64,000 nucleotides of DNA from NCBI GenBank assembly GCA_963921795.1, contig OY997661.1:36691970-36755969 (forward strand), written 5' to 3'. Positions 1 through 64,000 of this stretch are shown here, one piece after another. Every line of letters begins with the position of its first letter. The first letter of the stretch is position 1. Under the pieces are notes generated by a model. That model was not told where the DNA came from and made no database searches. It was given only the letters and a program-made list of their open reading frames with translations. The translations under genes and the position numbers were made by a program. Origin of the DNA: Nannobrachium achirus (taxonomy: Eukaryota > Chordata > Actinopteri > Myctophiformes > Myctophidae).

Positions 1-237
1 ACGGAGGTTAGGTTTAGGGTAAAAGTTAGAGTTGGGTGTCGAACAGATGACACATAAGCCACTTTCCAATCCGAGGGATTCACACTTTGAAGTGTGCATT
101 TCAAGGGCTATGACGTCACTGGGCTATGATCTACATTGTAGATCATAGCCCAGTGACGTCATAGCCCTTGAAATGTGCACTTCAAAGTGTGAATTCCTCG
201 GATTAGAAAGCGGCTGTAGTAACAGCGAAATGCTCCC
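1..237 (+). mobile_element. Mutator-like MITE copy, cut by window edge and interrupted
   Basis: Matches the elements at 6855-6970 and 50569-50697: the block from CACGGAGGTTAGG through GTGTCGAA.AGATGA and the end GTAGTAACAGCG..GCTCCC are shared. The left end lies outside the window. A palindrome occupies 51-215, exactly where the other copies run straight through. Family assignment rests on the 9-bp target duplication of the 50569 copy. Confidence 0.6.
51..215. repeat. Near-perfect foldback palindrome inserted in the MITE
   Basis: Arms of about 75 bases pair around the centre GATCTACATTGTAGATC near 136. The inner arms, including GGGCTATGACGTCACTGGGC, are essentially perfect; the outer ends (AAGCCACTTTCC against the complement of GAAAGCGGCT) are imperfect. 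It has no coding content. It looks like a foldback element, and the CRE-like TGACGTCA falls in each arm. Confidence 0.75.
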
Positions 238-3200
238 TTCCTGTCTGGCAACCAAATTGATAGAAACGATAGCAGATGTGACGATACCTGCCACTGTTTA
301 GATCCTCAAAAAAAAGATGTAGGTACTCTGTCTGTGCACATCGAAAAGCAACTGATTGTAAAAATACCTGTTATATGTCTTCTTTTATATGTTCCTGAAC
401 CGATTATATGACAAAGGTCTCAGTCGTTCATAAATAGTCTTTGTTCGTGAGCTGAACTAGCCAGCTTCATTCACTGCCATGTATTTCAGCAGCCCTTCCG
501 GGGCGAGTTTTGGCATCCATTGTGAGTGTCATGGCGCATCCTCTGCGTCACAGGTTGCCTTTCCTTCTAAAATAACTTCCTTGGAAGGGGTGTGGTCACA
601 TACAGTAGATATAAAAAGCTAGATACCTCATCCACCGCTGCAGTTCATTGGAGCGATGTGTAACAACTGGACTTTCATATGTATAAACCTGAATAAATCA
701 TGGAAATATATTTCATGGACAAAAACTCCCGCACTCTGCTCTTGCTCAGCTGCTCATCTTTATTTCAATTGACAGACGTTTCGGTCCCCCTGGACCTTCT
801 TCAAGAGTGTCTTGTTTATATGTATAAACCTAGCATGTTATTGTACATTCAATACTATTCTATTAAAATAATATATTAGAATATTCATGCTTTTATTTTA
901 AACGTGCATGTACAAGTGGCCGTACCATTGCCATTTATAAACGTATAGACTTTTTTCTTTCATTTTTTAAATACAAATTATATATATATATATATTTATA
1001 TATATATTTCTTTTTTTTAGTCAGGTTAAGTCTAGTCTGTGTGTATCTATTCTGCATCTACCATGAGGCAAGACGCAAATTCAGAGAGAACATTTTTAAC
1101 TGAAATCTTTGCTTCTGGGGGTCCCTGGAACAAAATATTGAGATGGGGGTATAGTAACATACATTGAGAACCACTGATATAGTAACATACATTTTTCAGG
1201 ATTTAGAAGATGTTAATTTCTTTTTTTTTAATTTCTTTTTGTATTCAGAGAGAATGCCCTTGGCTGGATTTGAACCTGTGTCTACCTCACATAGACAGTG
1301 TCTTAACACAGGGAGCCAAGATGCTTTCTGTATTTCACTGACGGTTGTTGGATGCTACTCTTTAAATCATGAGTTGGAGAAAAGAGTAGAAGGGCAAGGA
1401 CCAGATTTGAACTAACAACTTCTGGCTCATATTGACATCGCCTTAACACAGAGCACCACCAAGCTCTTGGAATTCCACCATAGTTTACCATTTGTTCAAA
1501 GTGAAGAGCAGCATGACATTGGCTGGATTTAAACCCAGAAACTGGCTCAAATAGACAGACACAGGGCGTCACAAGTTCTTTGAGATTCCATGAGGTTTAT
1601 CTTCTTCTTTGAGTTGTTCTTCTGGTGGTCACTCTTCAAAAGGGGCCTTGGGATTATGTACATTGTACAGAGTGTCTTAACTGTGTTTGCTGTTCCATCA
1701 GTGATGTCTAGTGGACATTCAGTGAATTATTCTAACCCCTCTGTTGTTATAATCTAGAATTGTTATGGCATATACAGCTCATGAATATCAAAAGTCCATA
1801 TTTCTCAAAACTCAAAACAAGGATTTATAATAGAGAAATGTCAACCTTCTGAAGTCAGAGTTGCTTTAAATCCAGTGGGAAGTTTCCGAAGTCAGTTATG
1901 ATTTGTGGTGCTAGGGCATATGCAATGCTTTTTCACACAATATAAAAATATTTCAAGAAGGATCTGTTCTGTATGATCCAGAGGTTGTGGGTTTGAACTT
2001 TGAATCACCTACTCTGAAGTGTTACTTAAAGATGCAGTGCCATGAATATGATTCCTGAATCCAAGTACCCCCTTTAATCGACAACAACTACAAAATACTG
2101 ACATCAAAAGTCCAGTTTTTATGTCAATATGTTGAAAATAAAAGTGAGTAGCCTATTTTCTATTCAGTTCTTGCTTCATTTGGTTTAAAGCTTTACAGAG
2201 CAGTACGTTCATACATTTGTCAATGTTTTATCATTAAACAAACAGTGAAATATTTTTTTCTTCCATTTTCTCAAGTACCCCCTGTAGTACCTCTGCATAC
2301 CCTCATTTGAGAAACACTGGACTAGACTATGACACTATGGAGCTTATTGGACTATGGAACTGATTAGACGATAGATGATAGCAATAGACACATTATAGTA
2401 GATTATATATTACCAGTGGGACGCCCCTAAAAAAAATGCAATGGACTTTTTCGACTTTTGCGAGTCGACCTCTTGCACTGGACACACTATGCATAATCTA
2501 ATGTACTATATCTCAGTGTTGCCAGAATGTCAGTGTTTAGATGTACAATAATTATCATGTTTGTACTATAATGTTACCTTCTGTACAATGTACCACCAAT
2601 AACTGACATCAAGAAGGGCCTATCAGTTCCCTCCATGGCTTCTAAAGTAGGCAAACCACCCAATGCAATGCTGTTTTCAAGGGTCAGTAGCATTACAAAG
2701 AACCCAAAAATTAAACACTTCCATACAGAATGTGATGAATACCATTCCAAGTGCGTTCGTCTTATATGTAGGACAAAGCCCCTTCAGGTATATGTTTTAA
2801 AACATCATGTACAAGCCATCCAATCATCAGACAATCATTCTAGATAGACAGTAATAATAATAAAGGTATAGCTTTAATTTAAACACTCTGTTATATACAG
2901 TAAATGTAAACCTTATTTAAAACTGTTCTTCCTGCCATGTTACTCCAGTGTACAAAATGGTTTCACATCAATAAAAAACATAAAATACACAAAATATGAC
3001 ATCACATAATTACAACTCTACTTTAAAAATCAAGACTTACAGAGGTAGAAATGTGTTATATCAATACTGTATTATGATTATGATCAATTAGATCAATATT
3101 ATATCGATATACTGTGCAATGATCTATTATTTCAATATGTGCTGTATAAACGCTTACGGTGTGAGTTTGTAGATCTGATTTTAAGCGGTGCTAGACACCT

Positions 3201-3600
3201 CTTTGACTGGCTTTGTGTGTATGGCAGTTTGTCTATAGCACGCACAGCTGCAACTGATTAACAACTGATTACAAAACACACAGGGCTGCAACGCCACTTA
3301 GAATATAAGGGCACATAAGGCAGTAGGGAGTCAGGAATAAGGCAGTAGTGAGTCATGAACAAGGCAGCATAATAATCTCGTCAAAGGCACAGTTTACTTC
3401 ACACTGGGCGTGATTCTCATGTGTTTGCATGTTTTGCCTATACAGACATGACACCAGAGTTTAGGGTTTGTGCAGTCAAATACTCACCACACATTGTGAG
3501 CTTGTTGTGTCAGCTATTTCCAGTGAGGTAATTTGGTATATGGGGGGGCGTCACAAATAGGACCCTGGGTGACCCTGGTCAACTAAGTATACAGTTAGCT
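238..3600. other. Gene-free stretch with degraded repeats
   Basis: No convincing gene is seen. Around 740-815 there is a GACGTTTCGGTCC..GGACC motif with an AATAAA upstream that looks repeat-derived. A tRNA-like tandem lies at 1250-1600 and another tRNA-like fragment at about 1975-2015. Short reading frames here have no recognisable domain. The rest is AT-rich and unassigned. Confidence 0.4.
1250..1600 (-). repeat. Three tandem degenerate tRNA-like monomers
   Basis: On the minus strand each unit ends with a B-box-like stretch: GGTTCAAATCCAGCC, AGTTCAAATCTGG and GGTTTAAATCCAGCC. Each is preceded by a TGTTAAGRC..-type segment. They resemble tRNA-derived SINE heads repeated about every 120-140 bases. 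They are too diverged to be functional tRNA genes. Confidence 0.4.
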
Positions 3601-3630
3601 CTGGTCCAGAGCCAGTATACAGTATGGATT

Positions 3631-4154
3631 TTACGTGTTACAAAACTCTGCTATACCAAAAAGCCATATCCCTGCATAGAGAGGTTTTGTGAAGGTGGTT
3701 TGAACTGAATGGAGGAGGGTCATCGCGTCGTTAGCAACACTGTAGAATGACAGAATGCCTGCCTTGCGATCCACATACACCCCGACTCTCGAGGAACAAC
3801 GCAGTGACCCATACGTCGCAATGCTGTTGTGTGTGAACGTGAAGCCATTAACCCCACCTTCACAGTCTAACCTCCAGGACTTGTCATTGTATCCGAAGAC
3901 TGATAGGTCCTCCTTCTTTCTGTTGATGTCTTTATAAGAGACTGCAATACCAAACAAATATCCAACCCATTCGACTTCAAAGTAACAGCGTTCCGGCAGA
4001 CTCTCTCTACTCAGCACCTGCTCATAAAGGGTAAATCTCTCTGGATGATCGGGATAATGTTGGTTTTGTAGTGTAGCGACTACCTTCCTGTTCTCCTCTA
4101 GCAGGTAGAGGTACTTGCCGGTGGTGTTGGGGTCTAATGACAGTGGACAGGAAT
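3631..4154 (-). CDS. Gene C terminal exon: B30.2/PRY-SPRY domain
   Basis: The acceptor TATTTTCACAG precedes base 4154 and the frame runs open for 174 codons to TAA. The PRY half reads SCPLSLDPNTTGKYLYLLEENRK and on to YPDHPERF. The SPRY half carries LSRESLPERCYFEVEW, VSYKDI, WRLDCEGG, RVGVYVDRKAGILSFYSV and KPLYAGIWLF. These are the conserved blocks of fish TRIM/NLR B30.2 domains. Length (about 174 residues) is normal for a full domain, and no frameshift is seen. Entry is phase 1, matching the exon at 5442-5552. Confidence 0.88.
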
Positions 4155-5232
4155 CTGTGAAAATAACACATGGGAAGAGATATCAGACACAGTTGTCATA
4201 GCGACACCCACAGCCACAACACCAGAGGGAGCGCACACAATGATCTGATAACACAAACCCATAAGACAAATATGGGTAAATTCTCCTTCTACATCACTGC
4301 CACCCAGGTCTGGAATTCCTTGACTACCTCCCTTAAAACATGTAGCTCGTTGGCATCCTTCAAAACTGCCCCAAAACTCACCTTTCAGGAGGCCAGAGAA
4401 GGAGGTAGTTATCACTTCTCCATAGACAGGCGAGAAGTGAGCACCCCCACCACCTTGTTTCCCCTATCCTGTACATAGTGTTTTTTATAACTACAATATT
4501 ATTGCATGTTTTCTTTGCTTGCTATTTTGTCAATTTAGGGGTCCTTGACATGAAAAAATGTGAGAACCACTGCAATACATCACTCCACGACTCACATTTT
4601 AAGAAGTCCTTTCTGTCTGTACTGTTTCCTGGAGGCTCTGGTGCATGTGAAACATTGACAGGAGACACTGTAGACACAGGACATCAATAACATCATAACA
4701 CAATACTGAAGAATTAAGGCGTAACCAAGGTTACATAATTATGTACAATCTAGAATAGATGAAGTCCAGTAGTGAAACATGATTGAATGACCAAACACAA
4801 CACACTGTAAAGTAGGGATGCATCAATGTTGCTGATGTGTTCTGTCTATGTGAACAGTCCTGGCTCCTTGTTCTGTGTTTCATATGGGGACTGCCCCATA
4901 GGTCGACCTCCCGTTGGGTCGAACAGCATCGGCAGGTTAGATAATCACCCGCGTCAGCAGGTTAGATACTCACCAGCTTCGGCAGGTTAGCTAATCACCC
5001 ACGTCACGGTTACTGAGGTTAGGGTTAGATTTAGGCATAGTTTTACTGAGGTTAGGGTTAAGGTTAGGTTTTGGTGGTCGGACCAAAGGGTGTTCGACCT
5101 AATTACATGTTACCTTTCATATCACTTGATATTATCTTTGATGAAGTAACTTCCCACTGTGAGATCAATGAAATAAAATCTAGCAGTACCGCTCAATAAT
5201 TCTATCACGGTTAGCTGTTACTACTCCCAACC

Positions 5233-5271
<39 letters not shown>

Positions 5272-8200
5272 ATGTGTGTGTGCGTGCGTGCGTGCGCATG
5301 TGTGTGTTTTACCAGAGCCCAACCTGAGAGCCAAAATGTAATCAATAGAGCACATGACTGCCGCTAGAGGGCGCTAATCTTTGGCATGGACCACCCAGCA
5401 TATCGAGAAATACATTCCAATGTCCCCAGTAACCAACTCACCCAAAGCATAATTATGGAAGTTCTCAGGTCTCCGTCTCTTCCCCTGTCCTGGGTTCTCA
5501 GGACCAACAGTCCTGGCTGATGAGGCTGGAGAACTGGACTCCACTGACTGGTCTGAAATGAAGGAATAGAATAAGGACTTTAACACAAACTCTGTTTTTC
5601 AAAGCTGTGACCCAAAATGCATTACACAGGGTTTCCCACACACTTTTACCAGTGAATTTCCTCTGTCCTGGGCGCTCCGGACAAACAGTCCTGGCTGATG
5701 AGGCTGGAGAACTGGATTGCGCTGACTGGTCTGAAATGAAGGAATAGAATAAGGACTTTAACACAAACTCTGTTTTTCAAAGCTGTGACCCAAAATGCAT
5801 TACACAGGGTTTCCCACACACTTTTACCAATGAATTTCCTCTGTCCTGGGCGCTCCGGACAAACAGTCCTGGCTGATGAGGCTGGAGAACTGGATTCCAC
5901 TGACTGGTCTGAATTGAAGGAATAGAATAAGGACTTTAACACAAACACAAACTCTGTTTTTTAAAGCTGTGACCCAAAGTGCATTACACAGGGTTTCCCA
6001 CACACTTTTACCAATGAATTTCCTCTGTCCTGGGCGCTCAGGACAAACAGTCCTGGCTGATGAGGCTGGAGAACTGGATTGCACTGACTGGTCTGAAATG
6101 AAGGAAGAGAATAAGGACTTTAACACAAACTCTGTTTTTCAAAGCTGTGACCCAAAATGCATTACACAGGGTTTCCCCGCACACTTTTACCAATGAATTT
6201 CCTCTGTCCTGGGCGCTCCGGACAAACAGTCCTGGCTGATGAGGCTGGAGAACTGGATTCCACTGACTGGTCTGAAATGAAGGAATAGAATAAGGACTTT
6301 AACACAAACTCTGTTTTTCAAAGCTGTGACCCAAAATACATTACACAGGGTTTCCCCAATCCCCACACACTTTTACCAATGAATTTCCTCTGTCCTGGGC
6401 GCTCCGGACAAACAGTCCTGGCTGATGAGGCTGGAGAACTGGACTCCACTGACTGGTCTGAAATGAAGGAATAGAATAAGGACTTTAACACAAACACAAA
6501 CTCAGTTTTTCAAAGCTGTGACCCAAAATGCATTACACAGGGTTTCCCCACACACTTTTACCAATGAATTTCCTCTGTCCTGGGCGCTCCGGACAAACAG
6601 TCCTGGCTGATGAGGCTGGAGAACTGGACTCCACTGACTGGTCTGAAATGAAGGAATAGAATAAGGACTTTAACACAAACTCTGTTTTTCAAAGCTGTGA
6701 CCCAAATTTCATTACACAGGGTTCCCACACATTTTTACCAAAGAATTTACAAAACTTTTCCAGAATATTTAACCCAATTTCCAGGCCTATATAACAATCA
6801 TTCAGCACAATAACGATGTGCAAAGCCCAAAGACAGGCAGTGTAGCAAAAACTAGGGGAAATCTCGCTTTTGCGAACGCCCATCATTTTGACTCCACGGA
6901 GGTTAAGGTTAGGGTGAGGGTTAGAGTCGGGTGTCGAAAAGATGAGATGTAGTAACAGCGACACGCTCCCAAAAAATAAAACATAGAATGGTATTATGGT
7001 ATAATTCCATTCCAAATTTCGTGCCAAATTCTTTTCTACACCGCCTATCCTAGGACATAGTGGATATTAGTTAAATTGCTTACGCTTCTTCACTGAAGAT
7101 TCACTTGTTGATGCACTGCACAGGTCGGTGTCACGTCGCGTGACAAAGGACAGAAAACTGCCTATAAAGCCTATAAAGCACATAAAGCACAACATAATTC
7201 ACTTCCATGCTGCATTCAGAAATTGTTCCAAATTAAAGAGACCAGGTATGAGCTGAGGGGTAAACTTATGTTTGAAATGATGACACCTAGAACAAACATT
7301 AAGGCCTGATTTACACTGCCACCAAAATCCAGCCTGAATCAGATCTGTGTCACATCAAAAGTGATATCCGATTTGTTTAAATAGTCAAATGCAGACAGGT
7401 CACATGCAGGTCACATGAAATCCGATTTTGAGAAACCACATCCAGAGGTGGTTTCAAATCCAGATTTCAGGACATCTGTCTCAGTCTGAAAGCAGTAACC
7501 AGATGCACCCCATAGAGTTATACGCAAGTCACATCAAACTGTCCTAACGCCACTTGCTGCGCGACCTGAGCTCCACTGTAATGGCGTCATTACAGAGCGC
7601 AAGTATTTACTATTTGATTACAGTGTGCTGAGCACATGAGAAAAACAAGAGAGAAGAGAGAAACATGTGAGCTAAATAGATAAAACCAGAGAGAAGAGGC
7701 AAACACAAGAGTAAAGAAAAGAAGAGATAAAAACAATATTGTAACGTGTGTTTGCTTTTGTTGTTGTCGCCTGTCTGTTATGTCACATTTCCTGAACGCT
7801 ATCAACTAGCGTCAACGTTGTGACGTAACATCATGATGCCTACGTCGTTACCACGGTAACCAAAGCAGATATGTTGACGAAGGGCAGCTTTGGGCTGAAG
7901 CTGTTAAAATCAGTCTGAACACACAGATCCGATCTGGTCACTTGCAAATGCAGTGTGAAAAGTCGGGCCAAAAGATCTGATTTGAGAACCGCTGGATTTG
8001 ACTGTAAAATCCGGCCTAAGAAGAGTTGTACATCAGTCAGGGCACAAGAAACATGGAATAGCTGTGAAAATGACCTAAAAATTAGCAGTTCATTGTGCCA
8101 GTTCAGTTACAACCCCAAGGTTAAAGCAATATGAGTGTGCAGTAGGGCTTGTTGTAGTCATACACATTTTTTGTGTTTATTGTAATTTAATTTCACTTTT

Positions 8201-10400
8201 TCATGCTAATCATACTACTGAAATGTTTATAAGTTTACAGAGCAGGAAAAAATAAGGGGAAAAATGGAACAGGAAACTAACTTGTGTCTTCAGGTTCACG
8301 TTTAAGGTGGTCTTCTGGTTCCTGTTTAATTGAAACGGTGCTGGCTGGTGCGGGACAACTCATCTTCTCCTGCAGGTTGGACTCCACTGTCTGGTCTATA
8401 ATGAAGGAATAGATGAACAACTTTGATTTGACATTGGTCGTAGATGCCAAAGTTAAATCAGAGGGTGTAAAGAAATGTGTTTTTACAGGGTAGTGACTAG
8501 ACAGGCTGTGACCCAATCTGTTTATGGTTGCGTAGCGCAGTTCCGACACCCATTACTCCGACGTTGCGCTCGTCCGACTCTCCCCATTACTAACACTATC
8601 TCTAACCCTAACCTCATGACATGCGTAGCCACATAGTCAGAATAATGAGACGTTGGACTTTCATAATCCTCCCTGTTTATAACAAAACTATATATTTCAA
8701 TTGTCATATTGAACAGACTGAGTCTGGTTAAGTTAAACTTAATTAAACCTGCGTTGAATTCGACTGAAGGTTTTGCACAACAGAAGCACATAAGAAACAA
8801 AAAGAACATGAAACGTACTGGTGTCTTCAGGTTCCTGTTCAAGATGGTCTTCAGGTTCCTTTCCAAGGCGGTCTTCATGTTCCTTTTCAATGTGTTCTTC
8901 AGGTTCTTGTTGGAGGTTTTCTTCAAGTTCCTGTTCAAGGCGGTCTTTAGGTTCCTGTTCAATGTGGTCTTCAGATTCCTGTTTGAGGTGCTCTTCAGAT
9001 TCCTGTTCAATGTGTTCTTCAGGTTCCTTTCCAAGGTGGTCTTCAAGTTCCTGTTCAATGTGTTCTTCGGGTTCCTGTTCAATGTGTTCTTCAGGTTCCT
9101 TTCCAAGGTGGTCTTCAAGTTCCTGTTCAATGCGTTCTTCAGGTTCCTTTCCAAGGTGGTCTTCAAGTTCTTGTTCAATGTGTTCTTCGGGTTCCTGTTG
9201 GAGGTGGTCTTCAAGTTCCTGTTCAATAGATACGGTGCTGGCTGGTTCTGGAGAACTCGCCTCCACGTTCAGGCTGGACTCCACAGACCGGTCTGGAACA
9301 GAATAAGGACTTTGATTTGACATGGGTTGTAGGTGAAGGTTGAATGGGAAACGGAGGGAACATAGGGTGTATAAGAGAGTGAACAGTAGCAGTAGAAAAG
9401 TGATCAGCAGATGGTTGGATAATATACTGTATGCAACAGAAGGGAACGATAGAGCTTCAACGTTTTGAGCATTTCAATACAAACATTCAGATATTGGTTG
9501 GTAGTCTTATAGTTAGGGCTGGGACATGATTAAAAAGTCTATCAGTCCCAGCCATACTTATAGTGACTTAATTTATCAATCAAATTATTCCATGTGTGTG
9601 CGTTTGTGCATGTGTGTCTAGAGTTAATCTCACAAACCGCAGTATCACCAAACTTTCTATCCACGCTGTCAGTAGTATTATATTGCCCCCCAAGCGCCGT
9701 AGAATTGCTGCTCATAGCTCCCAGTAATTAATTAGAGCACGGGTAAATGCAGCGGACACATTTCACATTATAAAGAAGTGCATCCACTACATACTGTAAC
9801 TGTTTTCACATACCATAGTGTGTTTTACTTATACTTAATATTTTATTTAATGTTAATAGGGCTCTGATCGCAAAAGAGTGCCACCACTGTTATGTTGTGT
9901 AATAGAATATGTGCACAAGCAAATAGTTTAGGATTAAAACTACTATTATCTATCTGCAGTAATCAGTGTAACCCACCAGTAAAATAATAATAATAATCAG
10001 TACATACCTATCCTGTACAACTTTAATACCGGTTTCTTCTTTATCCTGAACAAATTTAATACTGGTTTCTTCTTTGCATTAAACAGTCCACATCCCTCGT
10101 CCGTCTCCCCTGACAACGTTGAATATCTTCTGGAGGCCCTCTTCTGATACCGTAGACGCCTCCCTTTGATTGTCTGTGGAAATTGGCCGTAGAAAAAAGA
10201 AAGAAAGAAAGAAACTTTGTTATAGTTCACCAAATGTATAGGCCGACCTATAGCAGTTTAAAAATACGAATAGATAAAATATAAGATTTTTAAAGAAAAT
10301 GGAGAATACCTCTGTAGTATCCTCCTGGATGAAGAGTTTGACCACTCCACGAAGCCGAGCATCTTTATTCACTGTTAAAATGTAGGGACGCATCCTCTCC
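3631..10400 (-). CDS. Gene C: modular B30.2 (PRY-SPRY) protein, multi-exon, 5' end not found
   Basis: Eleven exons can be chained on the minus strand: 10400-10310, 10173-10008, 9292-8819, 8395-8282, six 81-bp exons (6642-6562, 6457-6377, 6271-6191, 6092-6012, 5908-5828, 5730-5650), 5552-5442 and 4154-3631. Every junction from 10008 onward is phase 1 with AG acceptors and GT donors, giving about 655 codons of open frame to a TAA stop. The C-terminal B30.2 domain, a protein-binding fold, is of the type found in fish TRIM and NLR proteins. The middle is an acidic, probably disordered linker. The first exon and start codon are not identified. No RING, NACHT or leucine-rich repeat is visible, so subfamily is open. 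Splicing is inferred. Confidence 0.6.
4217..4560 (+). mobile_element. Non-LTR retrotransposon 3' fragment
   Basis: Encodes NTRGS..DLITQTHKTNMGKFSFY and TQVWNSLTTSLKTC, the typical C-terminal tail of a LINE reverse-transcriptase polyprotein, followed by an A/T-rich 3' end. A second copy is at 30200-30546 on the other strand. It lies in an intron of gene C and is heavily 5' truncated. Confidence 0.6.
4895..5105. repeat. GGTTAG-rich short repeat with partial inverted ends
   Basis: Starts ATAGGTCGACC and ends GTTCGACCTAAT, so the ends are roughly complementary. Inside are several CAGGTTAGMTA units and TGAGGTTAGGGTTA stretches that look telomere-like but are short and irregular. Probably a small non-autonomous element; no clear target duplication. 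Confidence 0.35.
5236..5268. repeat. (TG)n microsatellite
   Basis: Uninterrupted TG repeat of about 16 units followed by degenerate TGCG repeats to about 5306, in an intron of gene C. Confidence 0.9.
5442..5552 (-). CDS. Gene C 111-bp exon (SSPASSARTVGPENPGQ module)
   Basis: Acceptor TTCATTTCAG precedes base 5552 and the donor is GTGAGTTGG. It is 37 codons, phase 1 at both ends, encoding DQSVESSSPASSARTVGPE..GKRRRPENFHNYALG. The basic tail and donor context match the gene A exon at 23231-23353 (TGRTKRQRR..LQDFELG), so the two are homologous. It is the last member of the tandem exon series. Confidence 0.65.
5650..5730 (-). CDS. Gene C tandem exon, copy 6
   Basis: 81 bp, 27 codons, phase 1 at both ends; acceptor TTTCAG, donor GTAAAAGTG. 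Encodes DQSAQSSSPASSARTVCPERPGQ and a KFTG tail. Confidence 0.6.
5828..5908 (-). CDS. Gene C tandem exon, copy 5
   Basis: 81 bp with the same acceptor and donor as its neighbours. Encodes DQSVESSSPASSARTVCPER followed by PGQRKFIG. The acceptor side has TTCAATTCAG, one base different from the other copies. Confidence 0.6.
6012..6092 (-). CDS. Gene C tandem exon, copy 4
   Basis: 81 bp, phase 1-1, encoding DQSVQSSSPASSARTVCPER and PGQRKFIG. Acceptor and donor are intact. Confidence 0.6.
6191..6271 (-). CDS. Gene C tandem exon, copy 3
   Basis: 81 bp, phase 1-1, with the same module, splice signals and flanking intron sequence as its neighbours. Confidence 0.6.
6377..6457 (-). CDS. Gene C tandem exon, copy 2
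   Basis: 81 bp, phase 1-1. The intron on its donor side has a short extra CCCCAATCC segment compared with other copies. Confidence 0.6.
6562..6642 (-). CDS. Gene C tandem exon, copy 1
   Basis: 81 bp, phase 1-1, the first of the six in transcription order. Splice sites are intact. Confidence 0.6.
6855..6970 (+). mobile_element. Short Mutator-like MITE
   Basis: Starts GGGGAAATCTCGC and ends GACACGCTCCC, like the copy at 50569-50697. Flanks CAAAAACTA and AAAAAATAA are a weak 9-bp duplication. It has no coding capacity. Confidence 0.55.
7294..8020. mobile_element. Non-autonomous DNA transposon, about 0.7 kb
   Basis: The left end TTAAGGCCTGATTTACACT and the right end ACTGTAAAATCCGGCCTAAG are inverted repeats. 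Inside, AATCAGATCTGTGTCACATC and its complement-like counterpart near 7920-7980 extend the inverted structure. The left flank reads TTAA but the right reads TAAG, so the target site is unclear. It lies in an intron of gene C. Confidence 0.5.
8282..8395 (-). CDS. Gene C exon with SIKQEPED HLKREPED module
   Basis: 114 bp, 38 codons, phase 1 at both ends; acceptor TTCATTATAG, donor GTTAGT. It encodes DQTVESNLQEKMSCPAPAST then VSIKQEPEDHLKREPEDT. IKQE fits the SUMO-acceptor consensus (hydrophobic-K-x-E). The two octapeptides at its end are the apparent seed of the expanded exon at 8819-9292. Confidence 0.65.
8819..9292 (-). CDS. Gene C expanded acidic octapeptide exon
   Basis: 474 bp, 158 codons, phase 1-1; acceptor TTCTGTTCCAG, donor GTACGT. 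After DRSVESSLNVEASSPEPAST it runs as 17 octapeptides (24-bp units), for example SIEQELED, HLQQEPEE, HIEQELED, HLGKEPEE and RIEQELED. It is highly acidic and probably forms an extended helix or disordered region. The lysine of the ancestral IKQE is glutamate in the first unit. The exon is free of stops and a multiple of three despite the expansion, which argues for selection on frame. Confidence 0.65.
10008..10173 (-). CDS. Gene C upstream exon, unassigned domain
   Basis: Acceptor TTTCCACAG, donor GTATGT. It is 166 bp, entering in phase 0 and leaving in phase 1, which fits the next exon at 9292. It encodes TIKGRRLRYQKRASRRYSTL, SGETDEGCGLFNAKKKPV and then a 33-bp in-frame tandem duplication (KKKPVLNLFRI / KKKPVLKLYRI). 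I do not recognise the domain. It is basic and may contain a nuclear-localisation-like patch. Confidence 0.45.
10310..10400 (-). CDS. Gene C upstream exon, unassigned
   Basis: 91 bp between CTCTCAG and GTATTC. It encodes ERMRPYILTVNKDARLRG and VVKLFIQEDTTE in the frame that joins exon 10008-10173. The acceptor abuts a (GA)n tract that supplies the pyrimidine run on the minus strand. It needs two bases from an earlier exon that I could not find. Domain not recognised. Confidence 0.45.
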
Positions 10401-10437
10401 CTGAGAGAGAGAGAGAGTGAGAGAGAGAGAGAGACAG
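10400..10437. repeat. (GA)n microsatellite
   Basis: Nearly pure GA repeat directly abutting the acceptor of the exon at 10310-10400. On the minus strand it is a CT-rich polypyrimidine tract. Confidence 0.85.
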
Positions 10438-11162
10438 TATATTATTTGTGAAATGTGTCCTCTGCATTTAACCCATCCAAACTATTACGAGAAGTTGGTG
10501 CAATTAATACATTGCCAGGCGAGCAGTTTAGGGGTTAAGTGTCTTGCTCAAGGGCACTTTAGACAAACACAGCCATAGACATTTTATACAGCAGGGACAT
10601 TCAGTTTCCCAGGTAGCCTGTATTCCCATTCAGCTATGGCTTCCCCCACAATGCATGCACATGCACACACATTTGAAATGTTTATTTATGTCCACATAAA
10701 AAGAAGTACAAGAATGCCTTGTATAAAGGACATAAACCAGTAAGACTCCCTAATCGGGAGATAAGCGACCGTTGGTCGCTTATCTCCACAAATAGGCCAA
10801 AAGTTTGTTTTACCAATTATCAAGACATACGGGCAGTTGACAGTTTGCCATGGTTACTCATTGAAGTTGAATCTCCATATATGGAGATAACCTACGCATC
10901 ACACTAAGTCTGACCTCACCAGCCCATATTTGGGCATGAGCAACTTATGTCTCCATATATGGAGATATGATGACATCACACAGTCCTCAGCCGATGATGT
11001 GGCGTGATGTCATACAATACACAAACGAGCCCTACAGTATAAAGGGGCAATTCTTGCCAGGAAAGAAGCATTTCTTCGACTCAGACCTTATCGCCAGGGT
11101 TGGCTTATAGCAGCTGTCGGTAGGACCATATATGGATTCTGTTAGTGTGGATCTCCTAAAAG

Positions 11163-11515
11163 GGCATCATCTGGGATACAATCCCTTTTATGCCCATATA
11201 TGGAGATCCCTAACAGAATCCCTTTCATGCCCATATATGGAGATCCCTAACAGAATCCCTTTTATGCCCATATATGGAGATCCCTAACAGCATCCCTTTT
11301 ATGCCCATATATGGAGATCACTAACAGCTAACAGAATCCCTTTTATGCCCATATATGGAGATCCCTAACAGAATCCCTTTTATGCCCATATATGGAGATC
11401 CCTAACAGAATCCCTTTTATGCCCATATATGGAGATCCCTAACAGAATCCCTTTTATGCCCATATATGGAGATCCCTAACAGAATCCCTTTTATGCCCAT
11501 ATATTATGGAGAAAT
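11163..11515. repeat. 37-bp tandem array with CCATATATGG in each unit
   Basis: Unit CCCATATATGGAGATCCCTA plus ACAGAATCCCTTTTATG, about nine copies, one slightly longer. Each unit contains the palindrome CCATATATGG, a perfect match to the CArG consensus CC(A/T)6GG. The last copy is disrupted (ATATATTATGG). Confidence 0.9.
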
Positions 11516-11582
11516 CCCTGCTCTGAGTATCTGACATCAGTGTGATGTCACCTGTTTATGCCCATATATGGAGATCCCTGCT

Positions 11583-11712
11583 CTGCGTATCTGGTTGCTA
11601 TGGTAAACAGTTGGTTGCTAGGGTAAAAAAACATGGTTGCTATGGTAAACAGTTGGTTGCTAGGGTAAACAGTTGGTTGCTAGGGTAAAACCATGGTTGC
11701 TAAGGTGGTTGC
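11583..11712. repeat. GGTTGCTAKGGTAAACAGTT minisatellite
   Basis: Six or seven degenerate units of about 20-25 bases. The same array is at 12313-12425 in this orientation and at 54185-54425 inverted. Confidence 0.85.
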
Positions 11713-11902
11713 TAACGTACACTAACAGACCAGCAACAACAGACTGTTGCCACAGCAACGTACACAAAGGTTTGTGTACACATGTGGTGTGATGTCATAC
11801 TGATGCGGAGATATGAGCAGGGCAAAGGTGTGACGTGTGACGTGTGACGGACGGACGGACGGCCGGTGGAGGTTTTCATTGCGACCGTCAGGGAGCAGTT
11901 TA

Positions 11903-12605
11903 TTAATCGGGAGATAAGCGACCGTTGGTCGCTTATCTCCACAAATAGGCCAAAAGTTTGTTTTACCAATTATTACACTCTATGTGAACATTTACATCAA
12001 CAAATCCCAAGTACAGGGCATCATCTGGGATACAATCCCTTTTATGCCCAAATATGGAGATCCCTAACATAATCCCTTTCATGCCCATATATGGAGATCC
12101 CTAACAGAATCCCTTTTATGCCCATATATGGAGATCCCTAACAGCATCCCTTTTATGCCCATATATGGAGATCACTAACAGCTAACAGAATCCCTTTTAT
12201 GCCCATATATGGAGATCCCTAACAGAATCCCTTTTATGCCCATATATGGAGATCCCTAACAGAATCCCTTTTATGCCCATATATGGAGATCCCTAACAGA
12301 ATCCCTTTTATGCCCAGTTGGTTGCTAGGGTAAAAAAACATGGTTGCTATGGTAAACAGTTGGTTGCTAGGGTAAACAGTTGGTTGCTAGGGTAAAACCA
12401 TGGTTGCTAAGGTGGTTGCTAACGTACACTAACAGACCAGCAACAACAGACTGTTGCCACAGCAACGTACACAAAGGTTTGTGTACACATGTGGTGTGAT
12501 GTCATACTGAAGATATATGACATCACACCGTACACAAACAAAGGTGTGACGTGTGACGGACGGACGGACGGACGGACGGACGGCCGGTGGAGGTTTTCAT
12601 AGTAA
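11903..12605 (-). mobile_element. Second Helitron-like copy, 3' end truncated
   Basis: Starts within TTAATCGGGAGATAAGCG (the 3' hairpin lacks its first bases) and ends at GGTGGAGGTTTTCATAGTAAA. It repeats the internal order of the first copy: GGAGATAAGCGACC hairpin, 37-bp CArG-type array (12030-12315), minisatellite, then GGACGGACGG. It is nearly identical to 11163-11885, pointing to recent local duplication. Confidence 0.5.
12030..12315. repeat. Second 37-bp CCATATATGG array
   Basis: Seven or eight units of the same repeat as 11163-11515, including the odd unit ending GATCACTAACAGCTAACAG. It ends abruptly at TTATGCCCAGTTGG, where it fuses to the minisatellite. Confidence 0.9.
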
Positions 12606-12624
12606 ACTGCTCCCTGACGGTCGC

Positions 12625-13302
12625 AATGAAAACCTCCACCGGCCGTCCGTCCGTCGGTCGGTCGGTCACACGTCACACCTTTGCCCTGCTCATATCTCCG
12701 CATCAGTATATAGGGCTTGTTTGTTTATTGTATGACATCACGCCACATCATCAGCTGTGGACTCTGTGATGTCATCGTATCGCATCAGTATATAGGGCTT
12801 GTTTGTTTATTGTATGACATCACGCCACATCATCAGCTGTGGACTCTGTGATGTCATCGTATCTCCATATATGGCCATCTCCGTATATGGAGATATAAGT
12901 CGTCCATGCCCAAGTATGGGCTGGTGAGGTCAGACTTTGTGTGATGCGTAGGTTATCTCCATATATGGAGATTCAACATTCCAGGCAATGCTCTCTTCCC
13001 TGGTGAGAATTGCCCCTTTATATAGGGCTTGTTTGTGTATTGTATGACATCACGCCACATCATCAGCTGTGGACTCTGTGATGTCATCGTATCTCCATAT
13101 ATGGCCATCTCCGTATATGGAGATATAAGTCGTCCATGCCCAAGTATGGGCTGGTGAGGTCAGACTTTGTGTGATGCGTAGGTTATCTCCATATATGGAG
13201 ATTCAACATTCCAGGTGTAACTATGGCTACCCGTATGACGTGAGAGGTGGAGGTTGTGATATTTGTGGAGATAAGCGACCAACGGTTAGGGAGTCTTACT
13301 GG
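12625..13302 (+). mobile_element. Helitron-like copy (plus) with internal duplication
   Basis: Begins ATGAAAACCTCCACCGGC at about 12625 and ends GGTTAGGGAGTCTTACTGG followed by T. Inside, the block TATAGGGCTTGTTTG..GATGTCATCGTATC occurs three times, each with CCATATATGG variants. The left outer flank faces the previous copy head to head across AGTAAACTGCTCCCTGACGG. Confidence 0.5.
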
Positions 13303-13586
13303 TAGTAAACTGCTCCCTGACGGTCGCAACAATGCCAGTGCAGTCAGATCTGCACGCTGTCGAGGTGCCAACTTGCTCCTCGTGCACAAGTAGGCCAACT
13401 TGTGTGCCAGCAGAGTGCGCCATGAGGTGCGCTCACACTGGCATCACCACTAGCATCACCAGGAATGCTGGTCCCTCATTGGCTGTTAATGATGACGTTG
13501 CCTTGCTAACAGTTTTAAGGCCCACACACACGCACGCACGCACTCACGCACACACACACAGAACCGTGTATGTATAGTATACAATA

Positions 13587-14500
13587 CCAGTAAGACTCCC
13601 TAATCGGGAGATAAGCGACCGTAGGTCTCGCTAGAAGAGGGCCATGTGAGAAATGAGGGGTGGGGTCTCCGCGTTGCCTTGGCGGACGAATAGGTACCGG
13701 CCCCGGCTCTCCCGGACGCTCCTAGGCCGAGTTAGGGCATTTTATGTGAGCTGCAGTGGAGGGGGTCCTCCACTGGGGGCGCCACCACTTTTGCATCCGT
13801 TCTGGAGTAGCAGGAGTGGGTGGTCCCCGGGAATTCCCCGTGAGCAGCCCCGTGGGGGTGGTCATTTGGTCATTTTTGCACATTTGGTATTTTTTTTACA
13901 CCTGGAACTCCGGGGGTCCTTGGAGGTTGTAGTTTGGCAGGTAAGGAGTGTGTGTGCAAAATCTGGCATGGATCGGGGCAACGGTTGCGGAGATATGAGC
14001 AGGGCAAAAGTGTGACGTCTGACGTGTGACGGACGGACTGACTGACTGACTGACTGACGCACGGACACCTGGTGGAGCTTTCTGTAGTGAACAAAACACT
14101 TTTACACTACAATACACAATGTATTGTAGTGTAATGCACAATACAGTAGAATAACCACTAGTAAGACGCCTAAGGGCGAGAAGCGTGCATGGGTGCGTAC
14201 ACGCATCCGCCTGGGTGACGGCAGACTGCTGGGCATCTGCTGGTGTTTTGGCATGGGATCAACTTTGACCAATCAACTTTGACCCCAATAAAAACATGCA
14301 CACAGACCTGGTTGGTTGTTAGTTGGACAAAATGTGGCCAAAATGTGTCTATATTTTCCCAAATATGGAATTGGAAATTACTGATGTCATAGACCAAAAG
14401 GCTTAATGTTGATGACATCAGGGATCTCCATATATGGGCATAAAAGGGATTGTATTGGTGTGGTTGCCTAACATCTGGGAATGCCCATATATGGACATAT
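13587..14500 (-). mobile_element. Helitron-like fragments (minus)
   Basis: Two minus-strand 3' ends: CCAGTAAGACTCCCTAATCG at 13587 and CTAGTAAGACGCCTAAGGGC at 14158. In the second the hairpin is CGCC/GGCG instead of CTCCC/GGGAG and the end is CTAG, still CTRR, again followed by T. The GGACGGACTGACTGAC..CTGGTGGAGC end lies at about 14030-14080. CCATATATGG fragments occur near 14428 and 14487. Confidence 0.45.
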
Positions 14501-17060
14501 TGTTTCAGTCTCATGTGGTCTAAAATTGTATTATTTGATACAACATAACATAATACAAATAAATAAACCCCTCTTGATTCTCTGCAACAGTAATGGTAGT
14601 GTGTTCTTCCGAAACAGTAGTATTCAACCAGTGGTCCGGGGACCACCAGTGGTCTTTGGGGGGGTTCCAGGTGGTCCCCAGCTTAATGGAGAGTTGTTAA
14701 CCAAATGGACCCTTCTAGATCTCTTGTCAGTGTAAAATTAAATCAAGTGTACAGTCAAATACAGTATGATTATTGATGGGTTTAAGACTAGTAAGTTTCC
14801 AAATGGATTGTTGGTTTTTAAAATGTTATAATGTACAGTAGGCAAAAAATAAATAGCCTTTTTGTAATTCTTCCTTTTTGTCTTATTTTCATGCTCATCC
14901 TTGGTTACACGAACCTGTGCATATCGTTAAAGAGGACCTTCTCTGTAGAAAAAGGTGGCGTGGTGGTCTAGTAGTTATTTTATTATTATTCTCCATTTAA
15001 AAGTCGCCCCTGCACATTTTGATCAACATGTGCCTGTTATATATCTCCTATGGTACCAATATCAACACTTATCCAAAGATAACAAATTTGCTTTGGGGTC
15101 TGAGAGGCTAAATCATCAAATGGTGGTCCTTGCTCAATTGCCGAATAAATAATGGTCCTTCCTTGATATGAAAACGTTTGAAAACCACTGTTTTGCAACG
15201 ACCATGATGTAATTCCACAACACATTCCAATAAAAACACACATGGCTCTTGCTGACTGGTGTTAGCAGCTAAGCTAGCACACTTTATTTGTCTTGTTGTT
15301 TAAACACATGCATCCTTATGCACAGCGTGCATCGTCTGACAAAGTAAAACGCACATATGGTACGCTGGGGGGAAAAAACATGCACGTACGACGGGATTTT
15401 TACCTGAAATAACAACAAAGTTCAACGACGAAAACACTCAAAACAGGACATCTGCGGGCTCACGCTTTTTTTCCACAGTGTTGCCAGATTTTGCGAGAGA
15501 AACAAGCAAGCCAGGTCTATGAAAACATTATGAGCCCGCACACACAGCTATTTGGAAATAGCCGATCTAGAACGCTTCGTATTGCGTAGATCTGCTATTT
15601 CAATTAATAAAAATCTAGGAAAAATATAAATCTACACATTGTATTGTATTTTTAACAAGGCTACTACTGTACACACATCGATCTGGCTGGGGATCTGAAT
15701 ATTTAGGAGGGAAAGCCCAAATAAGCAAATACACATTAGGAACAAGCTTAAAAAAGAATACAATAAGGGTAATAATAATAATCAACTACCAATATTTACA
15801 CGCAACTTAATAACAAGCCCAATGTGGCTTAGAATAAGCGGACATGGCAACAATGTCTTCGCTGGATGAATCCAGAGGGATGATTTAAGTTGCCAGATCC
15901 CGCGAGAGAAACGAGCAAGCGGTGGTCTTGTTGTTTTCCTTTCAATTCGGTTTTGCAACCATTGACGGTCGTTATCAAAGTGGGGGGTCCGGGGACCCCC
16001 CAGGGGTCCTTGAGGTGGTTACAGGGGGTGCCCAGCCACTGATTGATATACTTAGGAATAGGAACCATAATGCTCCCATGTGGTCTCATGTAATGTGACT
16101 AGTGGTACAATTGGACCATTTGCAGTGGTGGAAAGTAACTAAGTACATTTACTCAAGTTCTGTAGTTAAGTACAATTTTGAGATCTACTTTTAGACTACT
16201 CTACTTGAGTATTTCCAATTTTCAGTAGCCTACTTTTACTTCTATTCCACTATAGCCTATCTCAGAGGAAATTATTGTAGGCCTACGTTTTACTCAACTA
16301 CAATTATTTGAAAACTTTAATTATTGTATAATAATAACCCTAACGAAAACACTATGCCTAAACCCTACCCTAACCTCAAGAGATTATGCCTAAATTTAAC
16401 GTCAAAACCACCTGGGCAAAACCCCTGGGAAAGAGGGAATCTCATCTGTGAGAGTCTGGTGATTCGAGGTTAGAGGCGGAGTAAACTTTTGGTAATCAGC
16501 GTTGCCAAGTCTGCGTAGCCTATACAAGTATTGAATAAAAAGTAAGAAAAAAATTGTAAAACAATCTTGTATGAAGGTCCCTAGCTGGTCCCTATAACAA
16601 AATATGTTCAAATGGGGTCTGTGCAGGCTAGCAGAGTTACAGAATTTGTATGGCCAAATAAATACATACGGTATTAATTTTCGGGCCCTTGACAGTAAAA
16701 TGGTTGAGAACCACGACTGTACCTGCCCGTGCCCTAGTAGTCGCTTATTTTGGGCTTGTTTTCATAGACATGCATAGTTTAAGTAGGCCTAATCTATGCA
16801 TTCTGGTCAGTTGTGACAGTGTGGTTGCTCCCAGAGCCTATTGTACATCTCGCTCTACGCTAGACTGGAAGCTATACACACAGACTGAAGGCACTATAGC
16901 TCAATTTATGTGGTGGGCAGGGGTGTGGCACCAAATTCTGGGCCCTGGGTACAAGGATTCACTGCGGGCCCCCCATGATTGTTCTTCATAGGGGGAGGGG
17001 GTTTAACCCATTTAGACTGGGAACGCATTATTACACATTATTTTGTGCTTTAACTATTGA

Positions 17061-17131
17061 AAAATAGCAGATATACAAGCTCACAGTGCAGCACCGAGTG
17101 CTGTGCTGCGAGCTTGTAGATCTGCTATTTT
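17061..17131. repeat. Short hairpin repeat (AAATAGCAGATNTACAAGCTC)
   Basis: About 71 bases fold on themselves: AAAATAGCAGATATACAAGC pairs with GCTTGTAGATCTGCTATTTT around a GC-rich loop. Related hairpins recur at 15553, 17337, 41296, 55935 and 63764. Confidence 0.8.
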
Positions 17132-17336
17132 TGAAAACTCCTGAAAAGTCTTTGAATATTTCAAATGTTTCTATGTCAGTGGTACTCAAACGTTTTCATG
17201 TCAAGGACCCCCAAAATTATATGTATTTGGCCACGGACCCCATCAAAATATTTTGTTCCAGGGATCCCCAGAAGCAAAATTTGAGTCAATTTGAATACAT
17301 ATATTCAAAGATTTGCACACATTTTCACGTCTTTTC

Positions 17337-17408
17337 AAAAATAGCAGATCTACAAGCTCGCAGCGTGGCACTCGGTGCCGTGCTGTGAGCTTGTATATCT
17401 GCTATTTT
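17337..17408. repeat. Short hairpin repeat, second local copy
   Basis: Same stem as 17061-17131 with a different loop (GCGTGGCACTCGGTGCCGTGC). Confidence 0.8.
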
Positions 17409-18199
17409 TCAATAGCTAAAGTATAAAATAATTAGGGCCCCTCCAGCTTGGGCCCTAGTAACTCAGTCCCACTCCCGCCCCCCCTTGTGATGCCCCTGGT
17501 GGTGGGCCCTCAAGTCCAGAAGGCTGGCGGGTCACAACGGGGCATCCGTTTTTGCCACTGAGTTAATGGCAATAATCTGAGCATTATGGTGGATTGAGCA
17601 AATTAAGCCAGACAAAGTATTGTCATCTACTCTGATACCCCAAAGCACTACTGGCCTTATGGCCTTGTGGAGAGGGCAGGGGCGGCCTTAGTAATCTGGA
17701 GGCCCGTTTCAAGAGCTATTGATGAGGCCCCCCCACGCCACCACCAGCACACCCAGGCCACAGTAGCCACGCAACAATCGCACACAGAAGTTGACTTATA
17801 GTCAATGACTGCCTGCTATTTATATATTATTATTATATCACTACATAATGTTATAGCATTGACCTAAATGGCGTTATATTAACAAGGTTATATGATTATT
17901 AAAAAGTGTTATACGTGTGTTGCAAGTTGAACAAAACTTGCTGGCTAGCTCTTGGAGGCCCCCTGGTGGCTGAGGCCCGTTTCAATTGAAACTGGTGAAA
18001 CATAGCTAAGGCCTCCCCTGGGAGAGGGACATCTAGAGCTAGAGCCGACCTGATAAATGAAGCTCTGATGTGCCTTTACAAGAGAGAGAAAGTGGGTTGT
18101 GATGTAGGAATGACTTTGAATGGGAAATATTCACATGGTAAAACGAAATTCATTTGCAAAATTCGCGTCACACTTGCAAATTCCAATTGCATCTTTCTA

Positions 18200-18385
18200 G
18201 TTGCCTGTTTTTCTCGCGAAATCTGGCAACGCTGGTTGGGCTCTGGGCGGGGCTACGCAACAACGCGACGTTAGGTTACGCAACAACCAGCAGCAGTAGC
18301 AACAACAAGCACGTCTCGTCTGAAGTTGTACTGTATTATTTAGAAACTACAGCAGTATCGTTACAACCCCAACGGAGACAGTTTG
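18200..18385 (+). promoter_or_regulatory. Putative promoter and 5' UTR of gene A
   Basis: Contains a GC box GGGCGGGGC near 18245 and repeated TACGCAACAACG motifs. Between the TTGCCTGTTT..CTCGC motif and the ATG it is colinear with 53070-53234 upstream of gene B (CACGTCTCGTCT.GAGTTGTAC, CAGTATC.TTACAACCC, GAGRCAGTTTGATGGA). Conservation between paralogues supports a shared promoter-proximal region. No TATA box is evident. Confidence 0.5.
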
Positions 18386-18425
18386 ATGGATTACATTTCA
18401 GTCAATGGGAACCGGGTGGACGAAC
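18386..18425 (+). CDS. Gene A first coding exon
   Basis: ATG followed by DYISVNGNRVDE, 40 bp, donor GTATGT, leaving in phase 1 as the downstream modules require. It aligns with MEYMLVTGNREDE of gene B at 53235-53274 with the same length and phase, which is the main support for the start. Confidence 0.55.
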
Positions 18426-18839
18426 GTATGTATAAACACGATCTTTGTGCCAATTGTGCGCCATTGTGTGTCTGTTTAGCGGATTCTAGCTAGGTTGCTA
18501 AGTGCTAGCTCGCTGCATGGCTTTTTTGGTTCGGGTGGGGTGAAAATCAAACAGCTAATGTTGAATATCTTTTGTAATGTTCTTTAAAGGGATATTTAAC
18601 TTTCAAAAACACTTTTGTTCATTTTATTGTCTAATAAGGCGTTAGGCGTACGAAACTGAAACACCCTGGATAGTTTTTAATTTGCTTCATTCAATAGTTA
18701 TATGTTTTATGTAAATGTTTCCAGGCCCTGCTCCTCCAGGGCTTCTTCCCATACACACCCATTGTAGCTTCAAACTCTATTTTAACCATGATGGATTCTT
18801 TAAAAACACCCATTAGATTTTCTGGTTACTCATACTACC

Positions 18840-18991
18840 CTCCTAATACGTGAGCAGGCCGTGTCGATAACATTTTTTCATTTATTTTTTAATAATTATT
18901 TATTGTATTAAATTTGTTCCATTTCCCAAAGAATGTTTTTAAATAAATGAAAAAAGTTATTGAAAAAACACGGCCTGCTCACGTATTAGGA
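18840..18991. repeat. Palindrome CTCCTAATACGTGAGCAGGC
   Basis: CTCCTAATACGTGAGCAGGC at the left is mirrored by GCCTGCTCACGTATTAGGAG at the right with AT-rich inner arms. The same palindrome is at 37660-37812. Confidence 0.8.
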
Positions 18992-18992
18992 G

Positions 18993-19476
18993 TAGAGATG
19001 TTACCGATCAATCGGCAATGGATCGGATCGGGCCGATCAAAGCGTGATCGGCGATAATCGGTGGTTTAGATCAAAAGGTAAATTCACCGATCCGATCGGT
19101 GCATCCGATCAACCAGCCGTTCAGTATGCCCACTTGAGGCCATTTTGGGGTATTGATTTCCACAGTGCTGAAGGAATAATTAGTTACTGCTATCAAACAT
19201 ATAATTTTCCGAATGTCTGTCTGTCTGAGTGAGTGAGTGTCTGTCTGAGTGAGTGTCTGTCTGTCACAGCGTTTCTCCTCAGTGGCTGGAGCAATTGATC
19301 TGAAATCGCATCACCATTAGCATATGAACACACCTGACATAACTGTGAAGCCCGTTTGTCACTTTCACAAATCATATGCTGTATATTAGCATTTTTATGG
19401 TGTATCTATATCTATTCTGCATCCAGCATGAGGCATATCTATTCTGCATCTAGCATGAGGCAACTTGTTTAACCAG

Positions 19477-19549
<73 letters not shown>

Positions 19550-20010
19550 CGGTTGTCTGGCCCTGTTTCAGATGTTGTCCAAAAATCATGCAGATCGGTA
19601 CACAGTATCTCTATAGCCATTAAACGAAACGGGTATTTCTTACATTGATGCTCCTACATATTATCATGCAAGCACCAGTTAAAGTTACTTTCCATCCCTC
19701 ATATACTGTGTGCACAGTGCACACCCCATAACCCACACACTGCACATCATTTCGGAGCTCATATCTTTGAACGGGTAAGGGCTAGTGATAATAAATACAT
19801 AGTAATGCTGGTAAATAACTATAAGGCAAATATATAAATGAATTCATGAGTGAATTAATTAATTAAAGTTAAAACATTAACATTTAGAAAATATAAATAA
19901 TATATAAATAATAACTTGATCGGATCGGTGATTGATCGGTATCGGGTGATCAAACTTTTGTGATCGGTGCTCGGTGATCGGTTCCAAAAAACCTGATCGG
20001 ACCATCCCTA
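18993..20010. mobile_element. hAT-like element (CCGATC family), nested
   Basis: Eight-base duplication ATTAGGAG on both sides (18985-18992, 20011-20018). Ends TAGAGATG and CATCCCTA are inverted, and subterminal GATCGG repeats are dense. The copy of the host element at 37796-37812 lacks this insertion and shows the empty site. Includes the (GT)n tract at 19482-19548. Confidence 0.75.
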
Positions 20011-20245
20011 ATTAGGAGGGTAGTATGAGTCACCAGAAAAAAATAATGGGTGTTTTTAATGAATCTATCATGGTTAAAATGGAGTTTGAAGTTACAATAA
20101 TGTGTATCCGGGTGAGGCCCTGGGCCTGGAGGGCCGGATAACATTAACATCAACTATCTGAATCAAGCAAATTAAAAACTGTGTTCATAAAAGCGTGATT
20201 AGATGATAAAATGACCAAACGTTTTTTTGAAAGTGAAATATCCCT

Positions 20246-21376
20246 TTCTTTAAGTCAGTGGTTCTCTTTGACATGCATGAGACTAGGCCTACGGACCCCC
20301 ATTTAAGAGTATTTCACTCCCCAAATGACTTATTTTCTATTGATTAGTCACACCATGCCATGGAGCCTTGATTTGTATTTGTCGCATTCTTAAGATAAAA
20401 AAAAATGATTAGGCCTATAGTAAATTTACCCCCATTGATTCTGGATGGGGATTCCAATGCATGGAACTGGATGGGGACCCAAATGCATTTGGGTCAGAAT
20501 CAATGGGGGTAAATTTAGGGTCAAGTAATTTATATTGTAAAATCAATTTGGAGTATTTATTAGAAGTTTGCATAGGGAAATGTACAGTTTCATGACAGTA
20601 CAGTTCACTTATACAAGGTCAACTAAGATGTAAGACATGACATTTTCTATTAATTTAAATATATTTGAAATTACTAAATGCCACTCATTTAGTTATTTGC
20701 CATGTAAGCAATGTTTAAGGGAACAGAATTGGTGTAGACAGAAAAAAAAGTGGTCCAAGTATGATGCCAACTCAGGTCCATTGTATGACGGACAAATTAA
20801 AATTGGTGTGATACGATTATGTTGATAGTTTTTTATTTGCGATAAATTCAAATTATTGTCCCTTCCCTAGGAAAGGTAAGGCAATTAGGCCTACTGTAAA
20901 TGTGCATGGACATCTCAAACATAAAAGTGCTATATTTGTGGGAATCAATCCAATTAAGCACAATCCCATGCTGTCATGTCCCTAGCTTGATTCAATACAA
21001 TATCTGTTTATTCTTAAGAAGTCACATTCTTGCATGGTGAACTATACATTTCCATGTTTTTAGCAAAAGCCAAATCTTGTGAGACTCGACAAGAGAAAAC
21101 ATAGGCTCTAGCTCAAGCCCTAAACACTCACTTTACTGAAGCTTGGTTGATTGATTGATTTAAAATTAGAGGTTTGCTTAGGAAAAGGTACAGGACAGTA
21201 CGGCAACTAAAAGGAAATAAACCACAAGAGATCTTTTGGCTTGTTTAAATTGGGGTCCCTTTTACAATTCATACAAGTCATGTAAGGACACTATCCAACC
21301 TTTGTTGTTCTTTACACCCCATTTTCCCTCTGTTTTAATTGTTTAAAAACGTCCTTATTCCATTCCTTCATTCCAG
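20246..21376. other. Gene A intron with MITE fragment
   Basis: 20310-20530 is a degraded copy of the 58442-58748 MITE family (CCCCAAATGACTTATTTTCT, then the hairpin around TTTACCCCCATTGATTCTGG). From about 20985 to 21376 the intron is colinear with 56630-56868 of gene B (GCTTGATTCAATACAATAT, TTCTTGCATGGTGAAC). Confidence 0.55.
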
Positions 21377-21531
21377 ACCAGTCTGTGGAGTCCTAGCCTC
21401 GGAAACCCAGGCTTTTATTTTGGCGATAGTGGAGTCCAGCTTGCAGGACAAGATGACTTCTCCAGCAGAATCCAGCACTGTTTCTATTAAACAGGAACTT
21501 AAAGAGGAACCTGAAGACCACTTGGATACCA
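21377..21531 (+). CDS. Gene A linker exon 2, with 44-bp insertion
   Basis: From the normal acceptor (21376) the frame reads DQSVES and then hits TAG at 21394. A 44-bp insertion with a repeated GTGGAGTCC follows and ends in GGCGATAG, a possible new acceptor. From 21430 the exon is 102 bp, phase 1-1, encoding ESSLQDKMTSPAESSTVSIK then QELKEEPEDHLDT, with donor GTACGT. It contains IKQE. The paralogue exon 56869-56991 lacks the insertion. Confidence 0.5.
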
Positions 21532-23230
21532 GTACGTTTCATGCCCCTCTATCTTTTGGTGTGTTTGCTATATAATAGTAGGGTGACCATGTCCTCTTTT
21601 AGGGGAATGTTCGGCCAGTCTGTTTACTTTTTATTTTAATTTTATTTCCTTTTTTTTTCTCATAAATTCCTACAAATGTCTGGGGTTTTGCGCATATCAG
21701 AGTTAAAGCATGGGCATTTACAATGCACGTTCAATGGTTCGTTTGGAAAGCCGTGAGAGGCGGATTTCCACCCCAAACCCCGGTACGTGTATTATTCATA
21801 CTACACGGCCTGCCCTGCGATCGCTCCCTCCCTCAGCTTGTCTTGTTCAGATCAGATTAGAGCAGAGCAGAGCTTGCACTGCGCAGAGCTGAAAGAATGC
21901 ACTGCAAACGCCAATGCCGTTTCACTGATGAAACTGAGTGTCCTCTTTTTGGGGATTCATAATATGGTCACCCTATATAATAGGCAACCAGACCATTGTT
22001 CTAGGTCTGAACACCTGTTTTCAGTTAACTTTTCTGTAATCCTAAAAGTCCATTGAGTTCAATATGTTTTTTGTAACCTTTTCTGTACCCCCAAAAGTCT
22101 ATTGAGTTCAGTGGACTGTTATGGGAGAAATATATTGTCCAGATGAAGATGAAATGTCCAGCTTTATTTAGGAGGCATAGCAAGTTAGTCCATACACAGC
22201 ATATTCCATTACTTGTCTGCCCTCATTGTCTTGTCTGGAGCTCATTCGGCTGATGTTTTGGACAGGGGGCGTCAACCTTGCGGCTTGGGAGCTAAACAGT
22301 TTTATGACGGTACACTTCACTGGTACAAGGTCAACCAAAAGGATATGGCAAAAGGCTTTTGTGCTTGTTTTGTTTGCGTTTTGTTTCAATTGGGGTCCTT
22401 TTTAAGTAATTTAACATAGAATGACAGACAAATAAAATGCAGCAAAAATGTTGTTGTGAGTGTAGCAACATTTACATAAAATCTCTTAATTATTTTCTCT
22501 AATTCTTTTTCGCCCACTTCCACTGTGCTTTCTGCAGAGACGTGCATTTAACAATGAATGACATACAAATAAAACGCAGTAGGCCTTTATTGCCTAAAAA
22601 GGGGGAAAATATACCAAAGAAGTTTGATTTTTTTTATTTCCACTGTGCTTTCTGCGTGGACCTTTCTAGGTGGACAAGGTTCACGCCTCCTGTCCAAAAT
22701 AACAGCCGAATGAGCTCCTCCCGTTTGGATACCCTTCTCTCAAGCTAAACCCAGGGGGTCCCATGGCCAACAAACAATAGGTGTGGCATGTCCTTTTTAC
22801 ATAAAATATTCATTCAATGCTGAGGATGCAAGCACAAAAGAGGTAGGTGTCAGACCCCCTAGCCAGGGCCAGAGATGCTTACGCATATGTAAATGGCATT
22901 TGTCCCACAGAAACTAAACTTGAAGAAGCAAACTTCCAATATTTCCATAACAGGCCGTTTTCTGTAACCCCAAAACCCCTAAAGTCCTTTGAGTTCAATG
23001 GGCCTTTTCTGTCCCTTTTCTGATTATATACTATATGATTGTCATGGTAAAAAAAAAGAAAAAGAAACATGCAAGTCGCTTGAAGCTTGGTAATGTACTG
23101 TATTACCAATCACTGTTCATTTTTTGAAAAACACATATTTTCACTCTTGGATGCCACTGTTATACACTTAATCCTACAACCCAGGTCAAAAAGTTCTTAT
23201 TAAAGTTATTGTTCTATTATTCCTTTCCAG

Positions 23231-23353
23231 ACCAGTCTGTGCAGTCTAGCCTGCAGTCGAAGAGGAGTTCTCCACCATCAGTTTGTCCAGAGGGCACAGG
23301 ACGGACGAAGAGACAGAGGCGATTACCCCAGCACCTCCAGGACTTTGAGTTGG
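23231..23353 (+). CDS. Gene A linker exon 3
   Basis: 123 bp, phase 1-1, acceptor TCCTTTCCAG, donor GTGAGT. Encodes DQSVQSSLQSKRSSPPSV, CPEGTGRTKRQRR and LPQHLQDFELG. The basic KRQRR stretch is a possible nuclear localisation signal. Related to the gene C exon at 5442-5552; no counterpart is seen in gene B. Confidence 0.6.
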
Positions 23354-23628
23354 GTGAGTGGGGGGCTGTTAAAGGAAGGGTAACAGATTGGGCTCTACTT
23401 TGTCTCAAAATAATTGTGATATAATTGTGAAAATATTTGCCAATGCAACTATACCCTGAAAGGGTTAATATTCAGAGCTGTAGGGAGAAGGCGGTCTCAA
23501 CTCCCGAAGCACCGCCCAGCCGCCTCGGAAAGTTACGAGCAGAAACAGCGTGTCACTAGTGGAATGTTGGTCACATGACCCAATGGAAGTCGGCTTAGAA
23601 TTGGCCGTGGGAATTACGATATATATAC

Positions 23629-24511
<883 letters not shown>

Positions 24512-25058
24512 ATATATACCCTAATAATACAGTAAATACATAACTTTGTCAGCGACCATGACCAACGATATGTATGCTATCACACGTTGTGTCATATTTT
24601 GTAATTGTCCGGACTGATTTCGCTGTATTCATGCTGAAGCAGGGCTCGCACGAGTGGGCGGGTCTTTACTTCGCTCCAGGCTTTGCGGACAGCGGCTGCT
24701 GTTCGCTGTTAATGCCGCGATGAGAGCTTCATGTGCGGGATGAACAAGCCTTTGTGACTCGGTGATTTTTATGGAGCTTTTCTTTCCCGGGCCATTCCAG
24801 GGACAAATCATCATGACAAAATAAGATAAATAGGGGACAGCTGGTCAGGGCAACTATTTGTGAGGATAAGTTAATAATAATTAGAAGATAGAGTTAAAAT
24901 AAAACATTAAACCAAGCACTTTGACAGAGGCTTGTCATCATTATGAGTGGATGAGAGGCGAGAGCCGCTCGCCCGCTCGCATCTACGTGCAGCCTGCTAG
25001 CGAGTCGAGTCGTGTAAAGTAACTAAGTAGCCTACATTTACTCAGATACTGTACTTAA

Positions 25059-25537
25059 AGTTATACTATGTAACTTTTTTTATAAAACATATCTTAAAAT
25101 TGTCCTAACTATTAAATCGCTAAAGTTTTAGAACCCCCACTCTGTTAATTTCAGCTCCCAAAGCCTTTTCGTTATATGTGTTCTACTGAGCCCTGGTGGC
25201 CGTGACCGTGGCTGTTTTTCCCGGCAAAATTACGTCGTATGAATCATTCTGTACACGTGTCTCCCTACCGGCCAATCAAAGCCCAGATCATACACTGCTG
25301 AGCTCTTCAGGAAGTACACTGCAGTGTTTACACTGGGCTAGGAGTCTAGCATGTAACTCCCAACCGAGGCTCGTAGAGGGACACGAAAGACCTCTATGGA
25401 TAGGTCTCGGCGAGGCGAGGCGGACGCGGTGGTCTGAATGCCCGGTCCGCGGCGAAAAACGGCCGAAAAAAGCAGACGCGACCGCGGTTTGCTCTACTGC
25501 TACTGACCACTAGTTGAGCAACTTACACAGTATAGCT
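25059..25537. mobile_element. TTAA-flanked MITE (AGTTATACTATGTAACTT)
   Basis: TTAA on both sides (25055-25058, 25538-25541). Ends AGTTATACTATGTAACTT and AACTTACACAGTATAGCT are inverted repeats. It interrupts a dispersed repeat whose intact form reads CTGTACTTAAGTACAATTTT, confirming the target. Confidence 0.75.
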
Positions 25538-25647
25538 TTAAGTACAATTTTGATGTACTTTGAGGCGGAGATAGCCGCGACCAGCTCTTCTTCTAATCGG
25601 CTCGCCTGCAGTCGGTAACTAAGTACATTTACTCATACTGTACTTAA

Positions 25648-26061
25648 AGGAGTAGTTCACCACTTTTCAACCTGTCTTCATATAATAGGTCCTCACTAAT
25701 GTTCATGATAAAATATCACAATTCTTTTCTACTCAGTCCAAGTCTCCTAGGAGAGCTGTGGGAAGTTCAGAATCCATCGTCTTGTGACATCATCATTTTC
25801 CAAAAAAAAAATGTAATCAATATTTTTGAAAAAAATATTTAGATTTGTAATATCGCGAGAACAATGGCTTCCACTTTAAAATTGCAACTTTTCAGGAATA
25901 GAAAGCCTGCAGTTTCTATAAGCTGGATTGGTAATCGATGATGTCACAAGACTATGGGTTTCTGACCAGCCCACAGCCCTCCTCTGAGAAAAAAAAGAAA
26001 GGCTATTTTTGAGTGAGGACCAATTATATGAACATAGGTTGAAAAGTGGTGGAGTGCCCCT
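25648..26061. mobile_element. TTAA-flanked MITE (AGGAGTAGTTCACCAC)
   Basis: TTAA at 25644-25647 and 26062-26065. Ends AGGAGTAGTTCACCACTTTT and AAAAGTGGTGGAGTGCCCCT are inverted, with CAACCT..CATATAAT matching ATTATATGAACATAGGTTG inside. Confidence 0.65.
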
Positions 26062-26719
26062 TTAAGGAGGGCCCTACAATTTTGAGGTATTTTTTACTTT
26101 ACTGGAGTGTTTTATATTTTCAGTACTTTTATTTCTACTCCACTTCATCTCAAAATAAATCATTGTAGGCTACTTTTACTCCCCTGCAGTTATTAAAAAA
26201 AAAAAAAAAGTTATAAAAAAATACTGTTTAATTATTATTACAAAACATTCATTAATCACTATATATACATTTCGGCCATTTGAAATTAGCCGATCTACAA
26301 GCTCACAGTGCGTGACGGACATTTACTTGTAACGGTTTATTTCTACATTGCAGTATCGATACTTTTACTTGTTGATAATGATACTTTTACTTGATTACAA
26401 AATATGAGTACTTGTCAGTCCGTGAAGCCATGGTGATGAGGACACGGCAGGGTGGGGGGGCAGAAATGGGCGTGTCCAGCTGATTTCTCGAGCAAGAGAG
26501 ATTTGCTTGCTTTCGTCATTTTCACGCGACAACTTTATTATTATCCGAAGTTATTTCCCAAAATGGCCGCAGTTGGTCTTATTAATTTATAAACCTCAAA
26601 TGTAACTATGTATTTTCAAACTAATAGGACTCAAATATATGTTAAAAATACTTAGGGGGACCTTTAGAGACATGTGTCAACAGTTTTACAAGGCAAATTT
26701 CATGGTGCCTACACTTTAA

Positions 26720-27398
26720 CTCATTCTGTGCCTATCCCGAACATGTTCGGCTTTATTTCAATCCAATACAAATTTCTTTTTATTAATTGACTTACCCTGA
26801 GCTGCTTGTAGAGTCGTGGGTGGTCCTGGCTCGTCCTACGCTAGCCAGCTAGCCATTTTACATGGTCCGACGATATATTCCATTAAAAATGGTTTAAAAT
26901 ACATTTTTGAGCCCCCCAATGTTCACCAAATGTTCAGCGCCGCTTCCGGAACGTAGTCCAGTGTGCCTATCCCGAACATGTTCGGCTTTTTTAATGAAAT
27001 GAATAAAATGATCCGAGGCCTTCTGAAGCCTGAGCCTAAATTTAAAATCCAGTGTCCCAAATCCGGGGGTCGCCATGCCGGCCGTTAGCCGCGAACGGAA
27101 CCGCGAATCGCCGCCGAATCCAATGAAAAACCACATCTTTGGAGGCCCATATCTCTGGATTGTGTTTTTAGGGATGTGGCGCGAGGTTTATTTACGGCGA
27201 AATCGCCGAAAAATGATCTTTAAAATGACAAAATGGGAATAGCTATTCTGTTAGCATTATCATCCGGGACCTTTCCATGACGTGCACGAACGTGAGCACG
27301 CGCGTCACTGCAACGTGAGCCCCCGGATGCTAATGCAGTCCCCTATGGGAGAAAGTCTGGCATTCTTTGGTGCCCTCTAGGGGCTGGCACTGGAAGCG
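26720..27398. mobile_element. piggyBac-type MITE, copy 1
   Basis: TTAA at 26716-26719 and 27399-27402. Left end CTCATTCTGTGCC resembles the complete piggyBac end CTCATTTACTGCC. Contains CCCGAACATGTTCGG twice. It shares an 80-codon minus-strand reading frame (26894-27136) with the copy at 36927. Confidence 0.65.
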
Positions 27399-28075
27399 TT
27401 AAGGGAACAATTATTCCTTTTTCTAGGTGAGGGACAGAAGAGGAGAGGTTTGCCTTGTGCTATCATTAGCTGCAGCTTAAAATAACCTTCAGAAAGGTAA
27501 TGGAGAACAGAGACGCAAAGTCAGTGTCATAGTATGATAAGAAAAAGTGAACTCATCAAACACCCCTCTTAATTCAACAATGGAGTTATAGCCCACTGTA
27601 GGGCAACCTTTTTGACAAGTGCCAAGTTTTAATTGTCTTGATAGTCAGTGTGCCATATCAGCATGAAGTTAAATCATGACACCACGTAAATAAATATATG
27701 TATTTATAAATAATGTTTTTGATTGTCCTGTAACAACCTTTCGAAATATTTTCTTTCGCATCAGGAGCCTAATGATCATTAATCTCGCAATTGGCAATAA
27801 ACCCAAAAAGAAAACTCACACATTTATGCCAGTGTTCCAGTGATTACCATCCCCCTGGTTTAGACCAATGCTTCCCAACAATATAAAATCCATGAAACTA
27901 TTGAGAAAATAACTACAAAATTGCATGTAAGTGAAATTATCCCGATGAAGCGAGCCGATCCTATATCTCCTACATTTTTGGCATGTAGTAATGTTTAAGC
28001 ACAGTCCAACTTCAGTGCAATGTTTCTCACATTATTCATTGAAAAATAAACAAGTATTAGTAATGTCATTTAGAG

Positions 28076-28410
28076 ATGGTTAGAGATCTCTGTCTACCGA
28101 GCACTCTTCGATCCTACTCTCACCTATGGTCATAAAATGTGGGTCATGACTGAAAGCATAAGATTGCGGGTACAAGCGGATTAAATGAGTTTTCTCAGAC
28201 GGGTGGCCGGCATTTCCCTTGGAGAGATAGGGTAAGAAGTTCAGTCACGAGAGAGACTTGGAGTAGAACCGCTGCTCCAACGCTTGTAAAGGAGCCAGCT
28301 TATCTAGTACGGATGCTTCCCGAGCATCTCCCTAGGGATGTAGTGGATAAGGATTTCCCAGAACAGGGAACACTGGAAATCTCGATAAGCAGTTAAAGAT
28401 GGATGGATAG
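28076..28410 (+). mobile_element. Rex3-like (RTE clade) LINE 3' relic
   Basis: Recognisable 3' segment: CACCTATGGTCATAAAATGT, GGGTCATGACTGAAAGCATA, GGGTGGCCGGCATTTCCCTT, GGAGTAGAACCGCTGCTCC, then a GATGGATGGATAG tail. It has frameshifts and internal deletion. It sits where gene B carries a Helitron-like insertion (57921-58160), just before the shared TGTAATTAAG. Confidence 0.75.
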
Positions 28411-28561
28411 TAGTGTAATTAAGTTGTCACTGCATCAATGCAGTGTCCACGTTCATTCACATCACCCTGTCTTTGAGAAACACTTGACTCTCTGTTCTCT
28501 CTGTTTTACACTCAACCTGTATCTACAACCCATATCACATCAAAGTCTTATTCTATTCCAG

Positions 28562-28738
28562 ACCAGTCTGTGGAGCCCAGCAAGCAGGTGAAGATAAGTG
28601 ACCAGTCTGTGGAGCCCAGCAAGCAGGTGAAGATAAGTTCTCCAGCAGCAGCGAGTACCGTTGCTATTAAACAGGAACCTAAAGCTGAAGTTAAACAGGA
28701 ACCTAAAGATGAAGTTAAAGTTGAAGACCTGGACTTAA
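28562..28738 (+). CDS. Gene A linker exon 4, internally duplicated
   Basis: 177 bp, 59 codons, phase 1-1, donor GTAAGT. A 39-bp start segment is repeated in tandem (DQSVEPSKQVKIS twice), followed by SPAAASTVAIKQEPKAEVKQ and EPKDEVKVEDLDL. It carries three SUMO-like motifs: IKQE, VKQE and VKVE. The counterpart in gene B, 58296-58409, has a single copy. Confidence 0.65.
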
Positions 28739-28789
28739 GTAAGTTGCATGCTTTGTCTTTCTTTTATTAACTACTACTATCTTAACCTA

Positions 28790-29302
28790 GCCTGGCTCCA
28801 GCCAATAGACCCGCCCACTCTCTGAGTGGACTGTTTCTCTTGGTCTGGATGTGTCATATGACGCGTCTCTTGATACGGTATCTTGACTTACCGACCAATG
28901 AAATCAATGCAATACGGAGGAGGGGTGCGTCTAACTTTTGAAAATCAACAGAAACAGTGGAGGGAGGGGTGGCTGCGTGGCTCACCAGAGTTCTTAATTG
29001 CTCCCTTTGAACTTCAAAGGGCTCCGAACTGCAGTCATTGATTGAGCCATACAAGTGTCGAATAGCTCGTTAGTGATTCTCTCTAATCAATGAAACATCA
29101 AAGACAATGACCTGTTTGGTGCATGTCATTGAGGGGAGGGGGAGGAGGGAATGTTTTGTGTGCAAAAGTCAAACACAACCCCTCCCACCAGATCTCTTGT
29201 GATTGGGAATTTCAAATTTTAAATCCCCTCCCCTTTTCAATCAAATAGAATGGAGACAACTTCAGACTCAAGCCCCAGCGTAGAGTCTGAAATCAGGCTA
29301 AT
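28790..29302. mobile_element. MITE, TAGCCTGGCTCCAGCC family
   Basis: About 510 bp, ends TAGCCTGGCTCCAG and GAGTCTGAAATCAGGCTA partly inverted. A second copy is at 55250-55757. No coding capacity. Confidence 0.6.
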
Positions 29303-29519
29303 CTTATGTATTAGCATGGCAGCAAAAATGTGCTTTCATTAAAAAGATCACTCAAACCTATTGAGTGTTTAATGTACATCATTTATTGCGTTTTCCATTG
29401 ACACCATTTTATATTTCGTCGTACAGCGTCGTATGAAGACGTTTTTGAGCTTGCAGGTATGCATTTGAACTCTCTCACTGCTAATGACGAGAAATCTTGC
29501 CATTTTGTCCTAGGTCAAC

Positions 29520-30000
29520 AGTGCTAAAGACGAGATTTACAAGTTGGCAAACAGCTGGTGTAAAAAATGTATAACTAAAACTGGCTCTAACACTAACATG
29601 TTCGCTTGCACATACAACATACGACTCTGTCAGTGCATGTCAGAATCATCTTCGATCTTATCGTTAATGATGTGCCCCAAATATTTGCAACTGTTACACA
29701 CGAGGGTACTAGACAAATAAAATGCAGGAAAAGGAAAATCGAGTTTCAGGTCCTGCATATCATTACCACACTCTGTTTGGCATTGTATTTGACATCAAAC
29801 TTAACCCCATATTCTGAGCATATATTCAGTAGCTGCTGAAACCCTGCACTACTAGGGGATACAATGGCCAAATCATCAGTATACATGAAATGGTTTATCA
29901 AGGTCGGTGACATTGTCTTATACTGTATATGTTGCACATTACAGCAATCTATACAAGCCAAGGCTCTACCTTCAACATGGTTCAACATGGCTTCAGGCTC
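29520..30000 (-). mobile_element. LINE reverse-transcriptase relic
   Basis: Minus-strand reading shows HFMYTDDLAIVSPSSAGFQQ and LLNICSEYGVKFDVKYN, which includes the Y-x-DD catalytic box of reverse transcriptase. After a frameshift it continues with FYLS..CKYLGHIINDKIEDDSD. Stops and shifts make it dead. Confidence 0.75.
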
Positions 30001-30199
30001 ACTGGCCTGTCTTTAAATTGCACTGTAGGTTCCCTTGATTTAACAGGGTTGTTTTTGATTAATTGAATATTTTATTAGACAAAAATGGAGAACAGTACAA
30101 GTATAGTCAATAAAATAAAAATACAAATGTGGTACAGTTAAACACCCTGCCTAAAAGGAACATCCAAAATAAGTAAATATGTACTTTTGCGTTCTTGTT

Positions 30200-30546
30200 T
30201 ACGTCGGAGGTCCTTGGTTTTCAATTCGTGGACATAGCAAAAAATAAAATAAAATAAAAACCATTGCAGTTATAAAAAAAACACTTTATGTACAGGGTAG
30301 GGGAAACAAGGGGGAGGGCTAAGGTAAGGGGGATGCTCACCTTTCGTCTGTGTATTGGAGAAGTGATAACTACCTCTGCCTCTGGCCTCCTGAAAGGTGA
30401 GTTTTCTGGGTGGTTTTGAAGGACATGTTTTAAGGGAAGTAGTCAAGGAATTCCACACCTGGGTGGCAGTGTTGTAGAAGGAGAATTTACCCATATTTGT
30501 CTTAATGGTTTGTGTTATCAGATCGCTCCCTCTGGTGTTGTTGTTT
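30200..30546 (-). mobile_element. LINE 3' fragment, second copy
   Basis: Encodes NNTRGSDLITQTIKTNMGKF and TQVWNSLTTSLKTC like the copy at 4217-4560. It ends about 40 bp before the acceptor of the gene A exon at 30586. Confidence 0.6.
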
Positions 30547-30585
30547 AAATAAGACAAAGTCGTTACTGTCATTTCTTCATTCCAG

Positions 30586-30708
30586 AACCTCCTGTGCAGT
30601 CCAGCCTGCAGGTGAAGATGAGGTCTCCAGCACCAGCCAGCACTGTTTCTGTTAAACTGGAACCTAAAGTTGAAATTGAAATAGAAATTGAAGACCCCCT
30701 GGACCTCT
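30586..30708 (+). CDS. Gene A linker exon 5
   Basis: 123 bp, phase 1-1, acceptor TTCATTCCAG, donor GTAAGT. Encodes EPPVQSSLQVKMRSPAPAST then VSVKLEPKVEIEIEIEDPLDL. VKLE fits the SUMO consensus. Counterpart of gene B exon 58916-59032. Confidence 0.65.
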
Positions 30709-30954
30709 GTAAGTTGGCAACCAGACTATAGTACTTGTCCGACTTCATTCCATCTTCCATCTGCCATCGTCTCCTAAGTCAACTTTTTTTTTTGCCGCGC
30801 TACTCCTCCCACAGTTTTGGTGGCACGCACTTGAGCCATATGTCAAATTGACCGGTTTCATCTGGACACGTTATATTGTTTAATTTGACATTGACATTAA
30901 ATTGACATTATTCATTGGCATTATTCATTCATTACATTGACATTATTCAAAATT

Positions 30955-31130
30955 AAACTTTTCCCAAATATGGAGATGGCTGACATCATAGACCACATGA
31001 GACTGACACAATAGGTCCATATATGGGCTTTCCAAGATGGGATTTATATTGAAGACATCAGGGATCTCCATATATGGGCATAAAAGGGACAAGAACTGAC
31101 AGAGATCTCCATTTATGGCCATTAATGTAT
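30955..31130. repeat. CCATATATGG-type repeat fragment
   Basis: Contains AGGTCCATATATGGGC, GATCTCCATATATGGGCATA and degraded variants like those of the 10.7-14.5 kb cluster. An isolated fragment in a gene A intron. Confidence 0.6.
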
Positions 31131-31977
31131 TAGTGAATTAATTTGACCCTTTCCCCATTGAATGGGGAAAATTCAAATGGTAAGACAACATTTGCGAAAT
31201 CCACGTCTGGCAACCACACTTGCAATTCCAATTCCATCTTTCTAGTTTTGATTCTATTGACTGTTAGTTATCATGCCAATGAGTGAGTGTATGATTATAA
31301 TGAAATATCTGTATATGTATATTATACTGTAGCATGAAGCATGACAGCATGAAATATCTGTATATGCATATTATATGATATTATCTATTGTCATAATAAA
31401 AAAAAAACAGAAATCTTATTTTGTGCAAAAGCAGGACAAAAGGAAAATATTGTACTGTAATCAAAATAGCTGTAATAACAGTTTCCCGCCTAAACAATTA
31501 AAATTACAATTTAGCTCTTATCCAGAACAACTTACAAGTGTGAAAGCTCTTTATTTGATGGTTGGAGCATTTTCTTAGAAAGAAAATAAAGGGGAAATGT
31601 TTGGGAATTTTTTGGCTCACACCTAAGTAAATAATGAATGATAAAACTTAACGGCTGCTTCCCTCCTGATAAGGAAGCAGCATTATGTCTACACTCAGTG
31701 TCCCAGAGTGACAGTGTTGTCATTATATTTCTTTAGTAGGCACATCAATAGCTATGACCGTATATAGAATCATTAAAAGAACTGAAAACCCTTTAAATGA
31801 AAAACATTATTGTGGATGGGGATGATCGGGTAGGATGTTTTAGTAGGAAAGTCCATGACGGGTCAATGGCTGCCCAGTCTTTGAAAACAATAACACCATT
31901 ATTCCCCCTGTTTTACATTCAATGTTCATCTACAACCCATGTCACATTAAAGTCCTTTTTCCATTCCTTCATTCCAG

Positions 31978-32076
31978 ACCAGTCTGTGGAGTCTAGCCTG
32001 CAGGTGAAGAGGTCCCGAGAGTCAGACGGTGCCAAAGTTGAACTTTATGTTGAACTTGAAGACCACATTAACATCG
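31978..32076 (+). CDS. Gene A linker exon 6
   Basis: 99 bp, phase 1-1, donor GTAAGT. Encodes DQSVESSLQVKRSRESDGAK then VELYVELEDHINI. Counterpart of gene B exon 59476-59580. The frame stays open through the donor, the (CA)n and the remaining finger. Confidence 0.65.
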
Positions 32077-32089
32077 GTAAGTTTCTCAC

Positions 32090-32101
32090 AAACACACACA
32101 C

Positions 32102-32133
<32 letters not shown>

Positions 32134-32159
32134 GCACACACACACACACACACACACAC
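32090..32159. repeat. (CA/CG)n microsatellite at the deletion junction
   Basis: CA/CG repeats run directly into GAGAGAAAGCCCTACC, the inter-finger linker. In gene B the corresponding (CA) tract and the linker are about 1.9 kb apart. Confidence 0.85.
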
Positions 32160-32240
32160 GAGAGAAAGCCCTACCACTGTGACCAATGTGGAAAATGTTT
32201 TAGATGGAGTTATGCATTAAGGGCTCACCTTTGCAACTGA
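32157..32240 (+). pseudogene. Gene A residual zinc finger
   Basis: Encodes [19 protein letters not shown] then ALRAHLCN and TGA, matching the last finger of gene B (HFRWSCALRAHPCN). No splice acceptor precedes it. The last pairing residues are degenerate (H-x-C), as in gene B. Confidence 0.75.
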
Positions 32241-32481
32241 ACAGGACCTTAACTCATTTACTGCCACCACCTGGGAAACCCGAGAAAATGTCGCTGTCTC
32301 TCTCCGCCAGGCCTGAGAAACCAGAGAATTTGCTTTATATAATGTTATGCTAAATTACATTCTTCCCTAGCCTGTGACAAAGTCTGAGGCTTCTGTCATA
32401 AAGGGAACCAAAATATCACACATCAAAGTTGGTGTGTTTGAAAACGAGATACATACTGTAAATGTATAAATCTCCCCTTAA

Positions 32482-32932
32482 AGTTGCTATAAGCAGTTTT
32501 CTGCTGACATTTATTTTTATTTGATTCAGGCGGCTAACAAGGCTCCCTAAAAAATCTAGTCTCTGTGGCTCTTCTAGGAGCCTCAGTCTGCCTCCAAAAC
32601 TATTATTTTATCTGTAAGAAACTCTGTCACTAGCAGCTCATTAGCGCATGAACCAGCCGACCGGGACTAAAAGGATTGACAGACAGGTCAACCAGTCCGA
32701 ACAAGAACAAGAGGCGGTCCTGATTGGTCTGCTTATTTGGCAGGCTATCCATCTATCGACCAATGACAAAACTTCTCACACATAAAAATAATAGTTTTGG
32801 AGGCAGATTGTGGCCCCAGGAAGTGTCACAGAGACAACATTTCTTTAGGAAGCATGGTTAGCCGTCTGAATATAATAAAATAAAAATAAGTAATTGCCTG
32901 CTTATGTCAGCAGAAAACTGCATGTAGCAACT
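32482..32932. mobile_element. TTAA-flanked foldback MITE
   Basis: TTAA at 32478-32481 and 32933-32936. Arms of about 165 bases: AGTTGCTATAAGCAGTTTTC against GAAAACTGCATGTAGCAACT. It lies inside the piggyBac, 5' of the transposase gene. Confidence 0.75.
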
Positions 32933-33700
32933 TTAACCCACAGTGAAGGCATTTCTCACAAGGCTGCAGAGTGCAGACAGCACAGTCGTGCAGAGACTAG
33001 CAGTGGAGTGACGCGGCAACGTAAACAGAGCGGCTGGATCTAAGAGACAATTCTGCATAAATCAAAATCCAGTACATTTCTCACTTGAAAAGCTGTGACC
33101 TGCCAATGGTCAACACAACACACAGCTCCATACCCTACCAAAAATGTTCAAAGTCTCCACAACAAAATATTATGTCCCGGACAGACAACAACGGTGCTAG
33201 ATCAGAGTCAGTGCCAGGCCCTCTCTGAACCAAAACAAACCACCACAAACACATCAACAACACATCTACACCTGCCAGATTGAAAGCATTCAAAATCAAA
33301 CTCTCAAAAGGTTTTAAAAGGAACACATGAAATTACCTCAGTGTTGGGGTAGTAGGTAGGAGCGTTGCAACAGAGAGAAAAAGATAGTTGAGTTGAATAG
33401 TATCTAGTTTCAATAGATCTGTAAGTAGTATAGCATAGTAGGTATAGTTATTAGTTCCTTTGGTTAGAGTTATTTCCATTATTTGAAACATTTTTCCTCC
33501 TTTTCTGAGTGGGTTTAATCCCCCCACGGCAAGCAGGGACTCCTGCCGGGCCCGGGAAGCGTTCTCTGGCTGCTTCGAGCCATGGTGCGGCGGTCCCCTC
33601 GACCAGTGGTTCCTGTGAACCAGCCCGATCATCAGGCCCTGCTCGCGGACGACCTAGAAGGAGAAGGCTTCCCCCGGTCTTCCCTCCTGGTCAGGCGGAA

Positions 33701-33915
33701 ATGGACACCTTTTTGTTGTCCTCTGTGCCCTGTCCGGAGACTGATTCCGAGGTCGACGAAGGGCCGGAGTCGGAAAACCACACACCACAAACCACGTCTC
33801 CATTGCCCTCTGTCGCCACCCCCGGGACCCCGAAATCAGTGGTTTGTTGGCCGGGTCTGACGGAAAGGGTCGCGTCCGTAAAAAACATCCTCGAGTCTCC
33901 ATATAACTCCCAGCG
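33701..33915 (+). CDS. Transposase exon 1
   Basis: Begins MDTFLLSSVPCPETDSEVDE and ends NILESPYNSQR split by the donor CAGCG|GTATGT. The frame is also open upstream to about 33509 without an ATG. An ATG in another frame at 33582 would overlap but does not fit the splicing. Confidence 0.65.
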
Positions 33916-35650
33916 GTATGTATTATCCTTATCGTTGACTTTGTATCAGTGAACTGTAGGCTACTCTCCTGTACTTTTTCCCTATGCTACTTTTTCCTAT
34001 ACGAATACATTATTCAATCAATCTATCAGGTCCTCCTCGTCTGATGAGCTCTCTGACACAGAGAGCTGGATGGAAGGATCCCTGGAAGAGTGGCAGCCGT
34101 GGCAGAAACACACTGACGATCGTTTCGTTGACGGTACGTTTTTTTTTTTTTGTAATATATATTTGTTATTTTCAGGCTCGAGTAAGTCTGCTAACCTCGC
34201 TTCACCAGCGGCACCCCGTGGGAAGCCTGGTTTCTATTGCTAACCAACTAGTGTGATCGTTCGAAAGCCCGCCTACTGTATCTGGTTATGTACACCCTTA
34301 CATATCCGGAATAGACCCAGACCGGATCAACAACTGGCATAGTAACTTGATCCCAGTCTTCGGGATGGCCAACGGTTAAGCATTAACGCTTAATGGTGAC
34401 CGATAAAAAAGAAAAGCAACCCACAAAAACCCCATACACCAACGTCTTTGGAATCGTACACGCTGACTTGTTCATCAGGAAACAAAAGCTCAGATTATAA
34501 TTTTTTATTTTTTTCCCAAAACGGACCCCTGTCACATTAAATCCTGTTTAAGAAGAGCTTAAAACACAACTTGACGAGTGGAACGTTAATCAGTCTTGGT
34601 TGTGCGAAAATAACACAAAGCTCAGACTCGTAATGATGCTTCATCAGCACACATAAAACACGGGCGAGAGATACAATTAAAGGTGATACACCATGCATTT
34701 AAAAAAAAAAAAAAAATCTTCAAAAACGGCCGTCGTTGACGCCAGCGACGGCAGCAAATCTGGACAGCCTGTTTTGAGAACCCGTGGGATGCTTTTAACC
34801 TCCGCCTTGCCAAAACCAGAGAAAGACACAACGGTCAGAAATGGGACTTTGTGAGGATAGAAGGTGCTAGTGGGACCCCAAAAAAAGGTTTTAAAATAGG
34901 AAAAGTGAAATTTCATGGTGTATCACCTTTAATGAAATAGACATCACGTTTCTTAGCCGATGTTTCAACCATTCCAAAAGTCGATTGGAAATTATTGCTC
35001 TGCACAACAAACTCGAGGAGTGGGGGGAAAGAGTCGATCTACTTGAAGCTGCTGTTATGCTACAAATTACTGACTGATGATGTCAATCCTACCGTTTCTT
35101 TGTAAAAAGATTTCTTATTGAAAACATTTGTAGGCTATTCTTGTTTCTCCTAGCTTTATTGTTTTTAATGTGTAAATATGGCACTTTATTATGGAGAAAA
35201 ACTCCTTTAACCATTAAAATTTCCTTAATGGTTAACGGTTATTTAACCGATAAGGCCTTACGGTTACCGGTTAAGAACAATTCTCCATTTGGCCATCCCT
35301 AAATGGTCTGCGAATGCCTAAACGTGCATGTCTAAACATATCTGTTATTATCAGGTTCGTTTGATGAGGGTGATGATGATGAAGATGTTGATGTTGGTGA
35401 TGCTTCCCCACGTGGTGGAGGTAAGAATAATTTTGTGTTGATTTCAATGCTTTTCACCTACAGACATTTCAACTGAACTTTTCATTCAAATTGAGTCGTA
35501 AATAAGTTTATTTTATTTTTGTATAATACGTTTATTTTATTTTTGTATGTGTTTTCAGATGCTGATCCGAATAGGCCTGCATCTGTGTCAGGCAGAGAGA
35601 CACAGATACACAAATGCGGTAAGATTATTTTTATTTTCCTCGCTCTTAGC

Positions 35651-35681
<31 letters not shown>

Positions 35682-38600
35682 GAGAGATATATATATATAT
35701 ATATAGAGAGAGAGACTAAGTAATGTATTTTATTGTAATTGTATTGCTTAGCTTTTCACAAAAAATATATATAATAATTGATTTTATTTTGGAATGTGTT
35801 TTCAGATGATGATCTGCAGAGGCCAGGCAGTGGGACACAGACCGGCAAACACAAAACAGGCCACGGTAAGATCCCCCCACCCCCTGCTTTTACTGCTTAG
35901 CACTATAGGCCTATATATAGGAGGCGCGACGTTGGTGCAGTGGTTAGTGCATATGCCCTTCATGCGGAATTTTGAGTGGTTCAAACCCTCTGCCTAGGCC
36001 GACGTCAGCAAGGGGGAGAAGACAACAGTCACCTCATGGCCTCCCCTAAGTAACAAGAAATCTTGTGAAATAAAATGTCGCCAACCAGTCATCAAGGATT
36101 TTGATTTTGTGGAGCTGATGATACACAAGTTTAATGAAACATTCATTTTCCATTTAATTAAGAAGCTAGATATATAAAGTAGCATTGCTGACCTTCAAAT
36201 AATGGATAAAAAAGACCAAGGAATAACAGAAAATTGTAAAGAAAGATGGATAACAAATCATTTTAGTATCATGTCATTGTTGTGTTCATTCTAAATGGAC
36301 ACAGACATGTAGATACAAAAGAATACTTAATGTCAAGTACAAAGCCTACTGACATGGTTTGGAAATCTGTCTCACACAAGAGCTTCATTTTAGCAGTTAC
36401 AGTTAAGCTGATTTTCCATAACAGTTTTTTAGACACCGCACCGCACAGCATTTTAATATGTAGGTTTTCCACTACAGTATATCCAACTGCAGGGCTGGGG
36501 AACACAATTCTGCCTATAATCGACCTCTTTATAAACAGATATATAAAACAAACAGGCGTTGCTTTTATATTTGCTTTGCAGCCGTGACTGCAAACTAAAA
36601 TCTGTCTCAAATTATGAAGACACAGCTCAGCCAGTGAGCCAGATTCTCCGACCAATCAGTATCAGTAGCGCGTATACGTCACTTTTAGTTTTAAGGCACC
36701 GCTTGGACCAGCCCGGACCCACTCTAGAGTGGATACTTAAAGGGATATTCCACTTTCAAAAAAACCTTTGGTCATTTTATTGTCTAATCAGACTTTTATG
36801 AACACCCTGAACAGTTTTTAATTTACTTCATTCAATATTTAGATATTTGATGTAAATGTTATCTGGCCCTCCAGGCTCAGGGCCTCTCCACATACGCACC
36901 CATTGTAACTTCAAACTCCATTTTAACTCATTCTGTGCCGATCCCGAACTAGTTCGGCTTTATTTCAATCCAATACAATTTTTTTTTTATTAATTCACTT
37001 ACCCCGAGCTGCTTGTAGAGTCGTGGGTGGTCCTGGCTCGCTAGCCAGCTAGCCATTCTACTCTGTCCGACGATATATTCCATTAAAAATGGTTTAAAAT
37101 ACATTTTTGAGCTCCCCAATGTTCACCCAATGTTCGGCGCCGCTTCCGATGAGTACACGAGTGTGCCGATCCCGAAGTAGTCCGGCTTTTTTTAATGAAA
37201 TGAATAAAATGATAAGAGGCCTTCTGAAGCCTGGCCTGATTTTTCTAGCTACTAGCCGAAAGCTAGCAACCTCCCGGCCGGCCGTTATTTGCGAACGAAA
37301 TCGCCAATCTCCGCCTAATCCAATGAAAGACCACATCTTTGAAGGCTTATATCTCTGGATTGTGTCTTTAGGGAAGCGGCGCGAGGTTTATTTACGGCGA
37401 AATCGCCCAAAAATGATCTTTTAGATGACAAAATGGGAATAGCCATTCTGTTAGCATTATCATCCGGGACCTTTCCATGACGTGCATGAACGTGAGCACG
37501 TGAGGTCCTGGAAGGTGAGGTCCTGGAAGCTAAAGCGCTCGCCTATGAGAGTTACCCTGGCATTCTATGGCCCCTAGAGGGCGCTGGCACTAAATGAGTT
37601 AACCATGATAGATTCATTAAAAACACACAATTTTTTTTCTGGTGACTCATATTACCCTCCTAATACGTGAGCAGACCGTGTTTTTTCAATAACCTTTTTC
37701 TTTTATTTTTAATAATTCTTTGGGAAAATGGAAAAAATTAAATACAATAATATTTTATTAAAAATAAATGAAAGAAGTTATTGAAAAAACACTGCCTGCT
37801 CACGTATTAGGAGGGTATTATGAGTCACCAGAAAAAATAATGTGTGTTTTTAATGAATCTATCATGGTTAAAATGGAGTTTGAAGTTACAATGGGTGTGT
37901 ATGTGGAGTGGCCCTGGGTAACATTTACATCAAATATCTAAATATTGAACGAAGCAAATTAAAATCTGTTCATGGTGTTCATAAAAGCCTGATTAGACGA
38001 TAAAATGACCAAAAGTTTTTTTCAAAGTGGAATATCCCCGTTTTGTACCACTTTCACACCACTCTACCCAGTTCCTTGTTGTGAAAACCCGACACAAGTG
38101 TGTGGGATGGGGCCATGCATATGGAAAACCGGCTTTAGTCAGGTGGAGAAATATGAAAAAGAACACAAAAAAGGCCTGGTCCTTCAGGCTTCAGTACAGT
38201 GCAATTATTGTAGGGGTCCATTTGGTTCCATTTGTACACTCCCCTGAGTTACACATACTGTACCCATAAGGGTCCATTTGGTTCCTATCATTTAGCTGGG
38301 GACCCCCTAGAACTCCTTAACAGTTTCTATGCCAGCCCATTTCAGTGTTTTTTTACGACCACAAGAAAACACTGTTTACACATCTATCCGTTCTGTCCAT
38401 TCCTTTCAGTACCCTGGGTGACGCTAAATTCTACCACAGTTACACTCATACGATCATGCTAACAAAATGAGCTAATAGCTACTTTTGCGTCGGGCGCTCC
38501 GCGCACACGCTCCGTGCATGTGATGGTAACGATCGGAACCGCGTTGCCACCAGCTGCTCAGATCTTTTTTCCGAATGAAGCTACGACTTACGGGTGAGGA

Positions 38601-39455
38601 GGAAAGTGTGTGTTTGTGTTTCATGCATTCTAAGGTCTTTTCACAACAAAACAGTCACTTCCTTCCGTACACTTCCTGTTTTCATTCAGTCACATGATCT
38701 GCCACTGGAGACAAGCGTTTAGGTTCCGTACGGAACCCTTGTTGTTAAATCGGCAAAAATAATGTATTTTGAGTTTTATAACAAAAATAGCCTATTCTCG
38801 TCAATCTTCGTCTGTGGCCTGGCTGCCTAATTAATCATTCTCGTCAATCTACCCCCGTGGCTTGGAAACTGTTAAGGCCCCCTGGGGATCCCCAGACCCC
38901 ACTTTGAAAACCAATACTCTATTGTAGCCCTTTGCAGTAAAAACTGATGCTGTGATTTTACCTTTGCTGTCGGCAAGTACGGGGACTTCTGATGGTTGTG
39001 TGTTATATCCAATCCATTACTGTTGCATTCTTATAAAATCCAAACGTTGCGTTTCGCCACTGGAATAATCCATAGAGTTATGGAACTATCACGTTAGTTT
39101 GTTTACAAGTCGCTTTGTCGCACAGTTGCGAGCGTCATTTTACACACACCAGTGTGCTGCGTCGGAAGTAGCAGATCTACACGTTTACAACCCATCAAAA
39201 TGCAACACGCTGTGGGCTTATAGATCTGCAGCTTTCCCGCAGGCAGCTTTTTCTTTTTTCTTCTTTCCGTTGCACTGTGTTTAGCAGCGCTCACTTTTGA
39301 ACTAATGATTTGTAACAGTAAACGTGAGTTCAGAGTTCCACAGCAGGTTAATTATTTAATGCTAAAATCCAGTGAATCCGATTAATAACTTGTAAGACCG
39401 ATAAATCGACCGATTCAGGTATTCATGTATATATATATGTATATATCATATGCCT

Positions 39456-39490
<35 letters not shown>

Positions 39491-41167
39491 CTATTGTATA
39501 TGTACTGTATGGTAATCTATCTATTTAAATAATTTATAGGTTGTGGACATAAACGTGTGCAGCCTCCTGCATCTACTGGCTGGAGGAGTGAGGAGGAGAC
39601 TCCTTGGTGTCCCTTGGAGTTTCCATTTACAGCACAACCTGGGCCCATGAACGAGGCTGCAGCTCTACAATCAGAGCGCCCAGTGGACTTCCTTGGCCTG
39701 TTTCTAACGGAGGAGGTACTGCAGACCATCGTGGACCAAACCAATATATATGCAGCGAAGATCATCAGCACTATCAATTTCACTGAAATGCCCGGTTCAA
39801 AGGCCAGGCGATGGAAGCCGGTCACAGTGGAGGAGATGAAGAAATTTCTGGGACTCTTTTTCCTGACTGGACTTGTTTGGAAACCAGAGATGGAGCTTTA
39901 TTGGAGGGAATGTGTACACGAGACACCATATTTTGGCAAAGTCATGCCTCGCAACAGGTTCCAGTTAATCTTTCGCTTCCTCCACTTCAGCAACGCTGAG
40001 GATACGGGCACAGACCGACTGTACAAGATACGACCGGTCCTTGATTATCTCGTGAGCAGATTCCAGGCCATGTACCAACCATCACAGGACATCTCCATAG
40101 ATGAGGGGACACTGCTTAATAGGGGGCGCCTTGGCCTCAAGGTCTACAATCCCATGAAGCCTGTGAAGTACGGGATAAAATCATACATCTTGTGTGACTC
40201 AGCCACTGGATATTGCCACAACATCCGCCCGTATTGTGGGCAACACGCCAGCTTGTCAGCGACGGTTCACTCCCTCCTTGGTGACCTTGAGGGTCAAGGT
40301 TACAAACTTTTTATGGATAACTTCTACAATTCGGTCGGTCTCTGTAATGAACTCCTGGCCGAGAACACCCATGCATGCGGGACCATCAGGGCAAACAGAG
40401 GTTGCCCTGAAGTAATTCAAAAACCAAATCTCCGTCTGGGGGAGAGAGTTGTCCGTCACCAGGACAACGTCATGGTCATGGCATGGAGGGACGCCAACAT
40501 TGTGCGCATGGTCTCTACCTTCCACCACAACACCACAAGGAAGGTAACAGTCTGGCGGAAGTCTTTGAAAGCCCAGGTAGAGAAAGAAAAGCCAGATTGT
40601 GTAATAGAATACAACAAAAAGATGAACGGAGTTGACAAATTAGACCAGAATCTCTCTTTTTATCCGTGCATGAGGAAGAGTTACAAGTGGACGAACAAGT
40701 TTATGTTGTACATGTTCTCCATCTGTATGTTCAATTCCTTCGTGGTGTATCGGGCCAGAAATCCTGAGGGCACCTTTAAAGAAATGCTGGGCTTTATCGA
40801 AGCTGTTGTCCAGGCCTGGACCTGCCCCAACCCGGGCCCCCGAGCCCTGGCACCTGATCCTCGGGCCATTAAGAGCTCTCGCCATCGCTCTGAAAACATC
40901 CCGCCGACAAACAAGAAGTACCCGACAAGAATCTGTCAAGTATGCAGTGATGAGGGAAAGAAGAGGTGCGAGACGCGCCACCAATGCGCTGTGTGCCTTG
41001 TGCCATTGCACAAGATGTTCTGTTTTGATAAATACCACACGAATTATGATTTTGCAAGAGCCCTCCCCCACAGGCACGCACGCAGGCGCAAGTACAAACA
41101 CACACCTGTTCAGTGGCTGACAGCCCCCCCGCCGGGCCCCCCCCCCCCCCAAGTTCCAACACAGTAG
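33701..41167 (+). CDS. piggyBac-type transposase (PGBD-like), six exons
   Basis: Exons 33701-33915, 34030-34133, 35355-35420, 35559-35618, 35806-35865 and 39540-41167; the first intron is phase 2 and all later ones phase 1. They give 2133 nt, 710 residues, ending in TAG. Exons 1-5 encode an acidic, serine-rich N-terminus. Exon 6 holds the DDE_Tnp_1_7 fold. The catalytic aspartates are D356 (SIDEGTLLNRGR), D428 (LFMDNFYNS) and D534 (MNGVDKLDQ), the D268/D346/D447 equivalents of the moth enzyme. The C-terminal cysteine-rich domain has C-x2-C, C-x5-C-x2-C, then H, C, H (CQVC..CETRHQCAVC..H..C..H). The family excises and inserts DNA at TTAA. The frame is fully open, so it may be active or recently active. 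Start chosen as the first ATG in the spliced frame. Confidence 0.85.
34030..34133 (+). CDS. Transposase exon 2
   Basis: 104 bp between TCTATCAG and GTACGT. Encodes SSSSDELSDTESWMEGSLEE and WQPWQKHTDDRFVD, an acidic stretch with possible casein-kinase-type serines. Confidence 0.7.
34360..35310. mobile_element. DNA transposon in intron 2, itself interrupted
   Basis: Left end CGGGATGGCCAACGGTTAA and right end TTTGGCCATCCCTA are inverted, with TTAACCGATAAGG..CGGTTACCGG subterminal motifs. A TTAA-flanked MITE (34681-34928) sits inside. No clear target duplication for the outer element. Confidence 0.55.
34681..34928. mobile_element. TTAA-flanked MITE (AGGTGATACACCATG)
   Basis: TTAA at 34677-34680 and 34929-34932. 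Ends AGGTGATACACCATG and CATGGTGTATCACCT are perfectly inverted. Confidence 0.8.
35355..35420 (+). CDS. Transposase exon 3
   Basis: 66 bp, phase 1-1, acceptor TTATTATCAG, donor GTAAGA. Encodes SFDEGDDDEDVDVGDASPRG, strongly acidic. Confidence 0.7.
35559..35618 (+). CDS. Transposase exon 4
   Basis: 60 bp, phase 1-1, acceptor GTGTTTTCAG, donor GTAAGA. Encodes DADPNRPASVSGRETQIHKC. Paralogous to exon 5. Confidence 0.65.
35806..35865 (+). CDS. Transposase exon 5 (duplicate of exon 4)
   Basis: 60 bp, phase 1-1. Encodes DDDLQRPGSGTQTGKHKTGH. Same length, splice context (TTTTATTTTKG.ATGTGTTTTCAG) and pattern as exon 4, so a tandem exon duplication. Confidence 0.65.
35925..36066 (+). mobile_element. 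tRNA-derived SINE
   Basis: A-box-like TTGGTGCAGTGGTTAGTGC and B-box-like GTGGTTCAAACCCTCTGCC in tRNA spacing, followed by a non-tRNA body with the CAGCAAGGGGGAGAAG segment. Lies in intron 5 of the transposase. Confidence 0.7.
36741..38039. mobile_element. Foldback element, relative of 18588-20245
   Basis: Ends AGGGATATTCCACTTTC and GAAAGTGGAATATCCC inverted. Inner sequence and the CTCCTAATACGTGAGCAG palindrome (37660-37812) match 18588-20245. It contains a piggyBac-type MITE at 36927-37598. No matching target duplication found. Confidence 0.65.
36927..37598. mobile_element. piggyBac-type MITE, copy 2
   Basis: TTAA at 36923-36926 and 37599-37602. Ends CTCATTCTGTGCC and GGCACTAAATGAG. The relative at 18780-18795 reads TTTTAACCATGAT uninterrupted, giving the empty site. 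About 680 bp like the copy at 26720, with a conserved 80-codon minus-strand frame (37094-37336). Confidence 0.75.
38040..39539. other. Rest of transposase intron 5
   Basis: No exon seen. It contains a GGTCCATTTGGTTCC duplicate near 38215 and 38273, a CCTGGGGATCCCCAGACCCC repeat fragment near 38880, a hairpin relative at 39163-39236 and a (GT)n tract at 39459-39489 close to the exon 6 acceptor. Confidence 0.45.
39540..41167 (+). CDS. Transposase exon 6: DDE catalytic domain and zinc-binding tail
   Basis: 1628 bp, acceptor AATTTATAG, one uninterrupted frame. Contains all three catalytic aspartates, the YNPMKPVKYGIKSYILCDS block, the KWTNKFMLYMFSICMFNSFV helix region, the cysteine-rich domain and a proline-rich tail (PPPGPPPPQVPTQ). 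G/C-rich relative to flanks. Confidence 0.92.
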
Positions 41168-41516
41168 GCAACAGCGGCCATCAGAAGACACAATATAACA
41201 GTATAAATCAGGGGTCTTCAACGTTTTCAGGCCAAGGACCCCTTGGTTAAGAGAGAGATGGAGCAGGGACCCCCACAACCTTTTCATAGATTCCATATCT
41301 ACAAGCTCACAAGCTTGTAGATCGGCTATTTTCGGCTACAGTTCTCAGAATATGGACACTAGGGTTCAAGTGGTTAATATAAAAAGGATTGGAAGATTTG
41401 GAGGACCCCCTGTAGTAACTCTCTCCGCCCCTGCACCTGTTTGAAGTTTCTATTTGTGATGTACTTCTATTTGTGATGTGTGGGGGGGGAAAGAAACCTA
41501 AATTTGATCTGTGCAA

Positions 41517-41522
41517 AATAAA
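41517..41522 (+). terminator. Candidate polyadenylation signal of the transposase
   Basis: AATAAA about 350 bp after the stop, followed by T/G-rich sequence (GTCTGTAAAAAGTGATC, GGGCGTGTGTT). Confidence 0.5.
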
Positions 41523-42073
41523 ACACTTGAATGTAAAAGCAGTTGAATAAAAGTCTGTAAAAAGTGATCCTCCGGGCGTGTGTTATTGCCCTATTAGTTA
41601 TTACACTATGACACTTATTGGCCTATTACATAATTACACTTTTACACTTATGACACTATTACTCTTATTGCCCTATTACATTATTACTTATTAACCTATT
41701 AAACTGTTACTATTAGTTATTGCCCTATTACACTTATAGCCCTATTATTACACTAATACACGTATTGTCCTATTACACATATAGCCCTATTACACTATAA
41801 CACTAAATACACTAATACACTTATCTGATAAGTGCCTGAAGCCATTAAGACAAATATCAAGTGAGTTATCCGCTTGAAAAGAGACCATTCACAAAAACAT
41901 CAATACATCTTTTCTCAGAGGGCTTAATTTTGGAGAAAACAAGGGTTCCCTTTTCTGGTGAAACTATAGGTTATCCTCTTTCATCTGAGCTATTGTGTGA
42001 CATTGTCGTCCAAACGCAAATAGTAAAAAAAAGCCTGATGGTCAATTTTTAATGGTGCCAGTAAATGAGTTAA

Positions 42074-42809
42074 AAGTCCCTGTGTAAATCTTCTCTGTAA
42101 TACATCAATGTTTAGACTGTCCAGAAATATTACATCACACTAAATTAGTGTGATAGAATATTTCGGTACAATCAATCTCAGGGTGAAGCATGATTGAGTC
42201 AAAGTTTTGAGAGTTGAGTCGGAGACTCCTCCAACGTCTCTGATAGCCCACTTCCATCAGGACTCCCTAGCATTTATTTCATATTTGTTCATGATTTTGC
42301 TTATGATCTGCTCCCAGTATGAAATGTACTATAAAATATAGTCAGACATAGCTTACCTCAGCCTTAATGTGTGAATGTAAATCTACTTTTATCCTCTTAA
42401 TACTAAATTAAACATACGGTATAACAGTTTCGTATCTTTGATTAAACACACCTCATCAGACTTTTCCAGTAGTTGAGCTTATATTTCAAACACTAATGAT
42501 TATATTATGTCCAACAAGTTAAATGTATATGAAAACAAGATTGATTTTGATTACTCTAACTTGTAATTAAAAGAAGGAAATACACATTTTACTTTGATTT
42601 CGCAAAGTCTCATGTGCAAGCACACTTTGATGCAGTATCTACGATCAACATAAGACATCTGTGTCTTTTAACCCTAAAAGAACAATCCCATTGTTCCTGT
42701 TACTTGTGCCCCAAAGTTGCGGTTGGGTGTATTTGAACAAAAATAAATGGATAAATAAACATCTGGCTTCCAAAATGACTGACAAGTATTGATGGAGTGG
42801 TCAGATAAG
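42074..42809 (+). other. Displaced 3' flank of gene A
   Basis: Colinear with 61613-62085 downstream of gene B: CTCTGTAATACAT, AGTGTGATAGAATATTTC, GCATGATTGAGTCAAAGTTT, TTGTAATTAAAAGAAGGAA, GTGCCCCAAAGT. Includes AATAAA at 42742-42747, the equivalent of 62002-62007. Now separated from the gene A stop codon by 9.8 kb of transposon. Confidence 0.8.
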
Positions 42810-44968
42810 CAGACCTGCCAACCTGTACGCATTTTGCGTAGAAAGCGCGCATTTTACGTCTCTACGCAGGTACGCAAACTCCTCTAACGGCTACGCATTT
42901 TCGGGGGATGGTAAACGACACATTCTGCAGCACACAAGGCGAAACATTTCTGCTCCCTGGCGTGTAGTTCCTCCAGGCACAACTTGAATGGTGTGTGAAT
43001 GGGGCGCATGGCGCTGCTAAGCACTAGAACAGAAGCTATGCTCGTTTTTTCGGCAGAAGAAGGATTTAACCGGATGGAAACGTGGAGTTTGTTTTGGTTT
43101 CATGTCAGTCACTCATAGCTATCGCCAGCTATCGCCACTCGGTTTGTACATATCGCGGCAATATTAATCAGATTAATTTATTAAGAAGATAAACGTAGAA
43201 TGGCCGTGTTGTGCGAGTCGTCGGGAGTCGATGCAGTTGCACAGGGACTATTCGCCCCCACAATGCTGCCATGCAACAAGTAGTAGTCTTAACAGGTAAT
43301 AGGATAAACTTTTAAAACACTCCTCTGAAGTGAATTCACATGTCAAAGCAGCCACGATGGTGAGAATGAAATGGTTGAAATGGTTGTTATGATGTTGTTG
43401 CTCCTCTTCGCGATGCGACCGCGGTTTCAATCAAGTGAATCAGCTTGTTGTGTATGAAGCCCGTGTTATACTTCGTCATACGACGGTGTTGCACGCAAGC
43501 AAAGTCGGAAAACTTGTGACCCAGGTGAACTGAAATGAACTGAAGCATACATTGACCATGATTGGGCTTTAGAGTAAAGATCCAAAATAATGAAAATAAA
43601 ATACTGGGCTGCCTGTTCCACTATCTCTAAATGAGTATGAATGAATTAGGAGGACTATGTGTATTGTCAAAAACATTAAAATATATGAAGACATTAATGG
43701 TTTATTAACACTTCGCCAGCCGAAATGGAATGGCTTGTTGGTAGTATCTTATGATCTGAACCGCATTCATTTTACAAGACCTTCAGCGCTATGTCACGTA
43801 GTCTTCATCCCCCATAACCATCACGCGATCCCCGTTGTATACTCACCACAGTCCCCAGCGAAATTCCTCAGTCTGCATTGGCTTAGAGTGGCGGTTTCGG
43901 CCGACGCATCTTCTCCCTGTGCGTTTCGCGTGCGCGATCCGTTCACATAAATGTCGGATCAAATAATCCAAGTATGACTCTAGAGTAGATATGAACATTT
44001 TCGCTAGCTTAGCCCCCGGCACTCCAGCTATGCTAGCACTAACGTCTAAACAGAAAATGGATGGTAGCTGGGAAGCTATTACAGGGAAAGGACCTGACGT
44101 CACTTATGCTTCATGTCAGAGGAGCCATGCGCTATCGATGGACGAGCGGTGACTAGGGAAGGTTAGACGATCGCCGATTTTCGGATAAAAATCATTTATT
44201 TCGTTTTTAATGACCCAGTACAGAAAATTACAGGACGGCTGAGACATCCTTTCTCAGATGTCCGGTATAAACGTTTTTAATATTAAGAGGCTCCCCGTGG
44301 CTTGGAAAGTGTAGCCTCTATGAATGAATACACAGACTAGACGGTATGTGATCTATACACAATGTAGGCCTATATATCAATTAATGAATGCAATAGAAAC
44401 CTACATGAACCTACTTTCAACTTCATGCAAATCATGCACAGAAATGTGGTTTTATTTAGGCTGCTCAATCAATTAACAATGTTTAACAAAGACACAGGTA
44501 AATATTTACAGGTAAATAGCCTACCTGACAATGTAAAGCTATTTTGCAATTTGAATAACATGATTATATTGATGTATGTTCATTCATAAAGTCACTGACT
44601 GTTTTGCTAGTCTATTGTTAACTAACTCTGAGCAAGTGCAGTTAGTATATTTTATTAAAGATTTGTCAACAATATTGCCAATGCAACATTACTGGTAATA
44701 CTAGCCTACTTTTTCTCAGGACCAAATGGCAATTTTATTTAAAAGGTTGTTATAACATCTTGCCTCCATTATTATATCCAGACATGCAATGTGCTACATT
44801 TCTGGTGTGAAATTTCGTCAACATAACTGTAAAGGTCCCACCCAAAAAGGCGCATGGGACCCCCTGTTTTGTGCGTGAAAACCGCAAAATTTGTACCGCG
44901 GGCGCTGCGGGCGCACTTCGTGCCCGCGCATGAGTACTCAAAGAAATTTCCCAGAGTTGGCAGGTCTG
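42810..44968. mobile_element. hAT-like element, 2.16 kb, non-coding
   Basis: Perfect 13-bp inverted ends CAGACCTGCCAAC and GTTGGCAGGTCTG. Subterminal TACGCATTTTGCGTAG and GCGCACTTCGTGCCCGCGC motifs. No transposase frame. Target duplication not clear (CAGATAAG and GAGGATAAG are only similar). Confidence 0.6.
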
Positions 44969-45527
44969 GAGGATAAGTCATGTTTTTAACAGCGGTGGCA
45001 AATCATAAATGTGTGGTTAGGATTAATAGCCATGGCTAATTTCTTAGAAAAGCAAGGTAAACAATATTGCCTACTATAAATTAAGAGCAAGGTATAAAAC
45101 AGATTCTAGGCATAGACTAAAATATTTACAGACAGTAGTAGTGTTATATCCTAATATCCTCATACAATGTGAAGGTTGGCAATAGGCAATACGTTGGCAA
45201 TGGAAAATAATTTGCATGCTCTGTCTAAATGTGTTGTTTATTATGAACAATGTATTTTATCTCCCCTCTTTCTGCCTCCCAGATGTCTTTCCTACCAAAT
45301 TATCAGTGAAAAAACACTACCACTGTGACCAGTGTGGGAAAAGATTCAATGGCAAAAGGTACAGCAGACGCAATCATCTCAACATTCACCAGAGAAAACA
45401 TACAGGAGGAAAACCCTTACTCTGTCACCAGTGTGGGAAAAGGTTCGTCACAAACGATATTCTCAGAAGACACCAGATAAGACATACAGGAAGAAACCCC
45501 ACCATTGCGATCTGTGTGGGGAAAAGC

Positions 45528-46131
45528 GGTCCCATCCTAATTTACAGTACACTTTAAGACCGAATAAGATATAATAAAGCCATAATAAGAAAGAACGTGT
45601 TGGTAATTAGAACTAATATGTTTTATTAGACAGAAACAAAGACAGAATAGCAGAAAGAGCAAATACATTCTCTGGCACCGGCACCTGACGACCGGCAGTT
45701 CGACCATCAGTCGTGCTGCATCGCCTGGCGATAGGACCGGCGGCCGCCGCACGGAACTGTAGGTAGGACTGGCATCGCTGGTAACTGCCACGGCAGCCAT
45801 CACCGCACGGACCGGCAGTTTACCGCGACGGGACCTGGCGGTCCGTGCGGCGGCCGCTGGTCCTACTGCCGGGACTGCCTGTCGAACTGCCAGGCCTATC
45901 GCCGGCGATGCAGTGCGACTGCCGTTCGAACTGCCGGTCGTGCGGCTGTACCTGCCACGGTAGTTCCGCGGCAGGTGCCGGTGCCAGAGAATGTATCCGC
46001 TCTTTCTGCTATTCTGTCTTTGTTTCTGTCTAATAAAACATATTAGTTCTGATTACCAACACATTATTTCTTATTATGGCTTCATTATGTCTTATTCGGT
46101 CTTAAAGTGTACTGTAAATTAGGATGGGACC
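45528..46131. mobile_element. hAT-like foldback element, 604 bp
   Basis: Eight-base duplication GGAAAAGC at 45520-45527 and 46132-46139, derived from the finger codons. Arms of about 135 bases: GGTCCCATCCTAATTTACAG against CTGTAAATTAGGATGGGACC. The core (about 45670-45990) is G/C-rich with repeated CTGCCGG / CCGGCAG and related words in both orientations. Confidence 0.85.
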
Positions 46132-46157
46132 GGAAAAGCTACCGATCAAACTATTAA

Positions 46158-47524
46158 CCCTTAAGTTCTGTTCAGATTCACTACACCTTCGTTCTGTTCG
46201 GGTCATTTTGACCCGGGGGGTATTTGGTTTAAAAAAAACAACACTAATGTAAATTTTAACTTAACAAATCATCATGATACATTGACTTTGACTCAATACC
46301 AAACAATTCATATAATATATATGGTAAATGTTTGCATTCTTGCTTTGCTATATCACATTAAACACTGAAAGAGCTAGGCGTTTTTAATGATTTAGCTGAA
46401 ATTCATGTAAAAAAACTACTTTATTTAATACTTGTCAATATTGCTCATGCTTATAGGACAAAAAGAAAATCAGACAATATTTTTGTGAACAACGTGCCCA
46501 TTAATTGAATACTTGTGGTTCAACAGGACATCATTCTCACATAGAGCTGAACACACATGTGAACACACATGAACGTCACATAATATGAATATACACTTGA
46601 ACGTATACACTAGGACAGGTTTTCAAACACTTTGGTCTCAGGGCACCCCTGTAAACAACATTTTCATCCACAGCACCCCTGAAATACAGTGTTACTTTAT
46701 ACTTTACAGCACCTTATGTTTATGTAAAATAATGTAAAATTTCCCCTAAGATACAGTACAGTCACAAGGAAAACTTCAGATAAGTGAGGGGTGAGGGGAG
46801 GGGTGAGGGGTAGGAGAGAGAGGAGGGGAGGGGTGAGGAGGAGAGGGGGTGAGGAGGGGAGGGGTGAAGAGGAGAGGGGGTGAAGGGTGTGGGGGGGTGA
46901 GGGCGATAGGAGGGGGGAGGGGGGGAAGGAGGTGACTGTGTGTCTGTGTTAGTATACATGCTTTCTTTTATTTCTGTGCATCTGGGGTGGTGGGGGGGGG
47001 GGGTGTGGGAGGGAGGTGGGGGGGGGGGGGGGTTGGGTTGGGGGGTTTGGAGGGGAGGGGGTAAGGGCGAGGTGAGGGGGGTTGGAGGGGTGGAAGGGGT
47101 TAGGGGGTGATTGTGTATCTGTGTTTGTACATGATTCCTTGCATTTCTGTGCATCAGGGGTTAAGTGTGGGGAGGGGGGGGGGGTGCGGAAAGGGGGGGG
47201 GGGGTTCGGAATGGGGCTTCGGAAGGGGGGTGTTAGAAGTGGGGGTGACAAGTGGGGGTGACTGTGTGTCTCTGTTTTGGCATAATACTGTGTATTTCTG
47301 TGCATCTGTGCTTCCGGGTCAAAATGACCCGAACAGCACTTAAGGTTCAAAAAATATGAGGGGGGTGTAGCATGGGTGTAGTGCAAAAATATTTTTTTTA
47401 CATGTTCATCTCAGAAGAATCTTTAAGGCCAGTGAGTTTCAGGTGGAAACAATTTAAACTTCTACCTTTTTTTTCCAAATGAAAATGTAAAACGGGTCAA
47501 AATGACCCGAACAGCACTTAAGGG
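46158..47524. mobile_element. piggyBac-type MITE, CCCTTAAG family, 1.37 kb
   Basis: TTAA at 46154-46157 and 47525-47528. Ends CCCTTAAGTTCTGTTC and GAACAGCACTTAAGGG inverted, with subterminal GGGTCATTTTGACCC palindromes. A second terminal-like sequence (GGGTCAAAATGACCCGAACA) lies inside at 47317-47349. Contains a G-rich purine tract. A different family from the 32253 element. Confidence 0.85.
46785..47310 (+). repeat. G-rich purine tract with about 170-bp tandem units
   Basis: Long runs such as GAGGGGAGGGGTGAGGGG and G tracts up to 12, with TTTCTGTGCATC and GACTGTGTGTCTGTGTT motifs repeated three times. Strong G-quadruplex potential on the plus strand. Confidence 0.8.
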
Positions 47525-47528
47525 TTAA

Positions 47529-47822
<294 letters not shown>

Positions 47823-47829
47823 TAAAATA

Positions 47830-50450
47830 CGGTATATTTATTAACCGGCTTGGTTGAATGCTTGATTCTGATTGCAAGCGCTGAAATCAGCGGTGAATTA
47901 TAGGCGTATATTGACCGCTCCGCCATGGCCGCGGGAACTATTTTACAGTAGGGGGTGCTGTCACGCGCCCCTCATGCACGAAATTTGGCGTTTTTTATCG
48001 ATTTTTATCATGTTTTATTCGGGTTTCCGCAGTCTTTTTTAGCTAAATGTAACACAATCGGGAACGGCTTTCCTTACATCTCCACACGCACCATCCAGCA
48101 AGATATAGCCTGGATTTTTTTGGTACCAACAGACAGTCAGACAACAAGTGCCAGTTTCATAAAATCATTCAGTTCCCAGAGCTTTTCAGTTAATCTACTT
48201 ACTTTACACCACTGTCTGCAACAGCAAGCATGATGGTTCCCAAACTTTTTAGCCCGTGAACCAAGAGACATTACTACCCTGTACCAAACAAGTAGTGAAA
48301 ATAGCAGATCTACAAGCTCACAACGAGTTGCTTCGCACTGCGTTCAGTGCGTTGTGACCCATACAACGTGTCCGCCGCATCGGTCCAGACCCCAGTGTTA
48401 GGAAACAGCTGGTTCTGGTACACCACAGCCATTAGCCACTAGCTAGCCCAAACATTAGCCTAGCCAGGCAGCACAGCAGCATAACATAGCATTCATCATT
48501 ACAAGTCTATAGCCACGACTCACCAGTGAGGACGCCAGGGCTAGCAGAGGGCGATGTTTAATGCCTTCATAGCCTAGGTTGTGTTGTCTTGGTGTTCTGT
48601 ATATTCCTTTATGCGTGCCCGTATTGTTATAATTCACCGAGTCCATGACGCATATGTTACGCACGGAGAGACAGACGCTCAGACAAGTTAAAAGGGAAGT
48701 CCTTTGAAAGCCATTTCCTCTCTAGACAGTGCCCAGAAGCACATTTCAAAACAAGAGCCTTTCTTTTTTTTTGTCTATACAATCGATCATTCAACACATG
48801 TTTATTTTGAAATTGTACTGGAAATAGAAGTAGCCAATAGCTCCTACTTCACGCCACTGATGTCAGAGCCTCTACTTGCCGATCGGCAATATTTTTCCCC
48901 CAACCCCCCTTTAGGGGGTGCGGTGGGACGTGGGGGAGGGGGTGCGGCCGCACCTCCAGCACCCCTACTTCCCTCGGGTATGCGCTCCGCTCTATAATTC
49001 ACCGTTGCCTAATCAACGGCTCAGAACACCTGCTGCAGTCAGGCTGCGCTGTGTAAATGTACTACCGTATCCAATATGTCAGCCATGTAAACAAATACAC
49101 AGCGTCATTTACAACTAAACATTGCTCTCAAGAATGTTTTTCAACACATTTGAGGTGAGAAATAGATGACGCAGTATCAGAAAATGGATTCTATTTGATC
49201 AGCACTTCCTTGTTTTCCAAGGCGACCATGTTGCACTGGGGGGATGCCCAGAGCAACACTTGTGGAATACTTTCAGCCGTCTGTAAATACTTTTTTTTTT
49301 TACTTTTTTTTTTTTTAGTTTTGAGTCAAATTATTAATTTTATTTATTAGCTGGGTAATAAGTCATTATTACCCATTATATGGACAAGAAAGGCTGAGGC
49401 ACAGCCAAGGGGAATTATCAGCCTGAAGTATATACAGTATATACATAATATACATCATAAACCTTGTTATAAGTGGTTGTGTAATTACACATTTATAGAA
49501 ACTGTCATAATGCTAATAATAGTATTATAATGCATTATAAATGTGGTTAAAATGCATTAAAGAACTCATAAGGAGGGTAAGGATGGATGGATGGATAGTA
49601 TGGTCCAATATTAAGACCGCAACAATGATATGAACTTTGGTGTTTTCACATGGCTTATCTTGTTATTTTTCACCTTTATGCTTATCTGCTTTCCGTGGGA
49701 CATAGATCTGTCATATTTTATATCTGGACAATTCCAAATTCATTGTGATTCCAAATATCTGGTCAGTTGTATGTATATTGTGTCCCTAAGACGTTTAGCA
49801 TTTCATATTGGTTAGGAAGGGGAGTTTGTCACACACCTCTGCCTTAGCTTAGCTCCACCTACTACGTGGGACTACAAGGAGGACCCCTGTTACGTTTAAA
49901 TGAGCTGGGGAATCCCTATCTCTCTCTCTGTGATTGGACACAGCAGCAAGCAGGATCCAAGTCTCCTGCACGCTCTACAAGAGGTCAGGGTAGGCACTCT
50001 CTGGACACACAAGGGGTTGACACCGGGTCCCGACAGCTCCCCCACTCCATCGACGACAACACAAGCCTGGGTTGATCTCCGTCCAAGGTCCCCTCCACAC
50101 CCTGCGGTCTCTCCTGCCAGCTCTTCAGCCAAAATGGCTGTCTCACAGGAGATGCTGACGCTGCATAATAATAATAATACATTTTATTTATAATGCACTT
50201 TCCATTCAGAGAATCTCAAAGTGCAGAATAAAAAACATAATCAATAATCAATTAACAGGGTTTGACAACAGAATAACAGCTGATCATTAACATGCGAAGG
50301 CCTTCCTAAATAACAACGTTTTTAGTCCCTTTCTTAGAATGATTTCAGACTCAGCTGACGTCCACTCAGAGTGGGCAGCCAGGGCGGGTCGATGGGCTGG
50401 AAACCAGGCTACCTGTTTTTCTCTCTCTCTCCCTCAGCCTGAGCTATTGA
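47830..50450. other. Intergenic stretch, no supported gene
   Basis: Contains half of a short-hairpin repeat (48298-48350), a CACCTCCAGCACCCC-type repeat (48890-48990), poly-T tracts near 49290-49316, a GGATGGATGGATAG tail near 49580 (RTE-like LINE end) and a LINE/SINE-like AATAATACATTTTATTTATAAT tail at about 50165. A 98-codon frame at 49900-50193 has no recognisable domain. Confidence 0.4.
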
Positions 50451-50454
50451 CCAG

Positions 50455-50930
50455 CTCCATATATGGAGATCTAGGTGACTATACAGTCGTCTCCATGTAT
50501 GGATATCCAGGGGTTGATGAGGTCAGTGTTGTGATCTTCATATATGGAGATCAGGTGATGATAGTCAGGGGGAAATCTCGCTTTTGCGAACGCCCATCAT
50601 TTCGACCGGAGGGTTAGCGACTCACTCCACGGAGGTTAGGGTGAGGGTTAGAGTCGGGTGTCGAAAAGATGAGATGTAGTAACAGCGACATGCTCCCGAT
50701 AGTCAGCAGTCTTGATCTGCAAATTAATTCTGTCTTGGCCATATATGGAGTGTCCAATGCCGTCCATATGGGCATTCCCATGCGCTTAATATTGATGACA
50801 TTGGGACAGGGATCTCCATATATGGGCGTGAAAGGGACAAGTACAGAATTAATTTTCAAGTGTGACTTGTGTTGTGTCAACCACACTGGTTAGACACAAT
50901 ATGTCCGTATATGGGCTAGAGGGCCTGCCT
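50455..50930. repeat. CCATATATGG-type repeat fragment
   Basis: GCTCCATATATGGAGATC, GCCATATATGGAG and GATCTCCATATATGGGCG occur at 50456, 50731 and 50812, with degraded versions between. It resembles the 14.4 kb and 31.0 kb fragments. Interrupted by the MITE at 50569-50697. Confidence 0.6.
50569..50697 (+). mobile_element. Mutator-like MITE with 9-bp duplication
   Basis: GATAGTCAG at 50560-50568 and 50698-50706. Ends GGGGAAATCTCGC and GCGACATGCTCCC imperfectly inverted. The reference copy for those at 1-237 and 6855-6970. Confidence 0.75.
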
Positions 50931-51830
50931 CTCCAAGAGGAGAGGCAGGCGCGTGTGAGTCGCAACCTCTCCGCCTTTGTCAAACCCCATGCCAAAAATC
51001 TGGGGGTGTTATTTGACTCCGCTTTCAAACTAGATAAGTCAATGCCATAGTTAAAACGATTTTTTTCCATCTCCGCTCCATTTCTAAAATCAAGTCATTT
51101 CTCACTCCTCATCACTTAGAAATAGTCATTCATGCACTTATATCCTCCCGGTTAGATTACTGCAACTCCCTCTATACCGGAATCAGCCAATCATCCCTTT
51201 CCCGTCTCCAACTGGTCCAAAATGCTGCGGCCAGAATCCTGACTGGCACCAGGAGGAGAGAGCACATTACACCCATATTGGCATCTCTCCACTGGCTACC
51301 TGTGCGGTACAGAATAAACTTCAAGATCCTACTGTTTGTGTACAAAGGCTTAAATGGACTGGCACCCCCATACATCTCTGAACTCCTGTCTTATCCCCCC
51401 ACCACCAGGACCCTCAGGTCAGCAGATAGGGGGACACTGGAGGTCCCGTTCTCTAACAAGGTACACAGGGGGGGCCGCGCCTTTGCAGTTGCTGGCCCCA
51501 CCTTGTGGAACAGCATTCCCGCCTCTGTTAGGTTTGCCCCTTCTGTTGAAGTTTTTAAAACCAGGCTTAAAACACTTTTATTTTCACAAGCCTTTGAATC
51601 CCCATGATGAACTGTGCACTTTTTCGATTAGAGGCCGCCTCTTCTCTTTTTTCCCTACTATTTTTAATGTTTTTAATGTAAAGTACTATGGTTACGTTGT
51701 CAATTCTATTTTTATTTTCATTTTTTTGATTGTTTGTAATGATGCATGTTTAACCTGTGAAGCACTTTGGTACAATGAGAATTGTTTTTAAATGTGCTAT
51801 ATAAATAAATTTGATTTGATTTGATTTTGA
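50930..51830 (+). mobile_element. L2-type LINE, 5' truncated
   Basis: Frame reads KNLGVLFDSAFKLDK, then after a one-base shift near 51045 HLRSISKIKSFLTP, SSRLDYCNSLYTGISQSS, QLVQNAAARILTGTRRREHI, ASLHWLPVRYRINFKILLFV and FKTRLKTLLFS, the C-terminal part of an L2/Maui reverse-transcriptase polyprotein. The 3' end has the (TGATT)n-like tail TTTGATTTGATTTGATT. Confidence 0.9.
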
Positions 51831-52034
51831 GTCGAGCGTGCGTGAGTCATGCAGGACAGTTACATTTTCAGCTCAGTCCCCAGCTCATAAATCACAATCA
51901 CAGTGACATCAAACCTGTCCAGTGACACTGTCCAGTCAGTGTCCACGACACCACAGCTCACATCACAAAATTTTTCACCTCCTCCTGCTCGGCTGCTCCC
52001 CCCACCCCACAAGAGTAATCACAGACTGAGAGAC

Positions 52035-52280
52035 AGCTGCATCGTGTAAATGGTAAATGGTGCATTTATATAGCGCCTTTATCCAAAGCGCTTTACAGAG
52101 ATTGTGCATTACATTCACCCATTCACGCACACATTCATACACCGGTGGCGGAGGAAACCATGCAAGGTACCAACCAGTTCACCGGGAGCAATGTGGGGTT
52201 CAGAGTCTTGCCCAAGGACCCTTCGGATTCGAACTGGGAACCCTTCGTGCTCTAATAACGGTTTCTCTACCCCTGAGCTA
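52035..52280 (-). mobile_element. tRNA-derived SINE
   Basis: On the minus strand: A box TAGCTCAGGGGTAGAG, B box AGTTCGAATCC, then a body with CTTGGGCAAGACTCTGAACC and an end in GCGCTATATAAATGCACC. Well-preserved promoter boxes, but the body and tail mark it as a SINE and not a tRNA gene. Confidence 0.75.
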
Positions 52281-52492
52281 TGCGTTCGGTTCTGCTCTGT
52301 TGTTGCAGATATACAGAACATTTTCGCATACTTTATGTCGCCCATCCCCGCACATAAACATGCTCCACATAAATGACCTAACGTTCCAACCTGCATCTTC
52401 CCATGGCTTTTGTTTGTGTTTCACCTCGCAAAAAAAAAAAAAAAAAAAACTCCATGGTGTTCAACTAAAGCAGCAGTGCTACACTGCGGGAC

Positions 52493-52860
52493 GCGAGTAT
52501 TCCTACCGTAGGAGACGGGGTTGCATAAATTAGAAGGCGCGGCTTGTGATTGGCTGGAGCGGAGGTCTGGAGCGCTCGGCCGTGGTCACTTGGACTGCGT
52601 GGGCGTTTATCGTGGGCTTGCCCAGGCCTTACGGCCTGGGCATAAATATAACGATTGCATTCACCACGGCTTCGTAACTCGCGCGGCCGGCCCTGGACCG
52701 CTCTTCGCGGGCACTCGCGCCTGCGGCGCTCGGGCGCGAAGAGCAGGACCAAGGTCCGCTGGCCTTCGCGCCGCTTGCAATGTCGTGGACAATAACTGTG
52801 ACATCTAACCATAAAACGAGCGCTCCGTCAAACACCGTCTCCTACGTTTGGAATAATAGC
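52493..52860. mobile_element. Mutator-like MITE, G/C-rich
   Basis: Nine-base duplication CTGCGGGAC at 52484-52492 and 52861-52869. Ends GCGAGTATTCCTACCGTAGG and CCTACGTTTGGAATAATAGC inverted. Very G/C-rich interior with ACTCGCGCGGCCGG and GCGAAGAGC/GCTCTTCGC. Confidence 0.75.
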
Positions 52861-53069
52861 CTGCGGGACTCATTCAACAGGCGAGAACAGACGATAATAT
52901 GGATTTGGGAGTGTAATTACAATGCATAACTCATTAAAAATAACAATACCGACCTCTATAGCTCAGCTTGGATGTCTGGAATTTCGATATTTCCACCAAA
53001 AGGCCCTTTTAGAAAATGTCACCACCCTGCCTCTCTTATATTCTCGGCACGTCCCTGCCTACTGCCTAG

Positions 53070-53234
53070 TTGCCTGTTTCTCTCGCAAAATCAAATCTGG
53101 CAACACTGGGTTTGGGCTACGCAACGGCTAAAGCCTGGTGAGGCGAGGTTACGCAACGGCAGGAACAACACGTCTCGTCTCGAGTTGTACTAGAAACTGT
53201 TGCAGTATCATTACAACCCAAAGGAGGCAGTTTG
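53070..53234 (+). promoter_or_regulatory. Putative promoter and 5' UTR of gene B
   Basis: Colinear with 18200-18385 of gene A, including TACGCAACGG repeats, CACGTCTCGTCTCGAGTTGT and GAGGCAGTTTGATGGA. No TATA box evident. Confidence 0.5.
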
Positions 53235-53274
53235 ATGGAATACATGTTAGTCACTGGGAACCGAGAGGACGAAC
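53235..53274 (+). CDS. Gene B first coding exon
   Basis: Encodes MEYMLVTGNREDE and ends in phase 1 at donor GTACGC. Same length, phase and position as the gene A leader. Confidence 0.55.
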
Positions 53275-56200
53275 GTACGCATAAACACTATCTTTGTGCT
53301 TTATTGTGTGTCTGGTTTCTGGTTAGCCGAAGCAACCAGCTAAACTTTAGCTAAGTTGCTAAGTGCTAGCTCGCTGCATGGATAGTTTCTTTGTTCGGGG
53401 TGAAAATCAAACGGCTAAATAATGTTGCATGTCGTTTCGTTTGTTATGTTCGTTTAAGTTTCAATGAACGGATAATGCTTTTTTTTTGTGCTGTTGCACA
53501 CCACGATTGGTTTAACAATAGAGGCCTTGTTTCATGCAATGCAATGCTTAGAACGTTGGAACAAACAAAAACAAGCATGTCATCCATCAGCGTTAATGTT
53601 ATCATCATCTGATGTATGAGAAATTAATTTTGTAAATCTAAACAATAGACACTTAGAGTTTAGACAGTGAAACACTAATGCCATTCATTATACCTGCTCA
53701 AAACGATTCACAATCAAATATAGCCCTTTTAAAGCTGCACTACTATGTACCTCCTCTCTTCTATCCTTGAATTCGGTTTCCTTCATGAGTCCTGATCCTA
53801 TGTTTCACCGTTGAGCTAATAGAACCTGCCTGCTTGCTCAGGGGATACATTGAATCTTGACTGGGTGCTATCTCTCTAACCCGTAGCCACGTATTTTTGA
53901 GTAATGAGACATTGACCATCAGGTCAAAAAAGATCTGTCAGATCCTGTGTCTAGGTGTCAGACATGACGGTTGATACAATCTAAATGCCTCAATAGAAGA
54001 GCATGGAGACAAAATACACCACCCAAATTGTTGTATCAAAACCTCCACCGGCCGTCCGTCACGTCACACGTCACACCTTTGCCCTGCTCATATCTCCGCA
54101 TCAGTATGACATCACACTGCTGACATCAGTATGAACCTTTGTGTACGTTGCTGTGGCAACAGTCTGTTGTTGCTGGTCTGTTAGTGTACGTTAGCAACCA
54201 CCTTAGCAACCATGGTTTTACCCTAGCAACCAACTGTTTACCCTAGCAACCAACTGTTTACCATAGCAACCATGTTTTTTTACCCTAGCAACCAACTGTT
54301 TACCATAGCAACCATTTTTTTACCCTAGCAACCAACTGTTTACCATAGCAACCATGTCTTTTTTACCTTAGCAACCAACTGTTTACCATAGCAACCATGT
54401 TTTTTACCCTAGCAACCAACTCTTATATTGGTAAAACAAACTTTTGGCCTATTTGTGGAGATAAGCTGGCGATAAGGTCTGAGTCGAAGAAATGCTTCTT
54501 TCCTGGCAAGAATTGCCCCTTTATACTGTAGGGCTCGTTTGTGTATTGTATGACATCATGCCACATCATCGGCTGAGGACTGTGTGATGTCATCATATCT
54601 CCATATATGGAGACATAAGTTGCTCATGCCCAAATATGGGCTGGTGAGGTCAGACTTAGTGTGATGCGTAGGTTATCTCCATATATGGAGATTCAACTTC
54701 AATGAGTAACCATGGCAAACTGTCAACTGCCCGTATGTCTTGATAATTGGTAAAACAAACTTTTGGCCTATTTGTGGACCGTTGGTCGCTTATCTCCCGA
54801 TTAGGGAGTCTTACTGGTATAAGCTCCACCGGCTGTCCGCTAGTCTGTCCGTCACGTCACACCTTTGCCCTACTCTTATCTTATCTCCGGCACCGTTGCC
54901 CCTATCCATGCCAAACTTTGCACACACACTCCTTGGCTGGCAAACCACTCATTTCTCACATGGCCCTCTTCTAGTGCCACCGTCAGGCTGATTTTTGCAA
55001 AACACATTTTTGGACACTGTTCCTTTACAGATTTTGGCCTAAAATCATGCAAAGCGGCACACAGTATCTCTAAAGTCATGTCATCAACATGGATCTGTCA
55101 CATTTCCCTATTCCCTCCTGATTGGCTACGAATGCCTTCTAAAGTTTGTGTCTGTGACTTGACGGTCGATTTTCTCCCGATTAGGGAGTCTTACTGGTAT
55201 TGTATTTATTATTACATATTCTACCATACAAAACATGCATAGGCCTAGTAGCCTGGCTCCAGCCAATAGACCCGCCCACTCTCTGAGTGAACTGCATCTC
55301 TTGGTCTGGATATGTCATATGACGAGTCTCTTGATTCGGTTCAAAGCCGTATCTTGGCGAACCGACCAATGAATTCAAAGCAAGACGGAAAAAAATCTAC
55401 AGAAACAGTGGAGGGAGGGGTGGCTGCGTGGCTCACCAGAGTTCTTAATTGCTCCCTTTGAACTTCAAAAGGACTCCGAACTGCAGGCATTGATTGAGCC
55501 ATACAAGTGTCGAGTAGCTCGTTAGTGATTCTCTCTAATCAGTGAAACATCAAAGACACTGACCTGTTGGGTGCATGTCATTGAGGGGAGGGGGAGGAGG
55601 GATTGTTTTGTGTGCAAAAGTCAAACACAACCCTCCCACCAGATCGCTTGTGATTGGGAATTTCAAATTTTAAATCCCCTCCCCTTTGAAATCTCAACAC
55701 AATGGCTCAGGCTCAGACTCTTAAGCTCCAGCGCAGAGTCTGAAATCAGGCTATAGGCCTAGTGCTGCTTTTAACCATACTAAACATGCATAGTGCTGCT
55801 TTTAATCACAGTAGTTGCCAAGTATTTCTCTGAAATATATAAGTCGTTCAATTTTCGGTTATTACCTGCTGATAATGTTTGACTGATCTCAATAAAAGTT
55901 ATCATGCAAATAATTGACATACATAAGCTCAAGCTTTCTACATCTAGTTGATCAACAAGTTCACGGTGTCACCACAATGCGTTTTGAGCTTGTAGATTGA
56001 CTATTTCTATTTCAAAGTATGGCATTAATGACACTTGTTTAGTTATTTGTCATGTCTGCCATATGTGCAATGTTTTCCTTTAAAGCCTAAAAGGCAAACA
56101 GAAATGCTTTTGTTTTCCTGTTCATGTTCTAATCAGTTTATGTGACAATGTCGGTGATTATGGACATCCATATGTGGGGTGGGAAGAAATAAAAGTGAAA

Positions 56201-59200
56201 TGCAGTGAAATAAAAAAATATGTTTTTTCACACTTTTAGAGCATAATGATATCTGTAGTGATAATATGGCCATACCTAACACTAGATGCCAAAAAAGTGA
56301 AACATTTCTGTGTTTGTCTATTATAACAAAACAATTACAGCCCCTAAACAAAAGCTTCATGACGCACGTTGACTCTACTTAATAATTTATGAGGGGAGAA
56401 TGATTGACGGGTGCCTGTCAATCAACTTCCACCGCAAGCGTTCACTGTGCTGGTTCGCGTAGCTCCCGCCTCCCCATTCGCCCTCACCACACACAGTGCT
56501 GGCCTACCTCAGGTTCAGCCAATCACAAGCCACGGCCGACTGCTCATCTCCTATGAACACAAATTGTTTTCATAGCCGCTGCCTTGCTGCCTGCATCCAT
56601 ACTTATTTGAGATATTTGATTTCCCTTCATTAGCTTGATTCAATACAATATTCTTTTATTCATAAGAAGCTACATTCTTGCATGGTGAACTTGTGAGACT
56701 CGACAAGACAAAACATAGGCTTTAGTTCATATGAGAGTCCTAAACACTCACATCACTCAAGCTTGGTAGTCATGTTAGGTCACTATCCAACCTCTGAAGA
56801 ACTTCTTTACACCCCCCTTTCACACTGTTTTAATCATTAAGAATCCATATTCTATTCCTTAATTCCAGAACAGCCTGTGGAGTCCGGCTTGCAGGACAAG
56901 ATGAGTTCTCCAGCACCATCCAACACTGTTTCTATTAAACAGGAACTTGAAGAAAATCTTAAAGAGGTACCTGAAGACCACCTGGATACCAGTACGTTTC
57001 ATGACTCTCTCTCTCTTCTTTAGTTTGTCTGTTCAGTTATTGGTAGGGATGGGTTCACCTTTGAATCAATACAATACCTTTTTCAATACCTGGGAATCGA
57101 TACGATACCCTTTTCGATACTTTTATTTAAGTTTAACTGCTCTACCGCTGCTGCGGTGAGCAGAGGTGATGAGGATGATCACACAGTGTGGAAAAGCAAA
57201 GAGTATAGACGTTGGATAATCATCATAATAAACATTATAGGCTATTGTCGGCTATTTTCCACAGTAACGAGTGTAGCCTACTAAAGCAGTCATTAAACTC
57301 TCAGTAGCCCAACTGTTACAGATGCGACCGGCCAGGGGTGCGTTCCAGAGTATCGTTTTTACGTGAACCAATACCTGATAGTATCGACGTCATGCAATCG
57401 ATACCATTAAAAGTATCGCAGACGATACCCATCCCTAGTTATTGGGCTATCACCTTATAGACGACTTTTCAGTAATAGGCTGATTTGTCATGGTAAAAAA
57501 GAAAAACATCATCATAATGATTGTGTATCTTTCAAATAGTTTATTGCTCTTTTTTTGCATCTATCTAATAACCACAACGAGCCCTAAACATGCAGATCAA
57601 AATGATGCAGATCAGATCATTCTAATACAGACAGAGCACCCTCCAGTGGCCGTAACACTTGCTGTGTGGGGGAATGGGGACAGATCCACCTCCCCTTTGG
57701 ATATGCACCACTACTTATGTATAGTTTGTTTATACAATGAAGAATATTACAAAATACAACATCCATGAGAGTATTGAGAAAACCAGACATTTCTCCAGAT
57801 GAAGCAAGCAAAGCCTGTATCTCCTACATTGTTAGCATGTCGTCCAGTAATGTTTTTGCACAGTTCAAAGCAATATTTCTCCCATAATTAATTGGAGAAT
57901 AACCAAGGATTAGTAGTTACTATGAAAAGCTCCACCGGCTGTCCGTCCGTCCGTCACGTCACACTTTTAGCCCTACTCTTATCTCCGGCACTATCCATGC
58001 CATCTTTGCACACACACTCCTCGGCTGGCAAACCACAACCTCTGCCCCTGATTTCTCACATGCCCCTATTCTAGCGCCACCATGAGGTTGCTTTTAATGC
58101 CACTTCCAGGCCAATTTGTGTATACGTGCGACCCGACAGTCGATTAGATTGTCTTACTGGTGTAATTAAGTTATGTCACTGCATCAATGCAGAATCATTC
58201 ACGTTCAAATTACCCTGTCTTTGAGAAACACTACACCCGCTGTTCTCTGTTTTACATCCAACCCATGTCACATGAAAGTCTTTATTCTATTCCAGACCAG
58301 TCTGTGGAGTCCAGCCAGCAGGTGAAGATAAGTTCTCCAGCAGCAACGAGTACCGTTTCTATTAAACAGGAACCTGAAGCTGAAGTTAAAGTTGAAGACC
58401 TGGACTTCAGTAAGTTGCATTGCATGCTCTGCCTTTCTTAAAGGAGTAGTTCACCCCCCAAAATGACTTATTTTCTATTGATTACTCAATCCATGGAGAC
58501 TTGAGTTTAATAATAGTTTTTGGGTTTAGTCACATTCCTAAGACAATCATTACATTACAATTAATTTACCCCCGTTGATTCCGGATGGGAACCAGAATGC
58601 ATTTGGGTCCCCATCTGGAATCAATGGGGGTACATTTACTATAATCCATTCTTTTTGTCTTAGGAATGTGAAAATCACAAAAAAATAATTATTGAACTCA
58701 AGTCTCTAAATAGAAAAAAAAAAGTCATTTTGGGGTTGAACTACTCCTTTAATATGTTAAGACTGTCACCTTATAACATTTCATTTTAAGTTATAATTAG
58801 CGTGGCAAAAAAATTGTTAATTTTTCATTTCACTGTATTTTCCCTTTGATTTAACTTGGGTTGTAAATGAAGGATAAAAGTACCACAAGTCTTTATTGTA
58901 ATTCCTTCATTCCAGACCAGTCTATGGAGTCCAGCCTGCAGGTGGAGATGAGGTCTCCAGCACCAACCAGCACCATTTCTATTAAACAGGAACCTGAAGC
59001 TGAAGTTGAAATCGAAGACCACTTGGGCCTCTGTAAGTGTTTATTTTGATTCTGTTCTCTGTTAGGGTTATCATATCAATGAATGAGTGTATAATTATTA
59101 TGAAATATCCATTTATGTTGATCATGATATTATATTTAGTTACTCTATTGTCATCATTCCTGAGAAAGAAGCAGCAACATTCAGTACTATTGACACTACA

Positions 59201-61601
59201 TTTAAGTATTTGGGTTAGGGTCATTGTCCTCGAGTGACAGTATTGTCATTACATTTCTATAGTAGATACAAATGAAGACATTAATGGCTAGGACCATAAT
59301 ATCGAATCATTAATGAAACTGAAAATTATTTTTTAATAGGAAAGTCCATGACAGGTCCTGCCCAGTCAGGTCCTGCCCAGTCTTTGAAACCAACAACACC
59401 ATTATTCCCCGTTTTACATTCAAACTTCATCTACAACCCATGTCACATTAAAGTCCTACCATTCCTTTATTCCAGACCAGTCTGTGGAGTCTAGCCTGCA
59501 GGCGATGAGTTCTCCAGAGTCAGACAGTGCCACAGTTGAAGCTGAAATTGAGGTTGAAGTTGAAGACCACATAGACATCGGTAAGTTTCACATGCACACA
59601 CTCGCACACTTTTTTAACAGTTTATTCATTCCACACAAGGGAAATTTGCATACAGGACATAACTATTACAGGTGCAGGTTAGATTCACAATATCAAGGCA
59701 TTTGTACAAGAATGTCACTCAGTACTCCTTGGCTAAGTGCTTGTTTTCGTCAGAATTGTTCAGTTTATAATAAAAGCGTGAACATTCGCATGAGCAGTCT
59801 CCATGGGTCACTTGACAAGAAAATTATCAGAGGCATTTGAAAATTCAAGATGGCGGCCATTTTCAATATGGCCACCACCTTCTTAAGCCTAACTGCTCCA
59901 ATAAGGTGGTGGCCACTCTTCAGACTCCACCTTAGGCCGCAGCACTTGCCGTAGCATTTGCCCAAGCCTTGATGACCTTGTAGGCTTATGTAGAGACTGT
60001 AATTTTGATAGCATATTATGTAGACGGATGCCAGGTAATTTGTAGACTTGGCATCCTATAGTGTGAGCTTAATAATATAGTAATGATGATAGTTTCTTGG
60101 TTTACCTATGAGCCTAAATTACTATTTCTATGCTTTTGAAGTATTACCTTGTGTTTTCCTTGCTTCCCTGGATTAAGACCGTCTGCTAAATGGCTAAATT
60201 GTAATTAGTTGTTTGGTTCTGGACTTGTGTCAAGAGTGGAGTTTTGTTTCTTCTTGTGTGACCCTCAACACAGAATTTGAGAATGCTACGCCTAAATTAT
60301 TAGTACTACTGCACCATCACTAATAATAATGATGGTAATAGCAGTCTGACAATACAACAACAAAACTTGAATTGAGTAGTTCACCCCCAAAATGTCTTTT
60401 TTTCCTATTGATTACTCACGCCATGGAGACTTAAAATATACAATTTAGGCTTTTAGCAGACTTTAGTTAAATAATATTTTGTTTGTATTTGTCACATTCC
60501 TAAGACAAAAAAAGTATTATAGTAAATGTACCCCCATTGCATTTGCGTCCCCTTCCGGAATCAATGGGGGTAAATGTATTGTAATCAAATTACAAATACA
60601 AATACTTGCATCTATTATCTCCAAATGGCACCATTCTGCAACTGGTCTGTCCACACCGCTGCAACATTGGTGTGGACTGACCTACAATGACTTGACTTGT
60701 ACGACAAATAATTTGTTACCGTAAACCTTTGATGTGACAGTAAATGTTGAATTGAGTTAAGTTGATGTGAATGTATATGTGACAGTAAATGTTGAGTTGA
60801 GTTCTTCTCGGGCCAGTCCAAGCTTGTCAGTTTTTTTTTGCCGCCCTGTATAACAATTAAACTGTATTAAAATGTTTTGGATTATACAGACAACAGGCCT
60901 AGATTCAATCAATTTGAATAACTGCTTAGTCAATTTAAACATTTAGTTTATTTCATGAGTTATTTCTATATCTCCCTTCATCCTCCATCCCAGATGTCTT
61001 TCCCGCCCAACTACCAATGAAGAAACAGTACTACTGTGACCAGTGTGGGAAAGGATTTGGCAATAAAAGTCATCTCGTATGTCACCAGAGAATTCATACA
61101 GGAGAGAAACCTTACCAGTGTGAACAGTGTGGGGAAAGGTTCAGCAGAACAAGTCATCTCAAGCGTCACCAGTTAATTCATACAGGAGAGAAACTCCACC
61201 ACTGTGACCAGTGTGGGAAAAGATTCGGCACAAGCAGTGAGCTCAAACGTCACCAGGGGATTCATACAGGAGAAAAACGCTACAACTGTGAACAGTGTGG
61301 GAAAGGTTTCAGCCAGAACTTTCAGCTCATAAGTCACATGAGTAGTCATGCAGGAGAGAAACCCTACCACTGCGACCTGTGTGGGAAAGGGTACAGCTTC
61401 AGGAGCAATCTCAAAATTCACCAGAGAACTCACACAGGGGAGAAACCCTACAATTGTGCTCTCTGTGAGAAAAGGTACAGTAGAAGCAGTGACCTCAAAC
61501 TTCACCAGAGAACTCATACAGGAGAGAAGCCCTACCACTGTGACCAATGTGGAAAACATTTTAGATGGAGTTGTGCATTAAGGGCTCACCCGTGCAACTG
61601 A
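53235..61601 (+). CDS. Gene B: C2H2 zinc-finger protein, six exons
   Basis: Exons 53235-53274, 56869-56991, 58296-58409, 58916-59032, 59476-59580 and 60994-61601, all joined in phase 1, give 1107 nt and a 368-residue protein. The N-terminal half is a short leader plus four linker modules (DQSVESSLQ..SPAPASTVSIKQEPE..EVEDHL), acidic and with IKQE SUMO-consensus sites in three of four. The C-terminal half has seven C2H2 fingers with TGEKPY-type linkers. Likely a nuclear DNA-binding regulator; targets unknown. It lacks the exon 3 of gene A. No KRAB, SCAN or BTB domain is visible. The gene is an inference from splice signals and paralogy with gene A. Confidence 0.75.
54036..54817 (+). mobile_element. 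Helitron-like copy in gene B intron 1
   Basis: Starts about ATCAAAACCTCCACCGGCC and ends CTCCCGATTAGGGAG-TCTTACTGG followed by T. From 54466 it is the near-identical reverse complement of 10740-11105. Contains the TTTACCCTAGCAACCAACTG minisatellite (54185-54425) and two CCATATATGG palindromes. Confidence 0.55.
54818..55197 (+). mobile_element. Helitron-like copy directly behind the previous one
   Basis: Starts TATAAGCTCCACCGGC immediately after the CTGG of the preceding copy and ends with the same CTCCCGATTAGGGAG hairpin and TCTTACTGG then T. The body (GCACCGTTGCCCCTATCC, CACACACTCCTTGGCTGG) also occurs at 13920-13990 and 57985-58030. Confidence 0.55.
55250..55757. mobile_element. MITE, TAGCCTGGCTCCAGCC family, copy 2
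   Basis: Near-identical to 28790-29302 over its length, with a few deletions. Ends TAGCCTGGCTCCAG and GTCTGAAATCAGGCTA. Confidence 0.6.
55758..56868. other. Gene B intron 1, rest
   Basis: Contains a short-hairpin relative (55935-56008), otherwise AT-rich. From about 56630 it is colinear with 20985-21376 of gene A up to the exon acceptor. Confidence 0.5.
56869..56991 (+). CDS. Gene B linker exon 2
   Basis: 123 bp, phase 1-1, acceptor TTAATTCCAG, donor GTACGT. Encodes EQPVESGLQDKMSSPAPSN then TVSIKQELEENLKEVPED and HLDT. Carries IKQE. Confidence 0.7.
57044..57437. mobile_element. hAT-like MITE with 8-bp duplication
   Basis: GTTATTGG at 57036-57043 and 57438-57445. Ends TAGGGATGGG and CCCATCCCTA, subterminal ATCGATAC/GTATCG repeats. 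Confidence 0.85.
57921..58160 (+). mobile_element. Helitron-like copy in gene B intron 2
   Basis: Starts about TATGAAAAGCTCCACCGGC and ends GACAGTCGATTAGATTGTC-TTACTGG followed by T. The hairpin is GACA/TGTC here. The paralogous intron of gene A lacks it and continues with the same TGTAATTAAGTT. Confidence 0.55.
58296..58409 (+). CDS. Gene B linker exon 3
   Basis: 114 bp, phase 1-1, acceptor TCTATTCCAG, donor GTAAGT. Encodes DQSVESSQQVKISSPAATST then VSIKQEPEAEVKVEDLDF. Carries IKQE and VKVE. Confidence 0.75.
58442..58748. mobile_element. TTAA-flanked MITE (AGGAGTAGTTCACC), second family
   Basis: TTAA at 58438-58441 and 58749-58752. Ends AGGAGTAGTTCACCCCCC and GGGGTTGAACTACTCCT inverted, with an inner hairpin around TTTACCCCCGTTGATTCCGG. 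Degraded relatives at 20310-20530 and 60370-60600. Confidence 0.75.
58916..59032 (+). CDS. Gene B linker exon 4
   Basis: 117 bp, phase 1-1. Encodes DQSMESSLQVEMRSPAPTST then ISIKQEPEAEVEIEDHLGL. Carries IKQE. Confidence 0.75.
59476..59580 (+). CDS. Gene B linker exon 5
   Basis: 105 bp, phase 1-1. Encodes DQSVESSLQAMSSPESDSAT then VEAEIEVEVEDHIDI. No lysine, so no SUMO motif. It joins the finger exon. Confidence 0.75.
59581..60993. other. Gene B last intron
   Basis: Starts with a short CA-rich stretch, contains a SINE-like tail (ACCGTCTGCTAAATGGCTAA near 60178), a degraded MITE of the 58442 family at about 60370-60600 and no exon. The polypyrimidine tract TATATCTCCCTTCATCCTCC precedes the finger exon. 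Confidence 0.5.
60994..61601 (+). CDS. Gene B zinc-finger exon, seven C2H2 fingers
   Basis: Acceptor CCATCCCAG. After DVFPAQLPMKKQ come seven fingers: [96 protein letters not shown] and [16 protein letters not shown]. Putative -1/3/6 contact residues are N/H/C, R/H/R, T/E/R, Q/Q/S, F/N/I, R/D/L and W/A/A. The last finger ends H-P-C and probably binds zinc poorly or not at all. Linkers are TGEKPY-like, with TGEKLH, TGEKRY and AGEKPY variants. Stop TGA, no frameshift. Confidence 0.92.
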
Positions 61602-62001
61602 ATAGGCCTTTAAAAAAACTGTATAAAGCGTCTCTGTAATACATGTTTAGTGTGATAGAATATTTCTGTACAGTTATTTTCTGGGCATGATTGAGTCAAA
61701 GTTTTGAGAGTTGAGTCTCTGACAAACCCACTTCCCTCAGGACTCCCTAGCATTTGTATTTCACACTTGTTCATTATTCTGCTTATGATTGGTGGTTGAT
61801 TTTGATTCTGATTACTGTAACTTGTAATTAAAAGAAGGAATTACATGTTAAGTTCACCAAAGTCTCATTTGCAAGTACACTTTGATACAGTATCTACGAC
61901 ACATCTGTGTGTCTTAACCCTAAAAGAACAATTCCTGCTACTTGTGCCCCAAAGTGGTGGTTGGGTCTATCTATATGAAAGGGGTAATATAAGTAAACAA
62001 A

Positions 62002-62007
62002 AATAAA
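62002..62007 (+). terminator. Candidate polyadenylation signal of gene B
   Basis: AATAAA about 400 bp after the stop, in a segment conserved with 42742-42747 behind gene A. Confidence 0.45.
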
Positions 62008-62458
62008 TGAAAATAAGACTAATACTATACTAATAATACTAAAATAAACGTGGCTTTCAAAATGACCAACAAGTATTGATGGAGTGATGTAATGCATTGA
62101 AGTCAATGACAGCTGGGTGGACAAGTGTATGACTAAATACTATCTTGAATTATGGTGACATTTGTCAAATAATATTGTTTTTTGACATGCACGCTATAAT
62201 TTTATGGAGGTATGTATAAAGAGAGTGTACGATTCTAACTTGGAAGTATGGGCTCCCAGCAAGAGACTTGGTGGCACCCGAGTCGACAGTCTTGCGGAGG
62301 AGTTGAACATAACTCTGAAAAGCTATTAGCAGCAGGTAATCTAAATGGCCTTGGAAAAAGGGTAGAATGACTCTGTTCTTAACAAATCACCAATATTTTG
62401 TGGGAAAAAAAAGTGCATCCATCAATTAAGCTTGTTTAAAGGTCTGTGGGCTGGGTCG

Positions 62459-62755
62459 TAATGATGGCCAATCCCGTTCATTTCACGTTCACAGTAATGA
62501 TCCGTTCAAACGATTCGTTCACCGTTCAGAGCGCAATCGTCCCGTGAAAAACACTGTCGCCGGAGCGTTTTTATTATGTTGTATTACAGCCCACCCTCCC
62601 ATCCTGTGTACCAAGGGCTATTAGGGGGAGGGGACGGGGGGTATGAACAAAAGCGTGAAAGTAACAGTTTAAATAAATTAACAAATCGTTCACGATTCAA
62701 TCTTGTGATTCGGTTCTTATGAATGAATCACTCATGAACGACAGACACATCACTA
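62459..62755. mobile_element. hAT-like MITE (GTTCACGATTCG family)
   Basis: CTGGGTCG at 62451-62458 and CCGGGTCG at 62756-62763 form an 8-bp duplication with one mismatch. Ends TAATGATGG and CACATCACTA, subterminal TTCACCGTTCA / GTTCACGATTC repeats. Confidence 0.65.
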
Positions 62756-63074
62756 CCGGGTCGGGCTCCAATTATCAATTATGTATCGGGCTTTTGGGTC
62801 GGTCTCAGGCTGACGTTCTGTCAGGCAAGGTTTGGGTCGGGCTCAGATAGGCTATTTCAGCTTTGGACGGCCACGCCAGATGACAATAGTAACCAGAAAT
62901 GATCAGTGCTCGATAGTTAAACCTTGGCTGTGTGCTCATGACACTGAAGTCACGATATGTCACAATGAGTATGCTTGCCTCCTGAGCTCACGGGTAATGG
63001 CCAACCTTTATATAGTACTTGGCTGAGTGCTTGTGAGATCAGAGACCATCAGACTGATGTCAGCACTAGATGTT

Positions 63075-63240
63075 CTCGCCGGCTCCATATATGGAGCTGT
63101 AGATCGTCCTAGGTCCAAGTATGGAGTTTATTAGGTGAGACCTAGATCAGTTAGCAAGATGTGTCGGGTAGCTCCATATATGGAGTAACAATCGTCAGTG
63201 GGTAACTATGGTACGACCTCGCCCTTTAGGGTGAGATCGC
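63075..63240. repeat. CCATATATGG-type repeat fragment
   Basis: GGCTCCATATATGGAGCT and AGCTCCATATATGGAGTA at 63081 and 63170, ending with CGACCTCGCCCTTTAGGGTG resembling the hairpin end of the Helitron-like family. Confidence 0.5.
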
Positions 63241-63739
63241 TTCTCGCCTTATATATATATATATAGAGCGAGAGAGAGAGACATTTAATTTTTTTATTCC
63301 ATAATGACATAAATCAAAGGAGAAGAAAAATCGAAAATAGCATATTTACAAGCTCTACAAAACTATTTTCACTTATGTATGAAATTGCCTTGAGAAGTAA
63401 GGTAATGGTGGGGAAAACACTGACTTCAGTCTGCTTACTCTGATTTTAAGAGCAAGAGAGACCTCTAGTGGACAAAAGGAGAAAACATGAGAATAGTAAA
63501 AGGCAGTATAGAGGTAGACTGGTTTACGAGGCTAGTATAGAGGTGCCCTTATCTTGGTCAATATAGGCCTACCTCTGGTTGCCAAGAATAACTTTGGATA
63601 CAGTAACAAATATTGCAATCCATTTAGGAATAACAGTTCAGTGTAGTTGAAGATAAATGTGTGATTATAATATTCATGTTAGAATGGCCCCAGCACTCTG
63701 CAGTTGTCACAGGTTCCCAGGGGTATTGCAGGATTCACT

Positions 63740-64000
63740 CACATTTTGTGCTTTAACTATTGACAAATAGCAGATATACTGTATAAGCTCACAGCTGCAA
63801 GCTTGTAGATCTGCTATTTTTGAAAAATGATAAAAATGTGTGCAAGTCTTCGAATATTTCAAATCCTTCTAAGGTTTTTTGAAAAACCTATGTTTCTATG
63901 TCAGTGGTGCTCAAACTGTTTCATGTGAAGGACCCCCAAAATGATATGTATTTGGCCACGCCGCCACGGACCCCATCTCAATATATTTAGTTCCAGGGAC
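63740..64000. repeat. Dispersed repeat, second copy of 17030-17275
   Basis: Same order as 17030-17275: TTTGTGCTTTAACTATTGA, short hairpin (63764-63822), TCGAATATTTCAAAT, then TGTCAGTGGTGCTCAAAC and GGACCCCCAAAATGATATGT. Runs off the window edge. Confidence 0.75.

Follow-up and report, generated by a model that had tools for sequence, protein, structure and literature searches.

Bounds of the Element and Its Target Site

The 64-kb stretch of DNA analysed here—the window, corresponding to G000:C24:36691970-36755969—contains two paralogous genes, A and B, and raises the question of what the sequence is that stands behind the stop codon of gene A at a place where, in gene B, the sequence runs on through a single TTAA. 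Gene A ends with a zinc finger and stop codon located immediately to the left of the element described below (32165..32240, + strand), the stop TGA (32238-32240) being followed by 8 bases and then by a TTAA from 32249; in gene B the stop TGA (61599-61601) is likewise followed by 8 bases and a TTAA from 61610. The original prediction had placed in gene B a pre-insertion site composed of a stop codon, a few bases, and a TTAA, and that description agreed with what we found, one TTAA being present at the homologous place; the positions then assigned to it, 61609-61612, read TTTA, the true place (61610..61613) being one base away. In addition, the 3' flank of gene B (61614..62090, + strand), which had been thought identical to what follows from 42074 onwards in gene A, proved to be only homologous to the flank of gene A (42074-42780): CTCTGTAATACAT begins at 42093 in gene A (42093-42105) and occurs at 61632-61644 in gene B, preceded by 19 imperfectly matching bases in the former and 18 in the latter, and over 383 aligned sites the two flanks show 42 differences (11%), along with 18 indel events. 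Because of those differences, the paralogue sets both boundaries of the insertion, as had been proposed, through homology in combination with the TTAA rule, and not through identity.

Between those boundaries lies a complete piggyBac-type element of 9,817 bp (32253..42069, + strand), delimited by its ends, the TTAA, and an open DDE frame. The left terminal inverted repeat (32253..32269, + strand) is 17 bp long and matches the right one (42053..42069, - strand) at 16 of 17 positions, which length falls within the 12-19 bp given for the short terminal inverted repeats of the piggyBac superfamily (PMC10175614). As read from the sequence, a TTAA adjoins each end (32249..32252 and 42070..42073), as opposed to the single TTAA of gene B, and the inverted ends coincide with the breakpoints of the homology between A and B. 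Those ends start with CTCATT, which corresponds neither to CCYT nor to CACTA, CCCTC, CCCTT, or CCCAT, the usual starts in the superfamily; because PMC10813416 states conservation for almost all, though not all, of the superfamily ends, we took CTCATT to mark a subfamily and did not count the usual starts as defining. A looser pattern of the ends occurred 5 times in the 64-kb window, versus 0.92 expected, with 5 being reached in 1 of 100 shuffles; the matches were the two ends of the element, the two ends of a nested MITE, and one end of another MITE. Since the ends sit on the A/B breakpoints, and relatives elsewhere end similarly beside a TTAA, we judge them to be beyond chance. Judged by eye, most of the relatives compared have a longer right subterminal part, and that of the window copy is closer to the C22 copy. 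At 9.8 kb, the element is just above the range of 1.23-9.51 kb recorded in one survey of small animal genomes (PMC10813416), and near the longest of its relatives in the same genome.

As to the host gene, a regular expression located six regular finger motifs in gene B (61035-61517) and none in gene A directly to the left of the element. Compared with gene B (61035-61613), the zinc-finger array of gene A is gone except for the last, irregular finger (32165-32240), which scores under the Pfam cut-off (14.4 versus 25.2 bits) and is adjoined by a CA repeat. The zinc-finger exon of gene A thus looks worn down, and the insertion of the element was probably harmless. Elsewhere in the window, self-comparison revealed a tandem repeat at 5480-6748, built of units of some 180 bp.

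The Transposase and the Class of the Element

We modelled six exons on the + strand from GT/AG splice sites and the open frame, which model is a prediction from the sequence alone: exon 1, with the ATG at 33701 and an acidic N-terminus (33701..33915); exon 2 (34030..34133); exon 3 (35355..35420), before which an optional 6-nt exon (34176-34181) would also keep the frame; exon 4 (35559..35618); exon 5 (35806..35865); and the last exon, with the DDE domain, a Cys-rich C-terminus, and the stop codon (39540..41167). Joined, these exons would constitute one open frame of 710 aa. The starts of exons 4 and 5, acceptor sites included, are 85% alike (35531-35577 versus 35778-35824), perhaps as a result of an exon duplication.

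The last exon matched DDE_Tnp_1_7 in Pfam (1.6e-86; 291 bits versus a cut-off of 22.4) and, among the solved structures, piggyBat (9c0f, 1.3e-91) and piggyBac (6x67, 2.8e-28). The match with piggyBat includes the Cys-rich end as a second aligned domain (last-exon residues 449-504), and the Cys/His spacing that characterizes the piggyBat-like clade is present in that C-terminal domain. Moreover, Asp 356, 428, and 534 align with D237, D309, and D413, reported as the catalytic residues of piggyBat (PMC11707139), whose numbering here results from subtracting a six-residue tag from the structure record. Among the matches listed (120 of 229), the best outside protein was P0001 of an ENA contig, with 67% identity over 92%, while the best-scoring named protein reached 51% over 89% and the best-scoring named relatives were from fishes. 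In the tree, the window copy grouped with its same-genome relatives and P0001, apart from the named fish proteins included.

With both ends, both TTAA copies, and an open spliced DDE frame present, the original prediction of a complete piggyBac-type transposon was borne out. We consider it close to certain that this locus holds a complete piggyBat/PGBD4-like piggyBac element that inserted behind gene A and was later enlarged by other elements, and from its sequence we assign that element to the piggyBac superfamily as a new member with clear bounds, whose ends are of a variant CTCATT type and whose predicted multi-exon transposase frame is intact. If, alternatively, the element were of the Kolobok type, which likewise uses TTAA, the target site would also be accounted for, and two MITEs that are Kolobok-like by their ends do lie inside the element; but the last exon matched only DDE_Tnp_1_7 in Pfam (E up to 0.1) and only piggyBat and piggyBac in the PDB, and the ends read CTC..GAG instead of the purine-purine ends described beside the TTAA of Kolobok elements (PMC6004289). 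The transposase family and the ends rule out this class, to which we would accord next to no probability.

Related Copies Elsewhere in the Genome

A protein search of the 1.66-Gb genome, where the best 80 of 1,332 candidates were scored, gave as the next-best matches after the window copy one of 74% over almost the whole length and one of 76% over part of it. No near-identical sibling appeared among those scored matches, so that the mobility of the window copy is something that we can only infer. A search with the right 250 bp of the element (best 40 of 870 candidates scored) gave no other full-length match among the scored candidates, the next best by score being 88% alike over the first half, with shorter stretches of up to 93%.

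When the loci of seven relatives were searched for the ends (at most 3 mismatches in 18 letters), both ends were found beside a TTAA in four: at C13:63.26 Mb (5,570 bp), C13:63.86 Mb (8,175 bp), C22:54.78 Mb (9,173 bp), and C22:33.24 Mb (7,092 bp, read from the two loci L024 and L003). The C15 relative had the right end only, the C8 relative the right end only and with TTTA, and the C5 relative neither end within the fetched stretch. In those four of the seven, both the ends and the adjoining TTAA recur, so that the original prediction passed the check that it had set for itself; and such ends, together with the TTAA rule, are from the sequences compared regarded as family traits. The dN/dS of the window copy was 0.24-0.27 in relation to five relatives, 0.39 to that on C8, and 0.18 to that on C22, and among the relatives themselves the values were likewise 0.2-0.4. 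We also observed piggyBac-like frames of 541 codons each, with equal scores versus the window protein, at C9:33261077, C13:41616864, C14:57206873, and C19:5408702, which uniformity suggests another, recently active family.

The absence of a near-identical sister copy among the scored matches also bears on the reading of gene B. The excision of piggyBac leaves no scar and restores a single TTAA, so that the TTAA of gene B fits two histories: one in which the element never entered gene B, and another in which the same element had formerly occupied gene B and then left it, the apparent empty site being in fact a vacated one. This second history requires two events instead of one, and the scored matches include no near-identical sister copy; we regard it as very unlikely, and retain the single insertion behind gene A as the preferred explanation.

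Nested Insertions and the Length of the Element

The length of 9.8 kb had been attributed to introns and nested insertions, of which explanation the second part stood and the first did not: about 5.0 of the 9.8 kb are made up of three stretches that are extra with respect to the relatives (32482-32932, approximately 34358-35313, and approximately 35896-39451), whereas the introns without nested insertions are short. All three would fall outside the modelled exons. The first (32482..32932) has inverted ends starting with AGTTGC and a TTAA on either side (32478-32481 and 32933-32936), and may, by its ends only, be a Kolobok-like MITE; at its place, the relatives C13a and C22b read CTCCCAATAAACCACAG. 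The second (34358..35313, limits approximate), with the ends GGGATGGCCAA / TTGGCCATCCC and no clear duplication, could at most be called hAT-like, and the relatives C13b and C15 run across its place, with some 6 bases between the matched stretches. The third (35896..39451, limits approximate) comprises a SINE-like stretch recognized by eye, a foldback, and other sequence, all within the last intron, which in the three relatives compared measures only about 0.2-0.3 kb. The stretch 41092-41581, behind the frame, was considered as a fourth nested insertion and excluded from the extra length because the relative C13a holds there about 580 bp of different sequence.

The foldback of the last intron (36741..38039) is T2/Kolobok-like: it begins with TTAA-AGGGA, the start cited as a mark of T2/Kolobok MITEs (PMC6004289), the TTAA being followed by AGGGATATTCC, and its right TTAA is decayed. 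Its left arm is split by a TTAA MITE of 672 bp (36927..37598, + strand; CTCATTCTGTGCC...GGCACTAAATGAG) with a TTAA on the left (36923..36926) and on the right (37599..37602), and the empty site of that MITE is kept as a single TTAA in the foldback's own right arm (37868..37871) and in two more copies of the foldback that the window contains, in one of them at 18782..18785. Apart from the foldback of the last intron, its family is represented in the window at 18584-18992 and 20011-20247, and had 3,757 candidates in a first look at the genome, of which the best 40 were scored; six of the seven copies fetched were within 1% of their majority.

The MITE, for its part, had 2,486 genome candidates at first look (best 40 scored), and the 39 scored matches besides the window copy were 98-99% identical over 671 or 672 bases, one further match at 85% adjoining one of these. 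A TTAA was present on both flanks in 28 of 30 copies, the window copy included, one copy being without the left and one without the right, and the nested MITE differs from the majority at 1 of 672 sites. An older, related MITE in the window (26720..27398, + strand; TTAA at 26716-26719 and 27399-27402) differs from the nested one at 97 of 670 sites. We read from these comparisons that a TTAA MITE with ends similar to those of the element has moved very recently. The family at C9:33261077 was considered as the mover of the nested MITE and rejected, with no MITE-like ends beside a TTAA in the 6.6 kb fetched.

In the sequence of events that we propose, the element entered the TTAA that stands eight bases after the gene A stop codon, and that TTAA was thereby duplicated, as the sequence shows. 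By homology, the spliced transposase would bind the ends through its Cys-rich domain, and the DDD core would cut those ends, with the element being pasted into the TTAA. Later insertions into the introns and the part before the coding region, as the comparison with the relatives shows, approximately doubled the length; among them were the T2/Kolobok-like foldback and, thereafter, the very young TTAA MITE, with no modelled exon being hit.

Age of the Insertion and State of the Frame

The upper bound for the age of the insertion is set by the split between A and B, at 11% of the 383 sites of the 3' flank. For the lower bound we used the foldback, in which 6 of 435 sites are private with respect to ten other genome copies and the end branch is 1.7%, which count leaves out the window copy W18782 and accompanies a tree with several weak forks; with seven copies compared, 18 of 628 sites had at first counted as private. 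The arms of the foldback differ at 21 of 292 sites, and dating by those arms was set aside because only 1.4-1.7% is private to this copy versus the family members, while the nested MITE, at 1 of 672, was too young to be of help. We then simulated the neutral evolution of the 2,130-bp frame (2,000 runs per value; 0.14 indels per substitution, 80% taken as frame-shifting), and the frame stayed open in 5% of the runs at 1% divergence and in 0.2% at 2%, or, read between those two values, in about 1% at the observed age.

If the frame had been held by selection in place, the copy would be no longer just a transposon, but a gene in the making. That none of the later insertions, which total roughly 5.0 kb, touches a modelled exon would accord with such a situation, as would the age taken from the nested foldback and the low proportion of simulated frames that stayed open at that age; the simulation accordingly leans towards a kept frame. 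The calculation nevertheless depends on six private changes and a weakly supported tree, and some of those changes may be older than the insertion; the nested MITE is by itself compatible with a recent date; and the mobile relatives likewise show a dN/dS of 0.2-0.4. That the copy is becoming a gene is, in our estimation, unlikely.

A Cluster of PiggyBac-Like Frames on C2

Among the best-scoring matches listed, 17 last-exon frames resembling piggyBac transposases lie within about 0.5 Mb (contig C2:71346320-71844360), all on the + strand. All 17 are open, with 528-594 codons from stop to stop; the frames 71346 and 71677 run to the end of the fetched stretch, and the one stop inside each of the matches 71720, 71761, and 71805 is, from its position, that which ends the frame, the match having continued past it. 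In a tree of 48 rows, 15 of the 17 formed one clade (support 90/98, just under the starred level) and two were placed elsewhere. From twelve selected pairs, we obtained dN/dS by pairwise counts: eleven pairs within the clade gave 0.54-1.23, with the highest value in the youngest (1.23 at dS 0.028), and the twelfth, formed by the two frames outside the clade, gave 0.36; the pN/pS of 15 pooled close pairs was 0.84. In windows of 25 columns, values above 1 were found once near the N-terminus (1.20) and in six C-terminal windows (1.16-1.79), which lie in the linker and the Cys-rich domain, while three other C-terminal windows were below 1 (0.63, 0.81, and 0.20). A catalytic Asp was changed in 5 of the 15 clade members (71368, 71399, 71441, 71677, and 71696), and in the three members compared, the flanks outside the frame were alike only in short stretches. 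The member L029 (C2:71441) seemingly has a second Cys-rich C-terminal unit. We regard the 15-member clade as fast-evolving.

The Cys-rich domain of piggyBat binds the transposon end, and the cluster might conceivably serve as a defence, with DNA-binding and partly dead transposases tracking and blocking the ends of live elements like that of the window. The absence of broken members among those listed would agree with such a function, as would the within-clade ratios, the C-terminal position of six of the seven windows above 1, and the changed Asp in a third of the clade. Against this proposal, only the best-scoring candidates are listed, a selection that could conceal broken members; relaxed constraint can also produce ratios near 1; and the comparison covers the last-exon frames. 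We therefore consider a defence improbable, and offer it as a speculation. At the level of titles and abstract openings of the papers listed, we found none on such a cluster of piggyBac transposases in the literature.

Significance and Comparison with Known Systems

The locus offers a clean case, exact to the base, of a fish piggyBac-type element with several exons, in which insertion into TTAA is controlled internally and independently at two places, gene B and the untouched foldback arm. It adds an intact transposase frame associated with variant CTCATT ends, and suggests that the genome harbours several piggyBac families as well as a TTAA MITE of very recent origin. The element by itself is largely ordinary and changes no general view, which the C2 cluster might do; of the two, that cluster is perhaps the lead of greater interest.

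A virus-borne or Teratorn-like origin was also considered and set aside: six short peptide patterns, sensitive to close relatives only, led to no confirmed transposase relative in viral_contigs, nor was any found in phage records, both sets being weak tests for a fish virus and the tests concerning the transposase only. Teratorn of medaka shares with the present element a piggyBac-type transposase, short inverted ends, the TTAA, and a fish host, and is described as being 180 kb long and fused with a herpesvirus (PMC10175614), whereas the transposase was the sole gene recognized in the window element, of which two frames were passed through Pfam and one through the PDB. With the piggyBac of T. 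ni (6x67/6x68) the window transposase shares the DDE core (2.8e-28), but the C-terminal domain of the former is outside the aligned stretch; the Cys-rich domains of pB and pBat are stated to fold differently (PMC11707139). The fish PGBD4-like proteins (of Sphaeramia, Alosa, Gadus, and others) have the same domain and about 50% identity, and yet the window copy clusters not with those named proteins but with the relatives of its own genome and P0001 (67%). The likeness to piggyBat of Myotis lucifugus (9c0f) comprises the DDE core, the catalytic Asp triad, and the Cys-rich C-terminal domain. The two differ in that the identity is 38% over 75% of the query, in the end sequences, in the nested insertions of the window element, and in its predicted N-terminal exons, which are acidic and separated by introns.
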